Source of the DNA: Chloroflexota bacterium
GTDB taxonomy: Bacteria; Chloroflexota; Anaerolineae; Aggregatilineales; J027
Direction: 5' to 3'
Assembly (NCBI GenBank): GCA_024434115.1
Contig: QMIT01000014.1
Location: 62,001-126,000, forward strand
DNA: 64,000 nucleotides
Shown here: positions 1 through 64,000 of the stretch, piece by piece
Position numbering within the stretch: the first letter of the stretch is position 1
Layout of the letters: every line of letters begins with the position of its first letter
Made by a program: the position numbers and the translations under genes
The notes under the pieces: model-generated
What the model was told of the DNA's origin: nothing
Seen by the model: the letters and a program-made list of their open reading frames with translations, nothing else
Database searches by the model: none

Positions 1-102
1 TCTATATTTTGGCAATCGAGTGTTATACTTGCCAGTGGCGCAGGTGGGTAAAGCGCCCCAATAGTATTAATCAAGTTACATTTTGGTTGGAGGGATAGCG
101 CG

Positions 103-2001
103 GTGAAAAAGCTGGTCGTTTTATCCATGCTGATACTTGCAGCATTTTTGGCGGCATGTGGTGGTGGTGTCGCAACAGTCGCTCCGCCCGAACAGACTCA
201 AAATTATCAACATGCGTTGGAAACCGCCAATGCTCCAACGGTAGAGATTCATACCGAGATTGCCACTGACTCTGGTGAATCACAAGGCGGTGAAGTCACA
301 GCTACCGAGCCAACATTGCCTCCAACCACTGTAGATGCTCCCACAGAAGCAACCGCCACCGAATTACCGACTGAAATCGCTACTGAAATTGCGACAGAAG
401 TTGTCACGGAAGCGGCTACAGAGATTGCGACTGAAGCCGTAACCCCAACTGAAGAAGTTACCGAGATTTCACCCACTACCGAAGTTCCCACTCAGCTACC
501 AACCATAGCGCCGACTGAGCCTCCAACAATCGAACCTACCACTGCCCCAACCCTCGTGCCAAGTGAAGTGCCGTCGGAAATTCCAACTGAGGAGGGTGGT
601 GGAACAGGGGCGACAGGCGACCAGACCGCAACCCTGCCCCCAACTGAGACGCCCATTCCTTCGCCAACTGCAACCAATACTGCCACGACGATTCCAACGG
701 ATACCCCTGCTCCGACTGACACGCCCTTACCAACCAATACGGCGACCCCTATTCCAACGGATACGCTTATCCCCACCAGCACGGCGACCTTAACTGCAAC
801 GCCTGTCCCAAGTAATACGGCAACACCAATTCCGACGGATACGCCGATTCCCACTGATACACCAACGGCGATACCAACGGATACCTATACCCCAACCCCT
901 ACATTTACCCCTACTGCGACCATGCTGCCATCTGAAACGCCTATTCCAACAAATACTCCATTTGTGCCGCCACAGGAATTTACGACCTATAGCAGCGAGG
1001 AACTGCATTTATCGCTGGATTATCCGGTGGAATGGAATGAACCCGTTTATGAGGAACCATTCTTGCTGATTAGCCCAGATGGGACGAATGGAGCATTCCC
1101 TGCGGCGGTGATTACGCGCGGGTCGCCGGATTATTTTGGAGATACATTGGGTGTACCAGATATAAGCTCGCCTCGGTCATTTTTGGAAACAATCGTCCAA
1201 GCCGAAGATAATGCGGAAGTGAGCAAGGTCAGTGGCTACTCTTATCCAGCGTTTGAGCTAATCACCAGCAATGATGAAATTACAGTGCGGGGTCTGTTGT
1301 TTGTGGTCAATGACAACGACTGGATTTTCTTCTTGGGTGCAGCCAATCCTGAAATATTTGATCTCTTCTCCGAAACGACCTTCCAGCAAATGGCGGTGAG
1401 TGTGGTGGCTGAATCCATCGAACCGACAGCAACCCCTTCTCCGATTCCAACGAATACCCCGCGCCCGACTCCGACCTTGCCCCCCACATGGACGCCCACT
1501 GCAACGGCGATTCCCATCTTAGGTGAGGTCTATGAAGATGAGGACGCTGGTTTTGCTTTTAACTATCCTGAAGGCGCGGAAGTCTCAGTTGGAGAAAATG
1601 AAGTCACGGTTGCCGCCGAGGTACAAAATATCCCCGGTGAAATCTATTTTGTGCGGGGTCGGCCTGAAGAATTAGCCGAACAAGGAATTATTTGTGAGAG
1701 CCGTGACCCACTAGAGGCCCTGCGTTGTATCAACTCGGCGGTTGAACCCACCTACACGGGGCGTTATGAAAAATTCGGTTCGCCAGCATGGTTTACCATC
1801 CAAAATGTCGAGGCCGATGGGCAAATTAACGCGGTTGTGTCATACGTCGTGGCAGCGGGGCCTGAATGGATTTATATCCGGCTCACCGCCCCCGCCAGTG
1901 ATTACACAACGGCCAACTTGCGGCTTTTCCAGCCGATTTTGGATTCGGTGTTCATTGAAGTGCAGCCTACTACCATTTTTGGAAACTGGGGCCTGCGCTA
2001 A
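103..2001 (+). CDS. Thr/Pro-rich lipoprotein with two PsbP-like domains
   Basis: Probable surface lipoprotein of 632 residues. The signal peptide ends in a lipobox (LAAC, Cys at residue 19) followed by GGG, so the mature protein should be lipid-anchored outside the membrane. Residues about 60-290 are low-complexity Thr/Pro/Glu stalk with short units such as EIATE and PTDTPIPT. Two similar globular domains follow (about 293-440 and 475-630), separated by a second Pro/Thr linker; each begins with a 'Tyr-..-Phe-x-x-Asp/Asn-Tyr-Pro' pattern typical of PsbP/DUF1795-like folds, a tentative assignment. The start is GTG with GGAGG nine bases upstream. The stop overlaps that of the convergent gene by 4 bp. 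Function unknown; cell-surface adhesion or sensing is a guess. Confidence 0.85.
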   Translation: MKKLVVLSMLILAAFLAACGGGVATVAPPEQTQNYQHALETANAPTVEIHTEIATDSGESQGGEVTATEPTLPPTTVDAPTEATATELPTEIATEIATEVVTEAATEIATEAVTPTEEVTEISPTTEVPTQLPTIAPTEPPTIEPTTAPTLVPSEVPSEIPTEEGGGTGATGDQTATLPPTETPIPSPTATNTATTIPTDTPAPTDTPLPTNTATPIPTDTLIPTSTATLTATPVPSNTATPIPTDTPIPTDTPTAIPTDTYTPTPTFTPTATMLPSETPIPTNTPFVPPQEFTTYSSEELHLSLDYPVEWNEPVYEEPFLLISPDGTNGAFPAAVITRGSPDYFGDTLGVPDISSPRSFLETIVQAEDNAEVSKVSGYSYPAFELITSNDEITVRGLLFVVNDNDWIFFLGAANPEIFDLFSETTFQQMAVSVVAESIEPTATPSPIPTNTPRPTPTLPPTWTPTATAIPILGEVYEDEDAGFAFNYPEGAEVSVGENEVTVAAEVQNIPGEIYFVRGRPEELAEQGIICESRDPLEALRCINSAVEPTYTGRYEKFGSPAWFTIQNVEADGQINAVVSYVVAAGPEWIYIRLTAPASDYTTANLRLFQPILDSVFIEVQPTTIFGNWGLR

Positions 2002-3503
2002 AACCCCATCGTTTCAGGTCGGCGGTAGTGGATGAACCGCTGAAGCGCCTTCAGTTCCAAAGGCCAGCCATACAGTTCCGTTTTGTAGCGGATGCCAGAG
2101 AGACCTTTCAACAGCATCCGCATGGTTCCCTTTAGGCGCATATCTGTGACAGTGGGATAATAGGCGTTGACCACCGTCTCGAAATTACGAACTCGTTTGC
2201 GGGCCGTGTCTTTATAAAACGGGGTATTGGGTTCGCGCCGATGGGCAAAACTTTCCCATTCTGGACTGGCCCATTCTTCTAAGGTTTGCGGGAAGTGAAA
2301 GCCCAACTGCTCTGCCACACGCAATAATTCACTACGATCATGCGGCACGGGTGTATAGATATACAAAATCAACTCACTAGCGGGGTTGATTTTTTTAAGT
2401 TTGCGGATGAATTGAATCGTGTTTTCAATATCAGCGAGTGCATCCGGCGGATTGCCCATCACAAAACTAAATTCGGGCACTATCCCCATATGTTTGAATT
2501 TCTCGGCGATGGCAAGCGTTTTGTCAGGGCTACTTTGCCCGCCCTTGTTCATAATTTTGAGGGTTTCCGCCGAGCCACTCTCCGCCCCCATAAAAATCAT
2601 CTTACAGCCGGAGCGTTTAATTTTCTGCCAAGAGGGTTCGCTGTAGGTACTTAAAGTATCCACCCGCCCCAACGCCCACCAATGAATGCCTAATGGTTCA
2701 ATTCGTTCGGCGATTTCGGCAGCCCGCGACTCACTGACAAAATAATCCATGTCGTGGAATTCCATCGCATCTGCGCCATGCTGCTCGACCATCATACGGG
2801 TGACTTGTTCAACCCGTGCTGGGCTTTCGGGCAACCAGTGCTGATTCACTAGCTTGACCACCGCGCAAAAACTGCACGCAAATGGACAGCCAAAGCTGGT
2901 ATGGTGGCTGAGAACAGCCTTGCCAAGATAGCTTCTGCCGCGATAATCGGCAATGTTGACACGATGATAGGGAAACAACGGCAGGTTATCGAGCGGCACC
3001 ATTGGCGCACGGGGATTGACGATCACCGAGCCGTTATCTTTCCATACAAGACTAGGCACGTCCGACATGCTCCCACCATGATGAATGGTATCCACAAATT
3101 TACGGAAGGGCGCTTCGCCTTGACCTTCAATCACATAATCTACTATGCCACTTTCAAGACAAACCTGTCCGTGATGCGTGGCAAAATAACCGCCCCACAA
3201 AATGACAAGACCGGGAAGTTCGGTTTTGACACGCTTACAAACTTGGATGGCCTGTTTCAATTGCGGCCCCGGCATCGCAGTGACGGCTAGGATTTTCGCG
3301 CCTGTGATTTTCGCCCGTTCAATGATATGCGGGGCGGGGTCGGCGATGAGATTGCCGTCAATGATTTCGGGGGTGTAGTCGTGATCTATCACCGCCGCGA
3401 TGGATAACAGAGACATGGGGAGTCGCTGTTTGCCGGGAGATGTGCTAATAGGGTTATAGAGGAGGACTATAGGAGCAAGTGTGGTGGTCTGCGTTGCTTG
3501 CAT
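1998..3503 (-). CDS. B12-binding domain radical SAM protein
   Basis: A 501-residue cobalamin-dependent radical SAM enzyme. Residues about 10-170 resemble the B12-binding Rossmann domain (VLLYNP start, ILWGGYFATHH), and residues about 195-400 the radical SAM barrel with the cluster motif C206-x3-C210-x2-C213 (GCPFACSFC). Family members carry out methylations or C-C bond rearrangements in lipid, pigment and natural-product pathways; the substrate cannot be read from sequence. The C-terminal 100 residues are a basic extension. It is monocistronic, with an extended -10 (TGTTATAAT) about 40 bases before the ATG. No biosynthetic neighbours give a clue. Confidence 0.88.
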   Translation of the reverse strand: MQATQTTTLAPIVLLYNPISTSPGKQRLPMSLLSIAAVIDHDYTPEIIDGNLIADPAPHIIERAKITGAKILAVTAMPGPQLKQAIQVCKRVKTELPGLVILWGGYFATHHGQVCLESGIVDYVIEGQGEAPFRKFVDTIHHGGSMSDVPSLVWKDNGSVIVNPRAPMVPLDNLPLFPYHRVNIADYRGRSYLGKAVLSHHTSFGCPFACSFCAVVKLVNQHWLPESPARVEQVTRMMVEQHGADAMEFHDMDYFVSESRAAEIAERIEPLGIHWWALGRVDTLSTYSEPSWQKIKRSGCKMIFMGAESGSAETLKIMNKGGQSSPDKTLAIAEKFKHMGIVPEFSFVMGNPPDALADIENTIQFIRKLKKINPASELILYIYTPVPHDRSELLRVAEQLGFHFPQTLEEWASPEWESFAHRREPNTPFYKDTARKRVRNFETVVNAYYPTVTDMRLKGTMRMLLKGLSGIRYKTELYGWPLELKALQRFIHYRRPETMGF

Positions 3504-3544
3504 AGCGTATCGCTGGCTCTTTTGTGTTAACCAATACTCCCGAA

Positions 3545-3553
3545 ATTATAACA
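3545..3553 (-). promoter_or_regulatory. extended -10 promoter of the radical SAM gene
   Basis: On the minus strand TATAAT lies at 3550-3545, preceded by TGT, which makes an extended -10. There is no convincing -35 at 16-18 bp, consistent with extended -10 promoters. The ATG at 3503 lies about 40 bases downstream. Confidence 0.5.
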
Positions 3554-3585
3554 CAAACAGTGCCCGCAAGTGGGGAATTTTGAGA

Positions 3586-3605
3586 GGGCGATCCGTAAAT
3601 CGCCC
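3586..3605 (-). terminator. hairpin behind the 3618-4043 gene
   Basis: GGGCGAT and ATCGCCC form a perfect 7-bp stem with a 6-base loop, 12 bases past the stop of the minus-strand gene that ends at 3618. There is no clear T-run, so it may be an mRNA 3'-end stabiliser rather than an intrinsic terminator. Confidence 0.45.
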
Positions 3606-3617
3606 CGCAGGTTTCGA

Positions 3618-4043
3618 TTAGCAGCCTTGTACCATGCCAAAATTTAGCCGCAAATATTGCATAGACGACCGTATATACTGCCCATAAACTGCCATATGCT
3701 GACTTTGAACTTGGCGAGTGTTAAACCGTTCAGCACGATAGGCATACCGTACAGGACGTTGGGCAGCGTCGGCAATCGCTTCTGGTAGCCATGTCAGCGT
3801 CGGCAGGCTATAAATCGGTTCGTCCAATATTTCGCTTTTGGCAGGCGGAAGCTGCGGCATCATCTCAGCCTGAGCTTTGATTTTTGCCCACAAATCTCCC
3901 GCAGGGGATTGAGGTAGTTCTTGCCCCATCGCCTTTTGGATAATGGCGGTAAATTCGCGTTCTAGCAGTTCATTGGATTGACAGCCCGTTTCCAAAGGGA
4001 CATCGTGCATGAACTTGCTGATAAACCTTTTAAGCGTATCCAT
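3618..4043 (-). CDS. unknown protein translationally coupled to the ECF sigma factor
   Basis: A 141-residue protein that I do not recognise. Its start overlaps the end of the upstream sigma factor gene by 14 bp, so the two are co-translated. That is the position normally held by an anti-sigma factor, but there is no His-x3-Cys-x2-Cys zinc motif and no membrane segment. Visible features are an acidic, Pro-containing middle (SPAGDLWAKIKAQ, the kind of helix seen in some anti-sigma proteins) and a basic, Tyr/Arg/Gln-rich C-terminal third ending in Gly-Cys. A soluble regulator of the sigma factor is plausible from position only. Confidence 0.7.
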   Translation of the reverse strand: MDTLKRFISKFMHDVPLETGCQSNELLEREFTAIIQKAMGQELPQSPAGDLWAKIKAQAEMMPQLPPAKSEILDEPIYSLPTLTWLPEAIADAAQRPVRYAYRAERFNTRQVQSQHMAVYGQYIRSSMQYLRLNFGMVQGC

Positions 4044-4611
4044 GAGCTAACTCCGAGATCCAAGTGTCCGATTCAAGGACATGTCGTAAACTTTCACGAG
4101 CATAATGCAGCCGCGATTTCACTGTACCAATGGGGCATTCCAAGATTTCCGCAATATCTTGAATGCTGAGGCAGGCCAGATAGTGCAGAATTACCACCAC
4201 CCGCTGATTCAATGGCAGGTTTTCAATCGCACTGCGGATATTGCGTTCCATTTCGGTGCGTTCGGTCACACGGTCTGGTGCAAGACCAATAGGCGAAATC
4301 AGGGTGTCTGAGACTTGATCGAGAGCCGTGCGCCGTTTCTGATTACGGGTGACATAGGTATAGCTGAGATTTGCTGTTACCCGATAGAGCCATGGCATCA
4401 AAGGCCGTTCGATGTCAATTCGATGGGCGTAATAATGTAATTTTAGGAAACAATCTTGTAAAATGTCCTCCGCCACCTGTGGGTCGCGGACAATTGCGAG
4501 TGAAACGCGGTAAACCTGAAGGCGGTATCGCTCAAAGAGTTCGCCGAGAGCTTCAAGGTCTTGTTCGCGCAACCGCAGGATGAGTTCCCCGTCCCTGCTC
4601 ATGGTAGTCAC
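4030..4611 (-). CDS. ECF-family RNA polymerase sigma factor
   Basis: A 193-residue sigma-70 family factor of ECF type. Region 2 covers residues about 20-90 (LFERYRLQVYRVSLAIVRD, DILQDCFLKLH, PWLYRVTANL) and region 4 about 125-180 (LPLNQRVVVILHYLACLSIQDIAEILECPIGTVKSRLHYAR, shown here as a family pattern). It redirects RNA polymerase to a dedicated regulon. The start is ATG. A sigma-70-like promoter (TTGAAC, 17 bp, TGTAAT) lies about 85 bases upstream. The overlapping downstream gene is the best candidate for its regulator. The group within the ECF classification cannot be assigned by eye. Confidence 0.93.
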   Translation of the reverse strand: MTTMSRDGELILRLREQDLEALGELFERYRLQVYRVSLAIVRDPQVAEDILQDCFLKLHYYAHRIDIERPLMPWLYRVTANLSYTYVTRNQKRRTALDQVSDTLISPIGLAPDRVTERTEMERNIRSAIENLPLNQRVVVILHYLACLSIQDIAEILECPIGTVKSRLHYARESLRHVLESDTWISELAHGYA

Positions 4612-4693
4612 GCCTCTCTCTGTATTTAGTTTTTTCTGGGACTCGTCATTGGCAATTTAAGCAGCACCAGCTAAGTGATTGGGTACTACTAAA

Positions 4694-4722
4694 ATTACAC
4701 TCTTATCATAACCGAGGTTCAA
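4694..4722 (-). promoter_or_regulatory. promoter of the ECF sigma operon
   Basis: Minus strand: -35 TTGAAC (4722-4717), 17-bp spacer, -10 TGTAAT (4699-4694). This is a housekeeping-type promoter. The GAACC around the -35 could also fit an ECF-type -35, so self-regulation is possible but unproven. Confidence 0.5.
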
Positions 4723-4766
4723 AGATTTTTTACATGCTTAGGCAAATTTCGTAGAATTTCTTAGAT

Positions 4767-5786
4767 TTATGAACCGGGGGTGCCCCCTGCTTGTATGATG
4801 AGATCGCTGATAGATACGCCAGCATATTCCCAGTTGGAAGGTAGGCCATACAACTCATATAAAATTGTTAAGGCATCAGCGTTTAAGCCACCCGCAAGGT
4901 AGGCTTGGGCGGTGATATAACCGTTTACGACAAATGACGTAAACGAGGCATTCTCAAGTCGCCGTTTGAGTTCAGTATCTGATGCAAAGCCGGGATTGGC
5001 TGCCCAGATGGTTTCAGCACGTGCTACCATCGTGATTCCCCGTGCCAATTGATTCCCTGCCAAGCCATTGGTCTCGCCATCATTCGTTCCAGCAAAATAG
5101 ATACCGGCCTGTGAAATAAGGGCATCTACCAACATACGATCCACTTCGAAGCGGCGATAGGCTGGGTCAACAGTAATGACAGCATCCAGCCATTCGATAC
5201 TTTCTTCATACAGCCCTGCCAGCATGTAGTCCTCGGCATTGCTGAAATATTCCTCCGCCTGTGATACTTCCGGGGTGGCGCTGGCTTGTGGTGAAACCTC
5301 AACAGTGGCGGTAGGTGTGTTGGTCGGTGTTGGGCTTGAGGAGGGAGTTGGTGTAGCCGAAAGTATCAATGCGATCCGTGTCATGCGCGGTTGCACATCG
5401 GCATAACCCGGCTGTTGGGTCTCGATAAATTCAAGGCGTTTAAGCGCAATTTCAAGCGCCCCCTGTGTTTCGTTTTGCACCGCGAGGGCATATTGGGTGC
5501 CGATAGCGATTTCTCGATTTCCTGCCTCTTTGGTCTGGATTTTGTCCAATTCATCGCCATAACCCGCCAGCGCACTCAACGCGATCACTACCGAACATAG
5601 GCAGGTAGTGGCCCCAATGACTAAAAGGCTCAACAAGCAGCGTCCGGGTGGGGCTTCATCATCTCCCAGTAGACCACTGGGGCGCGATGGCTCTGGTACA
5701 TTCCATTTGGGCTGAGTCGTATTGACGTTGTTATGCAGTCCAGCCAGAGCTTTGGGTTGGGTATCGGATGGGTCAAAATTCGTCAC
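4767..5786 (-). CDS. single-pass membrane protein with TPR-like outer domain
   Basis: A 339-residue protein with an N-terminal cytoplasmic stretch of about 48 residues, one membrane segment (about 49-72), a short helical region, a Thr/Pro/Ser linker (about 145-175) and a helical C-terminal domain (about 178-335). Its AEEYFSNAEDYMLAGLYEESIEWLDAVI-type pattern resembles tetratricopeptide repeats. It probably displays a protein-interaction domain outside the cell. The start is GTG with AAAGGA six bases upstream. It lies 93 bp downstream of methylmalonyl-CoA mutase on the same strand, separated by a strong hairpin, so it is probably a separate unit. Function unknown. Confidence 0.82.
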   Translation of the reverse strand: MTNFDPSDTQPKALAGLHNNVNTTQPKWNVPEPSRPSGLLGDDEAPPGRCLLSLLVIGATTCLCSVVIALSALAGYGDELDKIQTKEAGNREIAIGTQYALAVQNETQGALEIALKRLEFIETQQPGYADVQPRMTRIALILSATPTPSSSPTPTNTPTATVEVSPQASATPEVSQAEEYFSNAEDYMLAGLYEESIEWLDAVITVDPAYRRFEVDRMLVDALISQAGIYFAGTNDGETNGLAGNQLARGITMVARAETIWAANPGFASDTELKRRLENASFTSFVVNGYITAQAYLAGGLNADALTILYELYGLPSNWEYAGVSISDLIIQAGGTPGS

Positions 5787-5810
5787 GGTTGATCCTTTGC
5801 CTGATGTTCA

Positions 5811-5839
5811 GGGAATGGCATTATAGCGATGCCATCCCC
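5811..5839 (-). terminator. long hairpin between mutase and TPR-like gene
   Basis: An 11-bp stem (GGGAATGGCAT / ATGCCATCCCC, one G-U) with a 7-base loop, 40 bases behind the mutase stop. There is no T-run. The minus-strand loop and stem edge contain TATAAT, which may be the -10 of the downstream gene (weak -35 TTTCCA at 17 bp), so terminator and promoter may be superimposed. Confidence 0.55.
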
Positions 5840-5879
5840 TTCTGGAAATGACGAATTACCCACGTCCGGCTAACTACCC

Positions 5880-7556
5880 TCAGATGGTCACATTAGGCCG
5901 ATATTCCCCAAAGACACCACGCAGGACTTTGCAAATTTCGCCCAGCGTAGCTTCTTGCTCCACCGCTTCAATAAACAAGGGCATCAGATTCTCGGTGCCA
6001 CATGCGGCGGTTTCAATGCGATTGAGGACGGCACTGACTTTTTCGTTATCCCGTTCAGCCCGAATTTTTGCCAATCGTTCACACTGGGCTTTTTCAATGG
6101 CCGGGTCAACACGCAAAAGCTCAATGGTGGTTTCCGAGCCATTTTCAACGATGTAGTCGTTCATGCCAACGATGATTTGGCGCTTCGACTCAATGGCTTT
6201 TTGTGCTTCATAGGCGGCATCATTGATTTCTGTATTGATAAAGCCCGTTTCGATGGCGGCCTGTGCCCCACCCATCTCATCAATGCGGCGGATATATTCC
6301 ATTGCGCGGGTTTCAATTTCATCGGTCAAGGCCTCAATCATATAGCTACCTGCCAATGGGTCAATCGAATCTGCCACGCCGCTTTCATGAGCGATGATTT
6401 GTTGAGTCCGCAGCGCGATTTGGGCAGCGTGGGCCGTCGGGAGCGCCAATGCTTCGTCCATGCTATTGGTATGTAGAGATTGTGTACCCCCCAACACCGC
6501 AGCAAGGGCCTGAATCGTTACGCGGGTGATGTTGTTTTCCGGCTGCTGTGCGGTCAAGGTGCTGCCGCCAGTTTGGGTATGGAAGCGCATTTGTTGGGCG
6601 CGGGGGTCGTTGGCATGGAAACGATCTTTCATAATCTTGGCCCACAGACGACGGGCGGCGCGGAATTTGGCAACCTCTTCAAGGAAATTGTTGTGAGCAT
6701 TAAAGAAGAAGGATAGTTGCTGTCCAAATTCGTCTACTTTCAAGCCGGCGTCAATCGCGGCCTGTACATAGGCAATGCCATTCGCCAATGTAAATGCGAC
6801 TTCCTGCACCGCCGTGCAACCCGCCTCACGGATATGATAACCGCTGATGCTGATCGTGTTCCACTTAGGCACTTCGCGCTGACAATAATCAAACAGGTCG
6901 GTGATTAGGCGGGTGCTGGGGCGGGGTGGGAAAATATACGTCCCGCGTGCGATGTACTCTTTCAAGATGTCATTTTGCACTGTGCCGCGCAGTTGATTCG
7001 GTGCGACACCCTGCCGCTTGCCGACTGCGATATATAAGGCCAGCAAAATCGTCGCCGGGGCGTTGATCGTCATGCTGGTTGAGACTTCGGCCAATGGAAT
7101 TCCTTGAAACAGTCGCTCCATATCGTGGATGCTGCAAATGCTGACCCCGACCTTACCCACCTCGCCCAATGACATCGGGTCATCGGCATCATAGCCAATC
7201 TGAGTGGGTAAGTCGAAGGCTACACTTAGACCGCGTGCGCCTTGTTCCAACAGCATTCGATAGCGGGCATTCGATTCTTCAGCGGTGGCGTACCCTGCAT
7301 ATTGGCGCATCGTCCAGAAACGGGAACGATACATGGTTGGCTGTACCCCGCGTGTAAAGGGGTATTCGCCGGGGAAGCCGAGCTTGGCGGTGTATTCATC
7401 GGCATTAGCACTGCCATTTTCGGGTATATAGAGTCGTTCGATTGGGATACCGGAGGAGGTGTCAAAGTGGTCGCGGCGTTCGGGCGCTTTTTTCAACAGG
7501 GGTTCGACAGCCTGTTTTTCCCATGATTTTTTCGCATTGGTCAGTTTTTCAGACAT
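5880..7556 (-). CDS. methylmalonyl-CoA mutase, catalytic (N-terminal domain) subunit
   Basis: A 558-residue large-subunit domain of methylmalonyl-CoA mutase, which interconverts succinyl-CoA and (R)-methylmalonyl-CoA with adenosylcobalamin in propionate metabolism. Family landmarks are FPFTRG-type [11 protein letters not shown] near residue 70, [26 protein letters not shown], and the C-terminal [16 protein letters not shown] and [15 protein letters not shown] blocks. It lacks the roughly 130-residue C-terminal B12-binding domain of single-chain mutases, so a separate small subunit must be encoded elsewhere. The start is ATG with AAAGGA upstream. No epimerase or MeaB chaperone gene is nearby. 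Confidence 0.95.
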
Positions 7557-7685
7557 TCGGGTTGTGATCCTTTGCCATACGTCTGGAAATTTACCCCTAT
7601 TGTAGCGCCTTGCTTCTGATTGTGGAGATGATGGAGGGCAGGAAATTTATGGTAGGATGACATTAACATATAGCTACAGAAAATA

Positions 7686-8120
7686 ATGGCGAAAATCATG
7701 CCTACCCCGAAATCGCACACGGCAGTCTTCAAATTAGGGCTTATCTTGCTTATCTTGCTGACTGCCTGTAATAATGCAAAGGAAAATTCCTCCCGGCCTC
7801 ATGTAACCCCTGTTTTGACGCCCGGTGAAATCTATTATCGGACGACCTGTTGTGGTCACTCTAGATATAAAGACCTTGCTTTCGGAACTACCGGAGCATC
7901 ACAATGGGAAGAATATGTGGATGATACGGGCATGACCCAAAAGCGTTTTTTAGTACAAATTTTGGTATGGAGCGAAAATTTTGAAGAACGCTTTGAAGAA
8001 AACGTCTTTGTCTTTGAGGGACAACTTTTGGAGTATCCAAGTTATCGGATTCGCATTTTAGAGACACGAGAGGATAATCCCTACTTTTTGGGCCTAGCGA
8101 TCTTAGATTCATCACAGTAG
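7686..8120 (+). CDS. small putative lipoprotein
   Basis: A 144-residue protein with a hydrophobic signal (about residues 15-25) and lipobox LLTAC (Cys about 28), followed by an Asn/Ser/Pro-rich linker. The rest is a compact domain of unknown family, with one Cys-Cys pair and a C-terminal beta-rich stretch. The start may be the first ATG or the one four codons later (MPTPKSH). It is transcribed divergently from the mutase and ends against a bidirectional hairpin. No function can be assigned. Confidence 0.72.
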   Translation: MAKIMPTPKSHTAVFKLGLILLILLTACNNAKENSSRPHVTPVLTPGEIYYRTTCCGHSRYKDLAFGTTGASQWEEYVDDTGMTQKRFLVQILVWSENFEERFEENVFVFEGQLLEYPSYRIRILETREDNPYFLGLAILDSSQ

Positions 8121-8135
8121 TAGCTTGAAAACAAT

Positions 8136-8160
8136 AAGGCCGAGACGTCCTCCCGGCCTT
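8136..8160. terminator. bidirectional terminator hairpin
   Basis: AAGGCCG and CGGCCTT form a 7-bp stem with an 11-base loop between convergent genes ending at 8120 and 8237. On the minus strand it is followed by ATTGTTTTC, a usable U-tract. Confidence 0.65.
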
Positions 8161-8236
8161 GATTGCAAAACCCACATTGGTTGCAGAGAGATACATTTGT
8201 GTTTTGCTCCTCCCTGCGCTCCACGCTTCCACTTTA

Positions 8237-9355
8237 TTATGGGATTAGCACCGTGTCAATCACATGAATCACGCCGTTATAGGTTTCAATGTCGGTGATA
8301 ATCACCTGTGCAGCATTGATGAAAACGCCATTTTCATTGACTGTAATCCGTACCGAGTCGCCTTGCAGCGTGGCTAAGCCACCGAGTGACACCACCTCAT
8401 CCGACAGCACCTTTCCGGGAACGACATGGTAGAGCAAGATGGATTGCAGGGTCGGAATATCGGCGAGGAGGGCTTCGACTGTACCAGCGGGCAGAGCAGC
8501 GAAGGCCGCATCCGTCGGGGCGAAGACGCTAAAGGGGCCATTTCCACGCAGGGCTGAATCCAAACCCGCAGCTTGCAGAGCGGCAACCAAGGTCGTGAAG
8601 CGACCATCGGCGACAGCGACATCTACAATTGTGCCATTCCCTTTGGGCAGGCCATCAATTGTGTTGCCACCAATCACGGTGAGGGCGACACCGGGATCAG
8701 CCAAACGATTGATCGCCGCGACAAAGTAGTAACCTCGTGAATTTAGGGTTGCCCCAGATAGGTCGAGTACAACAGGCGCAGTAGCACCGCTAGGGACAAC
8801 CCAAAGATCATAGGTTCCAGATGGAACATTCAAGACAGTGGAGCGACCATAAGCTAAACCACTTGCTAAAACTGTACCGTCCGCCAAAATAACATCAACG
8901 GCGGGGGCGTCTTCGATGCCATGAAACACAGTGACACGAGCATTGCCAGCAGCAAGGCGGCTGAAACTCTCATTGATGAGGGCAGGCTGGAGTGTGCCAG
9001 CGGAGAGTGACCCAATCGCAGCGATAGTGGTATAACTGCCAGCGCGGAAGGTCAAACTAGCTGGGCCAATCGCGGCTGATTCAATCCCTGCACCAGCCGG
9101 AGCGACGGCGATGCTATAGGTGCCAGCCGGAATTTGGACGAACCCAGAAATATCTCCAAAGGAAAGGGCTTGGAATGCACCCGCTTCGCCATTCACAAAA
9201 ATCTCGACGGCGGGGGTATCTGGCGAGAAGTGGGCGACACGAACTTGCGCCAGACCAGCGGCTTCGGCGGAGGTAGATGATGACCCCGGCAGAACGGCAA
9301 CCACCAGACCGATGGCAATTGCCCATAGGATGAGCTTGTTCTTGAACAACTTCAC
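8237..9355 (-). CDS. secreted DUF4397 + fasciclin (FAS1) domain protein
   Basis: A 372-residue exported protein. A Sec signal covers residues 1 to about 32 (AEA before cleavage, no lipobox). Two DUF4397-type beta domains follow (about 36-130 starting [19 protein letters not shown], and about 138-230 starting [17 protein letters not shown]), then one fasciclin domain (about 240-372) with the H1/H2 signatures [15 protein letters not shown] and [12 protein letters not shown]1 domains mediate cell adhesion. The start is GTG with TAGGAG nine bases upstream. It is monocistronic with an AT-rich upstream region shared with the divergent glycosyltransferase. Confidence 0.93.
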
Positions 9356-9516
9356 AGTGAAAATCTCCTATACTAGAGTGTTGATGTGTGAGCGAATACC
9401 ATTTCTCTTATGCCTATAAAAATAGCGAGGTATCCTGTGAAAATTCTGTGAAGATGGTAAATAGAAGATTAAAGTCAATAAAGCTTTAAAAAATAAAGTC
9501 GAGGCGCTGAAATCCT

Positions 9517-11133
9517 ATGAACCATGCCGTCCGCATCAACAAAAACCAGAGATTTCAGTCTATCCTGCTGATTACTATCATTTTTTTGCTGGCATTGGCA
9601 GTACGCCTGCGTCTACGGGATGCCTTTACATTTGATGGCCTATACGGACAAGACGCCTTTGCTTATTTTGAATATGGGCAGGAAGTCCGGGAGGCAGTGC
9701 GAGAAATTCGTACCCCCGGCCCGATGTATTGGCCGCTCGGTTTCCCCATTTTGTTGGCGGCGGGGTTCGCTATCGGTGGCGAAAATGAACAGGTCGCCCA
9801 AAATCTGGTACTAGGATTAAGCGCGGTCATTCCCGTGTTGGTTTATTCGTTTACCATAGACGTGCTGCCGCTGATAGGCTGGTCGAAAAAAGACGGGCGG
9901 ATTACCGGATTCACCTCAGCATTGATCCTCATTTTTAGCGGCCAAGTGCTGCAAAGCAGTGTAGTCGTGATGGCGGATATACCCGCCTTATTTTGGGCGA
10001 CACTCAGCTTATGGGCATTGGGACGCTATTTTCAAAAATCAAACGATAAACAGCGACATGGGTGGATTGCGTTGGCGGCTTTCGCGCTGGCAATGGCAAC
10101 CATTACCCGCTGGCTGTATGGGGTACTGGCGATTCCCTATGCACTAAGTTGTATGGTGTGGTGGCGGCAAAGAAAAAGAGGGCAAATCTTAGCTTTGTCC
10201 CTACACAACCCAAATCCTTTCTGGTGGGATGGCATGATCGCGGTGGTGGTCGGAATACTGGTGATATTGCCCCAACTGCTGCATAGCCGATCCAATCCCG
10301 TCGCGGTGATTGACCATGCGTGGCTGCGGGATTGGAATATCGAAAACGCCCTCAAAAAAGAGTTTGAAACACCAGATGGTTCATTTTCATACGATGAGGT
10401 CGTGGCACGCTATTATGCAAAAGCTGCTTACGATGGTTGGTATGTGCATCCTATTTTTACAGCCGCAATGGGGGTCGGTTTTCTAATTCTCCTACGAAAA
10501 ACATGGCGTAATCGTCCATCGGCGGCCCTTTTTGTCCTATTGGTAGGGTGGGCAGTGGCGGTCTACGGTTTTTTGGCGGGCATCCCCTATCAAAACGTGC
10601 GGTTTTCACTGGCCTACATTCTGCCGCTGGTGATTTTGGCGGGAATCGGTGTAGCGTGGATATGTGAAAAAATTCAATCATTATCGTCTGTTTCGCTGCT
10701 GAGGCCGATTTCATTAGCCGCACAGGGGTTTATAGTCTTGGGAGTGTTGATTGCAGCGGAATCGCCCCGACCCAAAGCGCAAGATATGGTCGCGTGGTTG
10801 GTGGAACGCAAAGATGAAGATTATGGAGCGGTGGAGTGGACAGCGAGTACGATACCGGACGGCAGCACAGTCTATGTATTAGAGCTATGGCCGATGATGC
10901 GCCATTATGTGCCGCAAGTGCGAACAGTCCAAATTTATTACGAGACGCCGCAGAGCATGAAACAACGATTGTCAGAAGATCGCCCCGCCTATTTGTTGTT
11001 GGATATGTGGGCCATTAATCATCAGTGGACTGGCGAGAATCCTGCCGAAATTTATATGACACTGGCCGAAGAACCGGGATTGTTTCGTGTGGGGCATTAT
11101 GGTAACTATGCCCTCTATCAGGTGCTAGAATGA
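9517..11133 (+). CDS. GT-C family membrane glycosyltransferase (PMT/ArnT-like)
   Basis: A 538-residue polytopic membrane protein with about ten hydrophobic segments. The first outer loop has an acidic pair typical of GT39/GT83 enzymes (YGQDAFAYFEYGQE, Asp around residue 46), the expected metal or donor site. Such enzymes transfer a sugar from a polyprenyl-phosphate donor onto exported glycans or proteins. The C-terminal roughly 120 residues form a soluble outer domain. The polyprenol-phosphate mannose synthase at 60 kb may make the donor. Acceptor unknown. It is a single gene between the FAS1 gene and the transsulfuration operon. Confidence 0.85.
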   Translation: MNHAVRINKNQRFQSILLITIIFLLALAVRLRLRDAFTFDGLYGQDAFAYFEYGQEVREAVREIRTPGPMYWPLGFPILLAAGFAIGGENEQVAQNLVLGLSAVIPVLVYSFTIDVLPLIGWSKKDGRITGFTSALILIFSGQVLQSSVVVMADIPALFWATLSLWALGRYFQKSNDKQRHGWIALAAFALAMATITRWLYGVLAIPYALSCMVWWRQRKRGQILALSLHNPNPFWWDGMIAVVVGILVILPQLLHSRSNPVAVIDHAWLRDWNIENALKKEFETPDGSFSYDEVVARYYAKAAYDGWYVHPIFTAAMGVGFLILLRKTWRNRPSAALFVLLVGWAVAVYGFLAGIPYQNVRFSLAYILPLVILAGIGVAWICEKIQSLSSVSLLRPISLAAQGFIVLGVLIAAESPRPKAQDMVAWLVERKDEDYGAVEWTASTIPDGSTVYVLELWPMMRHYVPQVRTVQIYYETPQSMKQRLSEDRPAYLLLDMWAINHQWTGENPAEIYMTLAEEPGLFRVGHYGNYALYQVLE

Positions 11134-11214
11134 AGTATTTGTAAGTCTAGGTGGCTCATTGCTTGTAAATTGAAAATTTTGACCTGAAATATTGTGGTTT
11201 CTTTAAATCGGAAG

Positions 11215-11244
11215 TTGCCTTTTTGCAAGTACGTCGTTTACAAT
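11215..11244 (+). promoter_or_regulatory. promoter of the transsulfuration genes
   Basis: -35 TTGCCT (11215-11220), 18-bp spacer, -10 TACAAT (11239-11244). The ATG at 11279 has GGAG at a fitting distance. I looked for an S-box/SAM riboswitch in the short leader and saw none. Confidence 0.5.
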
Positions 11245-11278
11245 CGAATGACGAACCCTTGACTTTGGAGAACATCAC

Positions 11279-12736
11279 ATGAACGTAACGTCGCTGAACA
11301 CGACGCAGAAAAAAACAGGCCATCAGGGAATTTATGACAATATCCTTGGGGCGATGGGTCATACCCCCCTCATTCGGTTGAATAAAGTGAGTAAAGGTAT
11401 TCAGGCGCAATTATTGGCAAAGGTTGAATTTTTCAACCCCGGTGGTTCGGTCAAAGATCGCATCGGACTGGCGATTATTGAAGATGCCGAACGTTCTGGC
11501 AAATTGAAACCGGGCGGCACGATTGTCGAATCCACCTCCGGCAATACAGGAGTCGGTTTGGCGATTGTCGCGGCGATTAAAGGCTATAAAACCGTTTTTG
11601 TCATGCCGGATAAAATGTCGGACGAAAAAATCCGATTACTGCGGGCTTTTGGGGCGCGGGTGGTGATTACCCCAACCGCCGTCGAACCAGATGACCCCCG
11701 TAGTTATTACAGCGTGGCCCGCCGCATTGCCGAACAGACCCCCAATGCCATCCTCGCCAATCAATATCACAATCCGATTAATCCCCAAGTGCATTACGAA
11801 ACAACCGGCCCAGAAATTTGGGAACAGACCGAGGGCAAAGTGGATGTCTTTGTGGCGACAATGGGCACAGGCGGCACCATCAGCGGCACGGCCCGTTATT
11901 TGAAAGAGCAAAATCCTGATATTCAGATTGTCGGTGTTGACCCCATCGGTTCACTGCTTTACCACTATTTTTATACGGGTGAAATGACGCAAGCCTTCCC
12001 CTATCGTATTGAGGGTTTTGGCGAAGATTTCCTGCCCTCGACCCTTGATTTTGAAGTGATTGACGACGTGGTACAGGTCAATGACCGCGAATCCATGCTG
12101 ATGACACGCCGCTTGGTGCAAGAAGAAGGCATTTTCTCTGGCGGGTCATCGGGGTCGGCGATTGTTGGAGCACTGCGGTATATCCAGCAGAAAAATCTAG
12201 GGCCAGACAAAAATGTGGTGGTGCTGCTGCCCGATTCTGGTTCACGCTACCTGAGCAAGATTTTTAATGATGACTGGATGCGCGAGAACGGCTTTTTTGC
12301 CCGTAGTGGTTGCGAAGATGCGACAGCACTGGATGTACTGGGTGCGAAACATCGTGCTGAGGTCATTACCGTGACTGCCCGTGACAGCCTGATGAATGTG
12401 ATTGGCCTGATGAAAAGCAAGGGCATTTCCCAAGCACCCGTCGTCCATGATGGTAAACTGGTTGGGATTGTGCGCGAAGTGGATATTTTGAATCATATGC
12501 TGCTGGCGAGTCATACCCACAGTCCGGATGAGGCCATTGGCGATATTGTGCAATCTAAAGTGGCGACGGTTGGGCCAGACACCATGCTCGACAGCCTGAT
12601 GGGACTGCTGGTATCAGGGGAAGATGTGGTATTGGTGGTATCTACGACAGAGCATAATGGGCATGAGGGCGCTGAAATCTTAGGAATTCTAACCAAGATT
12701 GACGTGTTGGATTATGTAGCGAACCACTGCATGTAA
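11279..12736 (+). CDS. cystathionine beta-synthase
   Basis: A 485-residue fold-type II PLP enzyme that condenses serine (or O-acetylserine) and homocysteine to cystathionine. The PLP lysine is in GGSVKDRIG (K59), and the phosphate loop is STSGNTGVGL. Residues 1 to about 340 are the catalytic domain and about 355-485 a pair of CBS domains (Bateman module), as in regulatory full-length CBS. The length and CBS pair favour beta-synthase over plain cysteine synthase. It has its own promoter and is followed 77 bp later by cystathionine gamma-lyase/synthase, giving reverse transsulfuration from homocysteine to cysteine. Confidence 0.93.
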   Translation: MNVTSLNTTQKKTGHQGIYDNILGAMGHTPLIRLNKVSKGIQAQLLAKVEFFNPGGSVKDRIGLAIIEDAERSGKLKPGGTIVESTSGNTGVGLAIVAAIKGYKTVFVMPDKMSDEKIRLLRAFGARVVITPTAVEPDDPRSYYSVARRIAEQTPNAILANQYHNPINPQVHYETTGPEIWEQTEGKVDVFVATMGTGGTISGTARYLKEQNPDIQIVGVDPIGSLLYHYFYTGEMTQAFPYRIEGFGEDFLPSTLDFEVIDDVVQVNDRESMLMTRRLVQEEGIFSGGSSGSAIVGALRYIQQKNLGPDKNVVVLLPDSGSRYLSKIFNDDWMRENGFFARSGCEDATALDVLGAKHRAEVITVTARDSLMNVIGLMKSKGISQAPVVHDGKLVGIVREVDILNHMLLASHTHSPDEAIGDIVQSKVATVGPDTMLDSLMGLLVSGEDVVLVVSTTEHNGHEGAEILGILTKIDVLDYVANHCM

Positions 12737-12813
12737 TGGCATAGCTATTCACGAGTTTGTATATTTTTGCGTGGGGGCGGTCATCGCCCTCATTTCAACT
12801 TTAAGGGACACAC

Positions 12814-13968
12814 ATGGACAAAAAATATCACATCGAGACCGACGCGATTCATGCGGGGCAAGAACCCGACCCCAGCACTGGCGCGATTATGACGCCGATT
12901 TATCAGACCTCTACCTATGTGCAAAAAAGCCCCGGTGAACACAAAGGTTATGAATATTCGCGCACGGGCAACCCGACCCGTACCGCATTTGAATCGTTGA
13001 TAGCGGCGCTTGAAGGTGGCAAACACGGCTTGGCCTTTTCATCGGGCATGGCGGCGACAGATACGATCATGCGCTTGTTCAAACCCGGCGACCACACGAT
13101 TGTCGGTAATGATGTGTATGGCGGGACGTATCGGCTGTTTGATAAGGTCTTGAAACAGTATGGCCTAGAATTCAGTTTTGTGGATGTCACCGATCCAGAA
13201 GCGATTGAAGCAGCGATTCAGCCCAATACACGCCTGATCTGGCTAGAGACCCCCACCAATCCCATGCTGCGCCTAGCCGATATTCGCACCATTTCAGCCA
13301 TAGCCGCCTCAACATCGCCTAAAATCTGGGTGGCAGTAGACAATACTTTCGCCTCCCCCTATTTGCAGCAACCGCTCTCTTTGGGCGCGGATATGGTCGT
13401 CCACAGCACCACCAAATACCTCGGTGGTCATTCTGATGTGGTTGGCGGGGCAGTAGTGGTGAATAATGAAGATGTTTACCTCAAACTGAAATTCCTCCAA
13501 AATGCGGTGGGGGCGGTGCCGGGGCCGCAGGATGCGTGGCTGACGATGCGTGGCATCAAAACCCTGCATTTACGCATGGAACGGCATTGTGAGAATGCGA
13601 TGAAAGTGGCCCAATTTTTGAGTGACCATTCGGCGATTGCGGAGGTCTATTATCCCGGCCTTGAATCGCACCCACAGCATGATTTGGCTAAACGACAGAT
13701 GCCCAAAGGTTATGGCGGCATGATTTCGGTCATTATGGTGGGTGGCAAGGATGCGGGCTATCAATTTGTCAGCCGAACGAAACTGTTTGCGCTGGCGGAA
13801 TCATTGGGTGGCGTCGAATCGCTGATTGAACACCCCGGCGTGATGACCCACGCTTCAACATCAGACAGCACTTTCCCTGTACCTGCCTCATTGGTGCGGC
13901 TCTCGGTAGGAGTCGAACACATTGATGATTTGCTAGAGGATTTGCAGTCGGCTTTGGTGGGATTGTAA
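12814..13968 (+). CDS. cystathionine gamma-lyase/gamma-synthase
   Basis: A 384-residue fold-type I PLP enzyme of the Cys/Met metabolism family. It shows YEYSRTGNPTR, AFSSGMAA, the substrate-loop ETPTNP, and the PLP lysine in STTKYLGGHSD (K201). Next to a cystathionine beta-synthase it most likely cleaves cystathionine to cysteine, 2-oxobutyrate and ammonia; gamma-synthase activity cannot be excluded from sequence. The start is ATG with AAGGGA nearby. A short GC hairpin (12775-12789) lies in the gap after the upstream gene. It ends before a strong terminator at 13978. Confidence 0.93.
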   Translation: MDKKYHIETDAIHAGQEPDPSTGAIMTPIYQTSTYVQKSPGEHKGYEYSRTGNPTRTAFESLIAALEGGKHGLAFSSGMAATDTIMRLFKPGDHTIVGNDVYGGTYRLFDKVLKQYGLEFSFVDVTDPEAIEAAIQPNTRLIWLETPTNPMLRLADIRTISAIAASTSPKIWVAVDNTFASPYLQQPLSLGADMVVHSTTKYLGGHSDVVGGAVVVNNEDVYLKLKFLQNAVGAVPGPQDAWLTMRGIKTLHLRMERHCENAMKVAQFLSDHSAIAEVYYPGLESHPQHDLAKRQMPKGYGGMISVIMVGGKDAGYQFVSRTKLFALAESLGGVESLIEHPGVMTHASTSDSTFPVPASLVRLSVGVEHIDDLLEDLQSALVGL

Positions 13969-13977
13969 CTCTCAAAA

Positions 13978-14002
13978 GGGCAGGCATCACAAGAACCTGC
14001 CC
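13978..14002. terminator. terminator between convergent genes
   Basis: GGGCAGG and CCTGCCC form a 7-bp perfect stem with an 11-base loop. On the minus strand it is followed by TTTTGAG, serving the DUF4139 gene; on the plus strand it probably also stops the transsulfuration transcript. Confidence 0.75.
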
Positions 14003-14015
14003 AAACAAATCTACT

Positions 14016-16040
14016 CTATTTACCCAGATTTTCGATGATGGTATTGACTTTGGCTTCCGTTTCGGTGATTTGGTGTTCTAATTCTTCAATACGCCGATCC
14101 ATTTCTTCCAAGCGATTTTCCGAAGCCTCTAATTGAGTTAACATGCGATTGCGAAGGGCTGCTTCTTGCCCACTGGGTTGAAGCGCTTGCAGATTGGCCC
14201 GCAACTGCTGTTGCCGTTCGTAAATAGTCTTGCGCTCCTCGCCCAACTTGACAATTTCGGCTTGGGCTTTTTGCACCTTGCTGACGTTATCAAGCATCTC
14301 TGAGAGTCGGTCAAAAAGGTTTTGATCCAGCCAGCGATTTTGCATAAACCGCTGTAGACGTTTGTAATCCAATTGGCGGACTTCCTCACGCCGATGGTTT
14401 AGCCAGCGTTCCTTGCGGACAAATTTGACCGTTTCGCCTGCACCAATCTGCACGCGCCAACGCCGCTCGTTGAGTGTTTCAGCATCTGGCTTAGGGGTGT
14501 CAAACAATTCGTAGCTCATAAACATGGCGGCTTCAAGGGTGACGGTAATCGGCTTTTGGGTGGTGTTTTCGATGGTAGTGGTCGTAATACGTAGCTGATA
14601 TTCGTCAAAAATGAAGTAGGCATCTTTGATTTTTAAGCCTGCCACTTCCACCTGTGAGGTCATTTCGTCTTTGATATGGACACCCAGTTCGACGGCATAG
14701 GGCAGATACACATTATTGCCATCTTTGGTAAAGGCGACCACTGCCTCACCCTTGTAATCCCCATCTTCGACCAGTGTGACCGGGCCACGTTCAAGGGTTA
14801 GCCCTGTCGAATTTTTGAAACGCAGGGCCGCGACGGGGTGCTTGGCAAATTTGGCGGGGTTATAGAGTAGTTCGCGTTGATAGCTGACTTCGGCACTGAT
14901 AATCGGGACGAGGGCGGATTCACCCCGTTTGACGGATACCGGGGCGGTGACGATATATTGGAAGAATTCGCCTTTTTCACTTCCTTCGGCGGCGGGCTGC
15001 ATCGCTCCCCCGGCTGCTGCCATGCCCGTAGGAGGGGCTGCTCCTTTGCGAAAGAAACGGGGTGCTTCATCGGCTTCGGCCATCAGGAAATCGGCGGGGG
15101 CAGAGGCGGCAAAAATACCCTCAGCCATCCCTGCTGACTTCGCGGCGGCATATTCAATCGGGCCGGGGGCAATACGCGATTCATCTTGCACAATCGGGCG
15201 TTCGGGGATGCGCGAGGCGTAGAGGTCATAAATAAACGAAATCGGCTGACCTGCCACCAATGTGACCTGCACATCCTCCAAATCTTCCTCAAGGCGGTTG
15301 TCAAACAAACCCCAGCCTTGCAGGAGGGCCTTGCCTGTTTCTTGCGTTTTATCATTGGGGTCGGTTTCTGCCACTATGCGATAGCTCACGCGCCATGTGG
15401 GGCTGGGGGCGACATAATTCACCACCAATTGATGCTCCCCTTCGCTCAATCGCAGAGCCACCGAACGGCGGGAGTCTTCGCTCATGGCGGTGTCGAGAAA
15501 ATAGGCTAGGTCGTGGGTCGCCAAATCATCTTGAATTTGTACGGCCCGCAAATCGGATAGCTTAAAAAAGCGCGCCTGTCCATCATCGGTCAGCAGGGAG
15601 ACCACAGGGCGGGTAGTCCCATCGGGGTCGCTTATCGGGCCGAAATTTCGCACCTGTTGAGCCATTGTTTGACCCATATCATCCAAGCCGATGATACGTC
15701 CGGTATAGGTTTCGTGGCTGCCGGGGGTAATTTCGATAGTGAAAGTCGCCTGCCGTCCGCGCAAATCTCGCAAGAGGTCACGCAGACTGCCCATATCCGA
15801 CAAATTAATCGAGCTATTGGCAAGGCGGTCTTCCCGATCCATCGGGGTTTGATAATGGATGCCGAGGATTTGCCCCCCCGCCCGATCAAACACTGCGAGG
15901 CTTTTCAAAACATCGTTAATTTCATCGTGACGGAAGGTGAGGATAACATCTTGTCCGCTGATGTGACCCTCACGCATAAAAAAGCCGACGCCGTGTTTGT
16001 ATAACACCATCTGGCGAACGGGTATGGGTAAATGGCTCAT
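14016..16040 (-). CDS. DUF4139 domain protein with C-terminal coiled coil
   Basis: A 674-residue cytoplasmic protein (no signal or membrane segment). The N-terminal 200 residues begin VRQMVLYKHGVGFF, characteristic of the DUF4139 / mucoidy-inhibitor-A-like group. The middle (about 200-520) is beta-rich with QPISFIYDLYASR, and residues about 580-674 are a strong coiled coil rich in Glu/Arg/Gln. A low-complexity Ala/Gly/Met loop lies around 340-365. It starts inside the stop of the upstream M42 peptidase (4-bp ATGA overlap), so the two are translationally coupled. Molecular role unknown. Confidence 0.85.
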   Translation of the reverse strand: MSHLPIPVRQMVLYKHGVGFFMREGHISGQDVILTFRHDEINDVLKSLAVFDRAGGQILGIHYQTPMDREDRLANSSINLSDMGSLRDLLRDLRGRQATFTIEITPGSHETYTGRIIGLDDMGQTMAQQVRNFGPISDPDGTTRPVVSLLTDDGQARFFKLSDLRAVQIQDDLATHDLAYFLDTAMSEDSRRSVALRLSEGEHQLVVNYVAPSPTWRVSYRIVAETDPNDKTQETGKALLQGWGLFDNRLEEDLEDVQVTLVAGQPISFIYDLYASRIPERPIVQDESRIAPGPIEYAAAKSAGMAEGIFAASAPADFLMAEADEAPRFFRKGAAPPTGMAAAGGAMQPAAEGSEKGEFFQYIVTAPVSVKRGESALVPIISAEVSYQRELLYNPAKFAKHPVAALRFKNSTGLTLERGPVTLVEDGDYKGEAVVAFTKDGNNVYLPYAVELGVHIKDEMTSQVEVAGLKIKDAYFIFDEYQLRITTTTIENTTQKPITVTLEAAMFMSYELFDTPKPDAETLNERRWRVQIGAGETVKFVRKERWLNHRREEVRQLDYKRLQRFMQNRWLDQNLFDRLSEMLDNVSKVQKAQAEIVKLGEERKTIYERQQQLRANLQALQPSGQEAALRNRMLTQLEASENRLEEMDRRIEELEHQITETEAKVNTIIENLGK

Positions 16041-17101
16041 TCGGCGGCCTCATCCAATAAATAACGGGAAATGAGATGGGCGGTGTGGTTCAGGCTATCC
16101 TGATGGGTGCGTTCATAGGCATGAGAGGCGTCCACCCCCGGCCCAATCAAACCGACCCGCGCCGGGCCACCCGCGTGCCAATAGGCTGTACCATCCGAGC
16201 CATAATAGGGGTAAATATCCACTTTATGCGGGATTTCAAAGGTCTGAGCCAAACGACGCAGCTTATTGTTCATCAAGAAATGATAGGGGCCGCCGCTATC
16301 CTTCACACAGATGCTGCATGAGTATTCATCGCCATTTTGCCCATCGCCCAACGCACCCATATCAATCGCTAGAAGTTCGGTTAAATTATCTGGCAGACCT
16401 GCTGAACCACCATGCCCGACTTCTTCGTAATTGGCAATCAAAATGGCGGTGTCTTGGGCGGGGCGTAATCCGGCATCCCGCAGGGCCATCATCGCGCCGT
16501 AAATAGTGGCGACACTGGCCTTGTCATCCAGATGGCGAGAACGCACAAAGCCAGTATCGGTCACTTCCACACGGGGGTCAAGGAAAACAAAATCACCTAC
16601 GTCTATCCCCAATTCACGAGTATCGGCGGCAGTTTTGACTTTGGCGTCTATACGGACTTCCATTAAATCATCGCTGCGTTCGGCGGTGCGGATATTTTTG
16701 TTGACATGTACACTGGGGTTGGAGGGGAGGATTGTGCCCCGATAACGCCGATCATCATGGGTGCGGATGGTGCAGCCCTCAAATTCAACCGCCTGCCACA
16801 TAAAGCCGCCTAACTGCGTCGTTTTGAGCCGACCACTGCCTTTAATTTCCTTGACCATCAGGCCAAGTGTATCGGTATGGGCAGTCAGGCCGCGTGGGGC
16901 GTCGCTGGACGTGCCCTGCCAATAAGCGATTAATGCGCCTTTGGTGGTCGTAGAGACGGTCAGGCCGGGCAGTTGTAAATCTTCAAAAGCGTTGTGGACG
17001 TAATTGATGGCCTCGACATAATACCCGGTGGGGCTGGGGGTGTTGAGCAGACCGACCAAAAATTCGGTCATGGCCTCGACGTTGATATTTAGATCGCTCA
17101 A
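16037..17101 (-). CDS. M42 family metallo-aminopeptidase
   Basis: A dinuclear-zinc aminopeptidase of the M42 (FrvX/DAP) family, about 354 residues. Catalytic landmarks are HTDTLG (zinc His/Asp), HLDDK (bridging Asp), NYEEVGHGG (catalytic and zinc Glu), AIDMG (zinc Asp) and the C-terminal RTHQDS (zinc His). I chose the TTG at 17101 because AAGGAG lies eight bases upstream and a TATAAT -10 (17147-17142) lies just beyond. An in-frame TTG at 17194 would sit upstream of that promoter and has no ribosome site. First gene of a coupled pair with the DUF4139 protein. Confidence 0.93.
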   Translation of the reverse strand: MSDLNINVEAMTEFLVGLLNTPSPTGYYVEAINYVHNAFEDLQLPGLTVSTTTKGALIAYWQGTSSDAPRGLTAHTDTLGLMVKEIKGSGRLKTTQLGGFMWQAVEFEGCTIRTHDDRRYRGTILPSNPSVHVNKNIRTAERSDDLMEVRIDAKVKTAADTRELGIDVGDFVFLDPRVEVTDTGFVRSRHLDDKASVATIYGAMMALRDAGLRPAQDTAILIANYEEVGHGGSAGLPDNLTELLAIDMGALGDGQNGDEYSCSICVKDSGGPYHFLMNNKLRRLAQTFEIPHKVDIYPYYGSDGTAYWHAGGPARVGLIGPGVDASHAYERTHQDSLNHTAHLISRYLLDEAAE

Positions 17102-17141
17102 GATGGTGGCTCCTTCAAAAGTGACGGGATATTTTGAGCGT

Positions 17142-17147
17142 ATTATA
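17142..17147 (-). promoter_or_regulatory. -10 element of the M42-DUF4139 operon
   Basis: Minus-strand TATAAT about 40 bases upstream of the TTG start at 17101. The -35 is poor, so activation by a regulator is possible. The CACTTG repeat cluster at 17236-17258 lies about 90 bp further upstream. Confidence 0.45.
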
Positions 17148-17235
17148 TGCCCGTGTGGGGGTTTACGAAAATTATGTATCACAGAAGATAGCAAAAGTAC
17201 AACAACAGCATTAGTTCATGCAGTAAAACGGTATG

Positions 17236-17258
17236 CACTTGTCAAGTGATGTCACTTG
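17236..17258. promoter_or_regulatory. triple alternating CACTTG/CAAGTG operator-like cluster
   Basis: Three hexamers, CACTTG (17236-17241), CAAGTG (17243-17248) and CACTTG (17253-17258), alternate in orientation. The last two form CAAGTGA-TG-TCACTTG, a 7-bp inverted repeat. It sits in the otherwise empty 275-bp region upstream of the M42 promoter, as expected for a dimeric regulator site. No regulator can be named. Confidence 0.45.
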
Positions 17259-17337
17259 TTATGGATAAGAGCCATAATTGACCGTTAGAAGAATGGATTA
17301 TGGTAGGGGGTAAATGGGGTGTTCGCAAATTTAGATT

Positions 17338-17358
17338 GGAGGGGTCACAGACCCCTCC
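17338..17358 (-). terminator. perfect 9-bp inverted repeat behind the nucleotidyltransferase gene
   Basis: GGAGGGGTC-ACA-GACCCCTCC is a perfect 9-bp stem with a 3-base loop, 18 bases after the minus-strand stop at 17377. No U-run follows. It may be a terminator or a dispersed palindromic element. Confidence 0.5.
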
Positions 17359-17376
17359 CTACGATAATAGAATGTG

Positions 17377-18279
17377 TCAGATTGTTTTAATGGGTGGCTC
17401 GTCGAAGGGTTGGCGGCGCGATGAAAATTTGGCATGGGCGGCGGTTAAATCCAGATGAGGCAGGTGCTGTTCGACAAGGGTAAAAACTTCGTCGGCAAGC
17501 TGGTAAAAATCCTGCATGGCTTGGGTGGGGTCGTCACGCATCAGGGCATAAATACGCGGTGCAAGATTTGGTGGCTTAATCGCCATTTCATTGGCGAGGC
17601 TGGCAAGGCGTTTGAGATCGGGGCGATAGATGTGATTGAGGGCCAACAGTGCCGCAACCAGATGAAAGGTGGCCTCAGTTAGCATTCGATAAAACTCCAA
17701 TAACTCCCCACGAAACAAGTGCATATCCAAATTTGTTCCCATTGCAGGCAGGTGCATGAGGAGCAATTTTTCGGCAAGGGCGTCGGGATAAATGGCGGCT
17801 TGGGTTTGCCATTGTTCAATCAGGGGCGCACCGTGCAGAACCATCACACGCCGAATGGAATAGAGAGTTTCCAATTTATGCCCGTCGGTGTCGAGACCAA
17901 CTGTCACATCCTCCAAAATACGCTGCATGGCGGCGACGGTACGGTGATTGACATCAATTTTGAAGCCTGTCGTGTTGTCCCCACCAATATAGGCCGCTTC
18001 TTCCCAAAATAGACCGTGTTCGGGGTCGGGAAAGGCCATGTGGGTCTCGAAGCCTCGTATAAACACAGGGGTTTTTAGAAGGGGTTCAAACTGCTGCATA
18101 GCGACGCGGCGTTCGTCTTCAGTAGGTGTGCGATTCCAGAAACAAGCGATGTCGAGATCAGAATATTTATCACCTAGACCACGTGCTACCCCACCCAACA
18201 AGGCAACAGCGGCAACATCCGGGATGCTGGCATAAATTGGGGCGATTTTTTGAGCGAGGGCTATACGCCAGTTGTGCAT
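17377..18279 (-). CDS. nucleotidyltransferase-fold protein (DUF4037-like)
   Basis: About 300 residues. The N-terminal part carries a polymerase-beta-type nucleotidyltransferase motif, GGVARGLGDKYSDLD, where the usual Gly-Ser is Gly-Gly and the metal-binding Asp-x-Asp is intact. The remainder is helical. The family includes aminoglycoside adenylyltransferase-like proteins and many without known substrate. Of two possible starts I prefer the ATG at 18279 (MHNWRIAL); a GTG at 18321 would add 14 residues. It is a single gene, diverging from the small membrane-protein pair at 18.4 kb. Confidence 0.8.
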   Translation of the reverse strand: MHNWRIALAQKIAPIYASIPDVAAVALLGGVARGLGDKYSDLDIACFWNRTPTEDERRVAMQQFEPLLKTPVFIRGFETHMAFPDPEHGLFWEEAAYIGGDNTTGFKIDVNHRTVAAMQRILEDVTVGLDTDGHKLETLYSIRRVMVLHGAPLIEQWQTQAAIYPDALAEKLLLMHLPAMGTNLDMHLFRGELLEFYRMLTEATFHLVAALLALNHIYRPDLKRLASLANEMAIKPPNLAPRIYALMRDDPTQAMQDFYQLADEVFTLVEQHLPHLDLTAAHAKFSSRRQPFDEPPIKTI

Positions 18280-18409
18280 TTCTATCGTCCGCTTGTCCTT
18301 TGAAGAATTCGGCCATGTCACCTATAGCCTATTATGTCATGTTTCCCATGAAACCGGGGCGGGATTGGGATAGATTGGTGGTAGAGCCGGAATTTGGGGA
18401 GGTGTTCAA

Positions 18410-18589
18410 ATGCTACAAACGATGCAGCGACCCAACATGGTGCTTTTAACGGCATTGGCTTTTGCTTTCATTGCGCTGGTGGCATTACTCATTGGGGTTG
18501 TGCTGCTGGCGAATATCGCGGGAGGCTTGGCGCAATTGCTGCTGGTGATTCTCCCGTTGGCCCTATTTTCTCAAGCCCTTATTAAGTGA
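18410..18589 (+). CDS. small two-helix membrane protein
   Basis: A 59-codon gene with a strong ribosome site (GGGGAGG seven bases before ATG). The product begins MLQTMQRPNMVLL and consists almost wholly of two hydrophobic segments (about residues 10-32 and 36-55) ending in Leu-Ile-Lys. It is 21 bp upstream of the YggT-like gene and likely co-transcribed. No family recognised. The ribosome site, hydrophobic pattern and operon position make it a real gene. Confidence 0.75.
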   Translation: MLQTMQRPNMVLLTALAFAFIALVALLIGVVLLANIAGGLAQLLLVILPLALFSQALIK

Positions 18590-18610
18590 ATAAATTCAGC
18601 GAGGTGCATT

Positions 18611-19042
18611 ATGTCGAATGAAGTGAGAGAGAGAATTCAAGTAGATGATCTTGGCACATATCGGCGCGGACAGCGGGTAGTTGAATATAACCCGTCAGTG
18701 GCGGAAGTTTTTGTATCCCGATTGACCCAATTGGCGTGGTTGGTGGTCAGCGTGATTGATCTGCTGATCGTGACGCGGTTTGTGTTGAAACTGCTGGATG
18801 CCAACGCCGCCAACAGCTTCGTGGATTTCATCTATGACGTCAGCTACCCGTTTGTCCGCCTATTTAATGGCATTATCGAATCCCCCACCTTTGATAACGG
18901 GGCGATCTTGGATGTGCCCTCGATTATCGCGCTGGTGGTGTGGACGCTGGTCGCGGGGGTGCTGATAGAGTTGTTCTGGATTCTCTTTGCGGGGACGGGA
19001 CGCACGCGGCGTGTCACTACGATTGAGCGCAACGATTACTAA
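18611..19042 (+). CDS. YggT-family membrane protein
   Basis: A 143-residue protein. After a polar N-terminal stretch of about 35 residues come two membrane segments (about 40-62 and 105-130) around a loop with RFVLKLLDANAANSFVDFIY and YPFVRLFNG, the typical YGGT-repeat pattern (Lys/Arg-Leu-Leu-Gly/Asp-Ala-Asn ... Pro-Phe). The C-terminus is basic (RTRRVTT). Family members are small inner-membrane proteins linked to cell-envelope or osmotic functions, with poorly defined roles. Preceded by GAGGTG and followed by a clear terminator. Confidence 0.8.
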   Translation: MSNEVRERIQVDDLGTYRRGQRVVEYNPSVAEVFVSRLTQLAWLVVSVIDLLIVTRFVLKLLDANAANSFVDFIYDVSYPFVRLFNGIIESPTFDNGAILDVPSIIALVVWTLVAGVLIELFWILFAGTGRTRRVTTIERNDY

Positions 19043-19058
19043 TTCCCGCAGGGTGTTG

Positions 19059-19091
19059 AAAAAGGACAGGCTAGGTTAGTCTGTCCTTTTT
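19059..19091 (+). terminator. intrinsic terminator after the YggT-like gene
   Basis: AAAAAGGACAG and CTGTCCTTTTT form an 11-bp perfect stem with an 11-base loop. The flanking A and T runs make it functional on both strands. It lies 17 bases past the stop at 19042. Confidence 0.88.
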
Positions 19092-19100
19092 GTTTTGGTA

Positions 19101-19131
19101 ACACGGGGCTAAAGCCGCCGTGCTGAATTTA
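19101..19131 (+). repeat. 31-nt palindromic dispersed repeat, copy 1
   Basis: The core CACGG-GGCT-AA-AGCC-G-CCGTG folds as two nested inverted repeats and is followed by CTGAATTTA. Near-identical copies lie at 37939 and 46920, all on the plus strand and all shortly after plus-strand genes. Confidence 0.8.
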
Positions 19132-19169
19132 GCAAGTTTGGCACGTTAACACGAAATTACTGTATACCA

Positions 19170-20153
19170 TCATTGGGCTATGGTATCGCAGGAAGTTACC
19201 TCAAAATTGGTGACGCTGACCCACCCTCCTTCGATAAAACCGCCTCCAACATGGGTAGGATAACCGTAGTCAGGGTCGTAACTTACCGAGCAGAAATCCA
19301 AACATTCATCGGCCAATTGAAATAATGTCTCTACTGGGTCTTGCGTGGGGTGTTCGTATCGGCTTAACTCAGTTTGGCAACCCGTTGATGGGTCATTACA
19401 ATAAGGATTCTCAGCTTTGACCATTATGCCGTCGCAGATAGTAACTTTTGCCGTGCCCATAGAATAGATGCCACTATATCCAGCAGTCTCATAGGTGATT
19501 ATATAATCCTCTGGTTGATAGTTTTCCCACTTTTGCTGCTGTCGCTTGACTTCAGCGTGATGGTTTTTGATGACCCCATTTCGCTCAATATATAGGGCCA
19601 AGAAAACCAAGCATATACAGGCTACCATTAATGCTAGGCCAGCTAAAATAACCTCTGTCAAACGATAGATACAGTTATTTAGACGGTTTTCCTTATTCTT
19701 TCTAAGGCTCAACTTTTCTTTTATTTGGGCAGACTCAATCCACAAATCGTCATAAATAACTTTGCCGTCACACGCCTCAATTACGACGACAAGAGGCCAT
19801 GTTGAAAGCGGCATGGCCTCAGCGAGAATATCCAGTTTTAGATAATCGCCAACAACTGCGGAACTCCACCAAATCCATTCCCGATCATGCAAACCATTTA
19901 GCCATGTTTCTAGGTTGAATCTCGGATCATTCAGCAGCCAATCAGGAAGAAACGGCTTGGCCTCACTTGGTTTGATGAAATCCCCTAAATCTTCGTCACA
20001 AAACCTACCCCAACTCGCAGCCGCCTCCCACACGGATTTTAATTTCAAGAGCAAATCAGCATTATCCATTGACCGCACAAGAATCGTTTTAGCCATTGAA
20101 GGCGGATGTGTATCAGGGCGGGTTTCTTGAAGATTTAGCTGCTCGTCAAGCAT
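19170..20153 (-). CDS. membrane protein with DUF6174-like C-terminal domain
   Basis: A 327-residue protein. The cytoplasmic N-terminal half (about 1-160) is Trp-rich and unrecognised. One membrane segment follows (about 168-192), then an outer domain (about 210-327). In that domain the spacing of 'Tyr-x-Ile-Thr-Tyr', 'Val-Thr-Ile-Cys-Asp-Gly', 'Pro-Val-Glu-x-Leu-Phe' and 'Ser-Tyr-Asp-Pro-x-Tyr-Gly-Tyr-Pro-Thr' matches DUF6174. Six or more cysteines outside suggest disulfides. It is followed upstream (28 bp) by a small coiled-coil protein on the same strand, probably the same transcript. Function unknown. Confidence 0.75.
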   Translation of the reverse strand: MLDEQLNLQETRPDTHPPSMAKTILVRSMDNADLLLKLKSVWEAAASWGRFCDEDLGDFIKPSEAKPFLPDWLLNDPRFNLETWLNGLHDREWIWWSSAVVGDYLKLDILAEAMPLSTWPLVVVIEACDGKVIYDDLWIESAQIKEKLSLRKNKENRLNNCIYRLTEVILAGLALMVACICLVFLALYIERNGVIKNHHAEVKRQQQKWENYQPEDYIITYETAGYSGIYSMGTAKVTICDGIMVKAENPYCNDPSTGCQTELSRYEHPTQDPVETLFQLADECLDFCSVSYDPDYGYPTHVGGGFIEGGWVSVTNFEVTSCDTIAQ

Positions 20154-20181
20154 TTGCTGAAGCCTTGCGCCTCTATTTACA

Positions 20182-20490
20182 TTATGCCTCGAAGCCGTAA
20201 CCCAGTAATTCGCTAAATTCTAGGTTGAATATTTGGTCGTCTTTGAGGTGAGTGGTTATCAGATCAAGGCGGTATATCTCTTGTTCAATCTCATAGATGC
20301 GACGGCACAGTTGGTCAATTTCTTCGCGCTCTTCACTGGAAATATCATCTTTTCCATATAATGAATAGCCCCTCCCTCCACCATGCCCATAGGTTGGCTC
20401 GGTACTACGGATAAGATATGAACGCACCCGCCGAGAATCCTTTAGGAATTCCTCTAGGGCTTCGTTCCGTTTTTCCAGCCGAGCAACCAA
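20182..20490 (-). CDS. small coiled-coil protein
   Basis: About 102 residues, highly charged. Two helical segments (about 1-28 and 52-85) have Glu/Arg/Leu/Ile heptad spacing, separated by a Gly/Tyr/His-rich loop (TYGHGGGRGYSLYGKDD). The start is uncertain: TTG at 20490 is used and no strong ribosome site is visible. It is probably the first gene of a unit with the DUF6174-like membrane protein 28 bp downstream. No family recognised. Confidence 0.55.
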   Translation of the reverse strand: MVARLEKRNEALEEFLKDSRRVRSYLIRSTEPTYGHGGGRGYSLYGKDDISSEEREEIDQLCRRIYEIEQEIYRLDLITTHLKDDQIFNLEFSELLGYGFEA

Positions 20491-20558
20491 TCCAGCTCGT
20501 CGTTTTTGAATTGCTATTTAATTTCCTTACCTGTTTTTTGAAAGCGTAATGTGGACAT

Positions 20559-22028
20559 TTAGTACAGGGCCTTTCGCCAAAGGGCATCCAAGACAATCAA
20601 GGCGGTTAGATTACGCATATTGTAGCCGTAACGCAGACCGTCAGCGTTGAAGATGCCCGTTTCTTGAGTGGGGTCAAAACTCGGATGCAGGCCATCGCCA
20701 CTCAGCCCATAATTCGGCAAGGATTGGAGGGATTGCCAATAATCCCACAGTGGGATGTTGTTAGAACGCGCCACGCTGCGGATGATGTTGTTAAATTCCG
20801 CCACACGGTTGACGCCTGAGCCAAGTTGGTCGGGGATGGTGCTGAGGACGGGAATCACGCCCATATCAATACTGGTTTGCACGATGGTCTGCAAATTGGC
20901 GCGATAACTGGCGCTGTCTACCCATGCGGTATCGTTCGAGCCGAACATAATCAGCGCGACGGCGGGCTTGACCACACGATATTCGCAAGCCAGCGGCGTC
21001 TCCCCAATCTGGCAAACCCCCGGCACCGCGAGTTCGGGATTGAGGACATCATAGGTTGTCCAACCGCCGCGTGCCGCCAAACTTTCATTATTAAAGGAAT
21101 TGCCCGTGCGTGCGCCTGTGGTCGAGAAAAAGTCCACGACAGGCTGTAAATAACCATAAGATTCGAGACGCAGGCCACCTGAGCCAACAGGATTCAAAAA
21201 TAAAGGGCTGGCGGTTACACTGTCGCCGACTTTGGAAAAGACATCGCGGCGATTGCCCAACTGTTGACCGCGCACATAAATTTGACGGGCATGTGCGCCG
21301 ATATTCGAGACAATATTGGATGAGGCGGCGGGAGCAGAAGTATTGGTAGATGGCGTTGTCGTATTGCCATTATTGGTGGTTGGTGGCGCGACTTCAATGA
21401 CGGGGAGGCTGTTGACATCACCCGTCACACGCACCAATTGATAAAACAACCAACCTTCTTGCCCATCAATCACAGCGCGATACCACTGGCTGGTGCGACC
21501 ATTGGGGGTAAAGACTGTGCCTCGACCCAGTTGGCGGAGAATTGGATAATTTGTGCCGGGGCCGCCACGAAAATTGACCTGACCAATGGTTGTACCTGCT
21601 GCTACCCCACTGGAAGCAGTCGTTGTACCGGGGTCGGTTGGCGACGTGGGATTGGTCGACGCGGTTGAGCCTGTACCCGTCGCATTGGATAGAGGGACAG
21701 AATTTAGATTGACGCCGGGTTGGAATTCGAGGTAATCAATCAAGACCCAGCCTGTTAAACCGCCACCCGTCGGAGCGACGTAGACCCATAAACCACCATT
21801 ATCAGCCTGATCTTCACGCCCCTGCACATTGACCACCGTGCCAGATGGATACTGCCCAATCACGTTGGAATTGGGGCCGGGGACATCACGCACATTCAAT
21901 AATTGGGGGATGACACGCGCTTGGATAGGGTCTTGGGCGCGACTGAGGTTGGCAATTGGAAATAGGGCCATTATCAACGTGCTAATCAGCAACATCAGGC
22001 CCAGAATTGGTTGTATCTTTTTCATCAT
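20559..22028 (-). CDS. secreted SGNH/GDSL hydrolase with two SH3b domains
   Basis: About 489 residues. A signal peptide (cleavage near residue 30) is followed by two bacterial SH3 domains (about 36-102, with LNVRDVPGPNSNVIG, and about 148-202, with VNFRGGPGTNYPIL) joined by a Ser/Thr/Pro linker. After a second linker comes an SGNH-type esterase domain (about 250-489) with GDS (block I), GSND (block III) and DGLHPS (block V). It probably deacylates cell-wall or extracellular polysaccharide. Start taken at ATG 22028, a few codons after a TTG at 22037; GAGAG serves as ribosome site. Confidence 0.85.
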   Translation of the reverse strand: MMKKIQPILGLMLLISTLIMALFPIANLSRAQDPIQARVIPQLLNVRDVPGPNSNVIGQYPSGTVVNVQGREDQADNGGLWVYVAPTGGGLTGWVLIDYLEFQPGVNLNSVPLSNATGTGSTASTNPTSPTDPGTTTASSGVAAGTTIGQVNFRGGPGTNYPILRQLGRGTVFTPNGRTSQWYRAVIDGQEGWLFYQLVRVTGDVNSLPVIEVAPPTTNNGNTTTPSTNTSAPAASSNIVSNIGAHARQIYVRGQQLGNRRDVFSKVGDSVTASPLFLNPVGSGGLRLESYGYLQPVVDFFSTTGARTGNSFNNESLAARGGWTTYDVLNPELAVPGVCQIGETPLACEYRVVKPAVALIMFGSNDTAWVDSASYRANLQTIVQTSIDMGVIPVLSTIPDQLGSGVNRVAEFNNIIRSVARSNNIPLWDYWQSLQSLPNYGLSGDGLHPSFDPTQETGIFNADGLRYGYNMRNLTALIVLDALWRKALY

Positions 22029-22094
22029 CTCTCTCAAATGGTTTCATTCGTTTCGACGTTAGACTCTAGTAAATCAAGCGGCGGGTGTCAAGTG

Positions 22095-22123
22095 TTTACC
22101 CGGATGGGTCAGGCCCGTATAAT
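22095..22123 (+). promoter_or_regulatory. promoter giving a leaderless mRNA
   Basis: -35 TTTACC (22095-22100), 17-bp spacer, perfect -10 TATAAT (22118-22123). The ATG at 22131 lies exactly seven bases past the -10, so the transcript should begin at or next to the start codon; no ribosome site is present. Confidence 0.6.
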
Positions 22124-22130
22124 TGCCGCC

Positions 22131-24113
22131 ATGTCTCACTCAAACTCAAAAAACAACGCCCCTAATCGTAACACCCGTCTTTGGATTCCTACCCTACTTT
22201 TGTTCGGCGTTTTCCTTTGGCTGGCGGTTAACTTTCCGCACGAAAGCCTGTGGTACGACGAAACGGTCAATGCCTATCTTGCCAGCAGTTCGTGGTCAAC
22301 GATCTGGGATTGGTCGCGCAACATTGATAATCAGATGCCCCTCCATTTTTGGCTTTTGAAATTATGGGTCGGTGTTGTGGGTCAAAGTGAATTTTCGCTG
22401 CGGCTGTTTTCGGCGTTTTGTGCTTGGCTGGCGGCGGCAGGGATTTATGCACTCGGCAATCGGGTGACGGGCAAAATGATCGGCGGGGTGTTGGCACTTG
22501 TTATTTTGGCGGGGTCGGGCAGCTTTCTCTATGCGGCGGGGGAGGTGCGGACGTATGCGTTGGCGCTGGCCCTGCTGATTTTCTCGTGTTTGCTGCTGTG
22601 GGCATTATGGCGAGATATTGAACGTATCCGCTGGAAATTATGGGGGGCGTATCTAATTGTGACCCTGCTGATGGTTTACGCCCATTACACGGCATGGTTG
22701 GGGGTGGCAGCGCAGGGCATTTTTGTTGGGGTGCGGGTGCTGCAAGCACGAGGACGGGGATTTAAACAAGCGGTTTTGATTCCGGCGGGGTTAGCGCTCG
22801 GCTTTGCTCCTTGGTTGATTGCGCTGGCGGGACGTGATTTTAATGCAGGCACGGCGTTTTATGGCGAGGTATCGTGGCGGACGGCGTTTGAGGCCTATAC
22901 GGGGTTCGCGGCGTTTGGGCAGAAAATTTTGGATGACCCGGCGCGGCAAATGGCATGGGGCATGGTGGCGGCGACGGGCATCGCGGCGCTGGTTTGGTTA
23001 ATGGGGAAGAAAAAAGATAAAACGGCCTATCGTGGGTTCATTTTAGCGGTGGCGCTGGTGGTTGTGCCGCTGGCAGGGTTGATTTTTTCGGTCAATCAAA
23101 TCGAGGGCAAACTTTCGGGGCGTCATGCGTGGGTGATATGGCCCGCGATTGCGCTGATTTTGGCGGGCGGGTTGAGCCAAATTTATGACTGGTTGCCAAA
23201 TCGGGTAGGAAAAGCTGGCGTGCTGGTGGTGGTCGTCATCACATTGGGCCTAATGGCTCGCATAGATGCGGCGCTTCAGGATGAATATACGGGGGATTTT
23301 CGGCGGGCGTTTGAAATTTTGCAGCGGGAGGCCGACCCCGACGATATTTTGATTTTGCAGGACGGCACATTATTTACGGCGGCTGAATATTATGATGCGC
23401 CGATACCCTATACCGGGATTCCCCGCGATAAATTGACCGATGTCAGCCATGAGGTGGAATTTTTTGAGGCGGTGGACAGCCTCGCATTGATCTTGACCCC
23501 ACAGACACAACATATCTGGGTGCTGGCATGGCAGGGGAACACGATGGATCCCACCATGCTGGCGTTTGCGCTGCCAGAATATTTGAGCGATGGACAGCGG
23601 CGGGTGTGGATGGGGCCGACGGTGCCGGATGTGTACAGCGAGGTGACGCTGGTCGAATATCGGATTGCGGAGGGCAAGGAGTCGTTATTCGATCATATTG
23701 TGGCTTATCCCGGCATTTTGCGGGTGCAGCCAGATGGGCCAGCACTGTTGGGGTTTGAGGTGTATACGTCGTTTGATGAGCGGGCCGAAAATGATACCGA
23801 TTTTTGCAGTGTGATGGTGCATACGTGGTGGTGGCGTGGGGATACGGACTATCCGACGACGATGATGAGCATTAGCCTGCTGGATGCCGAAGAGAAGCGC
23901 ATTGCCCAACGCGATCAACCTTTGGCGGGGTATACCTTTGGGCAGGAAAAATGGACGCCATATGTGCCGACCTTGGGGCGGGTTGAATTGCAGTATCCAT
24001 GTGCGATGTTGGTCGGTGGACAAGAATATGACGTTTGGTTGGCGGTGTATGATTTGAATGCGGAAAAGGAAACGCAGACCTATTTGCTGAAAACGTTTAG
24101 CCCCCCGCATTAA
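22131..24113 (+). CDS. GT-C family membrane glycosyltransferase (GT39-like)
   Basis: About 660 residues. The first outer loop reads ESLWYDETVNAYLASSSW, the classical GT39/PMT-like Asp-Glu motif, followed by roughly ten membrane segments (to about residue 410) and a soluble C-terminal domain of about 230 residues. It should transfer a sugar from a polyprenyl-phosphate donor to an exported acceptor. The start at 22131 is chosen because the promoter lies immediately upstream; an in-frame ATG at 22011 would overlap the divergent gene. Its end overlaps the convergent gene by 17 bp. Confidence 0.87.
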   Translation: MSHSNSKNNAPNRNTRLWIPTLLLFGVFLWLAVNFPHESLWYDETVNAYLASSSWSTIWDWSRNIDNQMPLHFWLLKLWVGVVGQSEFSLRLFSAFCAWLAAAGIYALGNRVTGKMIGGVLALVILAGSGSFLYAAGEVRTYALALALLIFSCLLLWALWRDIERIRWKLWGAYLIVTLLMVYAHYTAWLGVAAQGIFVGVRVLQARGRGFKQAVLIPAGLALGFAPWLIALAGRDFNAGTAFYGEVSWRTAFEAYTGFAAFGQKILDDPARQMAWGMVAATGIAALVWLMGKKKDKTAYRGFILAVALVVVPLAGLIFSVNQIEGKLSGRHAWVIWPAIALILAGGLSQIYDWLPNRVGKAGVLVVVVITLGLMARIDAALQDEYTGDFRRAFEILQREADPDDILILQDGTLFTAAEYYDAPIPYTGIPRDKLTDVSHEVEFFEAVDSLALILTPQTQHIWVLAWQGNTMDPTMLAFALPEYLSDGQRRVWMGPTVPDVYSEVTLVEYRIAEGKESLFDHIVAYPGILRVQPDGPALLGFEVYTSFDERAENDTDFCSVMVHTWWWRGDTDYPTTMMSISLLDAEEKRIAQRDQPLAGYTFGQEKWTPYVPTLGRVELQYPCAMLVGGQEYDVWLAVYDLNAEKETQTYLLKTFSPPH

Positions 24114-25527
24114 AGGCCATAATCCGACTGGTGAGAATAATGTAGATGTCGGGAATCAGCAGCGCGATAATGTAGCAGTTGAGTAACGTTACCCACCGGA
24201 GGCGCAATCGGGGTGAAATTCCTATGGAGGCGCGGCGTATCATGGGGTCGTTCAGGATGAGGGCCATCAGGAACATAAAGGGTAAAAAGAGGCTCAACAT
24301 AAATCGCTGACCACCATTAATCGGCACAAACCACGCATAGAGTAGTATATAGGCTATAAAGTAGAGTATACAAAAAACACCCGCGAAGAAGTGCCGCTTT
24401 ATAAAAGGTATTCCCCAGACGGGTAGCGCCAAAATCCCCAAGGCCAAAGCTGCACGTGAATAAAGACTGACATATCGGCAGTAACCGTAATTGAATTCCT
24501 CGCAATGCTTGATTTTGGATTCTTTTAATCCCGTTCTGAAACGCTGCACAATATCTTTTGGGGTGTGGGTGTGGAGATAGGAAGTGAGACTGGGAATTTG
24601 GTCAGCAGGCATTTGCGGCCACCCTTCACGATCCCCATATGCGCGTGTCCCTTGAGCGACCTCAGCCCATGAATCGTACCACACATAAAAGGTCGAATTG
24701 ACATTGTAGAAATATGAGCCAAAAGTTTGCTTGTTGCGATAAAACTGGGGCGCACCCACCAACAGAAACATCAGAATGACACAAAACGCCGTCAGTGCAG
24801 CATATTGGACTGATTGGCGCGTGATGTGGTGGCGATTAGCTAATGTGTGAAAGGCCCACTGCGCACCATAGACCACCACGAATATCCCGACGGCGGGCAG
24901 CACAGAGGGCTTAATTAGGTGAGCAAAACCTAATAGCTCTCCGGTCAAAAGGCCAATCCGCCAATTTGGTTCAACCATGAGTTTCAGCATCCCTAAGAAG
25001 GCACAGAAGCTGATAAAGTAGTAGGGGAGTTCTGGTTGAAAATAGGGTGCTTTAAAGACGAACAGGGTGAAGGTTGTTATCAGGAATAAATTTATGGCGG
25101 TGAAGGGTTGAAGATAGCGCAAAAAGATGAGATATAGCCCTAGTAGTAGCGCCATCGAAAGGATGACATTTAACTGTTTACCCCGGTCAAAAAAGGTTTG
25201 CTCGGAAAGTCCGGGTGCGTATTGGGTGGCGAGCAAAGCCGGATATAGGGGGGCACGTGCGCCATCACCGGGATAATTACCCTGTGTACGATATATTTTT
25301 TTGGCATAACCCATATAGGCGCTTTGATCATGGGCTTTTATATCGGTGTTGACAGAAATAAGGCTGCGTTGGGAGGCGTGCCAATACAATACCATTGATA
25401 GACAAAAAATGCCCAACAATGTCAGGAATTGCGGCCATTTATGGTGAGTGGGCAATTGGAAATTGGGCAATGGCTGTCTCTCATGCCGAGTTTTGACCAT
25501 TAAATCGCGGATTGCCTCCGAACCCAT
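24097..25527 (-). CDS. polytopic membrane protein, probable GT-C glycosyltransferase
   Basis: About 476 residues with around eleven hydrophobic segments. The first outer loop has TDIKAHDQSAYMGYAKK and GARAPLYPALLA, resembling the Asp-containing loop and 'R-x-P-LYP' motif of GT39/GT83-like enzymes. The Pro-rich cytoplasmic N-terminus is unusual. Start taken at ATG 25527 because AGGTGAG lies seven bases upstream, within an inverted repeat shared with the divergent gene. It overlaps the convergent GT39-like gene by 17 bp. Confidence 0.75.
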   Translation of the reverse strand: MGSEAIRDLMVKTRHERQPLPNFQLPTHHKWPQFLTLLGIFCLSMVLYWHASQRSLISVNTDIKAHDQSAYMGYAKKIYRTQGNYPGDGARAPLYPALLATQYAPGLSEQTFFDRGKQLNVILSMALLLGLYLIFLRYLQPFTAINLFLITTFTLFVFKAPYFQPELPYYFISFCAFLGMLKLMVEPNWRIGLLTGELLGFAHLIKPSVLPAVGIFVVVYGAQWAFHTLANRHHITRQSVQYAALTAFCVILMFLLVGAPQFYRNKQTFGSYFYNVNSTFYVWYDSWAEVAQGTRAYGDREGWPQMPADQIPSLTSYLHTHTPKDIVQRFRTGLKESKIKHCEEFNYGYCRYVSLYSRAALALGILALPVWGIPFIKRHFFAGVFCILYFIAYILLYAWFVPINGGQRFMLSLFLPFMFLMALILNDPMIRRASIGISPRLRLRWVTLLNCYIIALLIPDIYIILTSRIMAFNAGG

Positions 25528-25533
25528 GCTCCA

Positions 25534-25555
25534 TCTCACCTAATCTGAGGTGAGA
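25534..25555. repeat. inverted repeat supplying ribosome sites to both divergent genes
   Basis: TCTCACCT and AGGTGAGA form perfect 8-bp arms with a 6-base spacer. Each arm presents AGGTGAG to one of the two divergent genes (ATG at 25527 on minus, ATG at 25566 on plus), so the palindrome may be both ribosome site and operator. Confidence 0.5.
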
Positions 25556-25565
25556 CACATGGGGG

Positions 25566-26210
25566 ATGCTGTTTCTGCGAGGATTTGTTATAAGTGGGAT
25601 TCAAGGCTTAGGAATTGGAAGCGTGGCGATGGCAAAACAGAGTATCTGGCGAAGAAACAAACAAGATTTGGATTACTTCCGAAGCCTGCTGACGGCGACG
25701 GTTGGTGGAGCAGCGGGTGTTGCGGCGATGGCGGCCTATTGGAAAACAGTAACCGCAATTACGGGTAGAGACCCCCGGCAAAACAAGACCAATTATGCTG
25801 GCGAACAGCCGCTCGATTCAATTTCCATCGTGGGTAAGCAACACGAACGAGGGGAGTCTTCGACTGGCGCGATTGGGCGAATTGTTTATCGAGCCTTGAT
25901 GGGGCGTGCGCCGCAATCCCAAGAGACCCGCACCTTCCTTAGCTACCTTGTGCATTGGGTCATCAGCTTAGGGATGAGCGGGATTAGTGGTAGCTTGCAG
26001 AGACGACGAAACAAACCCGACGCAAAAAATGGCTTGATGCTTGGAAGCGGTCTATTTTTGCTGGGCGATGAGTTGGCGATGCCGCTGCTGGGGCTTGCAG
26101 ATGGGCCAACTGCCTATCCGCCCAAATTGCATATACACAGCTTTGGTGCTCATGTTGCCTATGGATTGGCGTCGTCGTTTGCGACCAAAATCCTGCGAAA
26201 ATTTATTTAG
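25566..26210 (+). CDS. DUF1440/YagU-like membrane protein
   Basis: A 214-residue protein with about four weak membrane segments. The C-terminal half (GLMLGSGLFLLGDELAMP and LGLADGPTAYPPKLH, His-containing helices) resembles the DUF1440/YagU group of inner-membrane proteins. The first 21 residues before an internal ATG (MAKQSIWRR, 25629) may not be translated. Its stop overlaps the stop of the convergent SIS-domain gene by 4 bp. Function unknown. Confidence 0.7.
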   Translation: MLFLRGFVISGIQGLGIGSVAMAKQSIWRRNKQDLDYFRSLLTATVGGAAGVAAMAAYWKTVTAITGRDPRQNKTNYAGEQPLDSISIVGKQHERGESSTGAIGRIVYRALMGRAPQSQETRTFLSYLVHWVISLGMSGISGSLQRRRNKPDAKNGLMLGSGLFLLGDELAMPLLGLADGPTAYPPKLHIHSFGAHVAYGLASSFATKILRKFI

Positions 26211-27238
26211 GTTGTAATGGTGACTTTGGTGAGGCCACGCGGTTGATCCACCGGATAACCTTTGACCTTTGCCAAACTCATCGCCAAAATTTGACCGGGC
26301 ATGACGGCACAAATGGGGCTTAACCACTCGGCAATGGGTGGGATGGGCATAAAATTTTGAGCAAACGACCCGGCTGATGGCTCATTGGAAATAACCAGAT
26401 TTTCGGCTTGGCGCTCCTGCAATTTCTCCAATAAATCTACCATCAATGCTAACGTTTTGCCTGCGGGGGCGACACTAATGACCGGGAAGCCGCTGCCGAC
26501 CACCGCAATCGGGCCATGCCGGAAATCCGCCTCACTATATTCTTGACAGGTCAGATAACAGAGTTCCTTTAGCTTCAGGCTGATTTCAAAGGCGGTGCTA
26601 TAGTTATAACCCCGTCCAATCACCGCACAACGTTCGGCATAACGATAGCGTTCGGCCCACGACCACACATTTTCGGAGAGGCGGAGGGTTTCGGCGGCTT
26701 TGATGGGGAGTTCAGCCAATGCCTCATTTAATTCAGTTTTGTCCACAAGGGCCGCCGTTAGCATTGCCACAGCGGTTAATTCGGCGGTATAGGTCTTGGT
26801 CGCTGCGATACTCAATTCTGGCCCACTGTGGAGGGGTAAATGATATTCACCCGTATCGGCCATTAAAGAATCGGGATTATTGGTGATGGTGACGGTCAAT
26901 GCACCCTGCTCCCGCGCATCTTGAACGACTTGGTTGACATCTACTGACTGGCCCGATTGGGAAATGCCGATCACCAGTGCTCTATTCAAGCGGGGAGTCG
27001 TGTCATATAACGTATGGACAGAGGGGGTTGCCAAACCGACGGGTAGACCTGCCTGAATGCCCATTAAATATTGCGCGTAACGGCCTGCATTGTCGGATGT
27101 GCCACGTGCCGCAATCCACACAAAGGCGGGGTCAAAATCTCGAATGGCTTGGGCGATACGGCGGGCAGTGCCACTTTCTTCATCTAATAGGCCTTGAATT
27201 ACGGCAGGCTGTTCGGCAATTTCTTGTTCAATATACAT
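26207..27238 (-). CDS. double-SIS sugar isomerase/deaminase (GlmS C-terminal / NagB-II type)
   Basis: About 343 residues with two SIS domains (about 28-165 and 195-330). Motifs include AARGTSDNAG, GISQSGQSVDV, SIAATKTYTAEL and FRHGPIAVV, as in the isomerase half of GlmS. Free-standing members deaminate or isomerise amino-sugar phosphates, for example glucosamine-6-phosphate to fructose-6-phosphate. It lacks the glutaminase domain. Start at ATG 27238, two codons after a TTG, with GAGAG upstream. It is the last gene of the amino-sugar operon and would feed its products into glycolysis. Confidence 0.88.
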   Translation of the reverse strand: MYIEQEIAEQPAVIQGLLDEESGTARRIAQAIRDFDPAFVWIAARGTSDNAGRYAQYLMGIQAGLPVGLATPSVHTLYDTTPRLNRALVIGISQSGQSVDVNQVVQDAREQGALTVTITNNPDSLMADTGEYHLPLHSGPELSIAATKTYTAELTAVAMLTAALVDKTELNEALAELPIKAAETLRLSENVWSWAERYRYAERCAVIGRGYNYSTAFEISLKLKELCYLTCQEYSEADFRHGPIAVVGSGFPVISVAPAGKTLALMVDLLEKLQERQAENLVISNEPSAGSFAQNFMPIPPIAEWLSPICAVMPGQILAMSLAKVKGYPVDQPRGLTKVTITT

Positions 27239-27253
27239 GCTCAACTCTCAATT

Positions 27254-28069
27254 CTATGGGGCGGTGGTCTCTCGAATCATCAGTTGTACGCTGAGGGTGG
27301 TGACGCCTTGAATGGTTAGGCCATTGATTTGACCGATCAATTGACGGGCGGCGCGGCGACCCAACTCAATAATATCGGCAGAAACGGTTGTTAAACCAGC
27401 GGCCTGTGCAGCCGGGGCGTCGCCAAAGCCTGCAACCGAGACATCATCCGGCACTTTAATACCAGCGGTTTGTAATAATTCGACAGCCACAATCGCCATT
27501 TGGTAATCAGCCGCAAGGATAACATCAAAATGGACTTGGTGTTCAAGTAGTTCTCGAATGGAGGCAGCGGCCACTTCTGGGTCAAAATCTCCACGCACAA
27601 AATACATTTCTTCCGCGACTAGGTTATAACGCATCAGTTCATGACGGAACACGGTTTCGCGCTGGATGCCGTCATCTTGATTTATTTCGCCCCGGATATA
27701 GACAAACTTGCGCCGATGGCAGGCTTTGACCAGATGCCTGACGAGTTCTGCAATACCCTGATTGTTGTTGGAGGTGACGCCCGGAATGGGGACGCCGGGG
27801 ACGCGATGACTGACTAGCGAAATTGGCTTGCCGGATTCATAAATTTGGCGCAAGAGTTCGTCGGAGGCGGCGTTGGCGATGACAATCACCCCAGTCAAAT
27901 TTTGCCATTCTAGGGAGACAGGGCGCGGATGGAGGGGGTCTTCGGCTAACGAATCAATCAACACATCATAACCGTTGGTGCGGGCAATTTCATGTACCCC
28001 GGCCAGAATGTTACGCTGGAAAACCCCATATTGGTTGTTGGTGATGATGCCGATGGTTGGTTTTTTCAT
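27254..28069 (-). CDS. LacI-type effector-binding core lacking the HTH domain
   Basis: A 271-residue protein matching only the periplasmic-binding-like core of LacI/GalR regulators. It opens directly with KKPTIGIITNNQYGVFQRN (beta-1 of the core) and ends with the usual MIRETT. The roughly 60-residue HTH and hinge that precede this core in true LacI proteins are absent, and no such sequence lies upstream in frame. Instead the ATG overlaps the stop of a ROK regulator (ATGA), which does carry an HTH. It is probably a cytosolic sugar sensor acting with the ROK protein, which is inference from coupling. Confidence 0.88.
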   Translation of the reverse strand: MKKPTIGIITNNQYGVFQRNILAGVHEIARTNGYDVLIDSLAEDPLHPRPVSLEWQNLTGVIVIANAASDELLRQIYESGKPISLVSHRVPGVPIPGVTSNNNQGIAELVRHLVKACHRRKFVYIRGEINQDDGIQRETVFRHELMRYNLVAEEMYFVRGDFDPEVAAASIRELLEHQVHFDVILAADYQMAIVAVELLQTAGIKVPDDVSVAGFGDAPAAQAAGLTTVSADIIELGRRAARQLIGQINGLTIQGVTTLSVQLMIRETTAP

Positions 28070-29232
28070 CGTACCAGCCCCAGTTCATTTTGGAGGGCTT
28101 CGGCGACTGCTCCCAATGCGCTCAGTTCATAAGATTCGGCTAGCGAGAATTTTACCGATTGGACTAATTCGGGCTGTACCAGTGATTCGGCTTTATCCAT
28201 AATGCGATTCAACACGGTTTCGCCTAAGTCCACAATTCCGCCCGCCAGCGAGATATGATCGGGGCGCAGCATGGCGATAATCCAGCTAAAGACCTGCGCC
28301 AAAATGTCGGTGATTTCTTCGACGAGTATCTGAGCCGCAACATCACCATGTAGTGCGGCATACTGCATGTGCATAAAGGTCAAGCCTGTAATGGGCAAGG
28401 TGGTGTTTGGATATTCTTGGCGCAACAGTTCGGCGCGGCGTTTGAGATAGGGCCAACTGAGGAATGTTTCCAAACGGCCTGTTTCGCTATGCTGTCCTAT
28501 ATGGCGGCTAACATGTAGGCTACTGATGTCCCCGCCGTTGTGATAAATCGCGCCGCCCAAGACCATGCCAATTTCGATGGTGCTGTTGAGTAGAACCACC
28601 ACCGGGTTGCGTGAATCGTTGGGCATTCCAAAAGCAAACTGGCCCATCGCCGCCATTTCAGCTTTATTGGCAACATAGACGGGGACATGGAAACAGTCGG
28701 TCAAAATATCCGCGAGGGGCAGATTTTGCCAACCGAATTGGGGGGCATAACGCACGACCCCAACGCTATTTTCGACAATGCCGGGGACACCGATGCCGAT
28801 ACACAGCAAGGGGGCATCCAATTGGGCAATGAGGCCATTCATGACGTGCTGCACAATATCAATGACGGGGTGGCCTTCGATGTCGAGTAGGTTGGCGTGA
28901 TGTTGGGCGATGATTTTGCCCGCCATGTTGCACAACACACCGCGTACCCGGTCTACATCCAGCGAGATGCCAATCACCTGACGGGCATCCGGTACAAATT
29001 GGAGCAAGGTGGGGCGTTTGCCGCCGCTGTCGGTGGACTGCCCGCGTCCAACCTCGATGAGCAGGCCCTCGTCTATTAGTTCACCAATCAAATCTGAGAC
29101 GGTGGGTTTGGCAAGGCCTGTTTCTTGGGCCAATGCTGCGCGATTATCCGCCAAGCCTGAATAGACCGCGTGCAGCATAAGCTGTCGGTTATGACGGCGG
29201 AGTTGTTCGCGGGTGGCTTTACTGGCGGTCAT
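28066..29232 (-). CDS. ROK-family transcriptional regulator
   Basis: A 388-residue NagC/XylR-type protein. An N-terminal winged helix (about 10-65, NRAALAQETGLAKPTVSDLI) is followed by a ROK domain. The kinase features are degraded: the phosphate loop is SLDVDR instead of DxGGT, the catalytic Asp position of ANDAN is Lys (VANKAE, about residue 190), and the CxCGxxGCLE zinc site is reduced to ETGRLE. It is therefore a sensor/repressor, not a kinase. It is likely the DNA-binding regulator of the operon, working with the coupled LacI-type core. ATG start, 15 bp after the GH18 gene. Confidence 0.9.
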   Translation of the reverse strand: MTASKATREQLRRHNRQLMLHAVYSGLADNRAALAQETGLAKPTVSDLIGELIDEGLLIEVGRGQSTDSGGKRPTLLQFVPDARQVIGISLDVDRVRGVLCNMAGKIIAQHHANLLDIEGHPVIDIVQHVMNGLIAQLDAPLLCIGIGVPGIVENSVGVVRYAPQFGWQNLPLADILTDCFHVPVYVANKAEMAAMGQFAFGMPNDSRNPVVVLLNSTIEIGMVLGGAIYHNGGDISSLHVSRHIGQHSETGRLETFLSWPYLKRRAELLRQEYPNTTLPITGLTFMHMQYAALHGDVAAQILVEEITDILAQVFSWIIAMLRPDHISLAGGIVDLGETVLNRIMDKAESLVQPELVQSVKFSLAESYELSALGAVAEALQNELGLVR

Positions 29233-29247
29233 GATACAAAGGTTCTT

Positions 29248-30291
29248 TTAGGCCTGCTTACAAGATGCAGGTTGCATGTCACGTATAATACCCCAATTGG
29301 CCGGGTCTTCGCCGCCAATTCCCCAAATTGCCACACCACCGAGTTCTGGAAATTCCTCCATAATCAGGTCGAGTTTATATTCTAGCCCAATGGCATCGGC
29401 GACATAAATGGTTTGGGCAGGCAGGCCGGGGGCTTTAAAATCCAGCCGCGCTTCCATGTCGGCGGGGTCACGGGTAAAGGCTAGATCAAAGGCTTCAATG
29501 GAACGCTGCACACTGCTATAGGGAATGGATACGGCGCGGTTGCCGCGTTTCCAACTGAGGCCGTAAAAATGCAGACCTAAGCGGACTTTGGAAAGGTCGG
29601 TGATGGTGGCGGCATAGGCAATGACATCATATGACCACTGGGGTGGGCCGATGGGGCCAGCTTCGCCTGCACTATTGTGATAGTCATAGGTCATGATCTG
29701 GAAAACGTCTACAGCGGCGGCGATACGTGCCCAATCCTGCGCGGCAGCCCCTTCTGACATTCCCGCATCATCCGTTTTGGCGTGGACGGCGATGGTCAAT
29801 AAGTAGCCTTTGGCGTGGAGGGCAGTGGCTAAATCTTCAATAAAGAGGGAGAAGTTGTCACGGGTCGCCAATTGGAAGGATTCGTAATCCGCATCAATGC
29901 CATCATAGTCCATGCGTTCAATCAGGGCGATGATTTCATTGATGTGCTTTTCACGGATGGCGGGATCGTGAATGCTTTGAGAAAAACCACCATCTCGAAT
30001 ACTGGGGATAATTTTTAGCCCTACCTCACGCCATGCCGCCAACTGATCAGCGTCCTCAGCAACCGCTGTGGGCAAAATTGTCCCATCGGCGAGGCCGTTG
30101 TACCAAAAGGGGTGAACGGTGTCAATTACGTCAAGGTTGTTCATGATGCTGTCCATACCTGTTGGTTCTTCGGAGGACGGATACCAGACCGACACACACC
30201 ATGAGGGTTCGGGGTCTTGGGCACGCGACGACCCCCCCACTGATAGAAGTATCACAAAAATTAGGCTGGTGAGCAGCAATGCACGAATCAT
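29248..30291 (-). CDS. secreted glycoside hydrolase family 18 protein
   Basis: A 347-residue protein with a signal peptide (cleavage about residue 24, SRA). The GH18 barrel carries the catalytic motif DGIDADYE (D130, D133, D135, E137; the Glu is the proton donor), and the C-terminal Trp (VAIWGIGGED) fits the substrate-floor Trp. Such enzymes hydrolyse chitin or peptidoglycan GlcNAc linkages; the compact form resembles SleL/YaaH-like enzymes. It has GGAGG six bases before the ATG. Position next to NagZ and sugar ABC genes supports amino-sugar oligomer breakdown. Confidence 0.9.
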   Translation of the reverse strand: MIRALLLTSLIFVILLSVGGSSRAQDPEPSWCVSVWYPSSEEPTGMDSIMNNLDVIDTVHPFWYNGLADGTILPTAVAEDADQLAAWREVGLKIIPSIRDGGFSQSIHDPAIREKHINEIIALIERMDYDGIDADYESFQLATRDNFSLFIEDLATALHAKGYLLTIAVHAKTDDAGMSEGAAAQDWARIAAAVDVFQIMTYDYHNSAGEAGPIGPPQWSYDVIAYAATITDLSKVRLGLHFYGLSWKRGNRAVSIPYSSVQRSIEAFDLAFTRDPADMEARLDFKAPGLPAQTIYVADAIGLEYKLDLIMEEFPELGGVAIWGIGGEDPANWGIIRDMQPASCKQA

Positions 30292-30293
30292 AA

Positions 30294-31814
30294 TCAGCCT
30301 CCAGAGGTCATCATGCCGGGAATAGCACAGGGTAAAATGCCCGTCGCGCCGATTTCACCAAACAGCACTTTGGCGATGGCTTCAGTGGTCACTTGACGGA
30401 TGCCATAGGCGCATAGGTAGGTTTCAACCATCGGGAAGGACGCAAGATCATAGGGGGTTCGCATGGCGATGACAATAGGCCGTTGACCCCGTTCCCAGAT
30501 GGCCCGAATTAATTCCCCTTGCTGGGGGTCTTGTTCGGCATTGATTGTACCCATAATCAAAATATCGGCTTCGCGGGTGGCCTGCAACGTTTCGGCCAAT
30601 TCTTTTTCCGAAGCGCGATAGGAAATTTCAAAGGTATTGACGTGCGGATGACGTTTTTTGAGCGCCGCGCCTAATGTCATGGCAACCTGCGAAGAGGTGT
30701 CCGCCGGGGTCAGATCGGTGGGGCGGATGGTGATAACCGTAATTTGCTCATCGGGAGACGGGCGCAGAGGCAGCATCCCATGATCACGGACAAGGGTAAT
30801 CGAACGATCCGCGATTTCTTGGGCGATGGCTTGATGTTGCGCACAGCCGACCACACTCAGCGGGGGCAGTTCGGCGGGTGAGGCTTGACGTGCCTTTAAG
30901 ATACGCGCCTCAGCATCTGGACGATGCCACTGCTTTAACAAACGGTTTAATTCCAGTTGGTTGGGCAAATGACCGAGCAGCACCAAGTCGTTACCCGCTT
31001 CAAGGGCGGCTTGTACACTTTCTTGCCAGCCATAATGGGCGACGGCGTACATATCCATCGCGTCGGAGATAATCAGGCCATCAAAGCCCATTTTTTCGCG
31101 TAGCAGGCCTTCCAGAATTTTGGAAGACAGCGTAGCAGGTTTTTGGTCGTCTACGGCGGTGAACAAGATATGACTGGTCATGACCGCTGTCACGCCTGCT
31201 TCAATGGCCGCTTGGAAGGGCAGGAGTTCAATCGAGTGCATCCGATTCAACGAATGATCTATCACGGGGGCTTCGTGATGCGAATCTACTCCGGTATCGC
31301 CATGACCGGGGAAATGTTTGGCGGTGGCGATCACCCCCTCGGCCTGCATCCCACGAATTTGAGCAATGCCGAGTTCGGCAACAAGGGCAGGATCGTCGCC
31401 AAAGGAGCGAATCCCGACGACAGGGTTATCCGGATTGATATTGACATCCAACGATGGGGCGAAGTTGAGATTGACCCCCATCGCCAGCAGTTCTCGCCCC
31501 AAGACACGCCCCGCTTCTTCCGCGAGTTCAGGCGAACGGGCTGCGCCCAGTGCCATATTGCCGGGGAGTTCCGTCGCGCCGCCGGAAATCGCAATCAATT
31601 GACCGCCCTCTTGGTCAATACCAATCAGCGGAGAGGGCTGTCCGCCAGCTTGGGCCGCTTGGCGAAGGGATAGATTGAGTTCACGCAGTTGGGCGGGGGA
31701 TTCGACGTTCTGATAGGTAAACAGACAGAATGTGCCGATATCCCCGCGTCGGACGGCGTTCAAAATTTCTTCAGGGGCGGTGTAGCCTTTAAAGCTCACC
31801 ATGAGTTGTTTCAC
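30294..31814 (-). CDS. nagZ: GH3 beta-N-acetylhexosaminidase (NagZ type)
   Basis: A 506-residue protein. The GH3 barrel has the NagZ hallmark KHFPGHGDT (about 166-174), the His/Asp acid-base dyad loop DSHH (about 177-180) and the nucleophile Asp in IISDAMDM (D251). The C-terminal roughly 170 residues form the second alpha/beta domain of Gram-positive-type NagZ. It releases N-acetylglucosamine from muropeptides or chito-oligosaccharides. No signal peptide, hence cytosolic. GTG start with AAGGG nine bases upstream inside the permease gene end. Only 2 bp from the GH18 gene. Confidence 0.93.
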   Translation of the reverse strand: MKQLMVSFKGYTAPEEILNAVRRGDIGTFCLFTYQNVESPAQLRELNLSLRQAAQAGGQPSPLIGIDQEGGQLIAISGGATELPGNMALGAARSPELAEEAGRVLGRELLAMGVNLNFAPSLDVNINPDNPVVGIRSFGDDPALVAELGIAQIRGMQAEGVIATAKHFPGHGDTGVDSHHEAPVIDHSLNRMHSIELLPFQAAIEAGVTAVMTSHILFTAVDDQKPATLSSKILEGLLREKMGFDGLIISDAMDMYAVAHYGWQESVQAALEAGNDLVLLGHLPNQLELNRLLKQWHRPDAEARILKARQASPAELPPLSVVGCAQHQAIAQEIADRSITLVRDHGMLPLRPSPDEQITVITIRPTDLTPADTSSQVAMTLGAALKKRHPHVNTFEISYRASEKELAETLQATREADILIMGTINAEQDPQQGELIRAIWERGQRPIVIAMRTPYDLASFPMVETYLCAYGIRQVTTEAIAKVLFGEIGATGILPCAIPGMMTSGG

Positions 31815-31820
31815 AGCCGA

Positions 31821-32717
31821 TTACCCTTTGGAACCTGTCAGCGTGATTCCTTCGACAAAGAACCGCTGCGAAAGGATAAATGTCACCAAGACAGGCAGCA
31901 CAAACAACATGCTGGCCGCCATAATGTTTTGCCATGGGATGGGTGACTCTTGATTATTGTTTAATAGGGACACGTAAATTGGCATGGTAGTCAATTCGGC
32001 CTGTTTCAGATAGACAATCGGCCTAAACAGACTGTTCCAGTTGCCAACGAACAGGAAAATCGAAATGGTGGCGATGGCAGGACGGCACAGGGGCATGATG
32101 ATATACCACCAAGTTTGTATCGGATTGGCTCCGTCCATCATGGCAGCTTCATCAATTTCTTTGGGGATGGTCATCATAAATTGACGCAGTAAGAAAATGA
32201 GCGCCGCGCCCCCCGCAAAAAAGCCGGGCAGGACAATGGGGTTAAAACTGCGTAGCCAGCCGAGTTTAAAAAACAGCACATATTGAGGCACCATCGTCAT
32301 CTGATCGGGAATCATGAGCGTCCCCAACATCAGCGCAAAGACTACATTGCGGCCTTTCCATTCCAGACGGCTGAAGGCGAAGGCCACCAGTGAGACCGAC
32401 ACGGTTGTGCCGATGAGTACCATCGTGGTGACAAAGACGCTGTTGAGATAAGCACGCTGGAAGTTGCTATCTTCTATCAGATGGGTGTAGTTGTCCCATT
32501 GGGCTTCTTCGGGGATGATGTTCAGTTGGGAACGATTGGCTTCCTCAGCCGTTTTCAGCGATGTGCCCGCCATCCAAACGAGTGGGAACAAGGAGAAGGC
32601 CGAAATCGCTATCATGACGGCATAAAAGATGGCCGTGCGAATTCCACCGAGACGATGCCACCAACGCGGCGTTACCTGATCGAGTTTTACAGTTTTGAGT
32701 GTCAATACATTTGCCAT
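31821..32717 (-). CDS. carbohydrate ABC transporter permease (MalG-like)
   Basis: A 298-residue inner-membrane permease with six membrane segments. The ATPase-contact EAA loop reads EAAMMDGANPIQTWWYIIMP, the MalG/LacG pattern. It partners the permease encoded 4 bp upstream and the solute-binding protein of the same operon for oligosaccharide uptake. Its ribosome site GAGG lies inside the end of the upstream permease gene, so translation is coupled. No ATPase gene is in the operon. Confidence 0.94.
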   Translation of the reverse strand: MANVLTLKTVKLDQVTPRWWHRLGGIRTAIFYAVMIAISAFSLFPLVWMAGTSLKTAEEANRSQLNIIPEEAQWDNYTHLIEDSNFQRAYLNSVFVTTMVLIGTTVSVSLVAFAFSRLEWKGRNVVFALMLGTLMIPDQMTMVPQYVLFFKLGWLRSFNPIVLPGFFAGGAALIFLLRQFMMTIPKEIDEAAMMDGANPIQTWWYIIMPLCRPAIATISIFLFVGNWNSLFRPIVYLKQAELTTMPIYVSLLNNNQESPIPWQNIMAASMLFVLPVLVTFILSQRFFVEGITLTGSKG

Positions 32718-32721
32718 AGGA

Positions 32722-34689
32722 TTACGCCTCGTAGTGGACCCATTTGCTAAACCGGAACTGCATCGCTGTTAAGCCGACAATAATCACCACCAAAATCCAT
32801 GATGCCGCTGACCCTTGACCAATTTCCAATTGTTGGAAGGTGCGCTGATAGAGGAAAAAGGCCGCCGACATGAGACTTGACTCGGTTTCGGTGGTGCGGA
32901 TGATAAAGACCATCTCAAAGGTTTGCAGCGACGCGATGACCCCAATCACGATGTTGTAGAACAGGGCCGGGGAAATCATGGGCAGCGTGATTTTGAAGAA
33001 TTTTTGCACCCCACTTGCACCGTCTACCTCCGCCGCTTCATAGAGTGAACGTGGGACACCCTTGAGCGCGGCAAGGAAAATCAACATGCCTGCCCCGGAA
33101 CTCCACATCGTAATCAGAACTAGGGATGGCTTTGACCAAATGTCGTTGGTCAACCAGAAGGGCACACGTCTGTTTTCGGGGTATTCATCGGCAAATTCAT
33201 GGAAGCGGGCAAAATGGTAATTGGGCTTGCCGTTCGCCTCCGCGATGTCACTAAAATCTTGGAAATAGCGACGGGTATCCAAGAACGAATTGAGGGCAAT
33301 CAGCGCAAAAAAGATGAACGCGGCATACAAAAACACTTTGCGTTGTCTGGGGTAGCGTTCGTGCAGCAAAGCGGCGATGGCGGCCACCGCGATAATGGAA
33401 CCATAGAACCACATGGTTGAAATCGTCTCGAATGGGAATACCTCTTCGAGATAGTCCATGTTATTCGGCTGTTCAATCGCGGATTGGAAGGTCAGGTAGC
33501 GGAATATCAATTCCAGCCGCCCGCCATCCAATTGACCGGGGATGAGCAGGACAAAAATAATCACCCCGAAGATGCCAGTCGTGGCTAACATCAGCTTGGT
33601 GGTGAAGGCCGTCCATTTGCCGAAGAAGGGCACAATTAGGGGAAGCGCCGCGACGATTAGGGCGATTAGATATTTAGGAGCATCGCCTTTGGTCGGGTTA
33701 AAATCGGCAGCCTCAAGTGTCATCACCAAGCTGAGAACAATCAACAAGAGGGCGATGATCTGAACCGTGCGGATTACACTCCATTTTTCGGCGCGGGCGT
33801 TTAAGAGCATGATGCCTACTCCGCCGAGACCAAATGCATATGTCCAAACGGGGTTAATCGGATTGGCAGCAAGCCCTTTAGAAAAGAGTACCCCCACCAG
33901 CACCGCTCCTAAGATTTCGATTATTCGGAGGGCGCGGTTACGTTTGCTTTCTTCCCATTCGCCGAAAGCAAGTGGGCCAATGAGCAATAAACCGAGAATC
34001 GCTGGGAAGGTGTATTTTAGCGGGCCAATCGGATCATCACGCACCGCCATGCCGATATAGAACCCATTGAGGCTTTCGACGACATAGACCACTGAACGGT
34101 AAATATAGTCAAATAGGAAAAAGCTGTCGGCAAAACGCTGTAAACTCACATTCACAAAACCGCCGTTGGTGGCAAACATATAACGCCACGCCAACAACAC
34201 GGCTGGGCCGCCTGCCAATATGACAGGTAGATAAAAAATGGTGCGGAAAAGCCGAATACCTTTGACCTCACGATTCAGCAGCATTGCCATGCCCAATGAG
34301 GTAACCAGTTGGAGCGGGACACCAATGGCAGCGTAATAAAAGGAATTGAACATCGCGCCCTTAAAGCGTCCCCCATAGGTGCCTTCACCCTTGAGCAGCA
34401 CGCGATAATTTTCTAAGCCAATCCATTCAATCGGTTTGCCGAGCTTGTAATCGGTGAAGCTGTAGTAGAGCGAGACAAGGGTTGGGCCAGCGACAAAGAT
34501 GAAAAAACCACTGATCCAAGGGCCTGCGAAAAGTGCGCCCCAAAAGGCTTTGCGCTGTTCCGTCTCCGAAAATCCGCGCAACTTGACCAGAAACTTTGCC
34601 ACGAGGCCAATGAGGTAGCTGGTAATCGCAATAAAGGCAACCGTCCCTAATGCCCAGAAGATATTTTCGAGACGGTATTGATTTGCCAT
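32722..34689 (-). CDS. carbohydrate ABC permease (MalF-like) with large membrane insert
   Basis: A 655-residue permease, more than twice the usual length of about 300. Residues about 1-180 match the N-terminal half of MalF/UgpA-type permeases (GPWISGFFIFVAGPTLVSLYYSF, LAGGPAVLLAWRYMF). Residues about 506-655 match the C-terminal half with the EAA loop (EAAEVDGASGVQKFFKITLP, 551-570) and an ending typical of the family. Between them lie about 320 residues with roughly eight additional hydrophobic segments and a polar stretch (470-505). The frame is continuous, so this is a genuine insertion and not two genes. Role of the insert unknown. Confidence 0.92.
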   Translation of the reverse strand: MANQYRLENIFWALGTVAFIAITSYLIGLVAKFLVKLRGFSETEQRKAFWGALFAGPWISGFFIFVAGPTLVSLYYSFTDYKLGKPIEWIGLENYRVLLKGEGTYGGRFKGAMFNSFYYAAIGVPLQLVTSLGMAMLLNREVKGIRLFRTIFYLPVILAGGPAVLLAWRYMFATNGGFVNVSLQRFADSFFLFDYIYRSVVYVVESLNGFYIGMAVRDDPIGPLKYTFPAILGLLLIGPLAFGEWEESKRNRALRIIEILGAVLVGVLFSKGLAANPINPVWTYAFGLGGVGIMLLNARAEKWSVIRTVQIIALLLIVLSLVMTLEAADFNPTKGDAPKYLIALIVAALPLIVPFFGKWTAFTTKLMLATTGIFGVIIFVLLIPGQLDGGRLELIFRYLTFQSAIEQPNNMDYLEEVFPFETISTMWFYGSIIAVAAIAALLHERYPRQRKVFLYAAFIFFALIALNSFLDTRRYFQDFSDIAEANGKPNYHFARFHEFADEYPENRRVPFWLTNDIWSKPSLVLITMWSSGAGMLIFLAALKGVPRSLYEAAEVDGASGVQKFFKITLPMISPALFYNIVIGVIASLQTFEMVFIIRTTETESSLMSAAFFLYQRTFQQLEIGQGSAASWILVVIIVGLTAMQFRFSKWVHYEA

Positions 34690-34753
34690 GTGAGGGCCTT
34701 TCCAAAAAACTTAACAATCATAAGTGCAGTGGAGTATACTGGTGGAAATATCA

Positions 34754-34789
34754 GCGGGGGCGGCTGGAGAACCGATACACCGCCCCTGC
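34754..34789 (-). other. intra-operon hairpin between binding-protein and permease genes
   Basis: GCGGGGGCGG and CCGCCCCTGC form a 10-bp stem with one mismatch and a 16-base loop, 15 bases past the stop of the solute-binding protein gene. There is no U-run. Such hairpins usually protect the upstream mRNA so that the binding protein is made in excess over the permeases. Confidence 0.65.
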
Positions 34790-34803
34790 GAAGTGACCCT
34801 TAA

Positions 34804-36105
34804 TTAGTCGAGATAGCCATTGGCTTCAAGGATAGAATCATAGGCTTCCTTGAGGGCGGCCTGTGTATCTTCCAAACTCTGTTGATCGGTCAGGAACAGC
34901 GTGACCTGTTCGACAATCAGCGGACGCAGTTCAGCACTGGCGCGGATGTCGGAGAAACCACGACCATATTCTTCTGCCAAGCCGAGCAGTTGATCCCACA
35001 CGGGGTCATTGGCGCGGATGTCATCCCAAGCGTCGGTACGGACGGGGGTGAAACCAGCAACGGTGTTCAATTGAATGGCATATTCTTTGCTGCCGATGAA
35101 TTTCAGGAATTCGCCAGCGAGTTCTTTGTTTTCGACATATTCAGGAACGGACAGCCAGTCAATGAAGACCTGAATCAGTTGTTCCCCGTTCGCACCCGCT
35201 GGATATGGGCCGATGGCGACATTTTCCCAAATGGGGTCGCTGGTTGGGGGCACGTTCCACATGGGGAAGATACCACTGACGACAACACCGGAGGCCAGAG
35301 GTGTGCCTTCGATGGGCGGCAGGCCGGGGGTATCTTCGGTGGGTAGAACGGCACGGCGGCGGTCATACATGAATTGCAAGGCTTCGGCGGTTGCTTCGCT
35401 GTCGAAGGCGCTCGTGCCGTCTTCGTTATACAGTTCACCACCAGCGCTCCAAATGTAGCCAATGAATTCTTGGGCATCGAACAAACCACCACCGATGTCC
35501 ATGAAGCCTTGTTTTTCTACACCAGCATCACCCACAACCGTGTTTTCCTGCACGAAAGCAAGGGATTCTTCAAACGTGGTCGGTAGAGCGGCATCTGGAC
35601 TCGCCATCAGGTCACTGCGATAGAAGATTGGACGGGGCGACATCAGCAGGGGCAGCCCACGCAGGTGGCCGTCATAGGTCGCGGTTTCCAACGCGGCTGG
35701 CAGGAAGTTCGCAAGGTCTTCCCAATCCGAAAGATAGGCATCCATGTCGGCCAAGAGGTCGCCATAGGTCGCGGCGTATTCCGAGCCGAGGTAGACAATT
35801 TCGGGGCCGTCACCCGTGGTGATCCAGCCAGCGACGTCGGTGTCAAACGTGCCCCAACCACCCGTCAGGATTTCCAATTTGACGCCGGGGTGATCGGCTT
35901 CAAAGGCGGGGAAGACAGTCTCACGGAACCAAGTTTGGGTGTCTTCGGTCAGACCCGTGATGTAGATTTCGAGTGTTTCGGCATCCTGTGCAGCCACAGC
36001 GGGTTGATCAGGCGCAGCGGTTTCCTTCGCGCTGGCGGGAATGGCAACCGCTGATAGCACGAGGATGACAGCGAGGGTCAAGAACAAATATGACTTGCGC
36101 TTCAA
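34804..36105 (-). CDS. extracellular sugar-binding protein of ABC transporter
   Basis: A 433-residue family-1 solute-binding protein. The signal peptide ends ASA (about residue 26) without a lipobox, so the mature protein would not be lipid-anchored. Cluster-B motifs include GPEIVYLGSEYAATYGDLLADMD and the C-terminal repeats of family 1. It delivers an oligosaccharide, probably containing GlcNAc given the operon, to the permeases. TTG start with AAGGAG seven bases upstream. First gene of the operon, with a near-consensus promoter and a repetitive leader. Confidence 0.93.
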   Translation of the reverse strand: MKRKSYLFLTLAVILVLSAVAIPASAKETAAPDQPAVAAQDAETLEIYITGLTEDTQTWFRETVFPAFEADHPGVKLEILTGGWGTFDTDVAGWITTGDGPEIVYLGSEYAATYGDLLADMDAYLSDWEDLANFLPAALETATYDGHLRGLPLLMSPRPIFYRSDLMASPDAALPTTFEESLAFVQENTVVGDAGVEKQGFMDIGGGLFDAQEFIGYIWSAGGELYNEDGTSAFDSEATAEALQFMYDRRRAVLPTEDTPGLPPIEGTPLASGVVVSGIFPMWNVPPTSDPIWENVAIGPYPAGANGEQLIQVFIDWLSVPEYVENKELAGEFLKFIGSKEYAIQLNTVAGFTPVRTDAWDDIRANDPVWDQLLGLAEEYGRGFSDIRASAELRPLIVEQVTLFLTDQQSLEDTQAALKEAYDSILEANGYLD

Positions 36106-36120
36106 GTTAAAGCTCCTTAC

Positions 36121-36154
36121 TAAGTTAGTTAGTTAGATTTCCTTACTTACTTAA
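36121..36154 (-). repeat. tetranucleotide-phased repeats in the operon leader
   Basis: The plus strand reads TTAG three times after TAAG (36121-36136), then CTTA-type repeats (36142-36153). On the mRNA side this is AAGTAAGTAAGG followed by CTAACTAACTAACTTAG, between the transcription start and the ribosome site. It can partly pair with itself. Confidence 0.6.
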
Positions 36155-36156
36155 AA

Positions 36157-36184
36157 AGTATAACCCCCTCCGGAATTTTGTCAA
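36157..36184 (-). promoter_or_regulatory. near-consensus promoter of the amino-sugar operon
   Basis: Minus strand: -35 TTGACA (36184-36179), 16-bp spacer, -10 TATACT (36162-36157). The predicted start near 36150 gives a leader of about 45 bases. Such a strong core implies control by repression, fitting the ROK/LacI-type regulators. Confidence 0.75.
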
Positions 36185-36224
36185 CCATTTCGTGGGAGGA
36201 TTTTTCAAGTTGATTTGAAATTCC

Positions 36225-36242
36225 ATTAGCCACATGGCTAAT
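36225..36242. promoter_or_regulatory. 18-bp palindrome, operator candidate
   Basis: ATTAGCCA-CA-TGGCTAAT, perfect 8-bp arms, about 40 bp upstream of the -35 of the amino-sugar operon and 125 bp before the divergent ABC ATPase gene. Size and symmetry fit a dimeric ROK- or LacI-type site. Confidence 0.5.
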
Positions 36243-36367
36243 CCACGTAGGTCAGCCATAAGTCGGACGAACTTTCAACCACCTGCCCGATGATTGCCCG
36301 GCGTGAATCCCCTAGACTTGCAGTATCACAACATAACCAAACTGGCGGTTAGGACGCTAAATGAACC

Positions 36368-37147
36368 ATGAGTGAAGCATTCATTCGTATCAACAATTTG
36401 GTCAAGAGCTATAACACACCCGCCGGATCGGTGAGTGTCTTAAATGAAATCAACCTCGAAATTCAACGGGGCGAAATGATTGCTCTCGTTGGCCCATCGG
36501 GGAGCGGGAAAACTACCTTCCTCAATATGCTGACCGGGATTGATAAACCTAACAGCGGGCATGTTCAGGTTGATGGGGTCAACATTACGCGCAGCCGCGA
36601 ACGCAAATTGACCAAGTGGCGTGCTAAGAACGTCGGCATCGTATTCCAATTTTTCCAACTGCTCCCTACCCTCTCGGTTGCCAATAATGTGGTTGCCCCG
36701 ATGGATTTTGCCGGGATGTGGAAACCCAATGACCGTCACGACATTGCGCTGCAACTACTAGATCGGCTAGGGATTAAAGAACAAGCCTATAAAACCCCGG
36801 ACATGCTTTCGGGTGGTCAGCAACAGCGGGTAGCGATTGCACGGGCGCTGGCGAATAACCCAGCTTTGATTATTGGCGACGAACCCACCGCCAACCTTGA
36901 CCGTATGAGCGCCGCCAATGTGTTCCATATGTTTCGCCAACTGGCCGAACGCGGCAGCACGGTCATCATCGTGACGCATGACCGCGAATTGGTCAAAAAT
37001 GTGCCGAAGATTCTGGAACTGAGTCACGGGCAAGTTCATGAGACATCCATCGCTGCGATTGCCCGTCACCGTACCGACGAACTCAAGGCTGTGCATACAC
37101 GCACCCAAGAAATGCGGGCACTCAAATTGGCAAAGGCCACGCACTAA
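36368..37147 (+). CDS. ABC transporter ATPase, LolD/MacB type (first of two)
   Basis: A 259-residue ATP-binding subunit. Walker A is GPSGSGKTT, the signature is LSGGQQQR, Walker B is [13 protein letters not shown] and the switch His is in IVTHD. The [10 protein letters not shown] stretch is typical of the LolD/MacB/FtsE group, which works with FtsX-like permeases in lipoprotein transport, peptide export or mechanotransmission. It lacks the C-terminal regulatory domain of MalK-type sugar ATPases, so it is probably not the missing partner of the adjacent sugar permeases. The last 30 residues are a charged extension. No permease gene is beside it. Confidence 0.92.
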
Positions 37148-37197
37148 TTTTCCAGACTGACAGAAGCAATCATAAGGCAAGCATAGGAAACAACATC

Positions 37198-37905
37198 ATG
37201 AAACCACTGATTTCATTGGAAGATGTCCGCAAAATCTATAAGACCAAAGCGGGCCAATTGGAAGTCCTTAAGGGTGTAGATTTTCAAGTTGGGGAAGGCG
37301 AGTTCGTCGCGGTGGTTGGGCCATCCGGCAGCGGCAAAAGCACCCTGATTAACATGATTACCGGAATTGACCGCCCCACCAAAGGCGAGGTTTATGTGGC
37401 TGACCAGCGCCTGACCAATCTGGGTGAAAACGCGGTGGCGAAATGGCGCGGCAAAAATGTGGGGGTAGTGTTCCAATTTTTCCAACTGCTACCCACCCTC
37501 ACGGTGCTGGAAAACGTCATGATGCCGATGTATTACACAAACACCTACGGCAGTGAGCGGCGTCAACGAGCGATGGAACTGCTTGAACGGGTGGATTTAC
37601 CGGATGTCGCGCTCAAATATCCCAGTCAGATTTCGGGTGGTCAACAGCAGCGGGCCGCGATTGCACGGGCACTTGCCAATGATCCGAAGGTGTTGGTGGG
37701 GGACGAGCCGACGGGGAATCTCGATACGGTCTCGGCGGGGCTGGTGTTTGGCCTGTTTGAAGAATTGGTCGCCAACGGCACCACGATTGTCATGGTGACA
37801 CATGACCGCGATCTGGCGGGGCAAGTGCCGCATGTGGTTGAGGTGCGGGACGGACGAATCATGAATGCACAGGAAGTTGACCAAAGACTGGTCGCGGGCC
37901 GATAA
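37198..37905 (+). CDS. ABC transporter ATPase, LolD/MacB type (second of two)
   Basis: A 235-residue ATP-binding subunit very similar to the preceding gene product. Walker A is GPSGSGKST, the signature is ISGGQQQR, Walker B is [12 protein letters not shown] and the switch is VTHD. It lies 50 bp downstream in the same direction. The pair looks like a tandem duplication, perhaps forming a heterodimer or serving separate FtsX-type permeases encoded elsewhere. It is followed by the palindromic repeat copy at 37939 and a terminator hairpin at 38006. Confidence 0.92.
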
Positions 37906-37938
37906 TTACAATAATTCTCGATAGGGTGGCGATTTGAA

Positions 37939-37969
37939 ACACGGGGCTAAAGCCACCGTGCTGAATCTA
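37939..37969 (+). repeat. 31-nt palindromic dispersed repeat, copy 2
   Basis: Same core as the 19101 copy with one change in the spacer base (AGCC-A-CCGTG) and CTGAATCTA at the end. It starts 34 bases after the stop of the second ABC ATPase. Confidence 0.8.
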
Positions 37970-38005
37970 CAGGCCATCTCAGGAGAATCGCTGTAAGAAA
38001 AATGC

Positions 38006-38038
38006 AAGGAGGGCAAACCGCTGGGTTCTGCCCTTCTT
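38006..38038 (+). terminator. terminator-like hairpin before the kinase gene
   Basis: AAGGAGGGCA and TGCCCTTCTT form a 10-bp stem with one G-U pair and a 13-base loop. It separates the ABC ATPase genes from the signalling genes that start at 38075. Confidence 0.6.
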
Positions 38039-38074
38039 GATAGTGGCCTAACAAACCAGAGGTGTAAAAACAGC

Positions 38075-39088
38075 TTGGATGAATTTATTGGGGATATTTT
38101 GATTGTTGACGATAACACAGCGAATTTGCAGACGTTATCGGCGATTTTGAAAGAACACAAACATAAAGTTCGGGCTGTCACCACCGGGCAGATGGCGTTG
38201 ATTGTGGCCCACACCGCGACCCCCGAACTCATTTTATTGGATGTCAATATGCCGGAAATGAACGGCTATGAGGTCTGTCAACGCTTAAAGGCCGACCCCG
38301 CGCTGCATCATATTCCGGTTGTTTTTATCAGTGCATTGGATGAAACCCTCGACAAAATCGAAGCGTTTCGTGTCGGTGGGGTGGATTACATTACCAAACC
38401 CTTCCAGATTGAAGAAGTGCTGGTGCGTGTCGAAAATCACCTCAAACTCTATCGGTTGTATCAGCAGTCCCAAGAAATGGCAGCCCTTGAAGAACGCCAG
38501 CGCATTGCCCGCGATCTACACGACGCCGTAAATCAGACCCTTTTTTCGGCGAGTATGATGGCGGAAACGCTCCTGCTGACGGCTGATTCCGATCCCGCCA
38601 AGATCAAACCCGGCCTAGAGCGGATTTATCAATTGACACAGGGGGCATTGGCGGAAATGCGAACCCTCTTGTTTGAACTGCGCCCTGATGCCCTGATGAA
38701 TGCGGATTTGGCGACCCTTTTGCCCTATCTGGTGGATTCAGCCATCGCTCGAACGAAGGCTCATGTCGAATTTAGTTTGGACGGGGATGTCGAATTGACA
38801 CCGGAGGCCAAAGTGGTGTTTTATCGCATCGCGCAGGAGGCCCTCAACAATATCGTGAAACATGCCCATGCGTCGGAAATTGCGATTGGCATTTACCAAA
38901 CGGCAACCGAAGTGGTCATGCGAATCGCGGATGATGGGGTGGGGTTTGATACGAGCCAACTGCCCCCCGGTCATTTTGGATTGGGGATTATGCAGGAGCG
39001 GGCGCGGATGATTGGGGCAGAACTTGAAGTTGACACCGCACCTGAGCAGGGCACAACGATTGTGTTACACTGGAAACGCCAGCATTAG
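38075..39088 (+). CDS. receiver-domain hybrid histidine kinase (HisKA_3 type)
   Basis: A 337-residue cytosolic protein. The N-terminal receiver (about 5-122) has acid pair D12-D13, phospho-acceptor D56 in LLDVNMP, and K108. A coiled linker leads to a NarX/DegS-type kinase with H149 in RIARDLHDAVNQ, an N-box around EALNNIVKHAH and glycine boxes DDGVGFD and GLGIMQERA. The receiver placed first suggests input from another kinase. The partner is the NarL-type regulator 22 bp downstream. TTG start with AGAGGTG upstream. Confidence 0.92.
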   Translation: MDEFIGDILIVDDNTANLQTLSAILKEHKHKVRAVTTGQMALIVAHTATPELILLDVNMPEMNGYEVCQRLKADPALHHIPVVFISALDETLDKIEAFRVGGVDYITKPFQIEEVLVRVENHLKLYRLYQQSQEMAALEERQRIARDLHDAVNQTLFSASMMAETLLLTADSDPAKIKPGLERIYQLTQGALAEMRTLLFELRPDALMNADLATLLPYLVDSAIARTKAHVEFSLDGDVELTPEAKVVFYRIAQEALNNIVKHAHASEIAIGIYQTATEVVMRIADDGVGFDTSQLPPGHFGLGIMQERARMIGAELEVDTAPEQGTTIVLHWKRQH

Positions 39089-39110
39089 ATGAATAACTCA
39101 GAGGTAGGTT

Positions 39111-39758
39111 ATGCCAGATAAAACCGTCATTCGGGTGCTGATTGCAGATGACCATAATGTGGTGCGCGAAGGTATTGCCGGGTTTTTGCGGGCGTTTGAC
39201 GATTTCAGCTTGATTGGCGAGGCGTCCAACGGTAAAGAGGCGGTCATGCTGGTGGGGCAATTACAACCGGATGTCGTGCTGATGGATTTGGTTATGCCGC
39301 TGATGGATGGGGTGGCTGCGACACAGGCTATTCGACAATCCTACCCCGCAACGCAGGTGATTATTTTGACCAGTTTTCATGATGAGGACAGCGTGCAAAA
39401 AGGCTTGCAGGCCGGGGCGATTGGATATCTGCTAAAAAACGCCTCGATTCACGATATGGCAAATGCCATCCGCGCCGCGCATCAGGGCAAGGCTACCCTC
39501 GCTCCCGAAGCAGCACAGGCCCTTATCAGCGCCCATACACGTCCGCCCGCTCCAAATTTCAATCTGAAAGACCGCGAACTGGAAGTGCTGGCGTTGATGG
39601 TCAAGGGCATGAATAACCCCGATATTGCCGAGCAGCTTTCGTTGAGCCGCTCGACCATCAAATTTTATGTCAGTTCGATTCTGTCCAAATTGAATGTCGA
39701 AACCCGTACCGAGGCGGTAGCGATTGCAATTGAACAGGGATTGGTATCACGTGAGTAG
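39111..39758 (+). CDS. NarL/FixJ-family response regulator
   Basis: A 215-residue protein with a receiver (about 6-122, acid residues D13-D14, phospho-acceptor D59 in LMDLVMP, K109) and a LuxR-type HTH (about 150-210, DRELEVLALMVKGMNNPDIA). It is the expected output of the HisKA_3 kinase encoded 22 bp upstream, controlling unknown genes. It may also govern the partner-switch pair that follows 108 bp later. Confidence 0.95.
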   Translation: MPDKTVIRVLIADDHNVVREGIAGFLRAFDDFSLIGEASNGKEAVMLVGQLQPDVVLMDLVMPLMDGVAATQAIRQSYPATQVIILTSFHDEDSVQKGLQAGAIGYLLKNASIHDMANAIRAAHQGKATLAPEAAQALISAHTRPPAPNFNLKDRELEVLALMVKGMNNPDIAEQLSLSRSTIKFYVSSILSKLNVETRTEAVAIAIEQGLVSRE

Positions 39759-39866
39759 AAATCAATCTCACCCCGTTCCCCTCTCCGACGCAGCGAGAGT
39801 CCAAATGATGTTTATATAGGTAATTGGGCTATAATTTTCTAAAGGAAGATAGATGGAGTTGGAGTA

Positions 39867-40295
39867 TTGCAGGTGACGGGTAAACGCTCCAGACAATGGC
39901 AGGCTGATTTGACATCACTGGCTGAGATTCGAGCATTTGTTGAAGGATGTGCCAAAATGCTGGGTGCGAACGAAAACCAGACCTCTGACGTCTTATTAGC
40001 GGTCAATGAGGCCGTGACCAATTCGATCTTGCATGGTTATGGTGGTGTCGGGCCGATTCGAATTGAGGTTGATCGTGAAAATGGGCAATTGTCGGTCTGT
40101 GTGGCCGATCAAGCCCCACCCTTTGACCCAACCCATCATGTCACTCCTGACATCAATCGCCCTTTAGATGAATGTGGTTTGGGCGGAATGGGCATTCATA
40201 TGATGCGCACTTTGACGGATGAAATGATTTATCGTGCCCCGGATGAAGGGGGAAACGAGCTAACACTTAAAAAGAATTTGGCAGGGGATGTTTAA
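39867..40295 (+). CDS. RsbW-like anti-sigma/serine kinase (HATPase_c_2)
   Basis: A 142-residue GHKL ATPase domain protein. Residues about 25-135 show the N-box LAVNEAVTNSILHGY, VADQAPPFDP and GGMGIHMMR, as in RsbW/SpoIIAB. Such proteins bind a partner (sigma factor or output protein) and phosphorylate a STAS antagonist. TTG start with GGAG eight bases upstream; a TATAAT sits at 39830-39835. The STAS partner follows 62 bp later, but no PP2C phosphatase is present. Confidence 0.88.
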   Translation: MQVTGKRSRQWQADLTSLAEIRAFVEGCAKMLGANENQTSDVLLAVNEAVTNSILHGYGGVGPIRIEVDRENGQLSVCVADQAPPFDPTHHVTPDINRPLDECGLGGMGIHMMRTLTDEMIYRAPDEGGNELTLKKNLAGDV

Positions 40296-40357
40296 GACTT
40301 TTAAAAGAAAGGAACAAAACCCTAGACTCGTTGCTGGTAGTCAGGGGGGAAATCATT

Positions 40358-40768
40358 ATGGAAATTACGGTAAGTCAAGTATCAGGTCGTGTACCTGTAA
40401 CCATTATTGCGCTGCGTGGGGCATTGGATGGCTCGAATTATGAAGAATTGATCGCTACTGGACGTGCCGCCCATGCCGCTGGAGCCAAAGCGATTCTGCT
40501 GGATATTGCTGAACTCACGTTTATGAGTAGCGCGGGATTGGTGGCTTTGCATAATTTGTATGCCATTTTGAAGGATGAGGTTGAGCCAGACCCTGAAGCG
40601 GGATGGGCCACGCTCAAAACGGTGGGGAATGCAGGGCAGGCAGGTGGTCAGCCTTTTGTAAAATTATTGAATCCACAGTCAGCGGTGATGCGCACTCTGG
40701 AAATTACCGGGATGCACACCTTTTTTGAAGTGCATACAGATCGGGAAGCCGCCCTTCAATCATTTTAA
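40358..40768 (+). CDS. STAS-domain anti-sigma factor antagonist
   Basis: A 136-residue SpoIIAA/RsbV-like protein. The STAS core has LRGALDGSNYEEL and the phosphorylation loop ELTFMSSAGLVAL (Ser). Between strands is an insert of about 25 residues (KDEVEPDPEAGWATLKTVGNAGQ) not seen in the shortest members. Start chosen at ATG 40358, with GGGGGGA seven bases upstream. It forms a partner-switch pair with the preceding RsbW-like kinase. Its end overlaps the convergent S58 peptidase gene by 9 bp. Confidence 0.88.
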   Translation: MEITVSQVSGRVPVTIIALRGALDGSNYEELIATGRAAHAAGAKAILLDIAELTFMSSAGLVALHNLYAILKDEVEPDPEAGWATLKTVGNAGQAGGQPFVKLLNPQSAVMRTLEITGMHTFFEVHTDREAALQSF

Positions 40769-41731
40769 GGACTGCTGAAAATCCGCGCCGATGGGTAAAC
40801 CTGCCAGCGGAGTTGCTATCTGTACCGCCCGACGAATCGCCTGCGCGGTAATTTCGGCTGCATACGCCCCAATCAAACTGACGTTGGCCGGGCCAGCACT
40901 ACCCGTCGCTAGGGCAAAAATGGTGTCGCCATCCATCAGGGTATGAGCGGGATGAACGGCGCGGGCTACGCCATCTTGGGCCATCTGCGCGACCTTGTTG
41001 GTTTCTTCTTTGGTCAATTGGGCATTGGTCGCTACTGCTCCGACGATGGTGTTGGTGCTTGGGGCGAGATTGGCAAGGGTGCGTAGGGCGTTCAAGCTAC
41101 CCGCGAAGGATGTTCCTTCCGGCGGTTGACGTACTCCAGCGAGGATTTGCCCATGCTCGTCCACCACATCGCCGACAGCGTTGACCACCATCAAAGTAGC
41201 AACACGGATGCCATTATCAAGTTCGATGGCGGCTGTGCCAATGCCGGGCTTACAAGCAAATTCTATCCCATACATCCCGCCGACTCTTGCACCTGTACCT
41301 GCTCCAACACACCCCTCAGCTATAGAATCAGCGGTAGCACTAGCGCAGGCGGCATAACCCATCGCGGCATCGGGACGGATGGCCGGATTGCCCACATCGA
41401 GGTCAAAAATAATAGCGGCGGGGACGATGGGGACAACCCCTACGCGGACATCAAAACCGATGCTGTGTTCTTCCAGATAGCGCATGACCCCGGCAGAAGC
41501 ATTGAGTCCATAGGCGCTACCCCCGGCTAATAAAATGGCGTGGACATGCTGGACAAGGTGCATAGGGCGCAAAAGGTCGGTTTCACGAGTACCCGGCGCT
41601 CCACCACGCTGGTCAATGCCGCCGACGGTGTTGGGGGGACACAAAATCACGGTGCAACCAGTAGGCCCGTCCAGATTTTGGGCATGACCCACTCGCAGAC
41701 CTTGAATGGCTGTGAGGGTTTGATTGTCCAC
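40760..41731 (-). CDS. P1/S58 (DmpA/NylC-like) family peptidase
   Basis: A 323-residue N-terminal-nucleophile hydrolase that should autocleave into two chains. The predicted cleavage is between Asn and Thr in STNTIVGAV (about residues 227/228), as in NylC-type members with Thr nucleophile. Other conserved blocks are GGIDQRGGAPGTRETDLL, LLAGGSAYGL and VVNAVGDV. The family includes L-aminopeptidase/D-esterases and nylon-oligomer hydrolases, and its natural substrates are uncertain. GTG start at 41731 with GGGAG eight bases upstream. Confidence 0.9.
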   Translation of the reverse strand: MDNQTLTAIQGLRVGHAQNLDGPTGCTVILCPPNTVGGIDQRGGAPGTRETDLLRPMHLVQHVHAILLAGGSAYGLNASAGVMRYLEEHSIGFDVRVGVVPIVPAAIIFDLDVGNPAIRPDAAMGYAACASATADSIAEGCVGAGTGARVGGMYGIEFACKPGIGTAAIELDNGIRVATLMVVNAVGDVVDEHGQILAGVRQPPEGTSFAGSLNALRTLANLAPSTNTIVGAVATNAQLTKEETNKVAQMAQDGVARAVHPAHTLMDGDTIFALATGSAGPANVSLIGAYAAEITAQAIRRAVQIATPLAGLPIGADFQQSLK

Positions 41732-41754
41732 TGATCTTGCTCCCACCAACAAAC

Positions 41755-41776
41755 AGGGCGCTGGTGTCTGCGCCCT
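41755..41776 (-). terminator. intrinsic terminator of the S1-domain gene
   Basis: AGGGCGC and GCGCCCT stem with an 8-base loop, 12 bases past the stop at 41789 and followed on the minus strand by TGTTTGTT. It lies just upstream of the S58 peptidase start. Confidence 0.8.
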
Positions 41777-41788
41777 TCACTGACAGAC

Positions 41789-42772
41789 CTAGCGCCGTAA
41801 ACTTAAGCCCAAACGACGACCCGGCCCATCAATGTGCAAGATTCTGGCTTTGACGGTTTGGCCTTCACGCACCACATTAAAGGGATGCAAAAAGTGACCC
41901 TCGGCTAGTTCAGAAATATGCACCAACCCTTCGAGGCCATTTTCGATGCAGACAAAGGCACCAAAATCTACTACATGGGTAATGACCCCTTCGACCTCAC
42001 TGCCGACTTGGTAACGTTTTTCGACGGTTTCCCAAGGGTCAGGTTGGAGGCGTTTGACACTGAGGGCGATGCGACCTTCGGTGGGGACAACATCGAGTAC
42101 ATGAACTTTGATGGTTTGTCCACGTTCCAAAATGTCGGCAGGGTGGCCCACGCGACCCCAACTCAGTTCACTGATGTGAATCAACCCTTCGAGGCCACCA
42201 AGATCAACAAATGCTCCAAAATGGCATAAATTGGTGACGATGCCCTGACAGACATCCCCGGTTTTTAGGTTCTGTAACACTTGGTCACGTGCCCCGGCAT
42301 TGGCTTGTGCAGCACGTTCCGAAAGAATCAGGCGGCTTTGTACGCGATCTAATTCAATAATGCGTAAGCGGAGTGTCTTGCCCAAATAACTCATAAGGGC
42401 CTGACGGCGTGTATTGGGGGATTCATGATCTGAAGGGAATTCGACCAACTGACTGGCCGGAACAAAACCGCGTAGGGTTGCCCATTCGACGAGTATACCC
42501 CCCCGGTTGTAGCCAATCGCAGCTAATTCGACCACCGTATCCGAACGAAATACTTGTTCAACTTGTTCCCAATCGGCGGATCCGCCGGAACCACTCCCCT
42601 CTTCATCAAACTTTGAAGCAAAATCATCTTTGGCTGAATACCCTTTACCATTCGTACCGTTTTGAGGTATTCCCCCTATCGCAGTATCAGCCTCAGCCAG
42701 CAACGCCGTCCAATAACTTTCATCTGGCGGCGGAGCGGGGGCCGTATCGTAGCGACGTACCTCCGTAGACAT
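41789..42772 (-). CDS. S1 RNA-binding domain protein
   Basis: A 327-residue cytosolic protein with three S1-type OB domains. The first is divergent (about 75-140, GGILVEWATLRGFVPASQL). The other two are classic (about 165-240, GAFVDLGGLEGLIHISELSW, and about 250-325, GAFVCIENGLEGLVHISELA). It resembles short ribosomal-protein-S1 homologues that help ribosomes bind mRNA. The acidic N-terminal 70 residues are disordered. ATG at 42772 with AAGGAAGG just upstream. It has a consensus promoter and its own terminator. Confidence 0.9.
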   Translation of the reverse strand: MSTEVRRYDTAPAPPPDESYWTALLAEADTAIGGIPQNGTNGKGYSAKDDFASKFDEEGSGSGGSADWEQVEQVFRSDTVVELAAIGYNRGGILVEWATLRGFVPASQLVEFPSDHESPNTRRQALMSYLGKTLRLRIIELDRVQSRLILSERAAQANAGARDQVLQNLKTGDVCQGIVTNLCHFGAFVDLGGLEGLIHISELSWGRVGHPADILERGQTIKVHVLDVVPTEGRIALSVKRLQPDPWETVEKRYQVGSEVEGVITHVVDFGAFVCIENGLEGLVHISELAEGHFLHPFNVVREGQTVKARILHIDGPGRRLGLSLRR

Positions 42773-42861
42773 AAGACCTTCCTTATAACCCAACTCAAAG
42801 CAAATGCGCGTTGCTTATCTCAATCAGACTCCGAATTAGTATGAAATTCCGCAAACTGTGA

Positions 42862-42890
42862 ATTATAGGAGCCACGCATGGCATAGTCAA
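42862..42890 (-). promoter_or_regulatory. consensus promoter of the S1-domain gene
   Basis: Minus strand: -35 TTGACT (42890-42885), 17-bp spacer, -10 TATAAT (42867-42862), about 90 bases upstream of the ATG. It is the best sigma-70 promoter match in the window, fitting a highly expressed translation gene. Confidence 0.85.
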
Positions 42891-42928
42891 CCGTAGTGCA
42901 TTCGTCATGGCCCTCCTCAATAAAACCA

Positions 42929-42949
42929 GAGGCAGAATCACTCTGCCTC
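42929..42949 (-). terminator. intrinsic terminator of the Thr-rich lipoprotein gene
   Basis: GAGGCAGA and TCTGCCTC form a perfect 8-bp stem with a 5-base loop, followed on the minus strand by TGGTTTTATTG, 9 bases past the stop. Confidence 0.88.
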
Positions 42950-42958
42950 ATGAACAGC

Positions 42959-44488
42959 TTATTGCACGACTTGTAGTTGGAAATAGTAGGTGACGGTCAT
43001 ATCCGGCCACACAATTTCCACAGAGAGGATATAGGAACCAGCGGCTACCCCCAGATTAAACAGTACCACGTTATCGCCTACGCGCGTCTCAGAGGCGAGT
43101 GGTTGGAGGGTGTCGCGGCTCAGGTAATTGATCTCAATACTGGTCGGGCGGGAACCCTCGATCCGAATATTGGCAGCGGCATTACGGGCGGCCCGAATCG
43201 AAGTAGCGGTTGACCCGGTAGCGCTGAAGGGTTGTTTGACGCACACCAATTCATTGGAGGCGTTGCGGCGACAATAATCGTACCCGACGGGCTGATAGTT
43301 GCGCCCCGATACTTTTAATGCCGCAGCGGGTGGGGCATCTACCACTGGGGTATTGGTCGGGCTGATACCCAGCGTTGGGGTAGCCGTTGGTGTTGAGGTG
43401 GCAGTTGGAGGAACGGCAGTTGTCGGTGATGGGGATGGTGTCGCCGTATGGGTCGGCGGGGCGACGACTTCCGTCACTTCCTCTGTCGTTATAGCCGTAG
43501 GGACTTCAGTAGCGATCTCGGTGGTTGCTTCAGTGGGTGTGATCGCTTCTTCAGTGGCGGCGGGTGTCGTGGCAACCGGGGTGACAGGTGTGGCCGATTC
43601 AGTAGCTTCTGGGGTGGCGGTAGCGGCTTCTTCGGTGATGGCAGGTTCGGTGGCGACCTCAGTAGGTTCAGCCGTTTCGGTTGGTTCGGCAGTCGGCTCA
43701 ATCGTTTCTTCCGTTGCCACAGGCGTTTCGGTCTCGTCACCGCCACTTGTCCCGGTATCCTCGGTTGCCTCTGGAGTTGCTTCCACTGTAGCGATTTCGG
43801 TACTTTCGGCAGTGGCTTCTGGCGTGGTTTCAACTGTGACTTCGGGTGTCGCTGCCTCAGTTGCCACTTCGGTCGCTTCGGCGGTGATTTCAGGCGTTGC
43901 GGCGGGTGTCACGGCTTCTGTTGGTTCGGGGGTGACATTCCCAGCCACTGCCTGACCCACATCTACCGCAAACACATTGCTGACCGTCGCGCTTGAGCCT
44001 TCAATATCGGCATAATAGGCAGTGACATCTAGCAGATAGCGTCCACTGGGCAGGGCTAGTACAAATTCGGTGCTTTGGGCTGGATCAATCTGCATGGTAA
44101 ACAGCGGGTTTCCGGCGGCATCCGTCTCACGCGACGTAATCACCACCTGATTGGGCAGGGCCACGTCTTCAGGATTAGCAATCGCCACTGTCACCGCTTG
44201 CCCACCTTGTACTGCTAAGGCCGTTGATGGGCTGTCGGCGCTATTGATAAATTCACAGCTAACGTTGTTTTCGCCTTTGGGCCAGCAGGCAACGGTGCGC
44301 AAACCTGCATCACTCTGTTCGCCTGCTTGTAAGCTGAGATTAGGCTGGTTGGGTGCGGAAAAATCTTCGCCACCCCCACAGGCCGCCAGTATAAATGTAA
44401 ACAAAAGAAGGGCTAAGGGTAGCAGGTATTTTCGGTTCATCAAGAATTTTGGCGTCCGATGGGGTTGGATTAAATAAAAAGGCTGCAT
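42959..44488 (-). CDS. Thr/Glu/Pro-rich lipoprotein
   Basis: About 509 residues. The lipobox ILAAC is followed by GGGED, so the protein is surface-anchored. A first globular domain (about 45-180 after the Cys) is beta-rich with two Cys. A stalk of roughly 190 residues follows, made of Thr/Glu/Ala/Pro units such as EATPEVTVETT. A C-terminal domain of about 120 residues has three Cys. The start at 44488 is chosen for AAAGGAG upstream; the ATG at 44440 (MNRKYLLPL) gives a more typical signal length and is possible. Similar in design to the lipoprotein at 103-2001. Confidence 0.82.
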   Translation of the reverse strand: MQPFYLIQPHRTPKFLMNRKYLLPLALLLFTFILAACGGGEDFSAPNQPNLSLQAGEQSDAGLRTVACWPKGENNVSCEFINSADSPSTALAVQGGQAVTVAIANPEDVALPNQVVITSRETDAAGNPLFTMQIDPAQSTEFVLALPSGRYLLDVTAYYADIEGSSATVSNVFAVDVGQAVAGNVTPEPTEAVTPAATPEITAEATEVATEAATPEVTVETTPEATAESTEIATVEATPEATEDTGTSGGDETETPVATEETIEPTAEPTETAEPTEVATEPAITEEAATATPEATESATPVTPVATTPAATEEAITPTEATTEIATEVPTAITTEEVTEVVAPPTHTATPSPSPTTAVPPTATSTPTATPTLGISPTNTPVVDAPPAAALKVSGRNYQPVGYDYCRRNASNELVCVKQPFSATGSTATSIRAARNAAANIRIEGSRPTSIEINYLSRDTLQPLASETRVGDNVVLFNLGVAAGSYILSVEIVWPDMTVTYYFQLQVVQ

Positions 44489-44520
44489 CGGGCGCTTGGC
44501 TCCTTTCTTTTGAAGTGCGT

Positions 44521-45069
44521 TTAACTGTACCATGCAGGTTGCAGAAATGGCGCAAGGGCCATCCTGATAAGTGCCTCATATGCTTCTTGGCGAGAGCTTA
44601 GGCCGTTGGTCAAAATGCCAATCGCACCTTCGGCCTGTTTGGTGTTGTGTTGGCCTGTCAATTGATCCATTGCCGTACCAAGCTCAACGCCTTCTCGGAT
44701 GAGTTCGGCAACGCTGTCGGGTAGACGGATACACGAACTTCCGCCAATGCCGATCCGTCCTTGATGGTCAACAATGGCGCACCACGCGCAGGTCATCATG
44801 CCAAACTCGGTTTCTTGAACGCCCCCCTCTAATCCAATACCCATTTCGGCTTGGGTCGCGTGCATTGCGGCGGTGGCCCGATTGAATGCTCCCCGGCGAG
44901 TTTCTTCATCGCCAATCGGCATGACCCGCACATTGGATTCCACCGAAATTGGTATAAACTCAGCCTGTGGATAGAGGGCTGACAGGACACGCTGGCTTGC
45001 GTTACACTTAACCGGATTAGTTGACCCAATAGCGATACGCGCAATATACATCATTCTTCGGACAGACAT
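44521..45069 (-). CDS. inosine/xanthosine triphosphatase-like NTPase (YjjX family)
   Basis: About 182 residues. The N-terminal IAIGSTNPVKCNAS and central GLEGGVQE mark the YjjX branch of the Maf/HAM1-like house-cleaning NTPases, which hydrolyse non-canonical purine triphosphates. The tail is about 12 residues longer than needed. Start at ATG 45069; a TATAAT (45084-45079) ends nine bases before it, so the mRNA is nearly leaderless. An ATG at 45051 would also fit the family start. Confidence 0.88.
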   Translation of the reverse strand: MSVRRMMYIARIAIGSTNPVKCNASQRVLSALYPQAEFIPISVESNVRVMPIGDEETRRGAFNRATAAMHATQAEMGIGLEGGVQETEFGMMTCAWCAIVDHQGRIGIGGSSCIRLPDSVAELIREGVELGTAMDQLTGQHNTKQAEGAIGILTNGLSSRQEAYEALIRMALAPFLQPAWYS

Positions 45070-45182
45070 TAAAATTAAATTATACAATTGTCGGGCATTG
45101 TAGCATCACGTAAAAGAAAACACCAATTATCTGAATTATCCGATTTTGTCCATTTGTTACTTGTTATGAAGCAGGGTTGTTG

Positions 45183-46910
45183 ATGACGATTGATACATTC
45201 ACTACTGCCGCACTCGCCGATGAATTTAATGAACTGCTGGTGGGCGGGCGGGTTCAAGATACTGTGCAGCTTGACCATGATACGTTTGGGTTGGAAATTT
45301 ACATCAACCGCGAACGGCGCTATTTGCTGTTGTGTGCCGAAACCACCGCCCCGCGCGCGTTGATTACGCCTGAAAAACTGCGGCGCGGAGTGATGTCGCC
45401 GTCTACAATGGGGTTACTCATTCGTAATCGCTTGGAAGGCATGAAACTGATTGCGGTACGCCAACCCGCATGGGAACGGGTGCTGATTTTTGATTTTCTG
45501 GATGAGACAGGCGAAGTCCAATTGATTTTGGAAATGATTGAGCGGCGGGCGAATCTGCTCTTAGTTGAAAATGACATCATCGCGGATTGTGTGCGGCGCG
45601 TCGGGGCGGATGAAAATCGCTATCGGGTCAGTTTGCCCAAACATCCCTATGTGCCACCCCCGCCGATGGAAGGCAAGACCCATCCGGCTGATCTCAACCC
45701 CAAAGTCCTAAATAGCTTGCTGATGCGTGAACCCGATCAAAAAGCATGGTCGGTGCTGGTCAAAAATGTCTATGGGTTTAGCCCGTTCCTTGCCAAAGAA
45801 GCGATTTTTCGCGCCTATGGTCGGGTGGATGTGCTTGCATCGGAAGTCAATCCATATGGACTGGACGCGGCGTTGGGGTCGTTTTTGCGCTCGCTGCTGC
45901 GGAATGAATGGCAACCGGGAGTGGCGGTGGGTGAAGGCGGTCAAGTTTTGGGTGTGGCGGCCTATTCCCTAACGCATCTGGGCGAATGGGAAGCCATGCC
46001 GACCATCAGTGAAGCCCTTAGTTCATATTATGGGCGGTTGGAAGGCGGGGCGGTGTATGAGGCGGCACGCGAACCTATCCGGTTGCAAATCCAGAACGCG
46101 CAAAAGAAGCTGGAACGCAAGCTGGGGTCGCTGAAAAAGTCGCTAGTGGAACGGGCCGATGTTGAACATTTGCGGATGGCAGGCGAGTTGTTGCTGGCCT
46201 ATCAATACAATATTCAGCGCGGGCAGACCCTGTTCGAGGCCGAATATGAGGTGGATGCCCCCCCACTGAAAATCAAACTCAACCCCGAATTGTCGCCGCT
46301 GGATAATGCTAAAGCCTATTTTGAGAAATATGAAAAGGCCAAGCGTGGACGCCAGCAAGTGCCAGAGTATATCGCACAGGTGGAACACGAGATCGAATTT
46401 CTTGACCAGTTGGCGACTGACCTTGATTTAGCAGAAAACTGGCAGGATATTGGTGAAGTGCAAGAAACCCTGATGAAAAAGGGATTCTGGCAGGGCAAAA
46501 AAGTCCAGCATCCCAAAGGGGGGCAATCTGGCCCACTGCGCTATGTCACACCCGATGGTTTTGTCATCTGGATTGGGCGGAATGCAAGGCAAAATGAAGA
46601 TGTGACCTTCAAAAAAGGTGAAGATGTGGATATTTGGATGCACGCACGCGGCGTTCCGGGGTCGCATGTGGTCATCAAAACGAATGGACGGAAAGTGCCA
46701 CAGGCGGTTTTGGAGCAGGCCGCCCGATTTGCCGCCTATTACAGCAAACTCCGCACCGAAGAAAAAGTGGACATCATCACGGCGGAGCGTCGGCATGTCC
46801 GCAAATTAAAGGGTGGGCATCCCGGTCAGGTGTTGGTGCGCGAGGAATTGGGTAATCTGCGGGTTAAGCCGATGGCTGTGCCGGAGAAGGAGGACAAGGG
46901 CGAGTTCTGA
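45183..46910 (+). CDS. rqcH: RqcH/NFACT ribosome quality-control protein
   Basis: A 575-residue NFACT protein (Rqc2/NEMF, formerly FbpA). It recognises stalled 50S subunits with peptidyl-tRNA and recruits alanyl-tRNA for C-terminal tailing. It has an NFACT-N domain (about 1-170), two helix-hairpin-helix segments, a long coiled coil (about 290-420) and an NFACT-R domain (about 455-560, with VDIWMHARGVPGSHVVIK). The usually invariant Asp-Arg pair near residue 97 is Glu-Arg here (PAWERVLIF). Start at ATG 45183 with AGGG upstream; a TTG two codons earlier is possible. Confidence 0.93.
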   Translation: MTIDTFTTAALADEFNELLVGGRVQDTVQLDHDTFGLEIYINRERRYLLLCAETTAPRALITPEKLRRGVMSPSTMGLLIRNRLEGMKLIAVRQPAWERVLIFDFLDETGEVQLILEMIERRANLLLVENDIIADCVRRVGADENRYRVSLPKHPYVPPPPMEGKTHPADLNPKVLNSLLMREPDQKAWSVLVKNVYGFSPFLAKEAIFRAYGRVDVLASEVNPYGLDAALGSFLRSLLRNEWQPGVAVGEGGQVLGVAAYSLTHLGEWEAMPTISEALSSYYGRLEGGAVYEAAREPIRLQIQNAQKKLERKLGSLKKSLVERADVEHLRMAGELLLAYQYNIQRGQTLFEAEYEVDAPPLKIKLNPELSPLDNAKAYFEKYEKAKRGRQQVPEYIAQVEHEIEFLDQLATDLDLAENWQDIGEVQETLMKKGFWQGKKVQHPKGGQSGPLRYVTPDGFVIWIGRNARQNEDVTFKKGEDVDIWMHARGVPGSHVVIKTNGRKVPQAVLEQAARFAAYYSKLRTEEKVDIITAERRHVRKLKGGHPGQVLVREELGNLRVKPMAVPEKEDKGEF

Positions 46911-46919
46911 TTTATTCGC

Positions 46920-46950
46920 ACACGGGGCTAAAGCCGCCGTGCTGAATTTA
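46920..46950 (+). repeat. 31-nt palindromic dispersed repeat, copy 3
   Basis: Identical over 31 bases to the copy at 19101 (core CACGG-GGCT-AA-AGCC-G-CCGTG plus CTGAATTTA). It begins 9 bases after the rqcH stop and may act as its transcript end. Confidence 0.82.
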
Positions 46951-46983
46951 GGCTAAAAAGAAGTTAGGGTATATCAAAATCGC

Positions 46984-47592
46984 TCATTCTTGTAACACAA
47001 TATCCAGACTGCGTAACAGAGAAATCGCTTCGGGGAGGGAAAATTTGGTCTTTTTGAGAGTATTGGCGGTGGCATCAATCCTGTAATTGGACGCGCCCGT
47101 AAAATCGGCTTTGGTTAGGTCGGTGTGCAAAAAACGGCTGTCTGTAAAGTCGGTGTCGGTACAATTGGCCTCGGTCAAAATCGTGTCGGCAAAATCCACT
47201 TCATGAGCAAGGCATTTTCGCATGACGACCCGATGCAATTTGATGGCGCGGAAATTGGAATAACTAAGGTTGCATTCCACAAAACTGACCGAACTCATGG
47301 CCTCCCACACAGCGTCAATCCATACAATGCCAATCATTTTGCAGCCTTCAAATTGGGCTTTGGTGAAGGCGCTCCCCTTGACCGTGACTAAACTTAAATC
47401 GCAGTCTACAAAACGGCAGTCAATAAATTTGCAGTTTTGGAAATGGGCCTCGGTAAATGAGCAGGCCGTAAAGGTGCAGTCTTGAAAGGTGATGCGCTGG
47501 ATGGTTTCGTTGGCAAAAGCCTCTTTGCGAAATGCTTGGTCAAAATAGTCAGATTGCTCAGACAGGCGGCTCATCAGGGGTGTCGTCCTCAT
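46984..47592 (-). CDS. pentapeptide-repeat protein
   Basis: About 202 residues, almost wholly right-handed quadrilateral beta-helix repeats of the 'A/C-x-F/L-x-x' type (for example CTFTACSFTEAHFQNC, and ANCTDTDFTDSRFLH later). The C-terminal YRIDATANTLKKTKFSLPEA is typical of Qnr/McbG-like family members that mimic DNA, some of which protect gyrase; that role is not proven here. Start at ATG 47592: a TATAAT lies exactly seven bases upstream (leaderless geometry). ATG 47574 is an alternative. The gene overlaps the end of the preceding gene. Confidence 0.82.
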   Translation of the reverse strand: MRTTPLMSRLSEQSDYFDQAFRKEAFANETIQRITFQDCTFTACSFTEAHFQNCKFIDCRFVDCDLSLVTVKGSAFTKAQFEGCKMIGIVWIDAVWEAMSSVSFVECNLSYSNFRAIKLHRVVMRKCLAHEVDFADTILTEANCTDTDFTDSRFLHTDLTKADFTGASNYRIDATANTLKKTKFSLPEAISLLRSLDIVLQE

Positions 47593-47911
47593 AGTCATTA
47601 TTATAATCATCAGGAAATTGAATGGCAGGTTCGTCAATCAGCGGTGGGTTTTCATCTTCGGCTAAAAGGGTCATTGCTTCGGCTTCGTAAGGCGTGGGGA
47701 CAAGAACATGAATCGCGCCGATACCGATGGTAATGCCCATCGCACGCGCCGCACCGTCTTGCTGGATAAATACCGGGATTTCGGCTGTCCGTAAGAGACC
47801 CGCGATTACTTCAGCCTCAAAGGAACTGGTGCAATCCGCGACCACTGACCACGATTTTGGGGGTGGTTGACGACGGGGACGCAAAAATCGCATGTCAATG
47901 GCCTTCGCCAT
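47558..47911 (-). CDS. DUF2007-like small regulatory protein
   Basis: A 117-residue protein. Residues about 22-85 read SFEAEVIAGLLRTAEIPVFI ... IHVLVPTPYEAEAMTLL, the pattern of DUF2007 'putative signal transducing protein' domains (ferredoxin-like fold). The C-terminal 30 residues are acidic and Asn/Asp-rich. It overlaps the upstream kinase gene by 17 bp and the downstream pentapeptide gene by about 35 bp, so the cluster is co-transcribed. Confidence 0.75.
   Translation of the reverse strand: MAKAIDMRFLRPRRQPPPKSWSVVADCTSSFEAEVIAGLLRTAEIPVFIQQDGAARAMGITIGIGAIHVLVPTPYEAEAMTLLAEDENPPLIDEPAIQFPDDYNNDYEDDTPDEPPV
47600..47628 (-). promoter_or_regulatory. internal promoter for the pentapeptide-repeat gene
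   Basis: Minus strand: -35 CTGCCA (47628-47623), 17-bp spacer, -10 TATAAT (47605-47600), then seven bases to ATG 47592. It lies within the coding end of the DUF2007-like gene. Geometry is the same as at 22095-22131. Confidence 0.45.
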
Positions 47912-48911
47912 AACAGGGCAGCATGACGGTGAAGGTTGTGCCCTGATTGACTTGGCTCTCTACCCAAATGCGTCCGCCGTGCTGCTCGACAATGCTTTGG
48001 ACAATCGAAAGCCCCAAGCCTGTGCCTACAGTATCGCCAACGACATTGCTGGCGCGGTAGAACTTGCTGAAAATATAGGGTTGATCTTCGGGCAGCACAC
48101 CGATACCCGTATCCGCCACAATCAATAATACAAAGTCGCTTTGGGGGGTGAGTTCGACTGTGATACGTCCACCCGCCGGGGTGTATTTAATGGCGTTATC
48201 GAGTAGCTGATGGACGAGTTGGCGTAGTTGGATGGGGTTGCCGAGGACAAAGGGTAATTTTTCGGGTGCGTAAAATTCGACCTGCTGATATTTCTCGTTG
48301 ATTTGCTGATGCAGTCCTTCCAACGCATATTGAACCATCATCTGCATCTGGACGGTTTTGCGATCTGTCTCCAAAACCGCGCCAACTTTTTCGAGTTCCT
48401 GCAAATTATTGAGGAGGGCGGTGATGGAATGCACGCTGAAAATGATACGTCCGATGAAATTACGCTGTTGGTCATTCAGCGGCCCCATACGCTCCAACAA
48501 TTCGATGTAACCGATGATGGCGGTCAAGGGCGAACGCACATCGCGGGTGACGGCCCCCACAAATTCATTCCGCAGACGGCTGAGTTCTTTGAGGTTGGTG
48601 ATGTCTTGCATCATGACCAACGACCCCACACCGGGTAATTCCACCCGTTCGGCGCTGTAGACTTGATTGCGCTCGGTGAAATTGACTTCGCGGCGGGTGT
48701 GCTGACCTTCCCCCTCGGTTAACAGGGCCAAAATATCGGGGTTTTTGATAACGCGGCGGAGGGCTTGACCAGCGGTGGGAGCATTGCCTAGTCCAAATAG
48801 ATGGGAGGCGGCTTGATTGCAGAACAAAATATGCTCGTGATGGTCAATAGCGATCACGGGAGTATTCACACTTTGAAGAAGGATATCTAGTGCGTTAATT
48901 GTACTCACCAT
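47895..48911 (-). CDS. PAS-domain histidine kinase homologue lacking the phospho-acceptor His
   Basis: A 338-residue cytosolic protein. A PAS domain (about 8-105) is followed by a HisKA-like dimerisation helix pair (about 108-175) and an intact HATPase domain (N-box LLDNAIKYTP, DTGIGV, GTGLGLSIV). The H-box reads VTRDVRSPLTAI: Arg123 (codon CGC) stands where the phosphorylated His should be. It therefore cannot autophosphorylate conventionally and may be a pseudokinase or phosphatase partner. It is preceded 32 bp upstream by a REC-GAF protein, its likely partner. Confidence 0.9.
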   Translation of the reverse strand: MVSTINALDILLQSVNTPVIAIDHHEHILFCNQAASHLFGLGNAPTAGQALRRVIKNPDILALLTEGEGQHTRREVNFTERNQVYSAERVELPGVGSLVMMQDITNLKELSRLRNEFVGAVTRDVRSPLTAIIGYIELLERMGPLNDQQRNFIGRIIFSVHSITALLNNLQELEKVGAVLETDRKTVQMQMMVQYALEGLHQQINEKYQQVEFYAPEKLPFVLGNPIQLRQLVHQLLDNAIKYTPAGGRITVELTPQSDFVLLIVADTGIGVLPEDQPYIFSKFYRASNVVGDTVGTGLGLSIVQSIVEQHGGRIWVESQVNQGTTFTVMLPCYGEGH

Positions 48912-48943
48912 TTAAAACAAGCCGTTCCTTCCAATAGCCGCTC

Positions 48944-50104
48944 TCATAAGGGTGTGGAGTCGGTAGAGGTTAACTGCCCGATCAACGCACGCATCTGCTC
49001 GGCTTTTTGTGTCAAGTCCAACAGTTGAGTCGAAAGCTGGGGCGATAGTTTAGGGATATTGGCAAGGCTGGCAAGTGTTTCCTGCATTTGACCTAAGGGG
49101 ACAAATACCCCACTCGAAATCTTCTGATCGCGGAGTTTTAGGGTGTTATAGGCGGCTTCGAGGCTTTTGGCACGCTGCTCCAATGCGTTAAACAGGCGGG
49201 CGTTGACAATGGCAATCGCGGCGTAATCGGCCAATGTGTTAATGACTTCACCGAGGCGGTCTTCAAAGCCCTTTTTGCGGCGATGATTACCCACTGTTAA
49301 CACACCAATTGCTTTACCATTGACCACCATCGGGGCATAGACCGTCGCCAAAATATCGCGGGAGAGCTTAAAGCGCTTCAATCCATCGCCTTCGACCACA
49401 AGCGGTTGCTGGCTAGTCATCACCAATTTCGCCAATTCATCGCGCATGGGTTCACCCAATTTTTCCTGCATGACCAGCGTCAAATTTTTGCCAGCACGTA
49501 GAATCAAATCAGTCGAATTGGGTTCTTGCAGCAGGAGGGTCGCGTAATCCGCCCCACTGACGGCTAATGCACCTGCCAGCACTGCATCAAACATCCCATC
49601 AAGGCCGCGCATGGCCGTGAGGGTTTGGCCCAACGTGGCGAGGGTGGTTAATTCTTTGATACGGGCTTCCAATTCGATGTTGCTTTGGCGTAATTTCTCG
49701 GTGAGGCCGTCGCGCTCTTTACGCAGGCGTACATCGGCAAGGGCACGCTGCACCACCGACATCATCTCGGCTTCGCGGATGGGCTTGGTGATATAGTCGG
49801 TTGCGCCAAAACGGAACGCTTCTATCGCATCTTTTTCACTACCACGCTTGACCCCCACGATAATCGGCCCGGTATATTGGCGGGATTTGATCGCCACCAA
49901 CATATCTTTCCCGGTCAGACCGGGCATGACCAAATCTATATAGATCAGGTCGGGTTTGCGCTTTTCGACCATCGCCACGCCTTCCACCCCGTCACGCGCC
50001 TCTAATACCTCGTATTGGGTGGGGCGAAAAATCTGGTCTTTTAGGAGGTCACGTACTTCAACGTCGTCATCTACGATTAATATCCGTTCCATTTGTTTTG
50101 TCAT
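48944..50104 (-). CDS. response regulator with GAF domain
   Basis: A 386-residue protein with a receiver (about 7-122, DDD at 12-14, phospho-acceptor D57 in YIDLVMPG, K109), coiled linker (125-160), GAF domain (about 165-315) and a C-terminal helical region (about 318-386). There is no DNA-binding or enzymatic output, so the signal likely passes by protein contact. The position before the kinase homologue suggests a joint pathway. ATG start without an obvious ribosome site; TTGAAT, 16 bp, GATAAG lies directly upstream, so the mRNA may be leaderless. Confidence 0.9.
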   Translation of the reverse strand: MTKQMERILIVDDDVEVRDLLKDQIFRPTQYEVLEARDGVEGVAMVEKRKPDLIYIDLVMPGLTGKDMLVAIKSRQYTGPIIVGVKRGSEKDAIEAFRFGATDYITKPIREAEMMSVVQRALADVRLRKERDGLTEKLRQSNIELEARIKELTTLATLGQTLTAMRGLDGMFDAVLAGALAVSGADYATLLLQEPNSTDLILRAGKNLTLVMQEKLGEPMRDELAKLVMTSQQPLVVEGDGLKRFKLSRDILATVYAPMVVNGKAIGVLTVGNHRRKKGFEDRLGEVINTLADYAAIAIVNARLFNALEQRAKSLEAAYNTLKLRDQKISSGVFVPLGQMQETLASLANIPKLSPQLSTQLLDLTQKAEQMRALIGQLTSTDSTPL

Positions 50105-50151
50105 AAAAACTTATCCACAAAGATTCACATTATTCAAATTTTAAGTCGGTA

Positions 50152-50176
50152 GGGAGGGACCTTTTACGCCCCTCCC
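50152..50176 (-). terminator. hairpin after ndk
   Basis: GGGAGGG and CCCTCCC, 7-bp stem with an 11-base loop, 9 bases past the ndk stop. A short T-run is absent, but the stem is G/C only. Confidence 0.6.
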
Positions 50177-50184
50177 CCGAAAAA

Positions 50185-50634
50185 TTATTCAAAAATCCAG
50201 CGTTCGGTGTCGCGTGTCCAGTTGACCAATTCGGCATTGCTAAAGAATAACGCCACTTCGCGGGCAGCGGCGGCTTGACCATCGGAGCCATGCACCAAAT
50301 TGCGGCCAATTTCCATACCTAGATCGCCACGAATGGTGCCGGGGGCGGCTTCGACGGGGTTGGTTTTGCCAATCGTGCCACGTGCCGCTTCGATGGCGTT
50401 TTTGCCTTCCAGCGCAATCACGACCACCGGGCCACTGATAATGTAGCTGACGAGGCTTTCATAAAATTTCTTGCCGACATGTTCCGCATAATGCTTTTCG
50501 GCTAATTCACGGCTGATTTGAATAAATTTCATCCCGGCAATACGCAGACCGCGTGCCTCAAAACGGCGGATAATTTCCCCGGTCAGACCACGCTGTACGG
50601 CATCGGGCTTGACGATAATCAGTGTACGTTCCAA
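50185..50634 (-). CDS. ndk: nucleoside diphosphate kinase
   Basis: A 149-residue enzyme of full family length. It moves phosphate between nucleoside tri- and diphosphates via a phosphohistidine, H115 in NLVHGSDG. Other motifs are the start TLIIVKPDAVQRG and FSNAELVNW near the C-terminus. The start codon is TTG with GGGAG nine bases upstream; no other start is in frame nearby. It sits between two terminators, so it is a single transcription unit. Confidence 0.97.
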   Translation of the reverse strand: MERTLIIVKPDAVQRGLTGEIIRRFEARGLRIAGMKFIQISRELAEKHYAEHVGKKFYESLVSYIISGPVVVIALEGKNAIEAARGTIGKTNPVEAAPGTIRGDLGMEIGRNLVHGSDGQAAAAREVALFFSNAELVNWTRDTERWIFE

Positions 50635-50782
50635 CGTTTGAATCTCCCTGTTGGTAAAAACATTGCCTACTCAAAACGGGCAATTTTGAAACTTATCTAT
50701 AAGCATAGCATGTTTCGGGGTCGTCGGACAGTGCGACACTTTGAAACCCTTCAAAACCCTGAAAATATGCTAGAAAACAAAA

Positions 50783-50804
50783 AGCGGGCTATAAATAACC
50801 CGCT
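50783..50804 (-). terminator. intrinsic terminator of the PDWL/TPR operon
   Basis: AGCGGG and CCCGCT stem with additional inner A-T pairs, followed on the minus strand by TTTTTGTTTTC. It lies 28 bases past the stop at 50832. Confidence 0.88.
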
Positions 50805-50831
50805 GTGATTGCAGAAAACCGCGCTGGCGAA

Positions 50832-53417
50832 TTAGAGTTGATTCAGAGCACCACGATAGGTGTCGAGCGCTTCCTGTAAACGGCCCTGTCGCATATAGGT
50901 ATCGCCCAACAGACGGCGCACCTTTGGATTTTGGGGTTGGCGGGTGGCGAGTCGGGACAGATCGTCGGAAACCACCTCGAGCGCCGCCGAGGATTCGACC
51001 AGCGTCTCGTAATGGTCAAGGCTGGCTCCCAGATTGCCCACTTTCTCCAATTCACGGGCCAAATTCAGACGTGTATGGTGATCGCTCGGATTTTGTTCTA
51101 GCGAGGCTTGATATTGTGCAAAACCAGCCGGAACGAGAGCCGGAGATGACGGCGGTGGCACAGGTTGGGCGACTTGGCGCGAACTGGCAGCCGGGGCGAC
51201 TACTGGCGTGGGTGATGGTGGCGGTGCCATTGGCGGCACGCTGGGCATGGGGGTCGGTGTCATCACCACAGGCGGCTGATGATAGACGGGCTGGGCGGGT
51301 GCGACATAGACCGGCGCAGGGGGTGTCTCCACCACAGGCGCTTGATACCATGAGGGCAGACCCCCCTCTTGGGCAACCGGGAGATGTTCTTCAACCTCAG
51401 CCGAAGTTTCGGATGGCGTCTGAGCAAGGTACGCGAGTTCGGGCTGTGCAGTGGTGGCTTCAGATGGGGCATTTTCCGCCACAAAACTCAACGGATCCAT
51501 GACGGGTTCGCTTAACCAATCCGGGGTGGCGACTTCGGAAATCGCTTCGGGTTCAACTACCTGTGAGCTAATCAACCATTCCGGTAAATCACTGTCAGTG
51601 GGAACGACTTGGCTGCTCATTTCTTGCAACCAGTCCGGTAAATCAGTCGGTTCAGACGCGATAATTTCGGTTTCAACAGGCACTTCAAACATGCTGATGT
51701 CGAATTCCGGTAAGACCTCGGTTTCCGGCATGATCTCTTCGACTTTGGAGACAGCCTCGGCGTACCAATCTGGTTCAGCGGGCGGGGTTAGGCTTTCATG
51801 CTGCAAGGCATATTCTTCATCGAGCGCAGCCGCCCAATCATCACCACTTTGGGCATAACCCGCAATAAAATCCGAAGCCGCCAGAATCTCATCTTGCATT
51901 GGAGCAAAGCTGGTTGTGTCTTCTAGCGTAAATTCGGGTAGTTCGATTTCGGGTAAGTCCTGCACCATCGGGCTTTCAGATAGCCAATCCGGTAAATCGG
52001 TTGGGGCTGGCGGCGGCAAAATCTCGTCAATCAGGGCCGGGAAAGTATCTTCTATCACCGGACCCGCTTCGAGGTCAGAAGGCATTTGGGCAGCCAACCA
52101 GTCTGGGACTTGGCCGGGGGCAATTTCGTCGCTCTCGACGGGATGAGTGGCCTCAAATTCGTCATTCAAAGGCGTAAGGGCGGCTAAAGATTCAGCCTTC
52201 TTCATCAGCCATGCCAATTCAGCTTCGGGGGTAATTGTGCCGTGTGCCTGCGCTTCGGCGATTTGCTCATCCGTCAACCCCTCAATGGAGGTAATCATGT
52301 GCGAGGCAGGTTGGGGCGTGGTTTCATAACTAAGATCAAAGCCGGGAATGTCATCCGCCGCCATGCTGCTGAGGAAGTCGGGTATACCTGCGCTCTGATC
52401 ACCGGCCAACTCGTTAAGCCACGATAAGGACGAAGTATCCTCGGTGGGTTCGGTCAGTGATTCGGGCAGGGGCATGGATGGCACAGGTGGTTGATAGGAT
52501 TCGCTGCTGGCAAATGATTGCCCCGACGTAGTCTCAAAGGGTGAATAGGGGACATAACCGGGTTCGTCAATGACCACACTGTTGGGGTCAATTTCAGGGA
52601 TTTCATAGTTAGCTGCCGTCATAAATTCATTGGGGTCTGCACCCTGACGCGCCGCCAAACTTTCCAACCATGCCATCGGATCAACATCCACCGGAATTTC
52701 GCCATCTTGGGGCACCCATGCTGCGGCTGGTGTTTCAAAACTGAACTCAGGGGCAGCTTGTTCGGCAGGAACTTCGTAGGGCTGCGTTGCCGATGTTTCA
52801 AAGGTGGCTGGTTCTTCAACTGGATGACTTGGGCCAGCGGCGGCAGATAATGGACGGCTAAATTTTTCGGAGGGGACATAACCGGGTTCGTCAATGACCA
52901 CGCTGTTGGGATCAACTTCGGGAATTTCATAGTTGGCCGCTGTGGTGAATTCGTTGGGATTCGCTCCTTGACGCGCCGCCAGACTTTCCAACCACGCCAT
53001 TGGATCCATGCCACCGAGGGGATCATTGGCATCAAGGGCTGCTGAAGCCACTGGTTCGATGGGAGGTGGTTCTTGGAATGAATAGTCCATCATGGTGGGT
53101 TGTTCGGCATAGCTGTAGTCGTAAGCTGGAGCCTCCACAGGTGGTGTAGGCGGGACCTCGATAGGCTCGGTAGCCTGCGGGGGTTCTTCGACGGGACGAC
53201 TGGGGCCAGCGGCGGCGGATAATGGACGGCTGAATTTTTCGGAGGGGACATAGCCGGGTTCATCAATCACCACGCTGTTGGGGTCAATTTCGGGCACCGA
53301 CATATCCGCTGTGGTCATAAATTCTTGCGGATTTGCGCCCTGTCGTGCCGCAAGGCTCTCCAACCAACGCATTTGCTCTTCAAGTGTCATGTTCTCAAAA
53401 TCTGGCATGTCGCCCAT
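50832..53417 (-). CDS. giant acidic repeat protein with C-terminal TPR and PDWL motifs
   Basis: An 861-residue protein, mostly disordered and acidic. Three copies of a roughly 60-residue unit (about 16-78, 140-203 and 248-292) share WLESLAARQGANP and DPNSVVIDEPGYVPSEKF. The middle (about 310-690) holds scattered PDWL, PDWLSE and PEWLIS motifs, then a Pro-rich linker (about 690-770). A TPR domain follows (about 775-861, HHTRLNLARELEKVGNLGAS). No signal or membrane segment. ATG with AAGGAGG ten bases upstream, 69 bp after the still larger TPR gene; the two share motif style. Role unknown; a scaffold binding several partners is my inference. Confidence 0.85.
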   Translation of the reverse strand: MGDMPDFENMTLEEQMRWLESLAARQGANPQEFMTTADMSVPEIDPNSVVIDEPGYVPSEKFSRPLSAAAGPSRPVEEPPQATEPIEVPPTPPVEAPAYDYSYAEQPTMMDYSFQEPPPIEPVASAALDANDPLGGMDPMAWLESLAARQGANPNEFTTAANYEIPEVDPNSVVIDEPGYVPSEKFSRPLSAAAGPSHPVEEPATFETSATQPYEVPAEQAAPEFSFETPAAAWVPQDGEIPVDVDPMAWLESLAARQGADPNEFMTAANYEIPEIDPNSVVIDEPGYVPYSPFETTSGQSFASSESYQPPVPSMPLPESLTEPTEDTSSLSWLNELAGDQSAGIPDFLSSMAADDIPGFDLSYETTPQPASHMITSIEGLTDEQIAEAQAHGTITPEAELAWLMKKAESLAALTPLNDEFEATHPVESDEIAPGQVPDWLAAQMPSDLEAGPVIEDTFPALIDEILPPPAPTDLPDWLSESPMVQDLPEIELPEFTLEDTTSFAPMQDEILAASDFIAGYAQSGDDWAAALDEEYALQHESLTPPAEPDWYAEAVSKVEEIMPETEVLPEFDISMFEVPVETEIIASEPTDLPDWLQEMSSQVVPTDSDLPEWLISSQVVEPEAISEVATPDWLSEPVMDPLSFVAENAPSEATTAQPELAYLAQTPSETSAEVEEHLPVAQEGGLPSWYQAPVVETPPAPVYVAPAQPVYHQPPVVMTPTPMPSVPPMAPPPSPTPVVAPAASSRQVAQPVPPPSSPALVPAGFAQYQASLEQNPSDHHTRLNLARELEKVGNLGASLDHYETLVESSAALEVVSDDLSRLATRQPQNPKVRRLLGDTYMRQGRLQEALDTYRGALNQL
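52542..53372 (-). repeat. three coding repeats of about 190 bp
   Basis: Segments 53372-53184, 53000-52809 and 52676-52542 encode near-identical WLESLAARQG ... IDEPGYVP units, separated by divergent sequence. The third is shorter. Confidence 0.8.
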
Positions 53418-53486
53418 GACGGACTATCCTCCTTATGGTTGGCTGGTGTATTGAGAGGCCAACACGAGATACAAAAAACACAAAAT

Positions 53487-56400
53487 TTATTTAAACCAAT
53501 CGGGCGGCGTGTCATCATCCTCGCCAAAATCGGACTCATTAAAGTCTGCTGACTCATCAAAGCCTATTGAGGGTGCAGCCCCTTTTTGTCGGCGTAACCA
53601 AGGCGGGTCGTGATCAAAATCAAATGATGCGGGTGTAGCCACCGGAATTGCTTCTGGTTCCACTTCAGCGGTGGGTTCTCGGCGTTTCCCAAATAAGCGC
53701 CGACCCCGTTTTTGTTTTGGTTTGGCTGGCTCATCCCATTGCATTGGGAACGCATCATCAAATTCCATATTAGTATCTGGCAAATCGCGTTTGGGGGCAA
53801 CTGGGGTCACTTCTGCCTTATCGAAGCCAAAATCTGCCTCATCTGGAAATTCTTCGGGCAGCGTCGTTGGAACCGGTGACGAAGGACGGGTAGCCGCTTC
53901 GACTTCTTCGGGTTTCAGTTCACGCAGTTTAAAACCCGTTAGTTGATCGAGTTCAGAAATCATGGCCTCGGTTTGGTCAGGGATGCGATTTTGATCCGCG
54001 CTGGTGATCGAGGCAAGGAATACATCAATATTGTCTACCGGCTTGCGCTCTTCAGATTCTCTGGCAGAGGCGCGTGCCGGGCGCTCATCAAAATCCACTG
54101 CCATTTGAATGTCAGAGGTGTCAAGCCGAATATCATCACTCAGCCAATCGGGTGCAACCGCACTTTCAACTTCTGATTCTTCCAACAGAAGGTCGTCTTG
54201 CCACTCGGCGGCCATGCCTGCTTCAGTTGATTCTTCAAGCTCTTGTTCATCCAGATCAAGCCAGTCTGTGCGTTCCTCAGCAACCACCGACATATCTTGG
54301 AAAAGATCATCGAAGCCTGCAACAGGAGTTTCAGGTTCTTCCTCTATTTCCACCCCGGCCAGCCAGTCGGGCAGTGCTGCGGCGGGTTCGGTCATCGGAA
54401 TTGGAGCGCTCGGCTCGGATTTACCAATGGAAGAGAGCCAATCGGCGGCGCTTTCGGGTTCGGCAATCTCACTCTCGACATCCTCTAACCAGCCCGTATG
54501 CGGTTCGCCAATTTCGGAGAGATCGCCAAATAGGGTATCCATGTCGGATTTGGCAGTGACTTGAGGCTCTATTGCTTCATTGTCATCAAAATCGCCACTT
54601 AGCCAATCGGGGATCTGCGCGGCTTGCGGAATGGCTTCTGGTGGTTCAGTTTGTCCAAATGAGGAGAGCCAATCGGCGGCACTTTCGGGTTCGGCTGTGC
54701 CTTCTTCCAAATCATCCAGCCAACCCGTGCGGGGAGCCTCAATTTCAGACAGATCGTCAAAGAGGCTGCCAAATTCGGGTTGTGAGGTCTGTGGGATGGC
54801 TTCTGGTGGTTCAGCTTGTCCAAATGAGGAGAGCCAATCGGAAGCGCTCTCCGGTTTGGCAGTGCCTTCTTCCAAGTCATCCAGCCAACCCGTGCGCGGT
54901 GCTTCAATTTCTGAGAGGTCGTCAAAGAGACTGCCGAATTCGTGTTCTGGGGTCTGCGGGATAGGCGCAGGCGGTTCAATCTGCCCAAATGAAGAGAGCC
55001 AGTCGGCGGCACTCTCCGGTTGGGCGGTGCCTTCTTCCAAATCATCCAACCAACCCGTGCTGGGGGTACTGATGTCGGAAAGGTCATCAAAGGCACTTTC
55101 GAAGCTCTGGCTACTTGGCACCCTCACCTCACCAAAGTCATCTCCTAACAGTCTGCTCAGGTCATCATCGGAAACTTCCGTCCCCAGCGTATTTGACAGG
55201 GCTGAGGGCATGGAGAGCAGCCAATCGTCGCTGATTTCTTCACTTAAATCTACGGTTGCCCCAGCGGTGGGCGATTCAAAATCCGTGAGCCACCCGGTAC
55301 TGGGTTTATCAACCGCCGCGAGGTCGTCCACTGGAGCGCCGAACATCTTGTCAAAGTCAGCATCCGAAACATCCAACTTGGCAGATGGGGTTTCCAGCGA
55401 GGACGCCCAATCATCGGCGGGGGCACTATCTAGTTCGGTAAGCCATCCAGTGCTTGGTTCACCAATAGCTGAGAGGTCGTCCGCCGGAGTGCCGAACATC
55501 TTATCAAAGTCGGCATCCGAGACATCCAGTTTGGCGGATGGGGTTTCCAGCGAGGACGCCCAATCATTGGCGGGGGCATTATCTAGTTCTGTTAGCCACC
55601 CGGTACTTGGTTCACCAATGGCTGAAAATTCATCCACTGGGGTGCTGAACATCGCATCTAATTCACTGTCGGTTACTTCGGGGGCAACCGACTGGATCGG
55701 CTCAATGCCGCGCATCCATTCGGGAACTTCTTCATTCTCATCAACGGCGAGGAAGTCGGGCATATCGGGCACAGCGGCCTGCTGAACATCGTCTAACCAA
55801 GCCGTTCCCGGAATGAGATCATCGCTGAATAGGTCGGTGAATTCTTCATCCGAAACGTCTTGGGCAATGGATGAGGTCTGAGGTGGAACGTTCAGCCATG
55901 CGGCAAGATCATCTACAGGTGTTTGTTCTGAAGCGGTTTCGAGTGGTTCAGCCGAGACAGGGAGTTCCGACATGGCTTCACTCTCAAGCACATTCCAATC
56001 CACTTCGTCTAAACTGGACGCTCGACCCGGTGAGGCAAACACATCACTATCGGTATCTTGTCGCCAAGGAAGATCACCTGTGACCCCTAAACGACTTGGG
56101 GTGGAGATGCTGGGTTGTTGAGGAAGTTGGCTATCGAAGAGGACAGCGAATTCATCAATCGAACCCGTTTCGGCGGATGCTTCGGACGTACCCTGTCGCC
56201 AAGGAAGATCACCTGTGACCCCCAAACGTTGTTCGGCGGCAGGGGGTGGCGTGACTAATTCATCTTCAAACAGTGAAGCAAATTCTTCAGCGGATTCTTG
56301 CTCGACTTTTTCGAGAGTCAGCGAAGGGGTATCCGTTGCTACAGCATCGGTCAGCCAATCAATTTCGTCGCCAGTAGCGGGGGATTCCTCATCTAATTGG

Positions 56401-58364
56401 AAAATGGGCGAGGTGGCCGACGCTTCCGTGCTTTCTGTCTCCCCCATCAGCCAATCATCGGTTTCAAAAGAAAAAGTGGGTTCTTCCTGTGCCGCGATTT
56501 CGGGCAGCATGTCTGTGCCGGATATTGAGGCGGCTGATTGCGCGGGCACATCGGTTAGCCAATCGGGTGTTTCATCTTCAAATAGGGTTGTAAACTCGGC
56601 CTGATCCTCACCCTCAGATAAATCCGGGGCATCGGACAGCCAGCTTGGAGTTCCGGCAGGCATGGACGTGGGGGCTTCGACAGCGCCAAAATCCTCAAAC
56701 AGAGTCTCTTCGTCCCACAATGTCTGGCTAGGCTCGTTTGCTGCTGGTGTCGGGGATTCCTCGACCAACCAATCGGGTAGAGCGTCTTCTGCCTCTTCGG
56801 GTTTGCGGCCACCCATTGCCAACAATGCCGCCACTTCTTCAGCGGATGGTGGGCGAGCAGCGGCCCGTAATTGTTCTAATTCCTCATCGGGATTCTCGCC
56901 AAAACTGAATTCTTCGACATCGCCGAAAATGGAGGGTGGTTCATTGTCGGCAGCGAATTGAGGCTCTTCACTTGACCAACCGGGTAGTTCTTCGTCTTCC
57001 GCCTGTTGGATTTCTGCCAACAATCCCGTGAAACCTGTAGATTTACGCGCAGGGGGTGCGGATTCAGTGGTGGTGAAATCTGGTATATCATCCAACCAAC
57101 TAGGGGTTGGTGCTACCGCTTCTGGTTTCTGGCTCGGCGATTCCGTCATCCAATCCGGCAAGGGTGCTTCGGCGGTGGTATCGCCAAATAGGTCACTGGC
57201 ATTGACGGTTGGGGCGGTTTCGGCGACATCGGCAAACCAATCGGGTAATTCATCTTCGCCCGAAACGGCAGGGGCAGGCGTCGGGGGCAGGCTGGCTTTG
57301 GCTGGACTGGGTTGACTCAACGAACTTGCCATCTCATTAAACCAGTCATCCGGGGCAGGCAAATCGGCGGTCTTGGGTTTGCCGCCAAAATCCGCGCCGG
57401 GGGTAAACCAATCCGGTAAATCATCGGCAGGGGTCGGACTCACCGCCTCGCTCATCCAATCGGGCATCTCTTGGGCGGTACTGCGTCCGGGGCTACGTGT
57501 TGGGGCAATGCTTTCGGGCGTATTGAATACATCGGTGATTTGGCTGATCCAATCCGGGGCAGGGCCAGCCACCGAGGTCGCCGCATCGGCTGTCCATTTG
57601 AGACGCGACAGCACAAAAGCCCCTTCCGGTAAGGTGGCCTGATTTTCGCTGCTATAGATTAAGCGCAGGCTTTCATACGGCGCGAGGGCTTCGACTTTTT
57701 CTAAGAAAGGTTTGGCGTCGTCGGGGCGGCGGGTTTCGATCCACAGTTTTGCCATCAGTAAATTCAATGGCAAACAGTCGGGCAGCACACGCAGCACCTC
57801 TAGGGCGAGTTCACCTGCCTCTAACAAATGTCCCGCGTCCCACAATGCCGTTGCCAACCGAACACGCAAATCTAAGCGATTGGGTTGTTCAACGAGACTT
57901 CGCCGCAGTTCCGTAATGGCCTGCTCATGCATCCCACTGTTGAGATACTGTTGAGCAAGTGCGGCGCGGGTGAGTTGGATTTTGCGAGGACTGGCTTCAT
58001 CCCGGCGTTTGTAGAGACGCTTGAGTTCGTTCAGGATGACGTTGTTGTTCGGCATCTGTTCATTGGCGCGTTCCATATGCCAGACAGCCTGATTCAACTG
58101 CTGTTGATTTTCGTAGATAGAACTCATGCCGACATGGGCCACAAAATCGTTGGGGTCGGCACTTAAAAGGCGCGGAAAAACTTGAGCGGCCTCTTCATGG
58201 CGGGCTTTTTCTAATAAAGCCTTGCCGAGTAAACGATATGTTTCCACATTTTTGGGGTAATGCTGCAAAATGTGGCGACAATGCCCGATGACTTCCTCTA
58301 GCGCTTCACGTTGAAGTAGGAGGTCAAGTTCATCTAGGTAGGCACGGAGAGTTGTTGTAGACAT
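53487..58364 (-). CDS. 1,600-residue TPR protein with disordered PDWL-motif tail
   Basis: About 1,625 residues, the largest gene here. Residues 1 to about 265 are tetratricopeptide repeats (for example EALEEVIGHCRHILQHYPKN). The remaining roughly 1,360 residues are acidic and disordered, carrying 35-40 short Trp motifs (PDWL, GWLDD, ADWLSS) alternating with acidic 'F-x-x-[LM]-F-x-[DE]' motifs (EFGSLFDDLSE, DFDKMFG). The C-terminus ends PPDWFK. Near-perfect 165-bp and 153-bp coding repeats occur. No signal peptide. Start at ATG 58364. Probably a cytosolic hub whose tail binds a partner many times; no known function. Confidence 0.87.
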   Translation of the reverse strand: MSTTTLRAYLDELDLLLQREALEEVIGHCRHILQHYPKNVETYRLLGKALLEKARHEEAAQVFPRLLSADPNDFVAHVGMSSIYENQQQLNQAVWHMERANEQMPNNNVILNELKRLYKRRDEASPRKIQLTRAALAQQYLNSGMHEQAITELRRSLVEQPNRLDLRVRLATALWDAGHLLEAGELALEVLRVLPDCLPLNLLMAKLWIETRRPDDAKPFLEKVEALAPYESLRLIYSSENQATLPEGAFVLSRLKWTADAATSVAGPAPDWISQITDVFNTPESIAPTRSPGRSTAQEMPDWMSEAVSPTPADDLPDWFTPGADFGGKPKTADLPAPDDWFNEMASSLSQPSPAKASLPPTPAPAVSGEDELPDWFADVAETAPTVNASDLFGDTTAEAPLPDWMTESPSQKPEAVAPTPSWLDDIPDFTTTESAPPARKSTGFTGLLAEIQQAEDEELPGWSSEEPQFAADNEPPSIFGDVEEFSFGENPDEELEQLRAAARPPSAEEVAALLAMGGRKPEEAEDALPDWLVEESPTPAANEPSQTLWDEETLFEDFGAVEAPTSMPAGTPSWLSDAPDLSEGEDQAEFTTLFEDETPDWLTDVPAQSAASISGTDMLPEIAAQEEPTFSFETDDWLMGETESTEASATSPIFQLDEESPATGDEIDWLTDAVATDTPSLTLEKVEQESAEEFASLFEDELVTPPPAAEQRLGVTGDLPWRQGTSEASAETGSIDEFAVLFDSQLPQQPSISTPSRLGVTGDLPWRQDTDSDVFASPGRASSLDEVDWNVLESEAMSELPVSAEPLETASEQTPVDDLAAWLNVPPQTSSIAQDVSDEEFTDLFSDDLIPGTAWLDDVQQAAVPDMPDFLAVDENEEVPEWMRGIEPIQSVAPEVTDSELDAMFSTPVDEFSAIGEPSTGWLTELDNAPANDWASSLETPSAKLDVSDADFDKMFGTPADDLSAIGEPSTGWLTELDSAPADDWASSLETPSAKLDVSDADFDKMFGAPVDDLAAVDKPSTGWLTDFESPTAGATVDLSEEISDDWLLSMPSALSNTLGTEVSDDDLSRLLGDDFGEVRVPSSQSFESAFDDLSDISTPSTGWLDDLEEGTAQPESAADWLSSFGQIEPPAPIPQTPEHEFGSLFDDLSEIEAPRTGWLDDLEEGTAKPESASDWLSSFGQAEPPEAIPQTSQPEFGSLFDDLSEIEAPRTGWLDDLEEGTAEPESAADWLSSFGQTEPPEAIPQAAQIPDWLSGDFDDNEAIEPQVTAKSDMDTLFGDLSEIGEPHTGWLEDVESEIAEPESAADWLSSIGKSEPSAPIPMTEPAAALPDWLAGVEIEEEPETPVAGFDDLFQDMSVVAEERTDWLDLDEQELEESTEAGMAAEWQDDLLLEESEVESAVAPDWLSDDIRLDTSDIQMAVDFDERPARASARESEERKPVDNIDVFLASITSADQNRIPDQTEAMISELDQLTGFKLRELKPEEVEAATRPSSPVPTTLPEEFPDEADFGFDKAEVTPVAPKRDLPDTNMEFDDAFPMQWDEPAKPKQKRGRRLFGKRREPTAEVEPEAIPVATPASFDFDHDPPWLRRQKGAAPSIGFDESADFNESDFGEDDDTPPDWFK
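54600..55056 (-). repeat. tandem 165-bp coding repeat
   Basis: Units start at 55056, 54891 and 54726 (exactly 165 bp apart), each encoding GWLDDLEEGTA ... ADWLSSFG ... EFGSLFDDLSEI. The third unit diverges after about 40 codons. Confidence 0.85.
55296..55601 (-). repeat. tandem 153-bp coding repeat
   Basis: Units start at 55601 and 55448, with a partial copy from 55295. Each encodes GWLTELD ... DWASSLETPSAKLDVSDADF ... MFG. Near-identity at DNA level suggests recent expansion. Confidence 0.85.
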
Positions 58365-58417
58365 GAGCAACGGCCCGCTTCGTTGGTGCGTTATTTACGC
58401 TTCCTTACGTTACTTTC

Positions 58418-58446
58418 ATTATCCTATGACCAGCGCAAAAATACAA
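58418..58446 (-). promoter_or_regulatory. promoter of the PDWL/TPR operon
   Basis: Minus strand: -35 TTGTAT (58446-58441), 17-bp spacer, -10 GATAAT (58423-58418), about 55 bases before the ATG at 58364. Confidence 0.5.
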
Positions 58447-58509
58447 CTCTACTTCTGGTTCAAAGCCCGTTAGGGATTCGCAACAGTTCGGTTAAGTTTT
58501 GGTCGGGTG

Positions 58510-58515
58510 TATAAT
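58510..58515 (+). promoter_or_regulatory. -10 element of the amrS gene
   Basis: A perfect TATAAT about 40 bases upstream of the ATG at 58556, with no good -35. AAGGGA eight bases before ATG is the ribosome site. Confidence 0.45.
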
Positions 58516-58555
58516 AGACATAGGTAGGCAATAAAGGACTTAAGGGACTTTTGCC

Positions 58556-59626
58556 ATGATTACGACTACAACAGATTTGCAAACCACCCTCGACCAAATG
58601 ACTGTCCCCGGTTCACTATACACCATCGTGGATAAAGATGAAAAATCGTTACGTTGTACGGCCTGTGGGCATAATTGCCTGATTAAAAATGGGCGACATG
58701 GCATCTGCAAAGTGCGGTTTAATCAAGATGGACAACTGCGTGTGCCCTATGGCTATGTGGGAGCACTGCAATGTGATCCGGTTGAAAAGAAGCCGTTTTT
58801 TCATGTCGCCCCCGGTTCCGACGCCTTTAGTTTTGGGATGCTTGGCTGCAATTTACATTGTTCCTACTGCCAAAATTGGGACATTTCCCAGACGCTAAAG
58901 GATGACGATGCTGGACGTGACCCGCTGGTGATTACCCCTGAGCAATTGGTAGGTTTAGCACAACAATACCGGGCGCGCTCAGTGACCAGTACCTATAATG
59001 AACCGCTGATTACGACGGAATGGGCGGTTGATATTTTCAAACTGGCGAAGAAGGCCGGATTGTATACCTTGTATGTATCCAGCGGTAATGCCACCCAAGA
59101 AGTCATTGATTATCTACAACCCCACCTGACGGGTTATAAAATTGACCTAAAATCCATGCGTGACAAGCCCTATCGTCAATTAGGGGCGGTTTTGCAACAT
59201 GTGCTGGATACCATCAAAATGGTTTATAAAGCAGGTATTTGGCTGGAAGTGCTGACGTTGGTCGTGCCGGGGTTTAATGATAGCGAAGCTGAACTGCGCG
59301 ATGCGGCTCATTATATTGCAAGCATATCGCCAGATATTCCTTGGCACGTCACGGCTTTCCATCCGGATTACAAAATGATGGAACCCCCACCCACCACAAC
59401 CGCCAAACTGATTCGCGCCTGTGAAATTGGGGCAGAAGCCGGATTACGCTATATCTATGCAGGGAATATTCCGGGGCGGGTTGGGCAATGGGAAGATACA
59501 CGCTGCCCCACCTGTCAAACCACGCTCATTCGGCGCATGGGCTACCGGATTATGGAGAACCGCCTATCTGCGACGGACGGTAAATGCCCGCACTGCCAAA
59601 GTGTGATACCCGGCATCTGGCATTAA
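58556..59626 (+). CDS. amrS: AmmeMemoRadiSam system radical SAM enzyme (AmrS)
   Basis: A 356-residue radical SAM protein. The cluster motif C98-x3-C102-x2-C105 reads GCNLHCSYCQNWDISQ, diagnostic for the AmrS/PflA-related group. An N-terminal Cys cluster (C34, C37, C41, C51) and the KPFFHVAPG block also fit AmrS. The C-terminal 60 residues add a zinc-ribbon-like pair (CPTC ... CPHC). AmrS is named for co-occurrence with AMMECR1 and Memo proteins, neither of which is in this window; the reaction is unknown. It may be co-transcribed with the next two genes. Confidence 0.92.
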   Translation: MITTTTDLQTTLDQMTVPGSLYTIVDKDEKSLRCTACGHNCLIKNGRHGICKVRFNQDGQLRVPYGYVGALQCDPVEKKPFFHVAPGSDAFSFGMLGCNLHCSYCQNWDISQTLKDDDAGRDPLVITPEQLVGLAQQYRARSVTSTYNEPLITTEWAVDIFKLAKKAGLYTLYVSSGNATQEVIDYLQPHLTGYKIDLKSMRDKPYRQLGAVLQHVLDTIKMVYKAGIWLEVLTLVVPGFNDSEAELRDAAHYIASISPDIPWHVTAFHPDYKMMEPPPTTTAKLIRACEIGAEAGLRYIYAGNIPGRVGQWEDTRCPTCQTTLIRRMGYRIMENRLSATDGKCPHCQSVIPGIWH

Positions 59627-59704
59627 GCTACATCTCAGTGTATCATTTCTGGGTTAGGGCAGGTATCCCTGCTCATCCATTATGACGCGCTTGGAATAGG
59701 TCGC

Positions 59705-60022
59705 ATGATTAGAATTGTCCCCAAATATAAACTGTTGATGTCCTACGATATTAAACCGGAATCACAGGAGGTTTATTATCGCTTTGTAACGACGGATTTT
59801 GTTCCGGCCTTGCGACTTATGCACATTTATATGACCGACGTGCATCATACGCTGTGGGGCAATTATCCCGTTCGATTGGTCGAATTTGTAGCGGAATCCA
59901 AAGAAATCATTCACGAGGCTCTCGATAGCGAGCGGTATAAACAGCTAGAAGAAAAGCTCAAGACCTATACCGAAAATTACAGTCGCAAGGTAATTCGTTA
60001 CCGCGACGGATTTCAGATGTAA
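59705..60022 (+). CDS. small protein, possible dimeric alpha-beta barrel
   Basis: A 105-residue protein, rich in Tyr, Glu and Lys. Its order (strand KYKLLMSYDIK, helix QEVYYRFVTTDFVPALRLM, strands ending YPVRLVEFVAE, helix about 70-92) resembles ferredoxin-like dimeric barrels of NIPSNAP/EthD type, but no family is recognised with confidence. It lies 78 bp after amrS and 24 bp before the mannose synthase gene, so a shared transcript is likely. Function unknown. Confidence 0.7.
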   Translation: MIRIVPKYKLLMSYDIKPESQEVYYRFVTTDFVPALRLMHIYMTDVHHTLWGNYPVRLVEFVAESKEIIHEALDSERYKQLEEKLKTYTENYSRKVIRYRDGFQM

Positions 60023-60046
60023 CCCCCACTTTTCGAGGCCCATTCC

Positions 60047-60811
60047 ATGAAACTAACCGTTGTATTGCCCACGTATAATGAGGCAGAAAATCTGCCCCGC
60101 ATTGTTACTGCGTTGTTTGAACTTGAGATTCCCGATACTACCCTCTCGGTTTTGGTGGTAGATGATAATTCGCCGGATGGCACGGGCGAGATTGCCGATG
60201 ATTTGGCGGCGGAATTTCCGGGTCGGATGAGCGTTTTGCATCGGCAGGGTAAAGAAGGCTTAGGGAAAGCCTATCGTGCCGGATTTTCCAAAGCAATTGC
60301 CGATGGTGCTGAAGCCATCTTACAAATGGATAGCGATTTTTCTCACCAGCCGCGTTATATCCCCCAAATGGTCGAGCAGTTGAAAACCCATGATATGGTG
60401 CTAGGCTCACGTTTTGCCAAAGGCGGCAGTGTGGATATTGCATGGGCATGGTGGCGCAAACTGCTCAGTTGGTTTGCCAACAGCGTCTACATCCAATTGA
60501 TTCTGCGGGTGCCGATTCGGGATATGACAGGTGGTTACAAGCTGTGGCGGCGCGAAACCTTGATTGGGGTCGGACTGGATCGTATTCAATCTAACGGCTA
60601 TATCTTCCAAACCGAAATGACCTATGTGGCCTTACGTTTGGGATATAAGGTCAAGGAAATCCCGATCTATTTCCCTGACCGTACCATTGGCGAATCGAAA
60701 ATGAGTTTCCTCATCAGTTATGAGGCGGCAGCGCGGGTGTTCCAAGTGTTAAGCCGTCACCGCAAATTGAAACCCACTGATCGGGCCACCGAATTACCCG
60801 ATGTGAGCTAG
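60047..60811 (+). CDS. polyprenol-phosphate mannose synthase (GT2)
   Basis: A 254-residue GT2 enzyme that transfers mannose (or another hexose) from GDP-sugar to polyprenyl phosphate on the cytoplasmic side. Motifs include the start VVLPTYNEAENLP, VVDDNSPDGTGEIAD, the metal site MDSDFSHQP (DxD), VLGSRFAKGG and FPDRTIGESKMS. There is no membrane anchor, as in single-domain Ppm1/DPM1. The lipid-sugar is probably the donor for GT-C transferases of the kind seen at 9.5, 22 and 24 kb. The stop abuts (1-bp gap) the convergent deacetylase gene. Confidence 0.93.
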   Translation: MKLTVVLPTYNEAENLPRIVTALFELEIPDTTLSVLVVDDNSPDGTGEIADDLAAEFPGRMSVLHRQGKEGLGKAYRAGFSKAIADGAEAILQMDSDFSHQPRYIPQMVEQLKTHDMVLGSRFAKGGSVDIAWAWWRKLLSWFANSVYIQLILRVPIRDMTGGYKLWRRETLIGVGLDRIQSNGYIFQTEMTYVALRLGYKVKEIPIYFPDRTIGESKMSFLISYEAAARVFQVLSRHRKLKPTDRATELPDVS

Positions 60812-60812
60812 G

Positions 60813-61835
60813 TTATTCAATGAGAGGCAGATTGGGAATCGGGCCAATCACTGCGACGTACTTCGCTGACATCCAGCCAATTTGCCCATTCCATTCTACT
60901 TGATACCAACCCTCCGCACGCCCTATTATGGTGATGGACGTGTCAATTGGCACATCGGCCACCAAAATTTCAGCATTGGTAGATGGAGTGGCACGCAGGC
61001 GTACATAATCCAGTGTCAGGCCGGGAAGTGTTGCGCCGGGAATGCCTTGACCCATGACTGGCGGCACACCTAAACGAATCGGCATCGTGTTAGGGGTATC
61101 AAAGGGACGCGGGAGGGCTTCAAAACTCGCGCCGACACCTTGCAAATATTCCAAAAAGGTCGGTAGGACACGCTCCGTTACCCGATTGACGTCATGCAGG
61201 CCGATCACCACGCCATCCCCATATGAAAACACACTGAAATAGGCCCGGTCAGACGATGAATCCCCAACTAGGTTGTTGATGACTTGTTCGTCAATCTCGG
61301 CAGCGGATTTGCCATTATCCCCAAAGCCGCAGTCATTACCCGATACATGCCAGTTATAACTGATGATTTGTTCGCCGTCGCGGGCAGGAAATGGTTTGAC
61401 ACCCCCGCCGGGTTGCCGGAAAAGTTTGGTTTGAGCGTCGTAATGTGCGAGTTCTGGGCCAAGCGCCTCCCGAATGGCGGCTTCAGTCCGGTCATAGGAG
61501 GCTTGTACATCTGCATCGGGGGCACCTGCATAGACGCCCGGTTCTTGCCATAAATGGTTCCCAATGGTATGGCCCTCGCGGACGATGCGCTGCAAGATGG
61601 CCTCATTCCCCTCAATTTGGAAGCCGATGACAAAAAAGGTCGCTTTGGCATTGTATTCGGCGAGGATGTCCAAAATTTGCGGTGTATAAGCAGCAGTCGG
61701 GCCGTCCTCAAATGTCAGATATACGCGGAATGGGCCAGAATCGGCTTGGGCTTGGGAGGGTTTGGGAGGAAAGAAGGCCAGCACTAGGATTAAAATGGCG
61801 CATACAAGACTCGTAAACCGCAGATGTTTTGGCAT
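60813..61835 (-). CDS. polysaccharide deacetylase (NodB/CE4-like) with SH3 domain and altered motifs
   Basis: A 340-residue exported protein. A signal peptide (about 1-30) is followed by a NodB domain (about 36-240) and a C-terminal SH3b domain (about 275-335). The CE4 motifs are partly non-standard: motif 1 is TFEDGP (Glu43 for the catalytic Asp, metal Asp44 kept), and motif 2 is GNHLWQE (His94 kept, second metal His replaced by Glu98). Motif 3 (FRQPGGG) and the final LHD (His) are kept. It may deacetylate peptidoglycan or exopolysaccharide with altered metal binding, or be inactive. ATG with AAGGAG upstream. Confidence 0.88.
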   Translation of the reverse strand: MPKHLRFTSLVCAILILVLAFFPPKPSQAQADSGPFRVYLTFEDGPTAAYTPQILDILAEYNAKATFFVIGFQIEGNEAILQRIVREGHTIGNHLWQEPGVYAGAPDADVQASYDRTEAAIREALGPELAHYDAQTKLFRQPGGGVKPFPARDGEQIISYNWHVSGNDCGFGDNGKSAAEIDEQVINNLVGDSSSDRAYFSVFSYGDGVVIGLHDVNRVTERVLPTFLEYLQGVGASFEALPRPFDTPNTMPIRLGVPPVMGQGIPGATLPGLTLDYVRLRATPSTNAEILVADVPIDTSITIIGRAEGWYQVEWNGQIGWMSAKYVAVIGPIPNLPLIE

Positions 61836-62056
61836 GAATCCCGCTCCTTTTTATAAGTTTTGCTGAGTATACCCTTGTGCGTGGGGGGCAGGGTTTCAAC
61901 GCTTGCTTCACGATTGACCTCCGCTGGAAGGTCGGGTAAGGTTGTGAACGCAATCTAGCCGTGATTCAAACATCTAGTAACCGTATTATGTAGGTGCTTT
62001 ATTCGTCGCTACAATTGCCTGCTGTTTATCCATCGGATTTACGAAAGTCGCTGAGA

Positions 62057-64000
62057 ATGCCCCGTTTATTACGTCGCTTATTGCCCGATCTCGCTATCAT
62101 TGCGGGGTTGTTTATCGTACCGCTCTTGTTTTTTGCCCCCGTTACGTTCGGTGGGCGGACTCTCATCCCTGCTGATAATCTGTATCAAGCTGAACCGTAT
62201 GCCACCGAACGCGAACAGGCAGGTGCACCGGAAACCCCCCATAATGCGCTGTTGTCTGACCTTGTGCTGCAAAATTATCAGTGGAAAACGTTCATCCGCG
62301 AAAATCTAAGCGAGGGCGAAATTCCGCTGTGGCAGCCGAATCAATTTGCTGGGACGACGTTTTTAGCCAATGGTCAACACAGCATGTTGTACCCCTTCAG
62401 CGTGATTTATTATGTGCTGCCCCTTGATGCGGCCTATGGGTGGTTTGTGGTGAGTCAGTTATGGCTGGCAGGCCTGCTGATGTATCTGTATGTGCGGGGG
62501 ATTGGCCTGAGTCGGATTGCGGGGATTATCGCGGCCCTGACCCTTCAACTCAGTAGCTTTTTCATCGTTTCCACCGTCCACCCCATGATTCAAGCAAGCG
62601 CGGCGTGGTTGCCCCTTGAACTCTTGATGATCGAATATGTGTTGGTGCGAAAGCCCTTGCCCGGTATGGGTGGCAGACCGAACCGCCTGACATGGGTACT
62701 GATTGGCGCGGTGGGCTTGGGCATGGCGCACTTAGCGGGGCATATCGAAATTGTTTATTACACCCTGCTGGTGATGGCGTTTTATGCGGCCTGTCGTCTC
62801 ATCTCGATGTGGTGGCCTGATAGAGCCAATTGGAAAAAATTGATTGCCCCATCATTGGCGTTGGTAGGCATGGTCGCGCTTGGGTTCGGCATCGGGGCGG
62901 TGCAGTTTATTCCGGGGGTGGAGGCGGCGAATAACAGTTTTCGCACAGATCGCCAAGATTCATTGGATGAGGTATTGGGGTATGCCCTACCGAATCGCCA
63001 TATCGCCAAATTTTTGATGCCGAATGTTTATGGCAATCCGGCCCATCACAGCTATTGGGGTGTATTTAAATGGGAAACGGTCTCGCAGGATTGGCAGCGG
63101 CCCGATCCGGCTAACCCTACTGATCCGACCCAAAGCACCCGTGTCACCAATACCGATTTTGGTATCAAGAATTACGTTGAGGGTGGGGTGTACTTGGGGA
63201 TTTTGCCCCTGCTGCTGGCGTTGTTTGGGGTGTACGCGGGGATAAAGAAGAACCCCACCCCCCAACCCGCTCTCCAACGTGACGAAGGGGAGGAAAGTCC
63301 CCCTTATCGCGGGATATTTGGCTTGTTGGCGCTTATTTCGCTGACCTTTATGTTTGGTCTGCCAACCTATGCCGTCCTCTATTATGGCCTGCCGGGGGTT
63401 GACCAACTGCATACCCCGTTCCGATGGATTTGGCCGTTTACGGTGTGTGTGGCGGTGCTGGCGGCGTTTGGGGCGGAGGCACTGCAAAAATCACGCGGGG
63501 AGGCGGAACATGGCGAACAGTATTATCAAACCGAGGCAGCGCGACAGCCCCTTTATCGTATGGCAAAACGCGGCGGATGGGGATTGATTTGGGGAGGTAT
63601 CGCTATCTTGGTCGGGTTGATGGGCAGTCGAATTTTCTACAATCAAGCCGATGGGTTGATCGAACAGATTTTTGATAGCCTATCGAAAGCCAATGAGGTT
63701 TTCCCGAACGCCAAAGCCTTTTACAGCTATGAATTTCGCAATGTGCTGATATTTGGCCTGATGGTCATTGGTGCAGGAGTTGTATTCCGGGTCAGCCGCT
63801 GTCCAATTTATGTACGGCGAGGGGATCGCAAAATTCCTATTTGGCAGGTCATGACGGTGCTGTTGATTTTGATTGACCTGTTTGCCGCAACCTTTGGTTT
63901 TAATACTGCCGCCAAAAAAGAATGGCTGAGTTATAAACCTGAGCCGATTGCATGGTTGCAACAGAAAATGGCGGAAGAAGGGCCGTTCCGCATTCATGGC
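62057..64000 (+). CDS. YfhO-like large membrane protein (cut by window end)
   Basis: 648 codons are open to the last base of the window with no stop, so the gene continues beyond. The product begins MPRLLRRLLPDLAII and has at least eleven hydrophobic segments. The first outer loop (PADNLYQAEPYATERE, then IPLWQPNQFAGTTF) and the QLHTPFRWIWPF stretch are typical of YfhO-like GT-C proteins that decorate lipoteichoic acids or other glycans. It starts divergently from the deacetylase across a 221-bp gap holding a TACAAT at 62010 but no strong promoter. Confidence 0.85.
   Translation, partial: MPRLLRRLLPDLAIIAGLFIVPLLFFAPVTFGGRTLIPADNLYQAEPYATEREQAGAPETPHNALLSDLVLQNYQWKTFIRENLSEGEIPLWQPNQFAGTTFLANGQHSMLYPFSVIYYVLPLDAAYGWFVVSQLWLAGLLMYLYVRGIGLSRIAGIIAALTLQLSSFFIVSTVHPMIQASAAWLPLELLMIEYVLVRKPLPGMGGRPNRLTWVLIGAVGLGMAHLAGHIEIVYYTLLVMAFYAACRLISMWWPDRANWKKLIAPSLALVGMVALGFGIGAVQFIPGVEAANNSFRTDRQDSLDEVLGYALPNRHIAKFLMPNVYGNPAHHSYWGVFKWETVSQDWQRPDPANPTDPTQSTRVTNTDFGIKNYVEGGVYLGILPLLLALFGVYAGIKKNPTPQPALQRDEGEESPPYRGIFGLLALISLTFMFGLPTYAVLYYGLPGVDQLHTPFRWIWPFTVCVAVLAAFGAEALQKSRGEAEHGEQYYQTEAARQPLYRMAKRGGWGLIWGGIAILVGLMGSRIFYNQADGLIEQIFDSLSKANEVFPNAKAFYSYEFRNVLIFGLMVIGAGVVFRVSRCPIYVRRGDRKIPIWQVMTVLLILIDLFAATFGFNTAAKKEWLSYKPEPIAWLQQKMAEEGPFRIHG

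Follow-up and report, generated by a model that had tools for sequence, protein, structure and literature searches.

A candidate TPR-disorder-TPR scaffold of Chloroflexota and the tryptophan motif that it shares with a membrane protein

Introduction

What might a bacterium do with two very large proteins, encoded side by side, that consist mostly of acidic disordered sequence studded with tryptophan? The question is raised by a pair of adjacent genes in a 64,000-nucleotide stretch of a Chloroflexota genome (contig QMIT01000014.1), the whole of which is termed the window here. The genes are designated BIG and SMALL. They had been noticed in a reading made from the sequence alone, which gave their coordinates and lengths correctly (1625 and 861 aa). 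SMALL begins 69 nt downstream of BIG and has an AAGGAGG-type ribosome site. We found no literature on PDWL, on DUF6754 or on disordered TPR proteins of the Anaerolineae. The features of the locus are as follows.

58364-53487, minus strand: BIG, 1625 aa; N-terminal TPR and acidic disordered tail
57585..58364, minus strand: N-terminal TPR domain of BIG, residues 1-260; from Pfam TPR_19, AlphaFold and matches in relatives
53487..57509, minus strand: acidic disordered tail of BIG, residues 286-1625 (1340 aa); from composition, motif counts and purifying selection
53417-50832, minus strand: SMALL, 861 aa; disordered region followed by C-terminal TPR
51123..53417, minus strand: disordered N-terminal part of SMALL, residues 1-765; three long WLESLAARQGA-type and several PDWL-type motifs
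50832..51122, minus strand: C-terminal TPR of SMALL, residues 766-861; Pfam TPR_16/TPR_17 just below cut-off, kept in 24 orthologues
50185..50634, minus strand: ndk, nucleoside diphosphate kinase; conserved neighbour, downstream of the BIG-SMALL pair or of the fused gene

After ndk, on the same strand, come a histidine kinase and a response regulator (47895-50104); this pair is kept beside ndk within the genus only. In about 12 loci of the order a histone-deacetylase-like gene of the acetoin utilisation type is found directly upstream of BIG (e.g. L045 4211-5239); it is absent from that position in the window.

Results

The TPR domains

The sequence-only reading placed a TPR domain at the N-terminus of BIG and at the C-terminus of SMALL, and the Pfam matches agree. 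The former matches TPR_19 (E 1.2e-13) and the latter TPR_16 at residues 785-858 (E 1.7e-6, which narrowly misses the curated cut-off). Residues 1-230 of BIG are modelled by AlphaFold as helices with a pLDDT of ~97, and the domain closes with a strand at 251-253 that lies near the N-terminal strand. The SMALL-type C-terminal TPR is seen as five confident helices in the model of a fused homologue (L158). A Foldseek search matched both designed and natural TPRs, and the best PDB matches in sequence and fold are designed TPRs, OGT and PEX5. Judged by Pfam, AlphaFold and Foldseek together, these are TPR repeats predicted to fold as a solenoid. Kinesin light chain is absent among the PDB sequence and fold matches listed, and a closest relationship to it was not found.

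How general is this protein? The TPR of BIG is matched in 56 of 61 genomes of relatives, most of them from the order, mainly with one strong match per genome. Across the class it is matched in 130 of 190 good genomes, and the family is present in 69 of 152 good genomes of a phylum sample. The BIG/SMALL family is conserved and widespread in Chloroflexota, and is uncharacterised.

The disordered regions and their motifs

The tail of BIG is strongly acidic (D+E 24%, K+R 4%) and contains 41 tryptophans, which are placed in a highly non-random manner. There are 32 W[LFMIV] pairs compared with 8.8 in shuffled sequences, and 14 occurrences of [PDE][DE]W[LFMIV] compared with 0.7 expected (maximum 3 in 200 shuffles), bearing out the original description of an acidic disordered tail rich in short Trp motifs. 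The disordered part of SMALL has 14 tryptophans, with 11 W[LFMIV] against 3.2 expected. It also carries three copies of a second, longer motif, WLESLAARQGA, the core of which is present in 23 of 24 split orthologues and in most of the fused proteins described below.

Conservation of the motifs in orthologues had been set as a point on which the earlier proposal could fail, and they are conserved. Tryptophan is the most conserved residue of the tail. Comparison with the most distant congener shows 38 of 41 tryptophans kept in BIG, where 64% of all residues are kept, and 14 of 14 in SMALL, where the value for all residues is 80%. With dN/dS of ~0.11-0.12 for the BIG tail and 0.07-0.09 for the disordered part of SMALL, both disordered parts are, by this measure, under purifying selection. 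The sequence and length of the BIG tail diverge fast, such that it can be aligned along its whole length only within the genus.

The sequence-only reading had also pointed to F-x-x-[LM]-F motifs alternating with those of tryptophan. These are real, with 9 occurrences against 0.25 expected, but their conservation is confined to the family of the window and only 0-2 are found elsewhere. They do not, therefore, accompany the Trp motif in general, and we have rejected FxxLF as a general second motif. At one locus (L050 7790-12046) the reading frame of BIG stops after 306 aa and is followed by open frames in other phases before SMALL, likely a frame break or an assembly fault in the tail.

Two genes or one

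A search of Chloroflexota genomes confirmed the proposed pairing of the two genes, which are adjacent or fused. Where the contig is long enough, nearly every locus of the order has SMALL directly downstream of BIG and ndk after it, an exception being a short BIG that runs into ndk (L070). The order BIG-(SMALL)-ndk is found at most loci with room, including those of other classes. In 18 related loci a single open reading frame comprises the TPR of BIG, a Trp-motif tail and the TPR of SMALL, with E-values for the C-terminal SMALL domain of 1e-24 to 3e-8. The fused proteins usually carry WLESLAA motifs and usually have ndk next to them, and the form is also found in the cultured Ornatilinea apprima (L200). 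Fusion in a single frame argues strongly for a joint function of the halves, and the best explanation is that BIG and SMALL are two halves of one scaffold.

Which state came first? In other classes all 15 loci with both TPRs have one open reading frame, and these group together on one side of the tree of BIG TPR domains. On this tree the split state needs four changes, three of which are forced by well-supported branches. From these sequence relationships the fused form, with disorder between two TPR domains, is most likely ancestral, and the pair in the window most likely arose by fission. 

Two further observations concern these loci. By eye, one fused protein (L175 10001-13933) contains a helix-hairpin-helix segment of ComEA-like type within its disordered part. 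Two records that contain this Chloroflexota locus are titled as the cyanobacterium Pleurocapsa minor (L192) and a Bacteroidetes bacterium (L162), which are probably wrong labels for these genomes.

A third carrier of the Trp motif

Motifs were counted genome-wide by a DNA pattern search for PDW[LF] codons. Apart from this locus, a scan of the whole genome from which the window derives shows clusters of PDW[LF] at a single further site (G000:C6:163153-164630). That site encodes the N-terminal part of a protein of 1116 aa that we term MEM (L076 7043-10393), which has two transmembrane segments near its C-terminus. A basic stretch ahead of the first of these would place the motif-bearing tail in the cytosol. 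The gene lies in a further cluster.

L076 5208-16001 (G000:C6): MEM cluster; DUF6754, MEM, two TM proteins, MutL-like actin-fold ATPase and P366

The cluster is strictly syntenic, in the order small protein, DUF6754, TM protein, MEM, TM protein, MutL-like ATPase, P366 and secreted protein. The ATPase matches PF13941 with E 7e-61. P366 is soluble, and has weak matches to a barrel-sandwich (biotinyl-like) segment and to a KOW-like segment. It also has a match to the Cpl-7 lysozyme repeat, for which a short WGNG stretch appears to be responsible.

MEM is present in 57 of the 61 sampled relatives and, across the class, in 131 of 190 good genomes. PDWL-type tails are found on MEM in 20 of the 21 order loci that we read, and the tails are motif-rich in other orders too.

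What varies with the motif?

Some lineages have lost the motif from MEM, and these are informative. In families f22 and f45 MEM lacks the Trp motif, P366 is missing and BIG is reduced to a tail-less TPR of 245-328 aa; no PDWL cluster was found among the matches listed for one f22 genome. Again in f2-g31 and g36 MEM is without the motif and P366 is absent. A motif-bearing MEM goes with the presence of P366 in 19 families (Fisher p 6e-4 by family, with no correction for phylogeny), and the two apparent exceptions are a contig that ends 136 nt past the MutL-like gene (G010) and a 73%-complete genome (G288). It could nonetheless be that a single system was degrading and that P366 and the motif simply went with it.

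The lengths of the open frames of BIG and MEM are also correlated, with rho 0.79 over 103 genomes and 0.85 over 34 family means; contig ends add noise to these values, which are hardly altered on allowing for genome size. Strict covariation of the motif between BIG and MEM is rejected. In f48 and f52 a motif-rich MEM, reaching 2661 aa in one case, is found with BIG undetectable, while in f2-g31 BIG retains Trp motifs (13 W[LFMIV] in G330) and its MEM has none. On account of these exceptions P366 tracks the motif of MEM better than does BIG. The sequence-only reading suggested multivalent binding to a folded partner, possibly the TPR of the other protein. The pattern of the motifs fits such binding, but the best co-occurrence is that of the MEM motif with P366 and not with BIG.

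The protein in other classes

We read 20 loci of other classes, in which the protein has 394-2083 aa and is mostly fused, with Trp motifs generally absent from the tail. In one Chloroflexus-type genome the tail of BIG repeats EPELTPFSLEELGLSPEEIAQLE in place of Trp motifs; at a locus of another class (L303 9532-14847) it comprises ~23 near-identical PFSLEELGLSPEEIA repeats. A second protein carrying the Chloroflexus-type repeat in the same genome was sought and rejected, since 23 of 23 exact DNA matches fall within BIG.

At 15 of the 20 loci (L303-L320) BIG is immediately followed downstream by a Roadblock/LC7 gene (Pfam E 1e-17), which precedes ndk at those loci that possess one. Several genomes of the Chloroflexus type have a RodA/FtsW gene further downstream. 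No Roadblock gene is found at the locus in the window or at any Anaerolineae locus that we fetched, and a link to a GTPase may therefore not apply there. Roadblock proteins of the MglB kind act on the polarity GTPase MglA, whose partners include the TPR proteins SgmX of Myxococcus and Bd2492 of Bdellovibrio, effectors of bacterial polarity (PMC11580455, PMC3983030). Like these, BIG would be a cytosolic TPR hub, and in other Chloroflexota classes it adjoins a Roadblock/LC7 (MglB-type) gene. The likeness has limits, as the papers on SgmX and Bd2492 describe TPRs and no repetitive motif tail (PMC11580455, PMC3983030), and the window locus is without a Roadblock gene.

Discussion

The reading that we favour, tentatively and at a little under an even chance, is that BIG and SMALL form a multivalent scaffold of the GTPase or polarity type, which in the Anaerolineae is docked by its motifs to the MEM complex. 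It is built on what we observe: the architecture, the enrichment and conservation of the motifs, the fused homologues, the synteny with ndk, the motif shared with MEM and the Roadblock neighbour in other classes. BIG and SMALL would be a cytosolic scaffold in which motif-rich acidic disorder is held between TPR domains. The Trp motifs may act as weak docking sites, many copies of which are read by a folded partner, and in this manner BIG, SMALL and the cytosolic tail of MEM would be pulled into one membrane-attached hub. The likeliest reader would be P366 or another soluble component of the MEM cluster, with the TPRs as possible additional readers, while the TPR ends would recruit clients. The presence of Roadblock beside BIG in other classes suggests, by analogy with bacterial cell-polarity modules, that a small GTPase system of the Ras-like kind governed assembly of the hub, at least ancestrally, and it may possibly be under such control still. 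A possible eukaryotic parallel is epsin, a multivalent disordered adaptor whose DPW motifs bind the AP2 appendage. There too many short, acidic Trp-containing motifs lie in one disordered chain that serves a membrane process.

A different reader is conceivable. The TPRs of BIG and SMALL might themselves bind the Trp motifs, within or between molecules, to create a self-assembling network or condensate in the manner of kinesin light chain; we consider this rather unlikely. The TPRs of kinesin light chain bind W-acidic motifs on their concave surface with low micromolar affinity, which is a precedent (PMC6214655). Both systems present a TPR solenoid together with short motifs of tryptophan plus acidic residues in disorder, of similar chemistry. 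Kinesin light chain, however, is a eukaryotic motor adaptor with one or few motifs per cargo where BIG and SMALL have tens, the tryptophan here usually precedes L, F or M in contrast to the cargo motifs, and the binding here is putative. The TPR residues Trp95, Tyr9 and His28 are shared by lineages with Trp-motif tails and are almost entirely missing where BIG is tail-less or has other motifs; Trp95 and the tail are both present in 45 cases and both absent in 28, with 4 discordant, though four rows of this comparison are biased, having come from a contig scan that used the AxWHxERA peptide as its seed. Among the 20 rows of other classes the Trp95 signature and a Trp-motif tail coincide once (L316). 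Yet the association reaches no significance because it represents only 2-4 independent changes. In the AlphaFold models the first PDWI motif has a pLDDT of 48-66 beside a TPR at ~97 and is undocked in cis. Docking of a PDWL motif in cis on the BIG TPR was thus rejected, from models of residues 1-330 and of a natural 811-aa fusion, in which only short low-confidence helices form at the motifs. Moreover the motif is also carried by MEM, outside the window, and in f52 MEM is hugely motif-rich where BIG is undetectable.

It is less probable again that the tail is mainly an acidic spacer or solubility region of low specificity, with Trp-Leu patches for weak self-association or protection by chaperones and no dedicated reader. 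Such a role would fit the fast divergence of the tail, alignable at full length only among congeners, and the completely different repeats of other classes. But 93-100% of the tryptophans persist as the tail drifts, the motif clusters are confined to two loci of the genome, and the motif has been lost from MEM along with P366 in at least three lineages. That BIG and SMALL work with ndk in nucleotide supply, for example as a scaffold gathering NDK and client enzymes, is improbable: ndk is the most persistent neighbour, in other classes and even beside the tail-less BIG of f22, but the link is one of adjacency alone, a housekeeping gene can be carried along, and some loci with room have no ndk (f45, L129, L188).

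Returning to the multivalent scaffold docked to the MEM complex, a broader proposal can be made, which we put forward as speculative and on balance doubtful. The Chloroflexota may possess their own class of GTPase-linked scaffold with disorder between two TPRs, ancestrally arranged as scaffold, Roadblock and ndk, in which the docking code has been exchanged between classes, with Trp motifs in the Anaerolineae and PFSLEELGL repeats in the Chloroflexus type. The Anaerolineae form would be coupled by its Trp motifs to a membrane complex of DUF6754, MEM, the MutL-like ATPase and P366. If this is true, a giant scaffold so dense in motifs would be a rare bacterial counterpart of the multivalent motif hubs of eukaryotes. 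It would open to experiment the question of how membrane or poles are organised in a bacterium that does without the known polarity proteins, and the natural fusion and fission of the protein, together with the swap of motifs between classes, would afford a rare view of the evolution of a motif-reader code.
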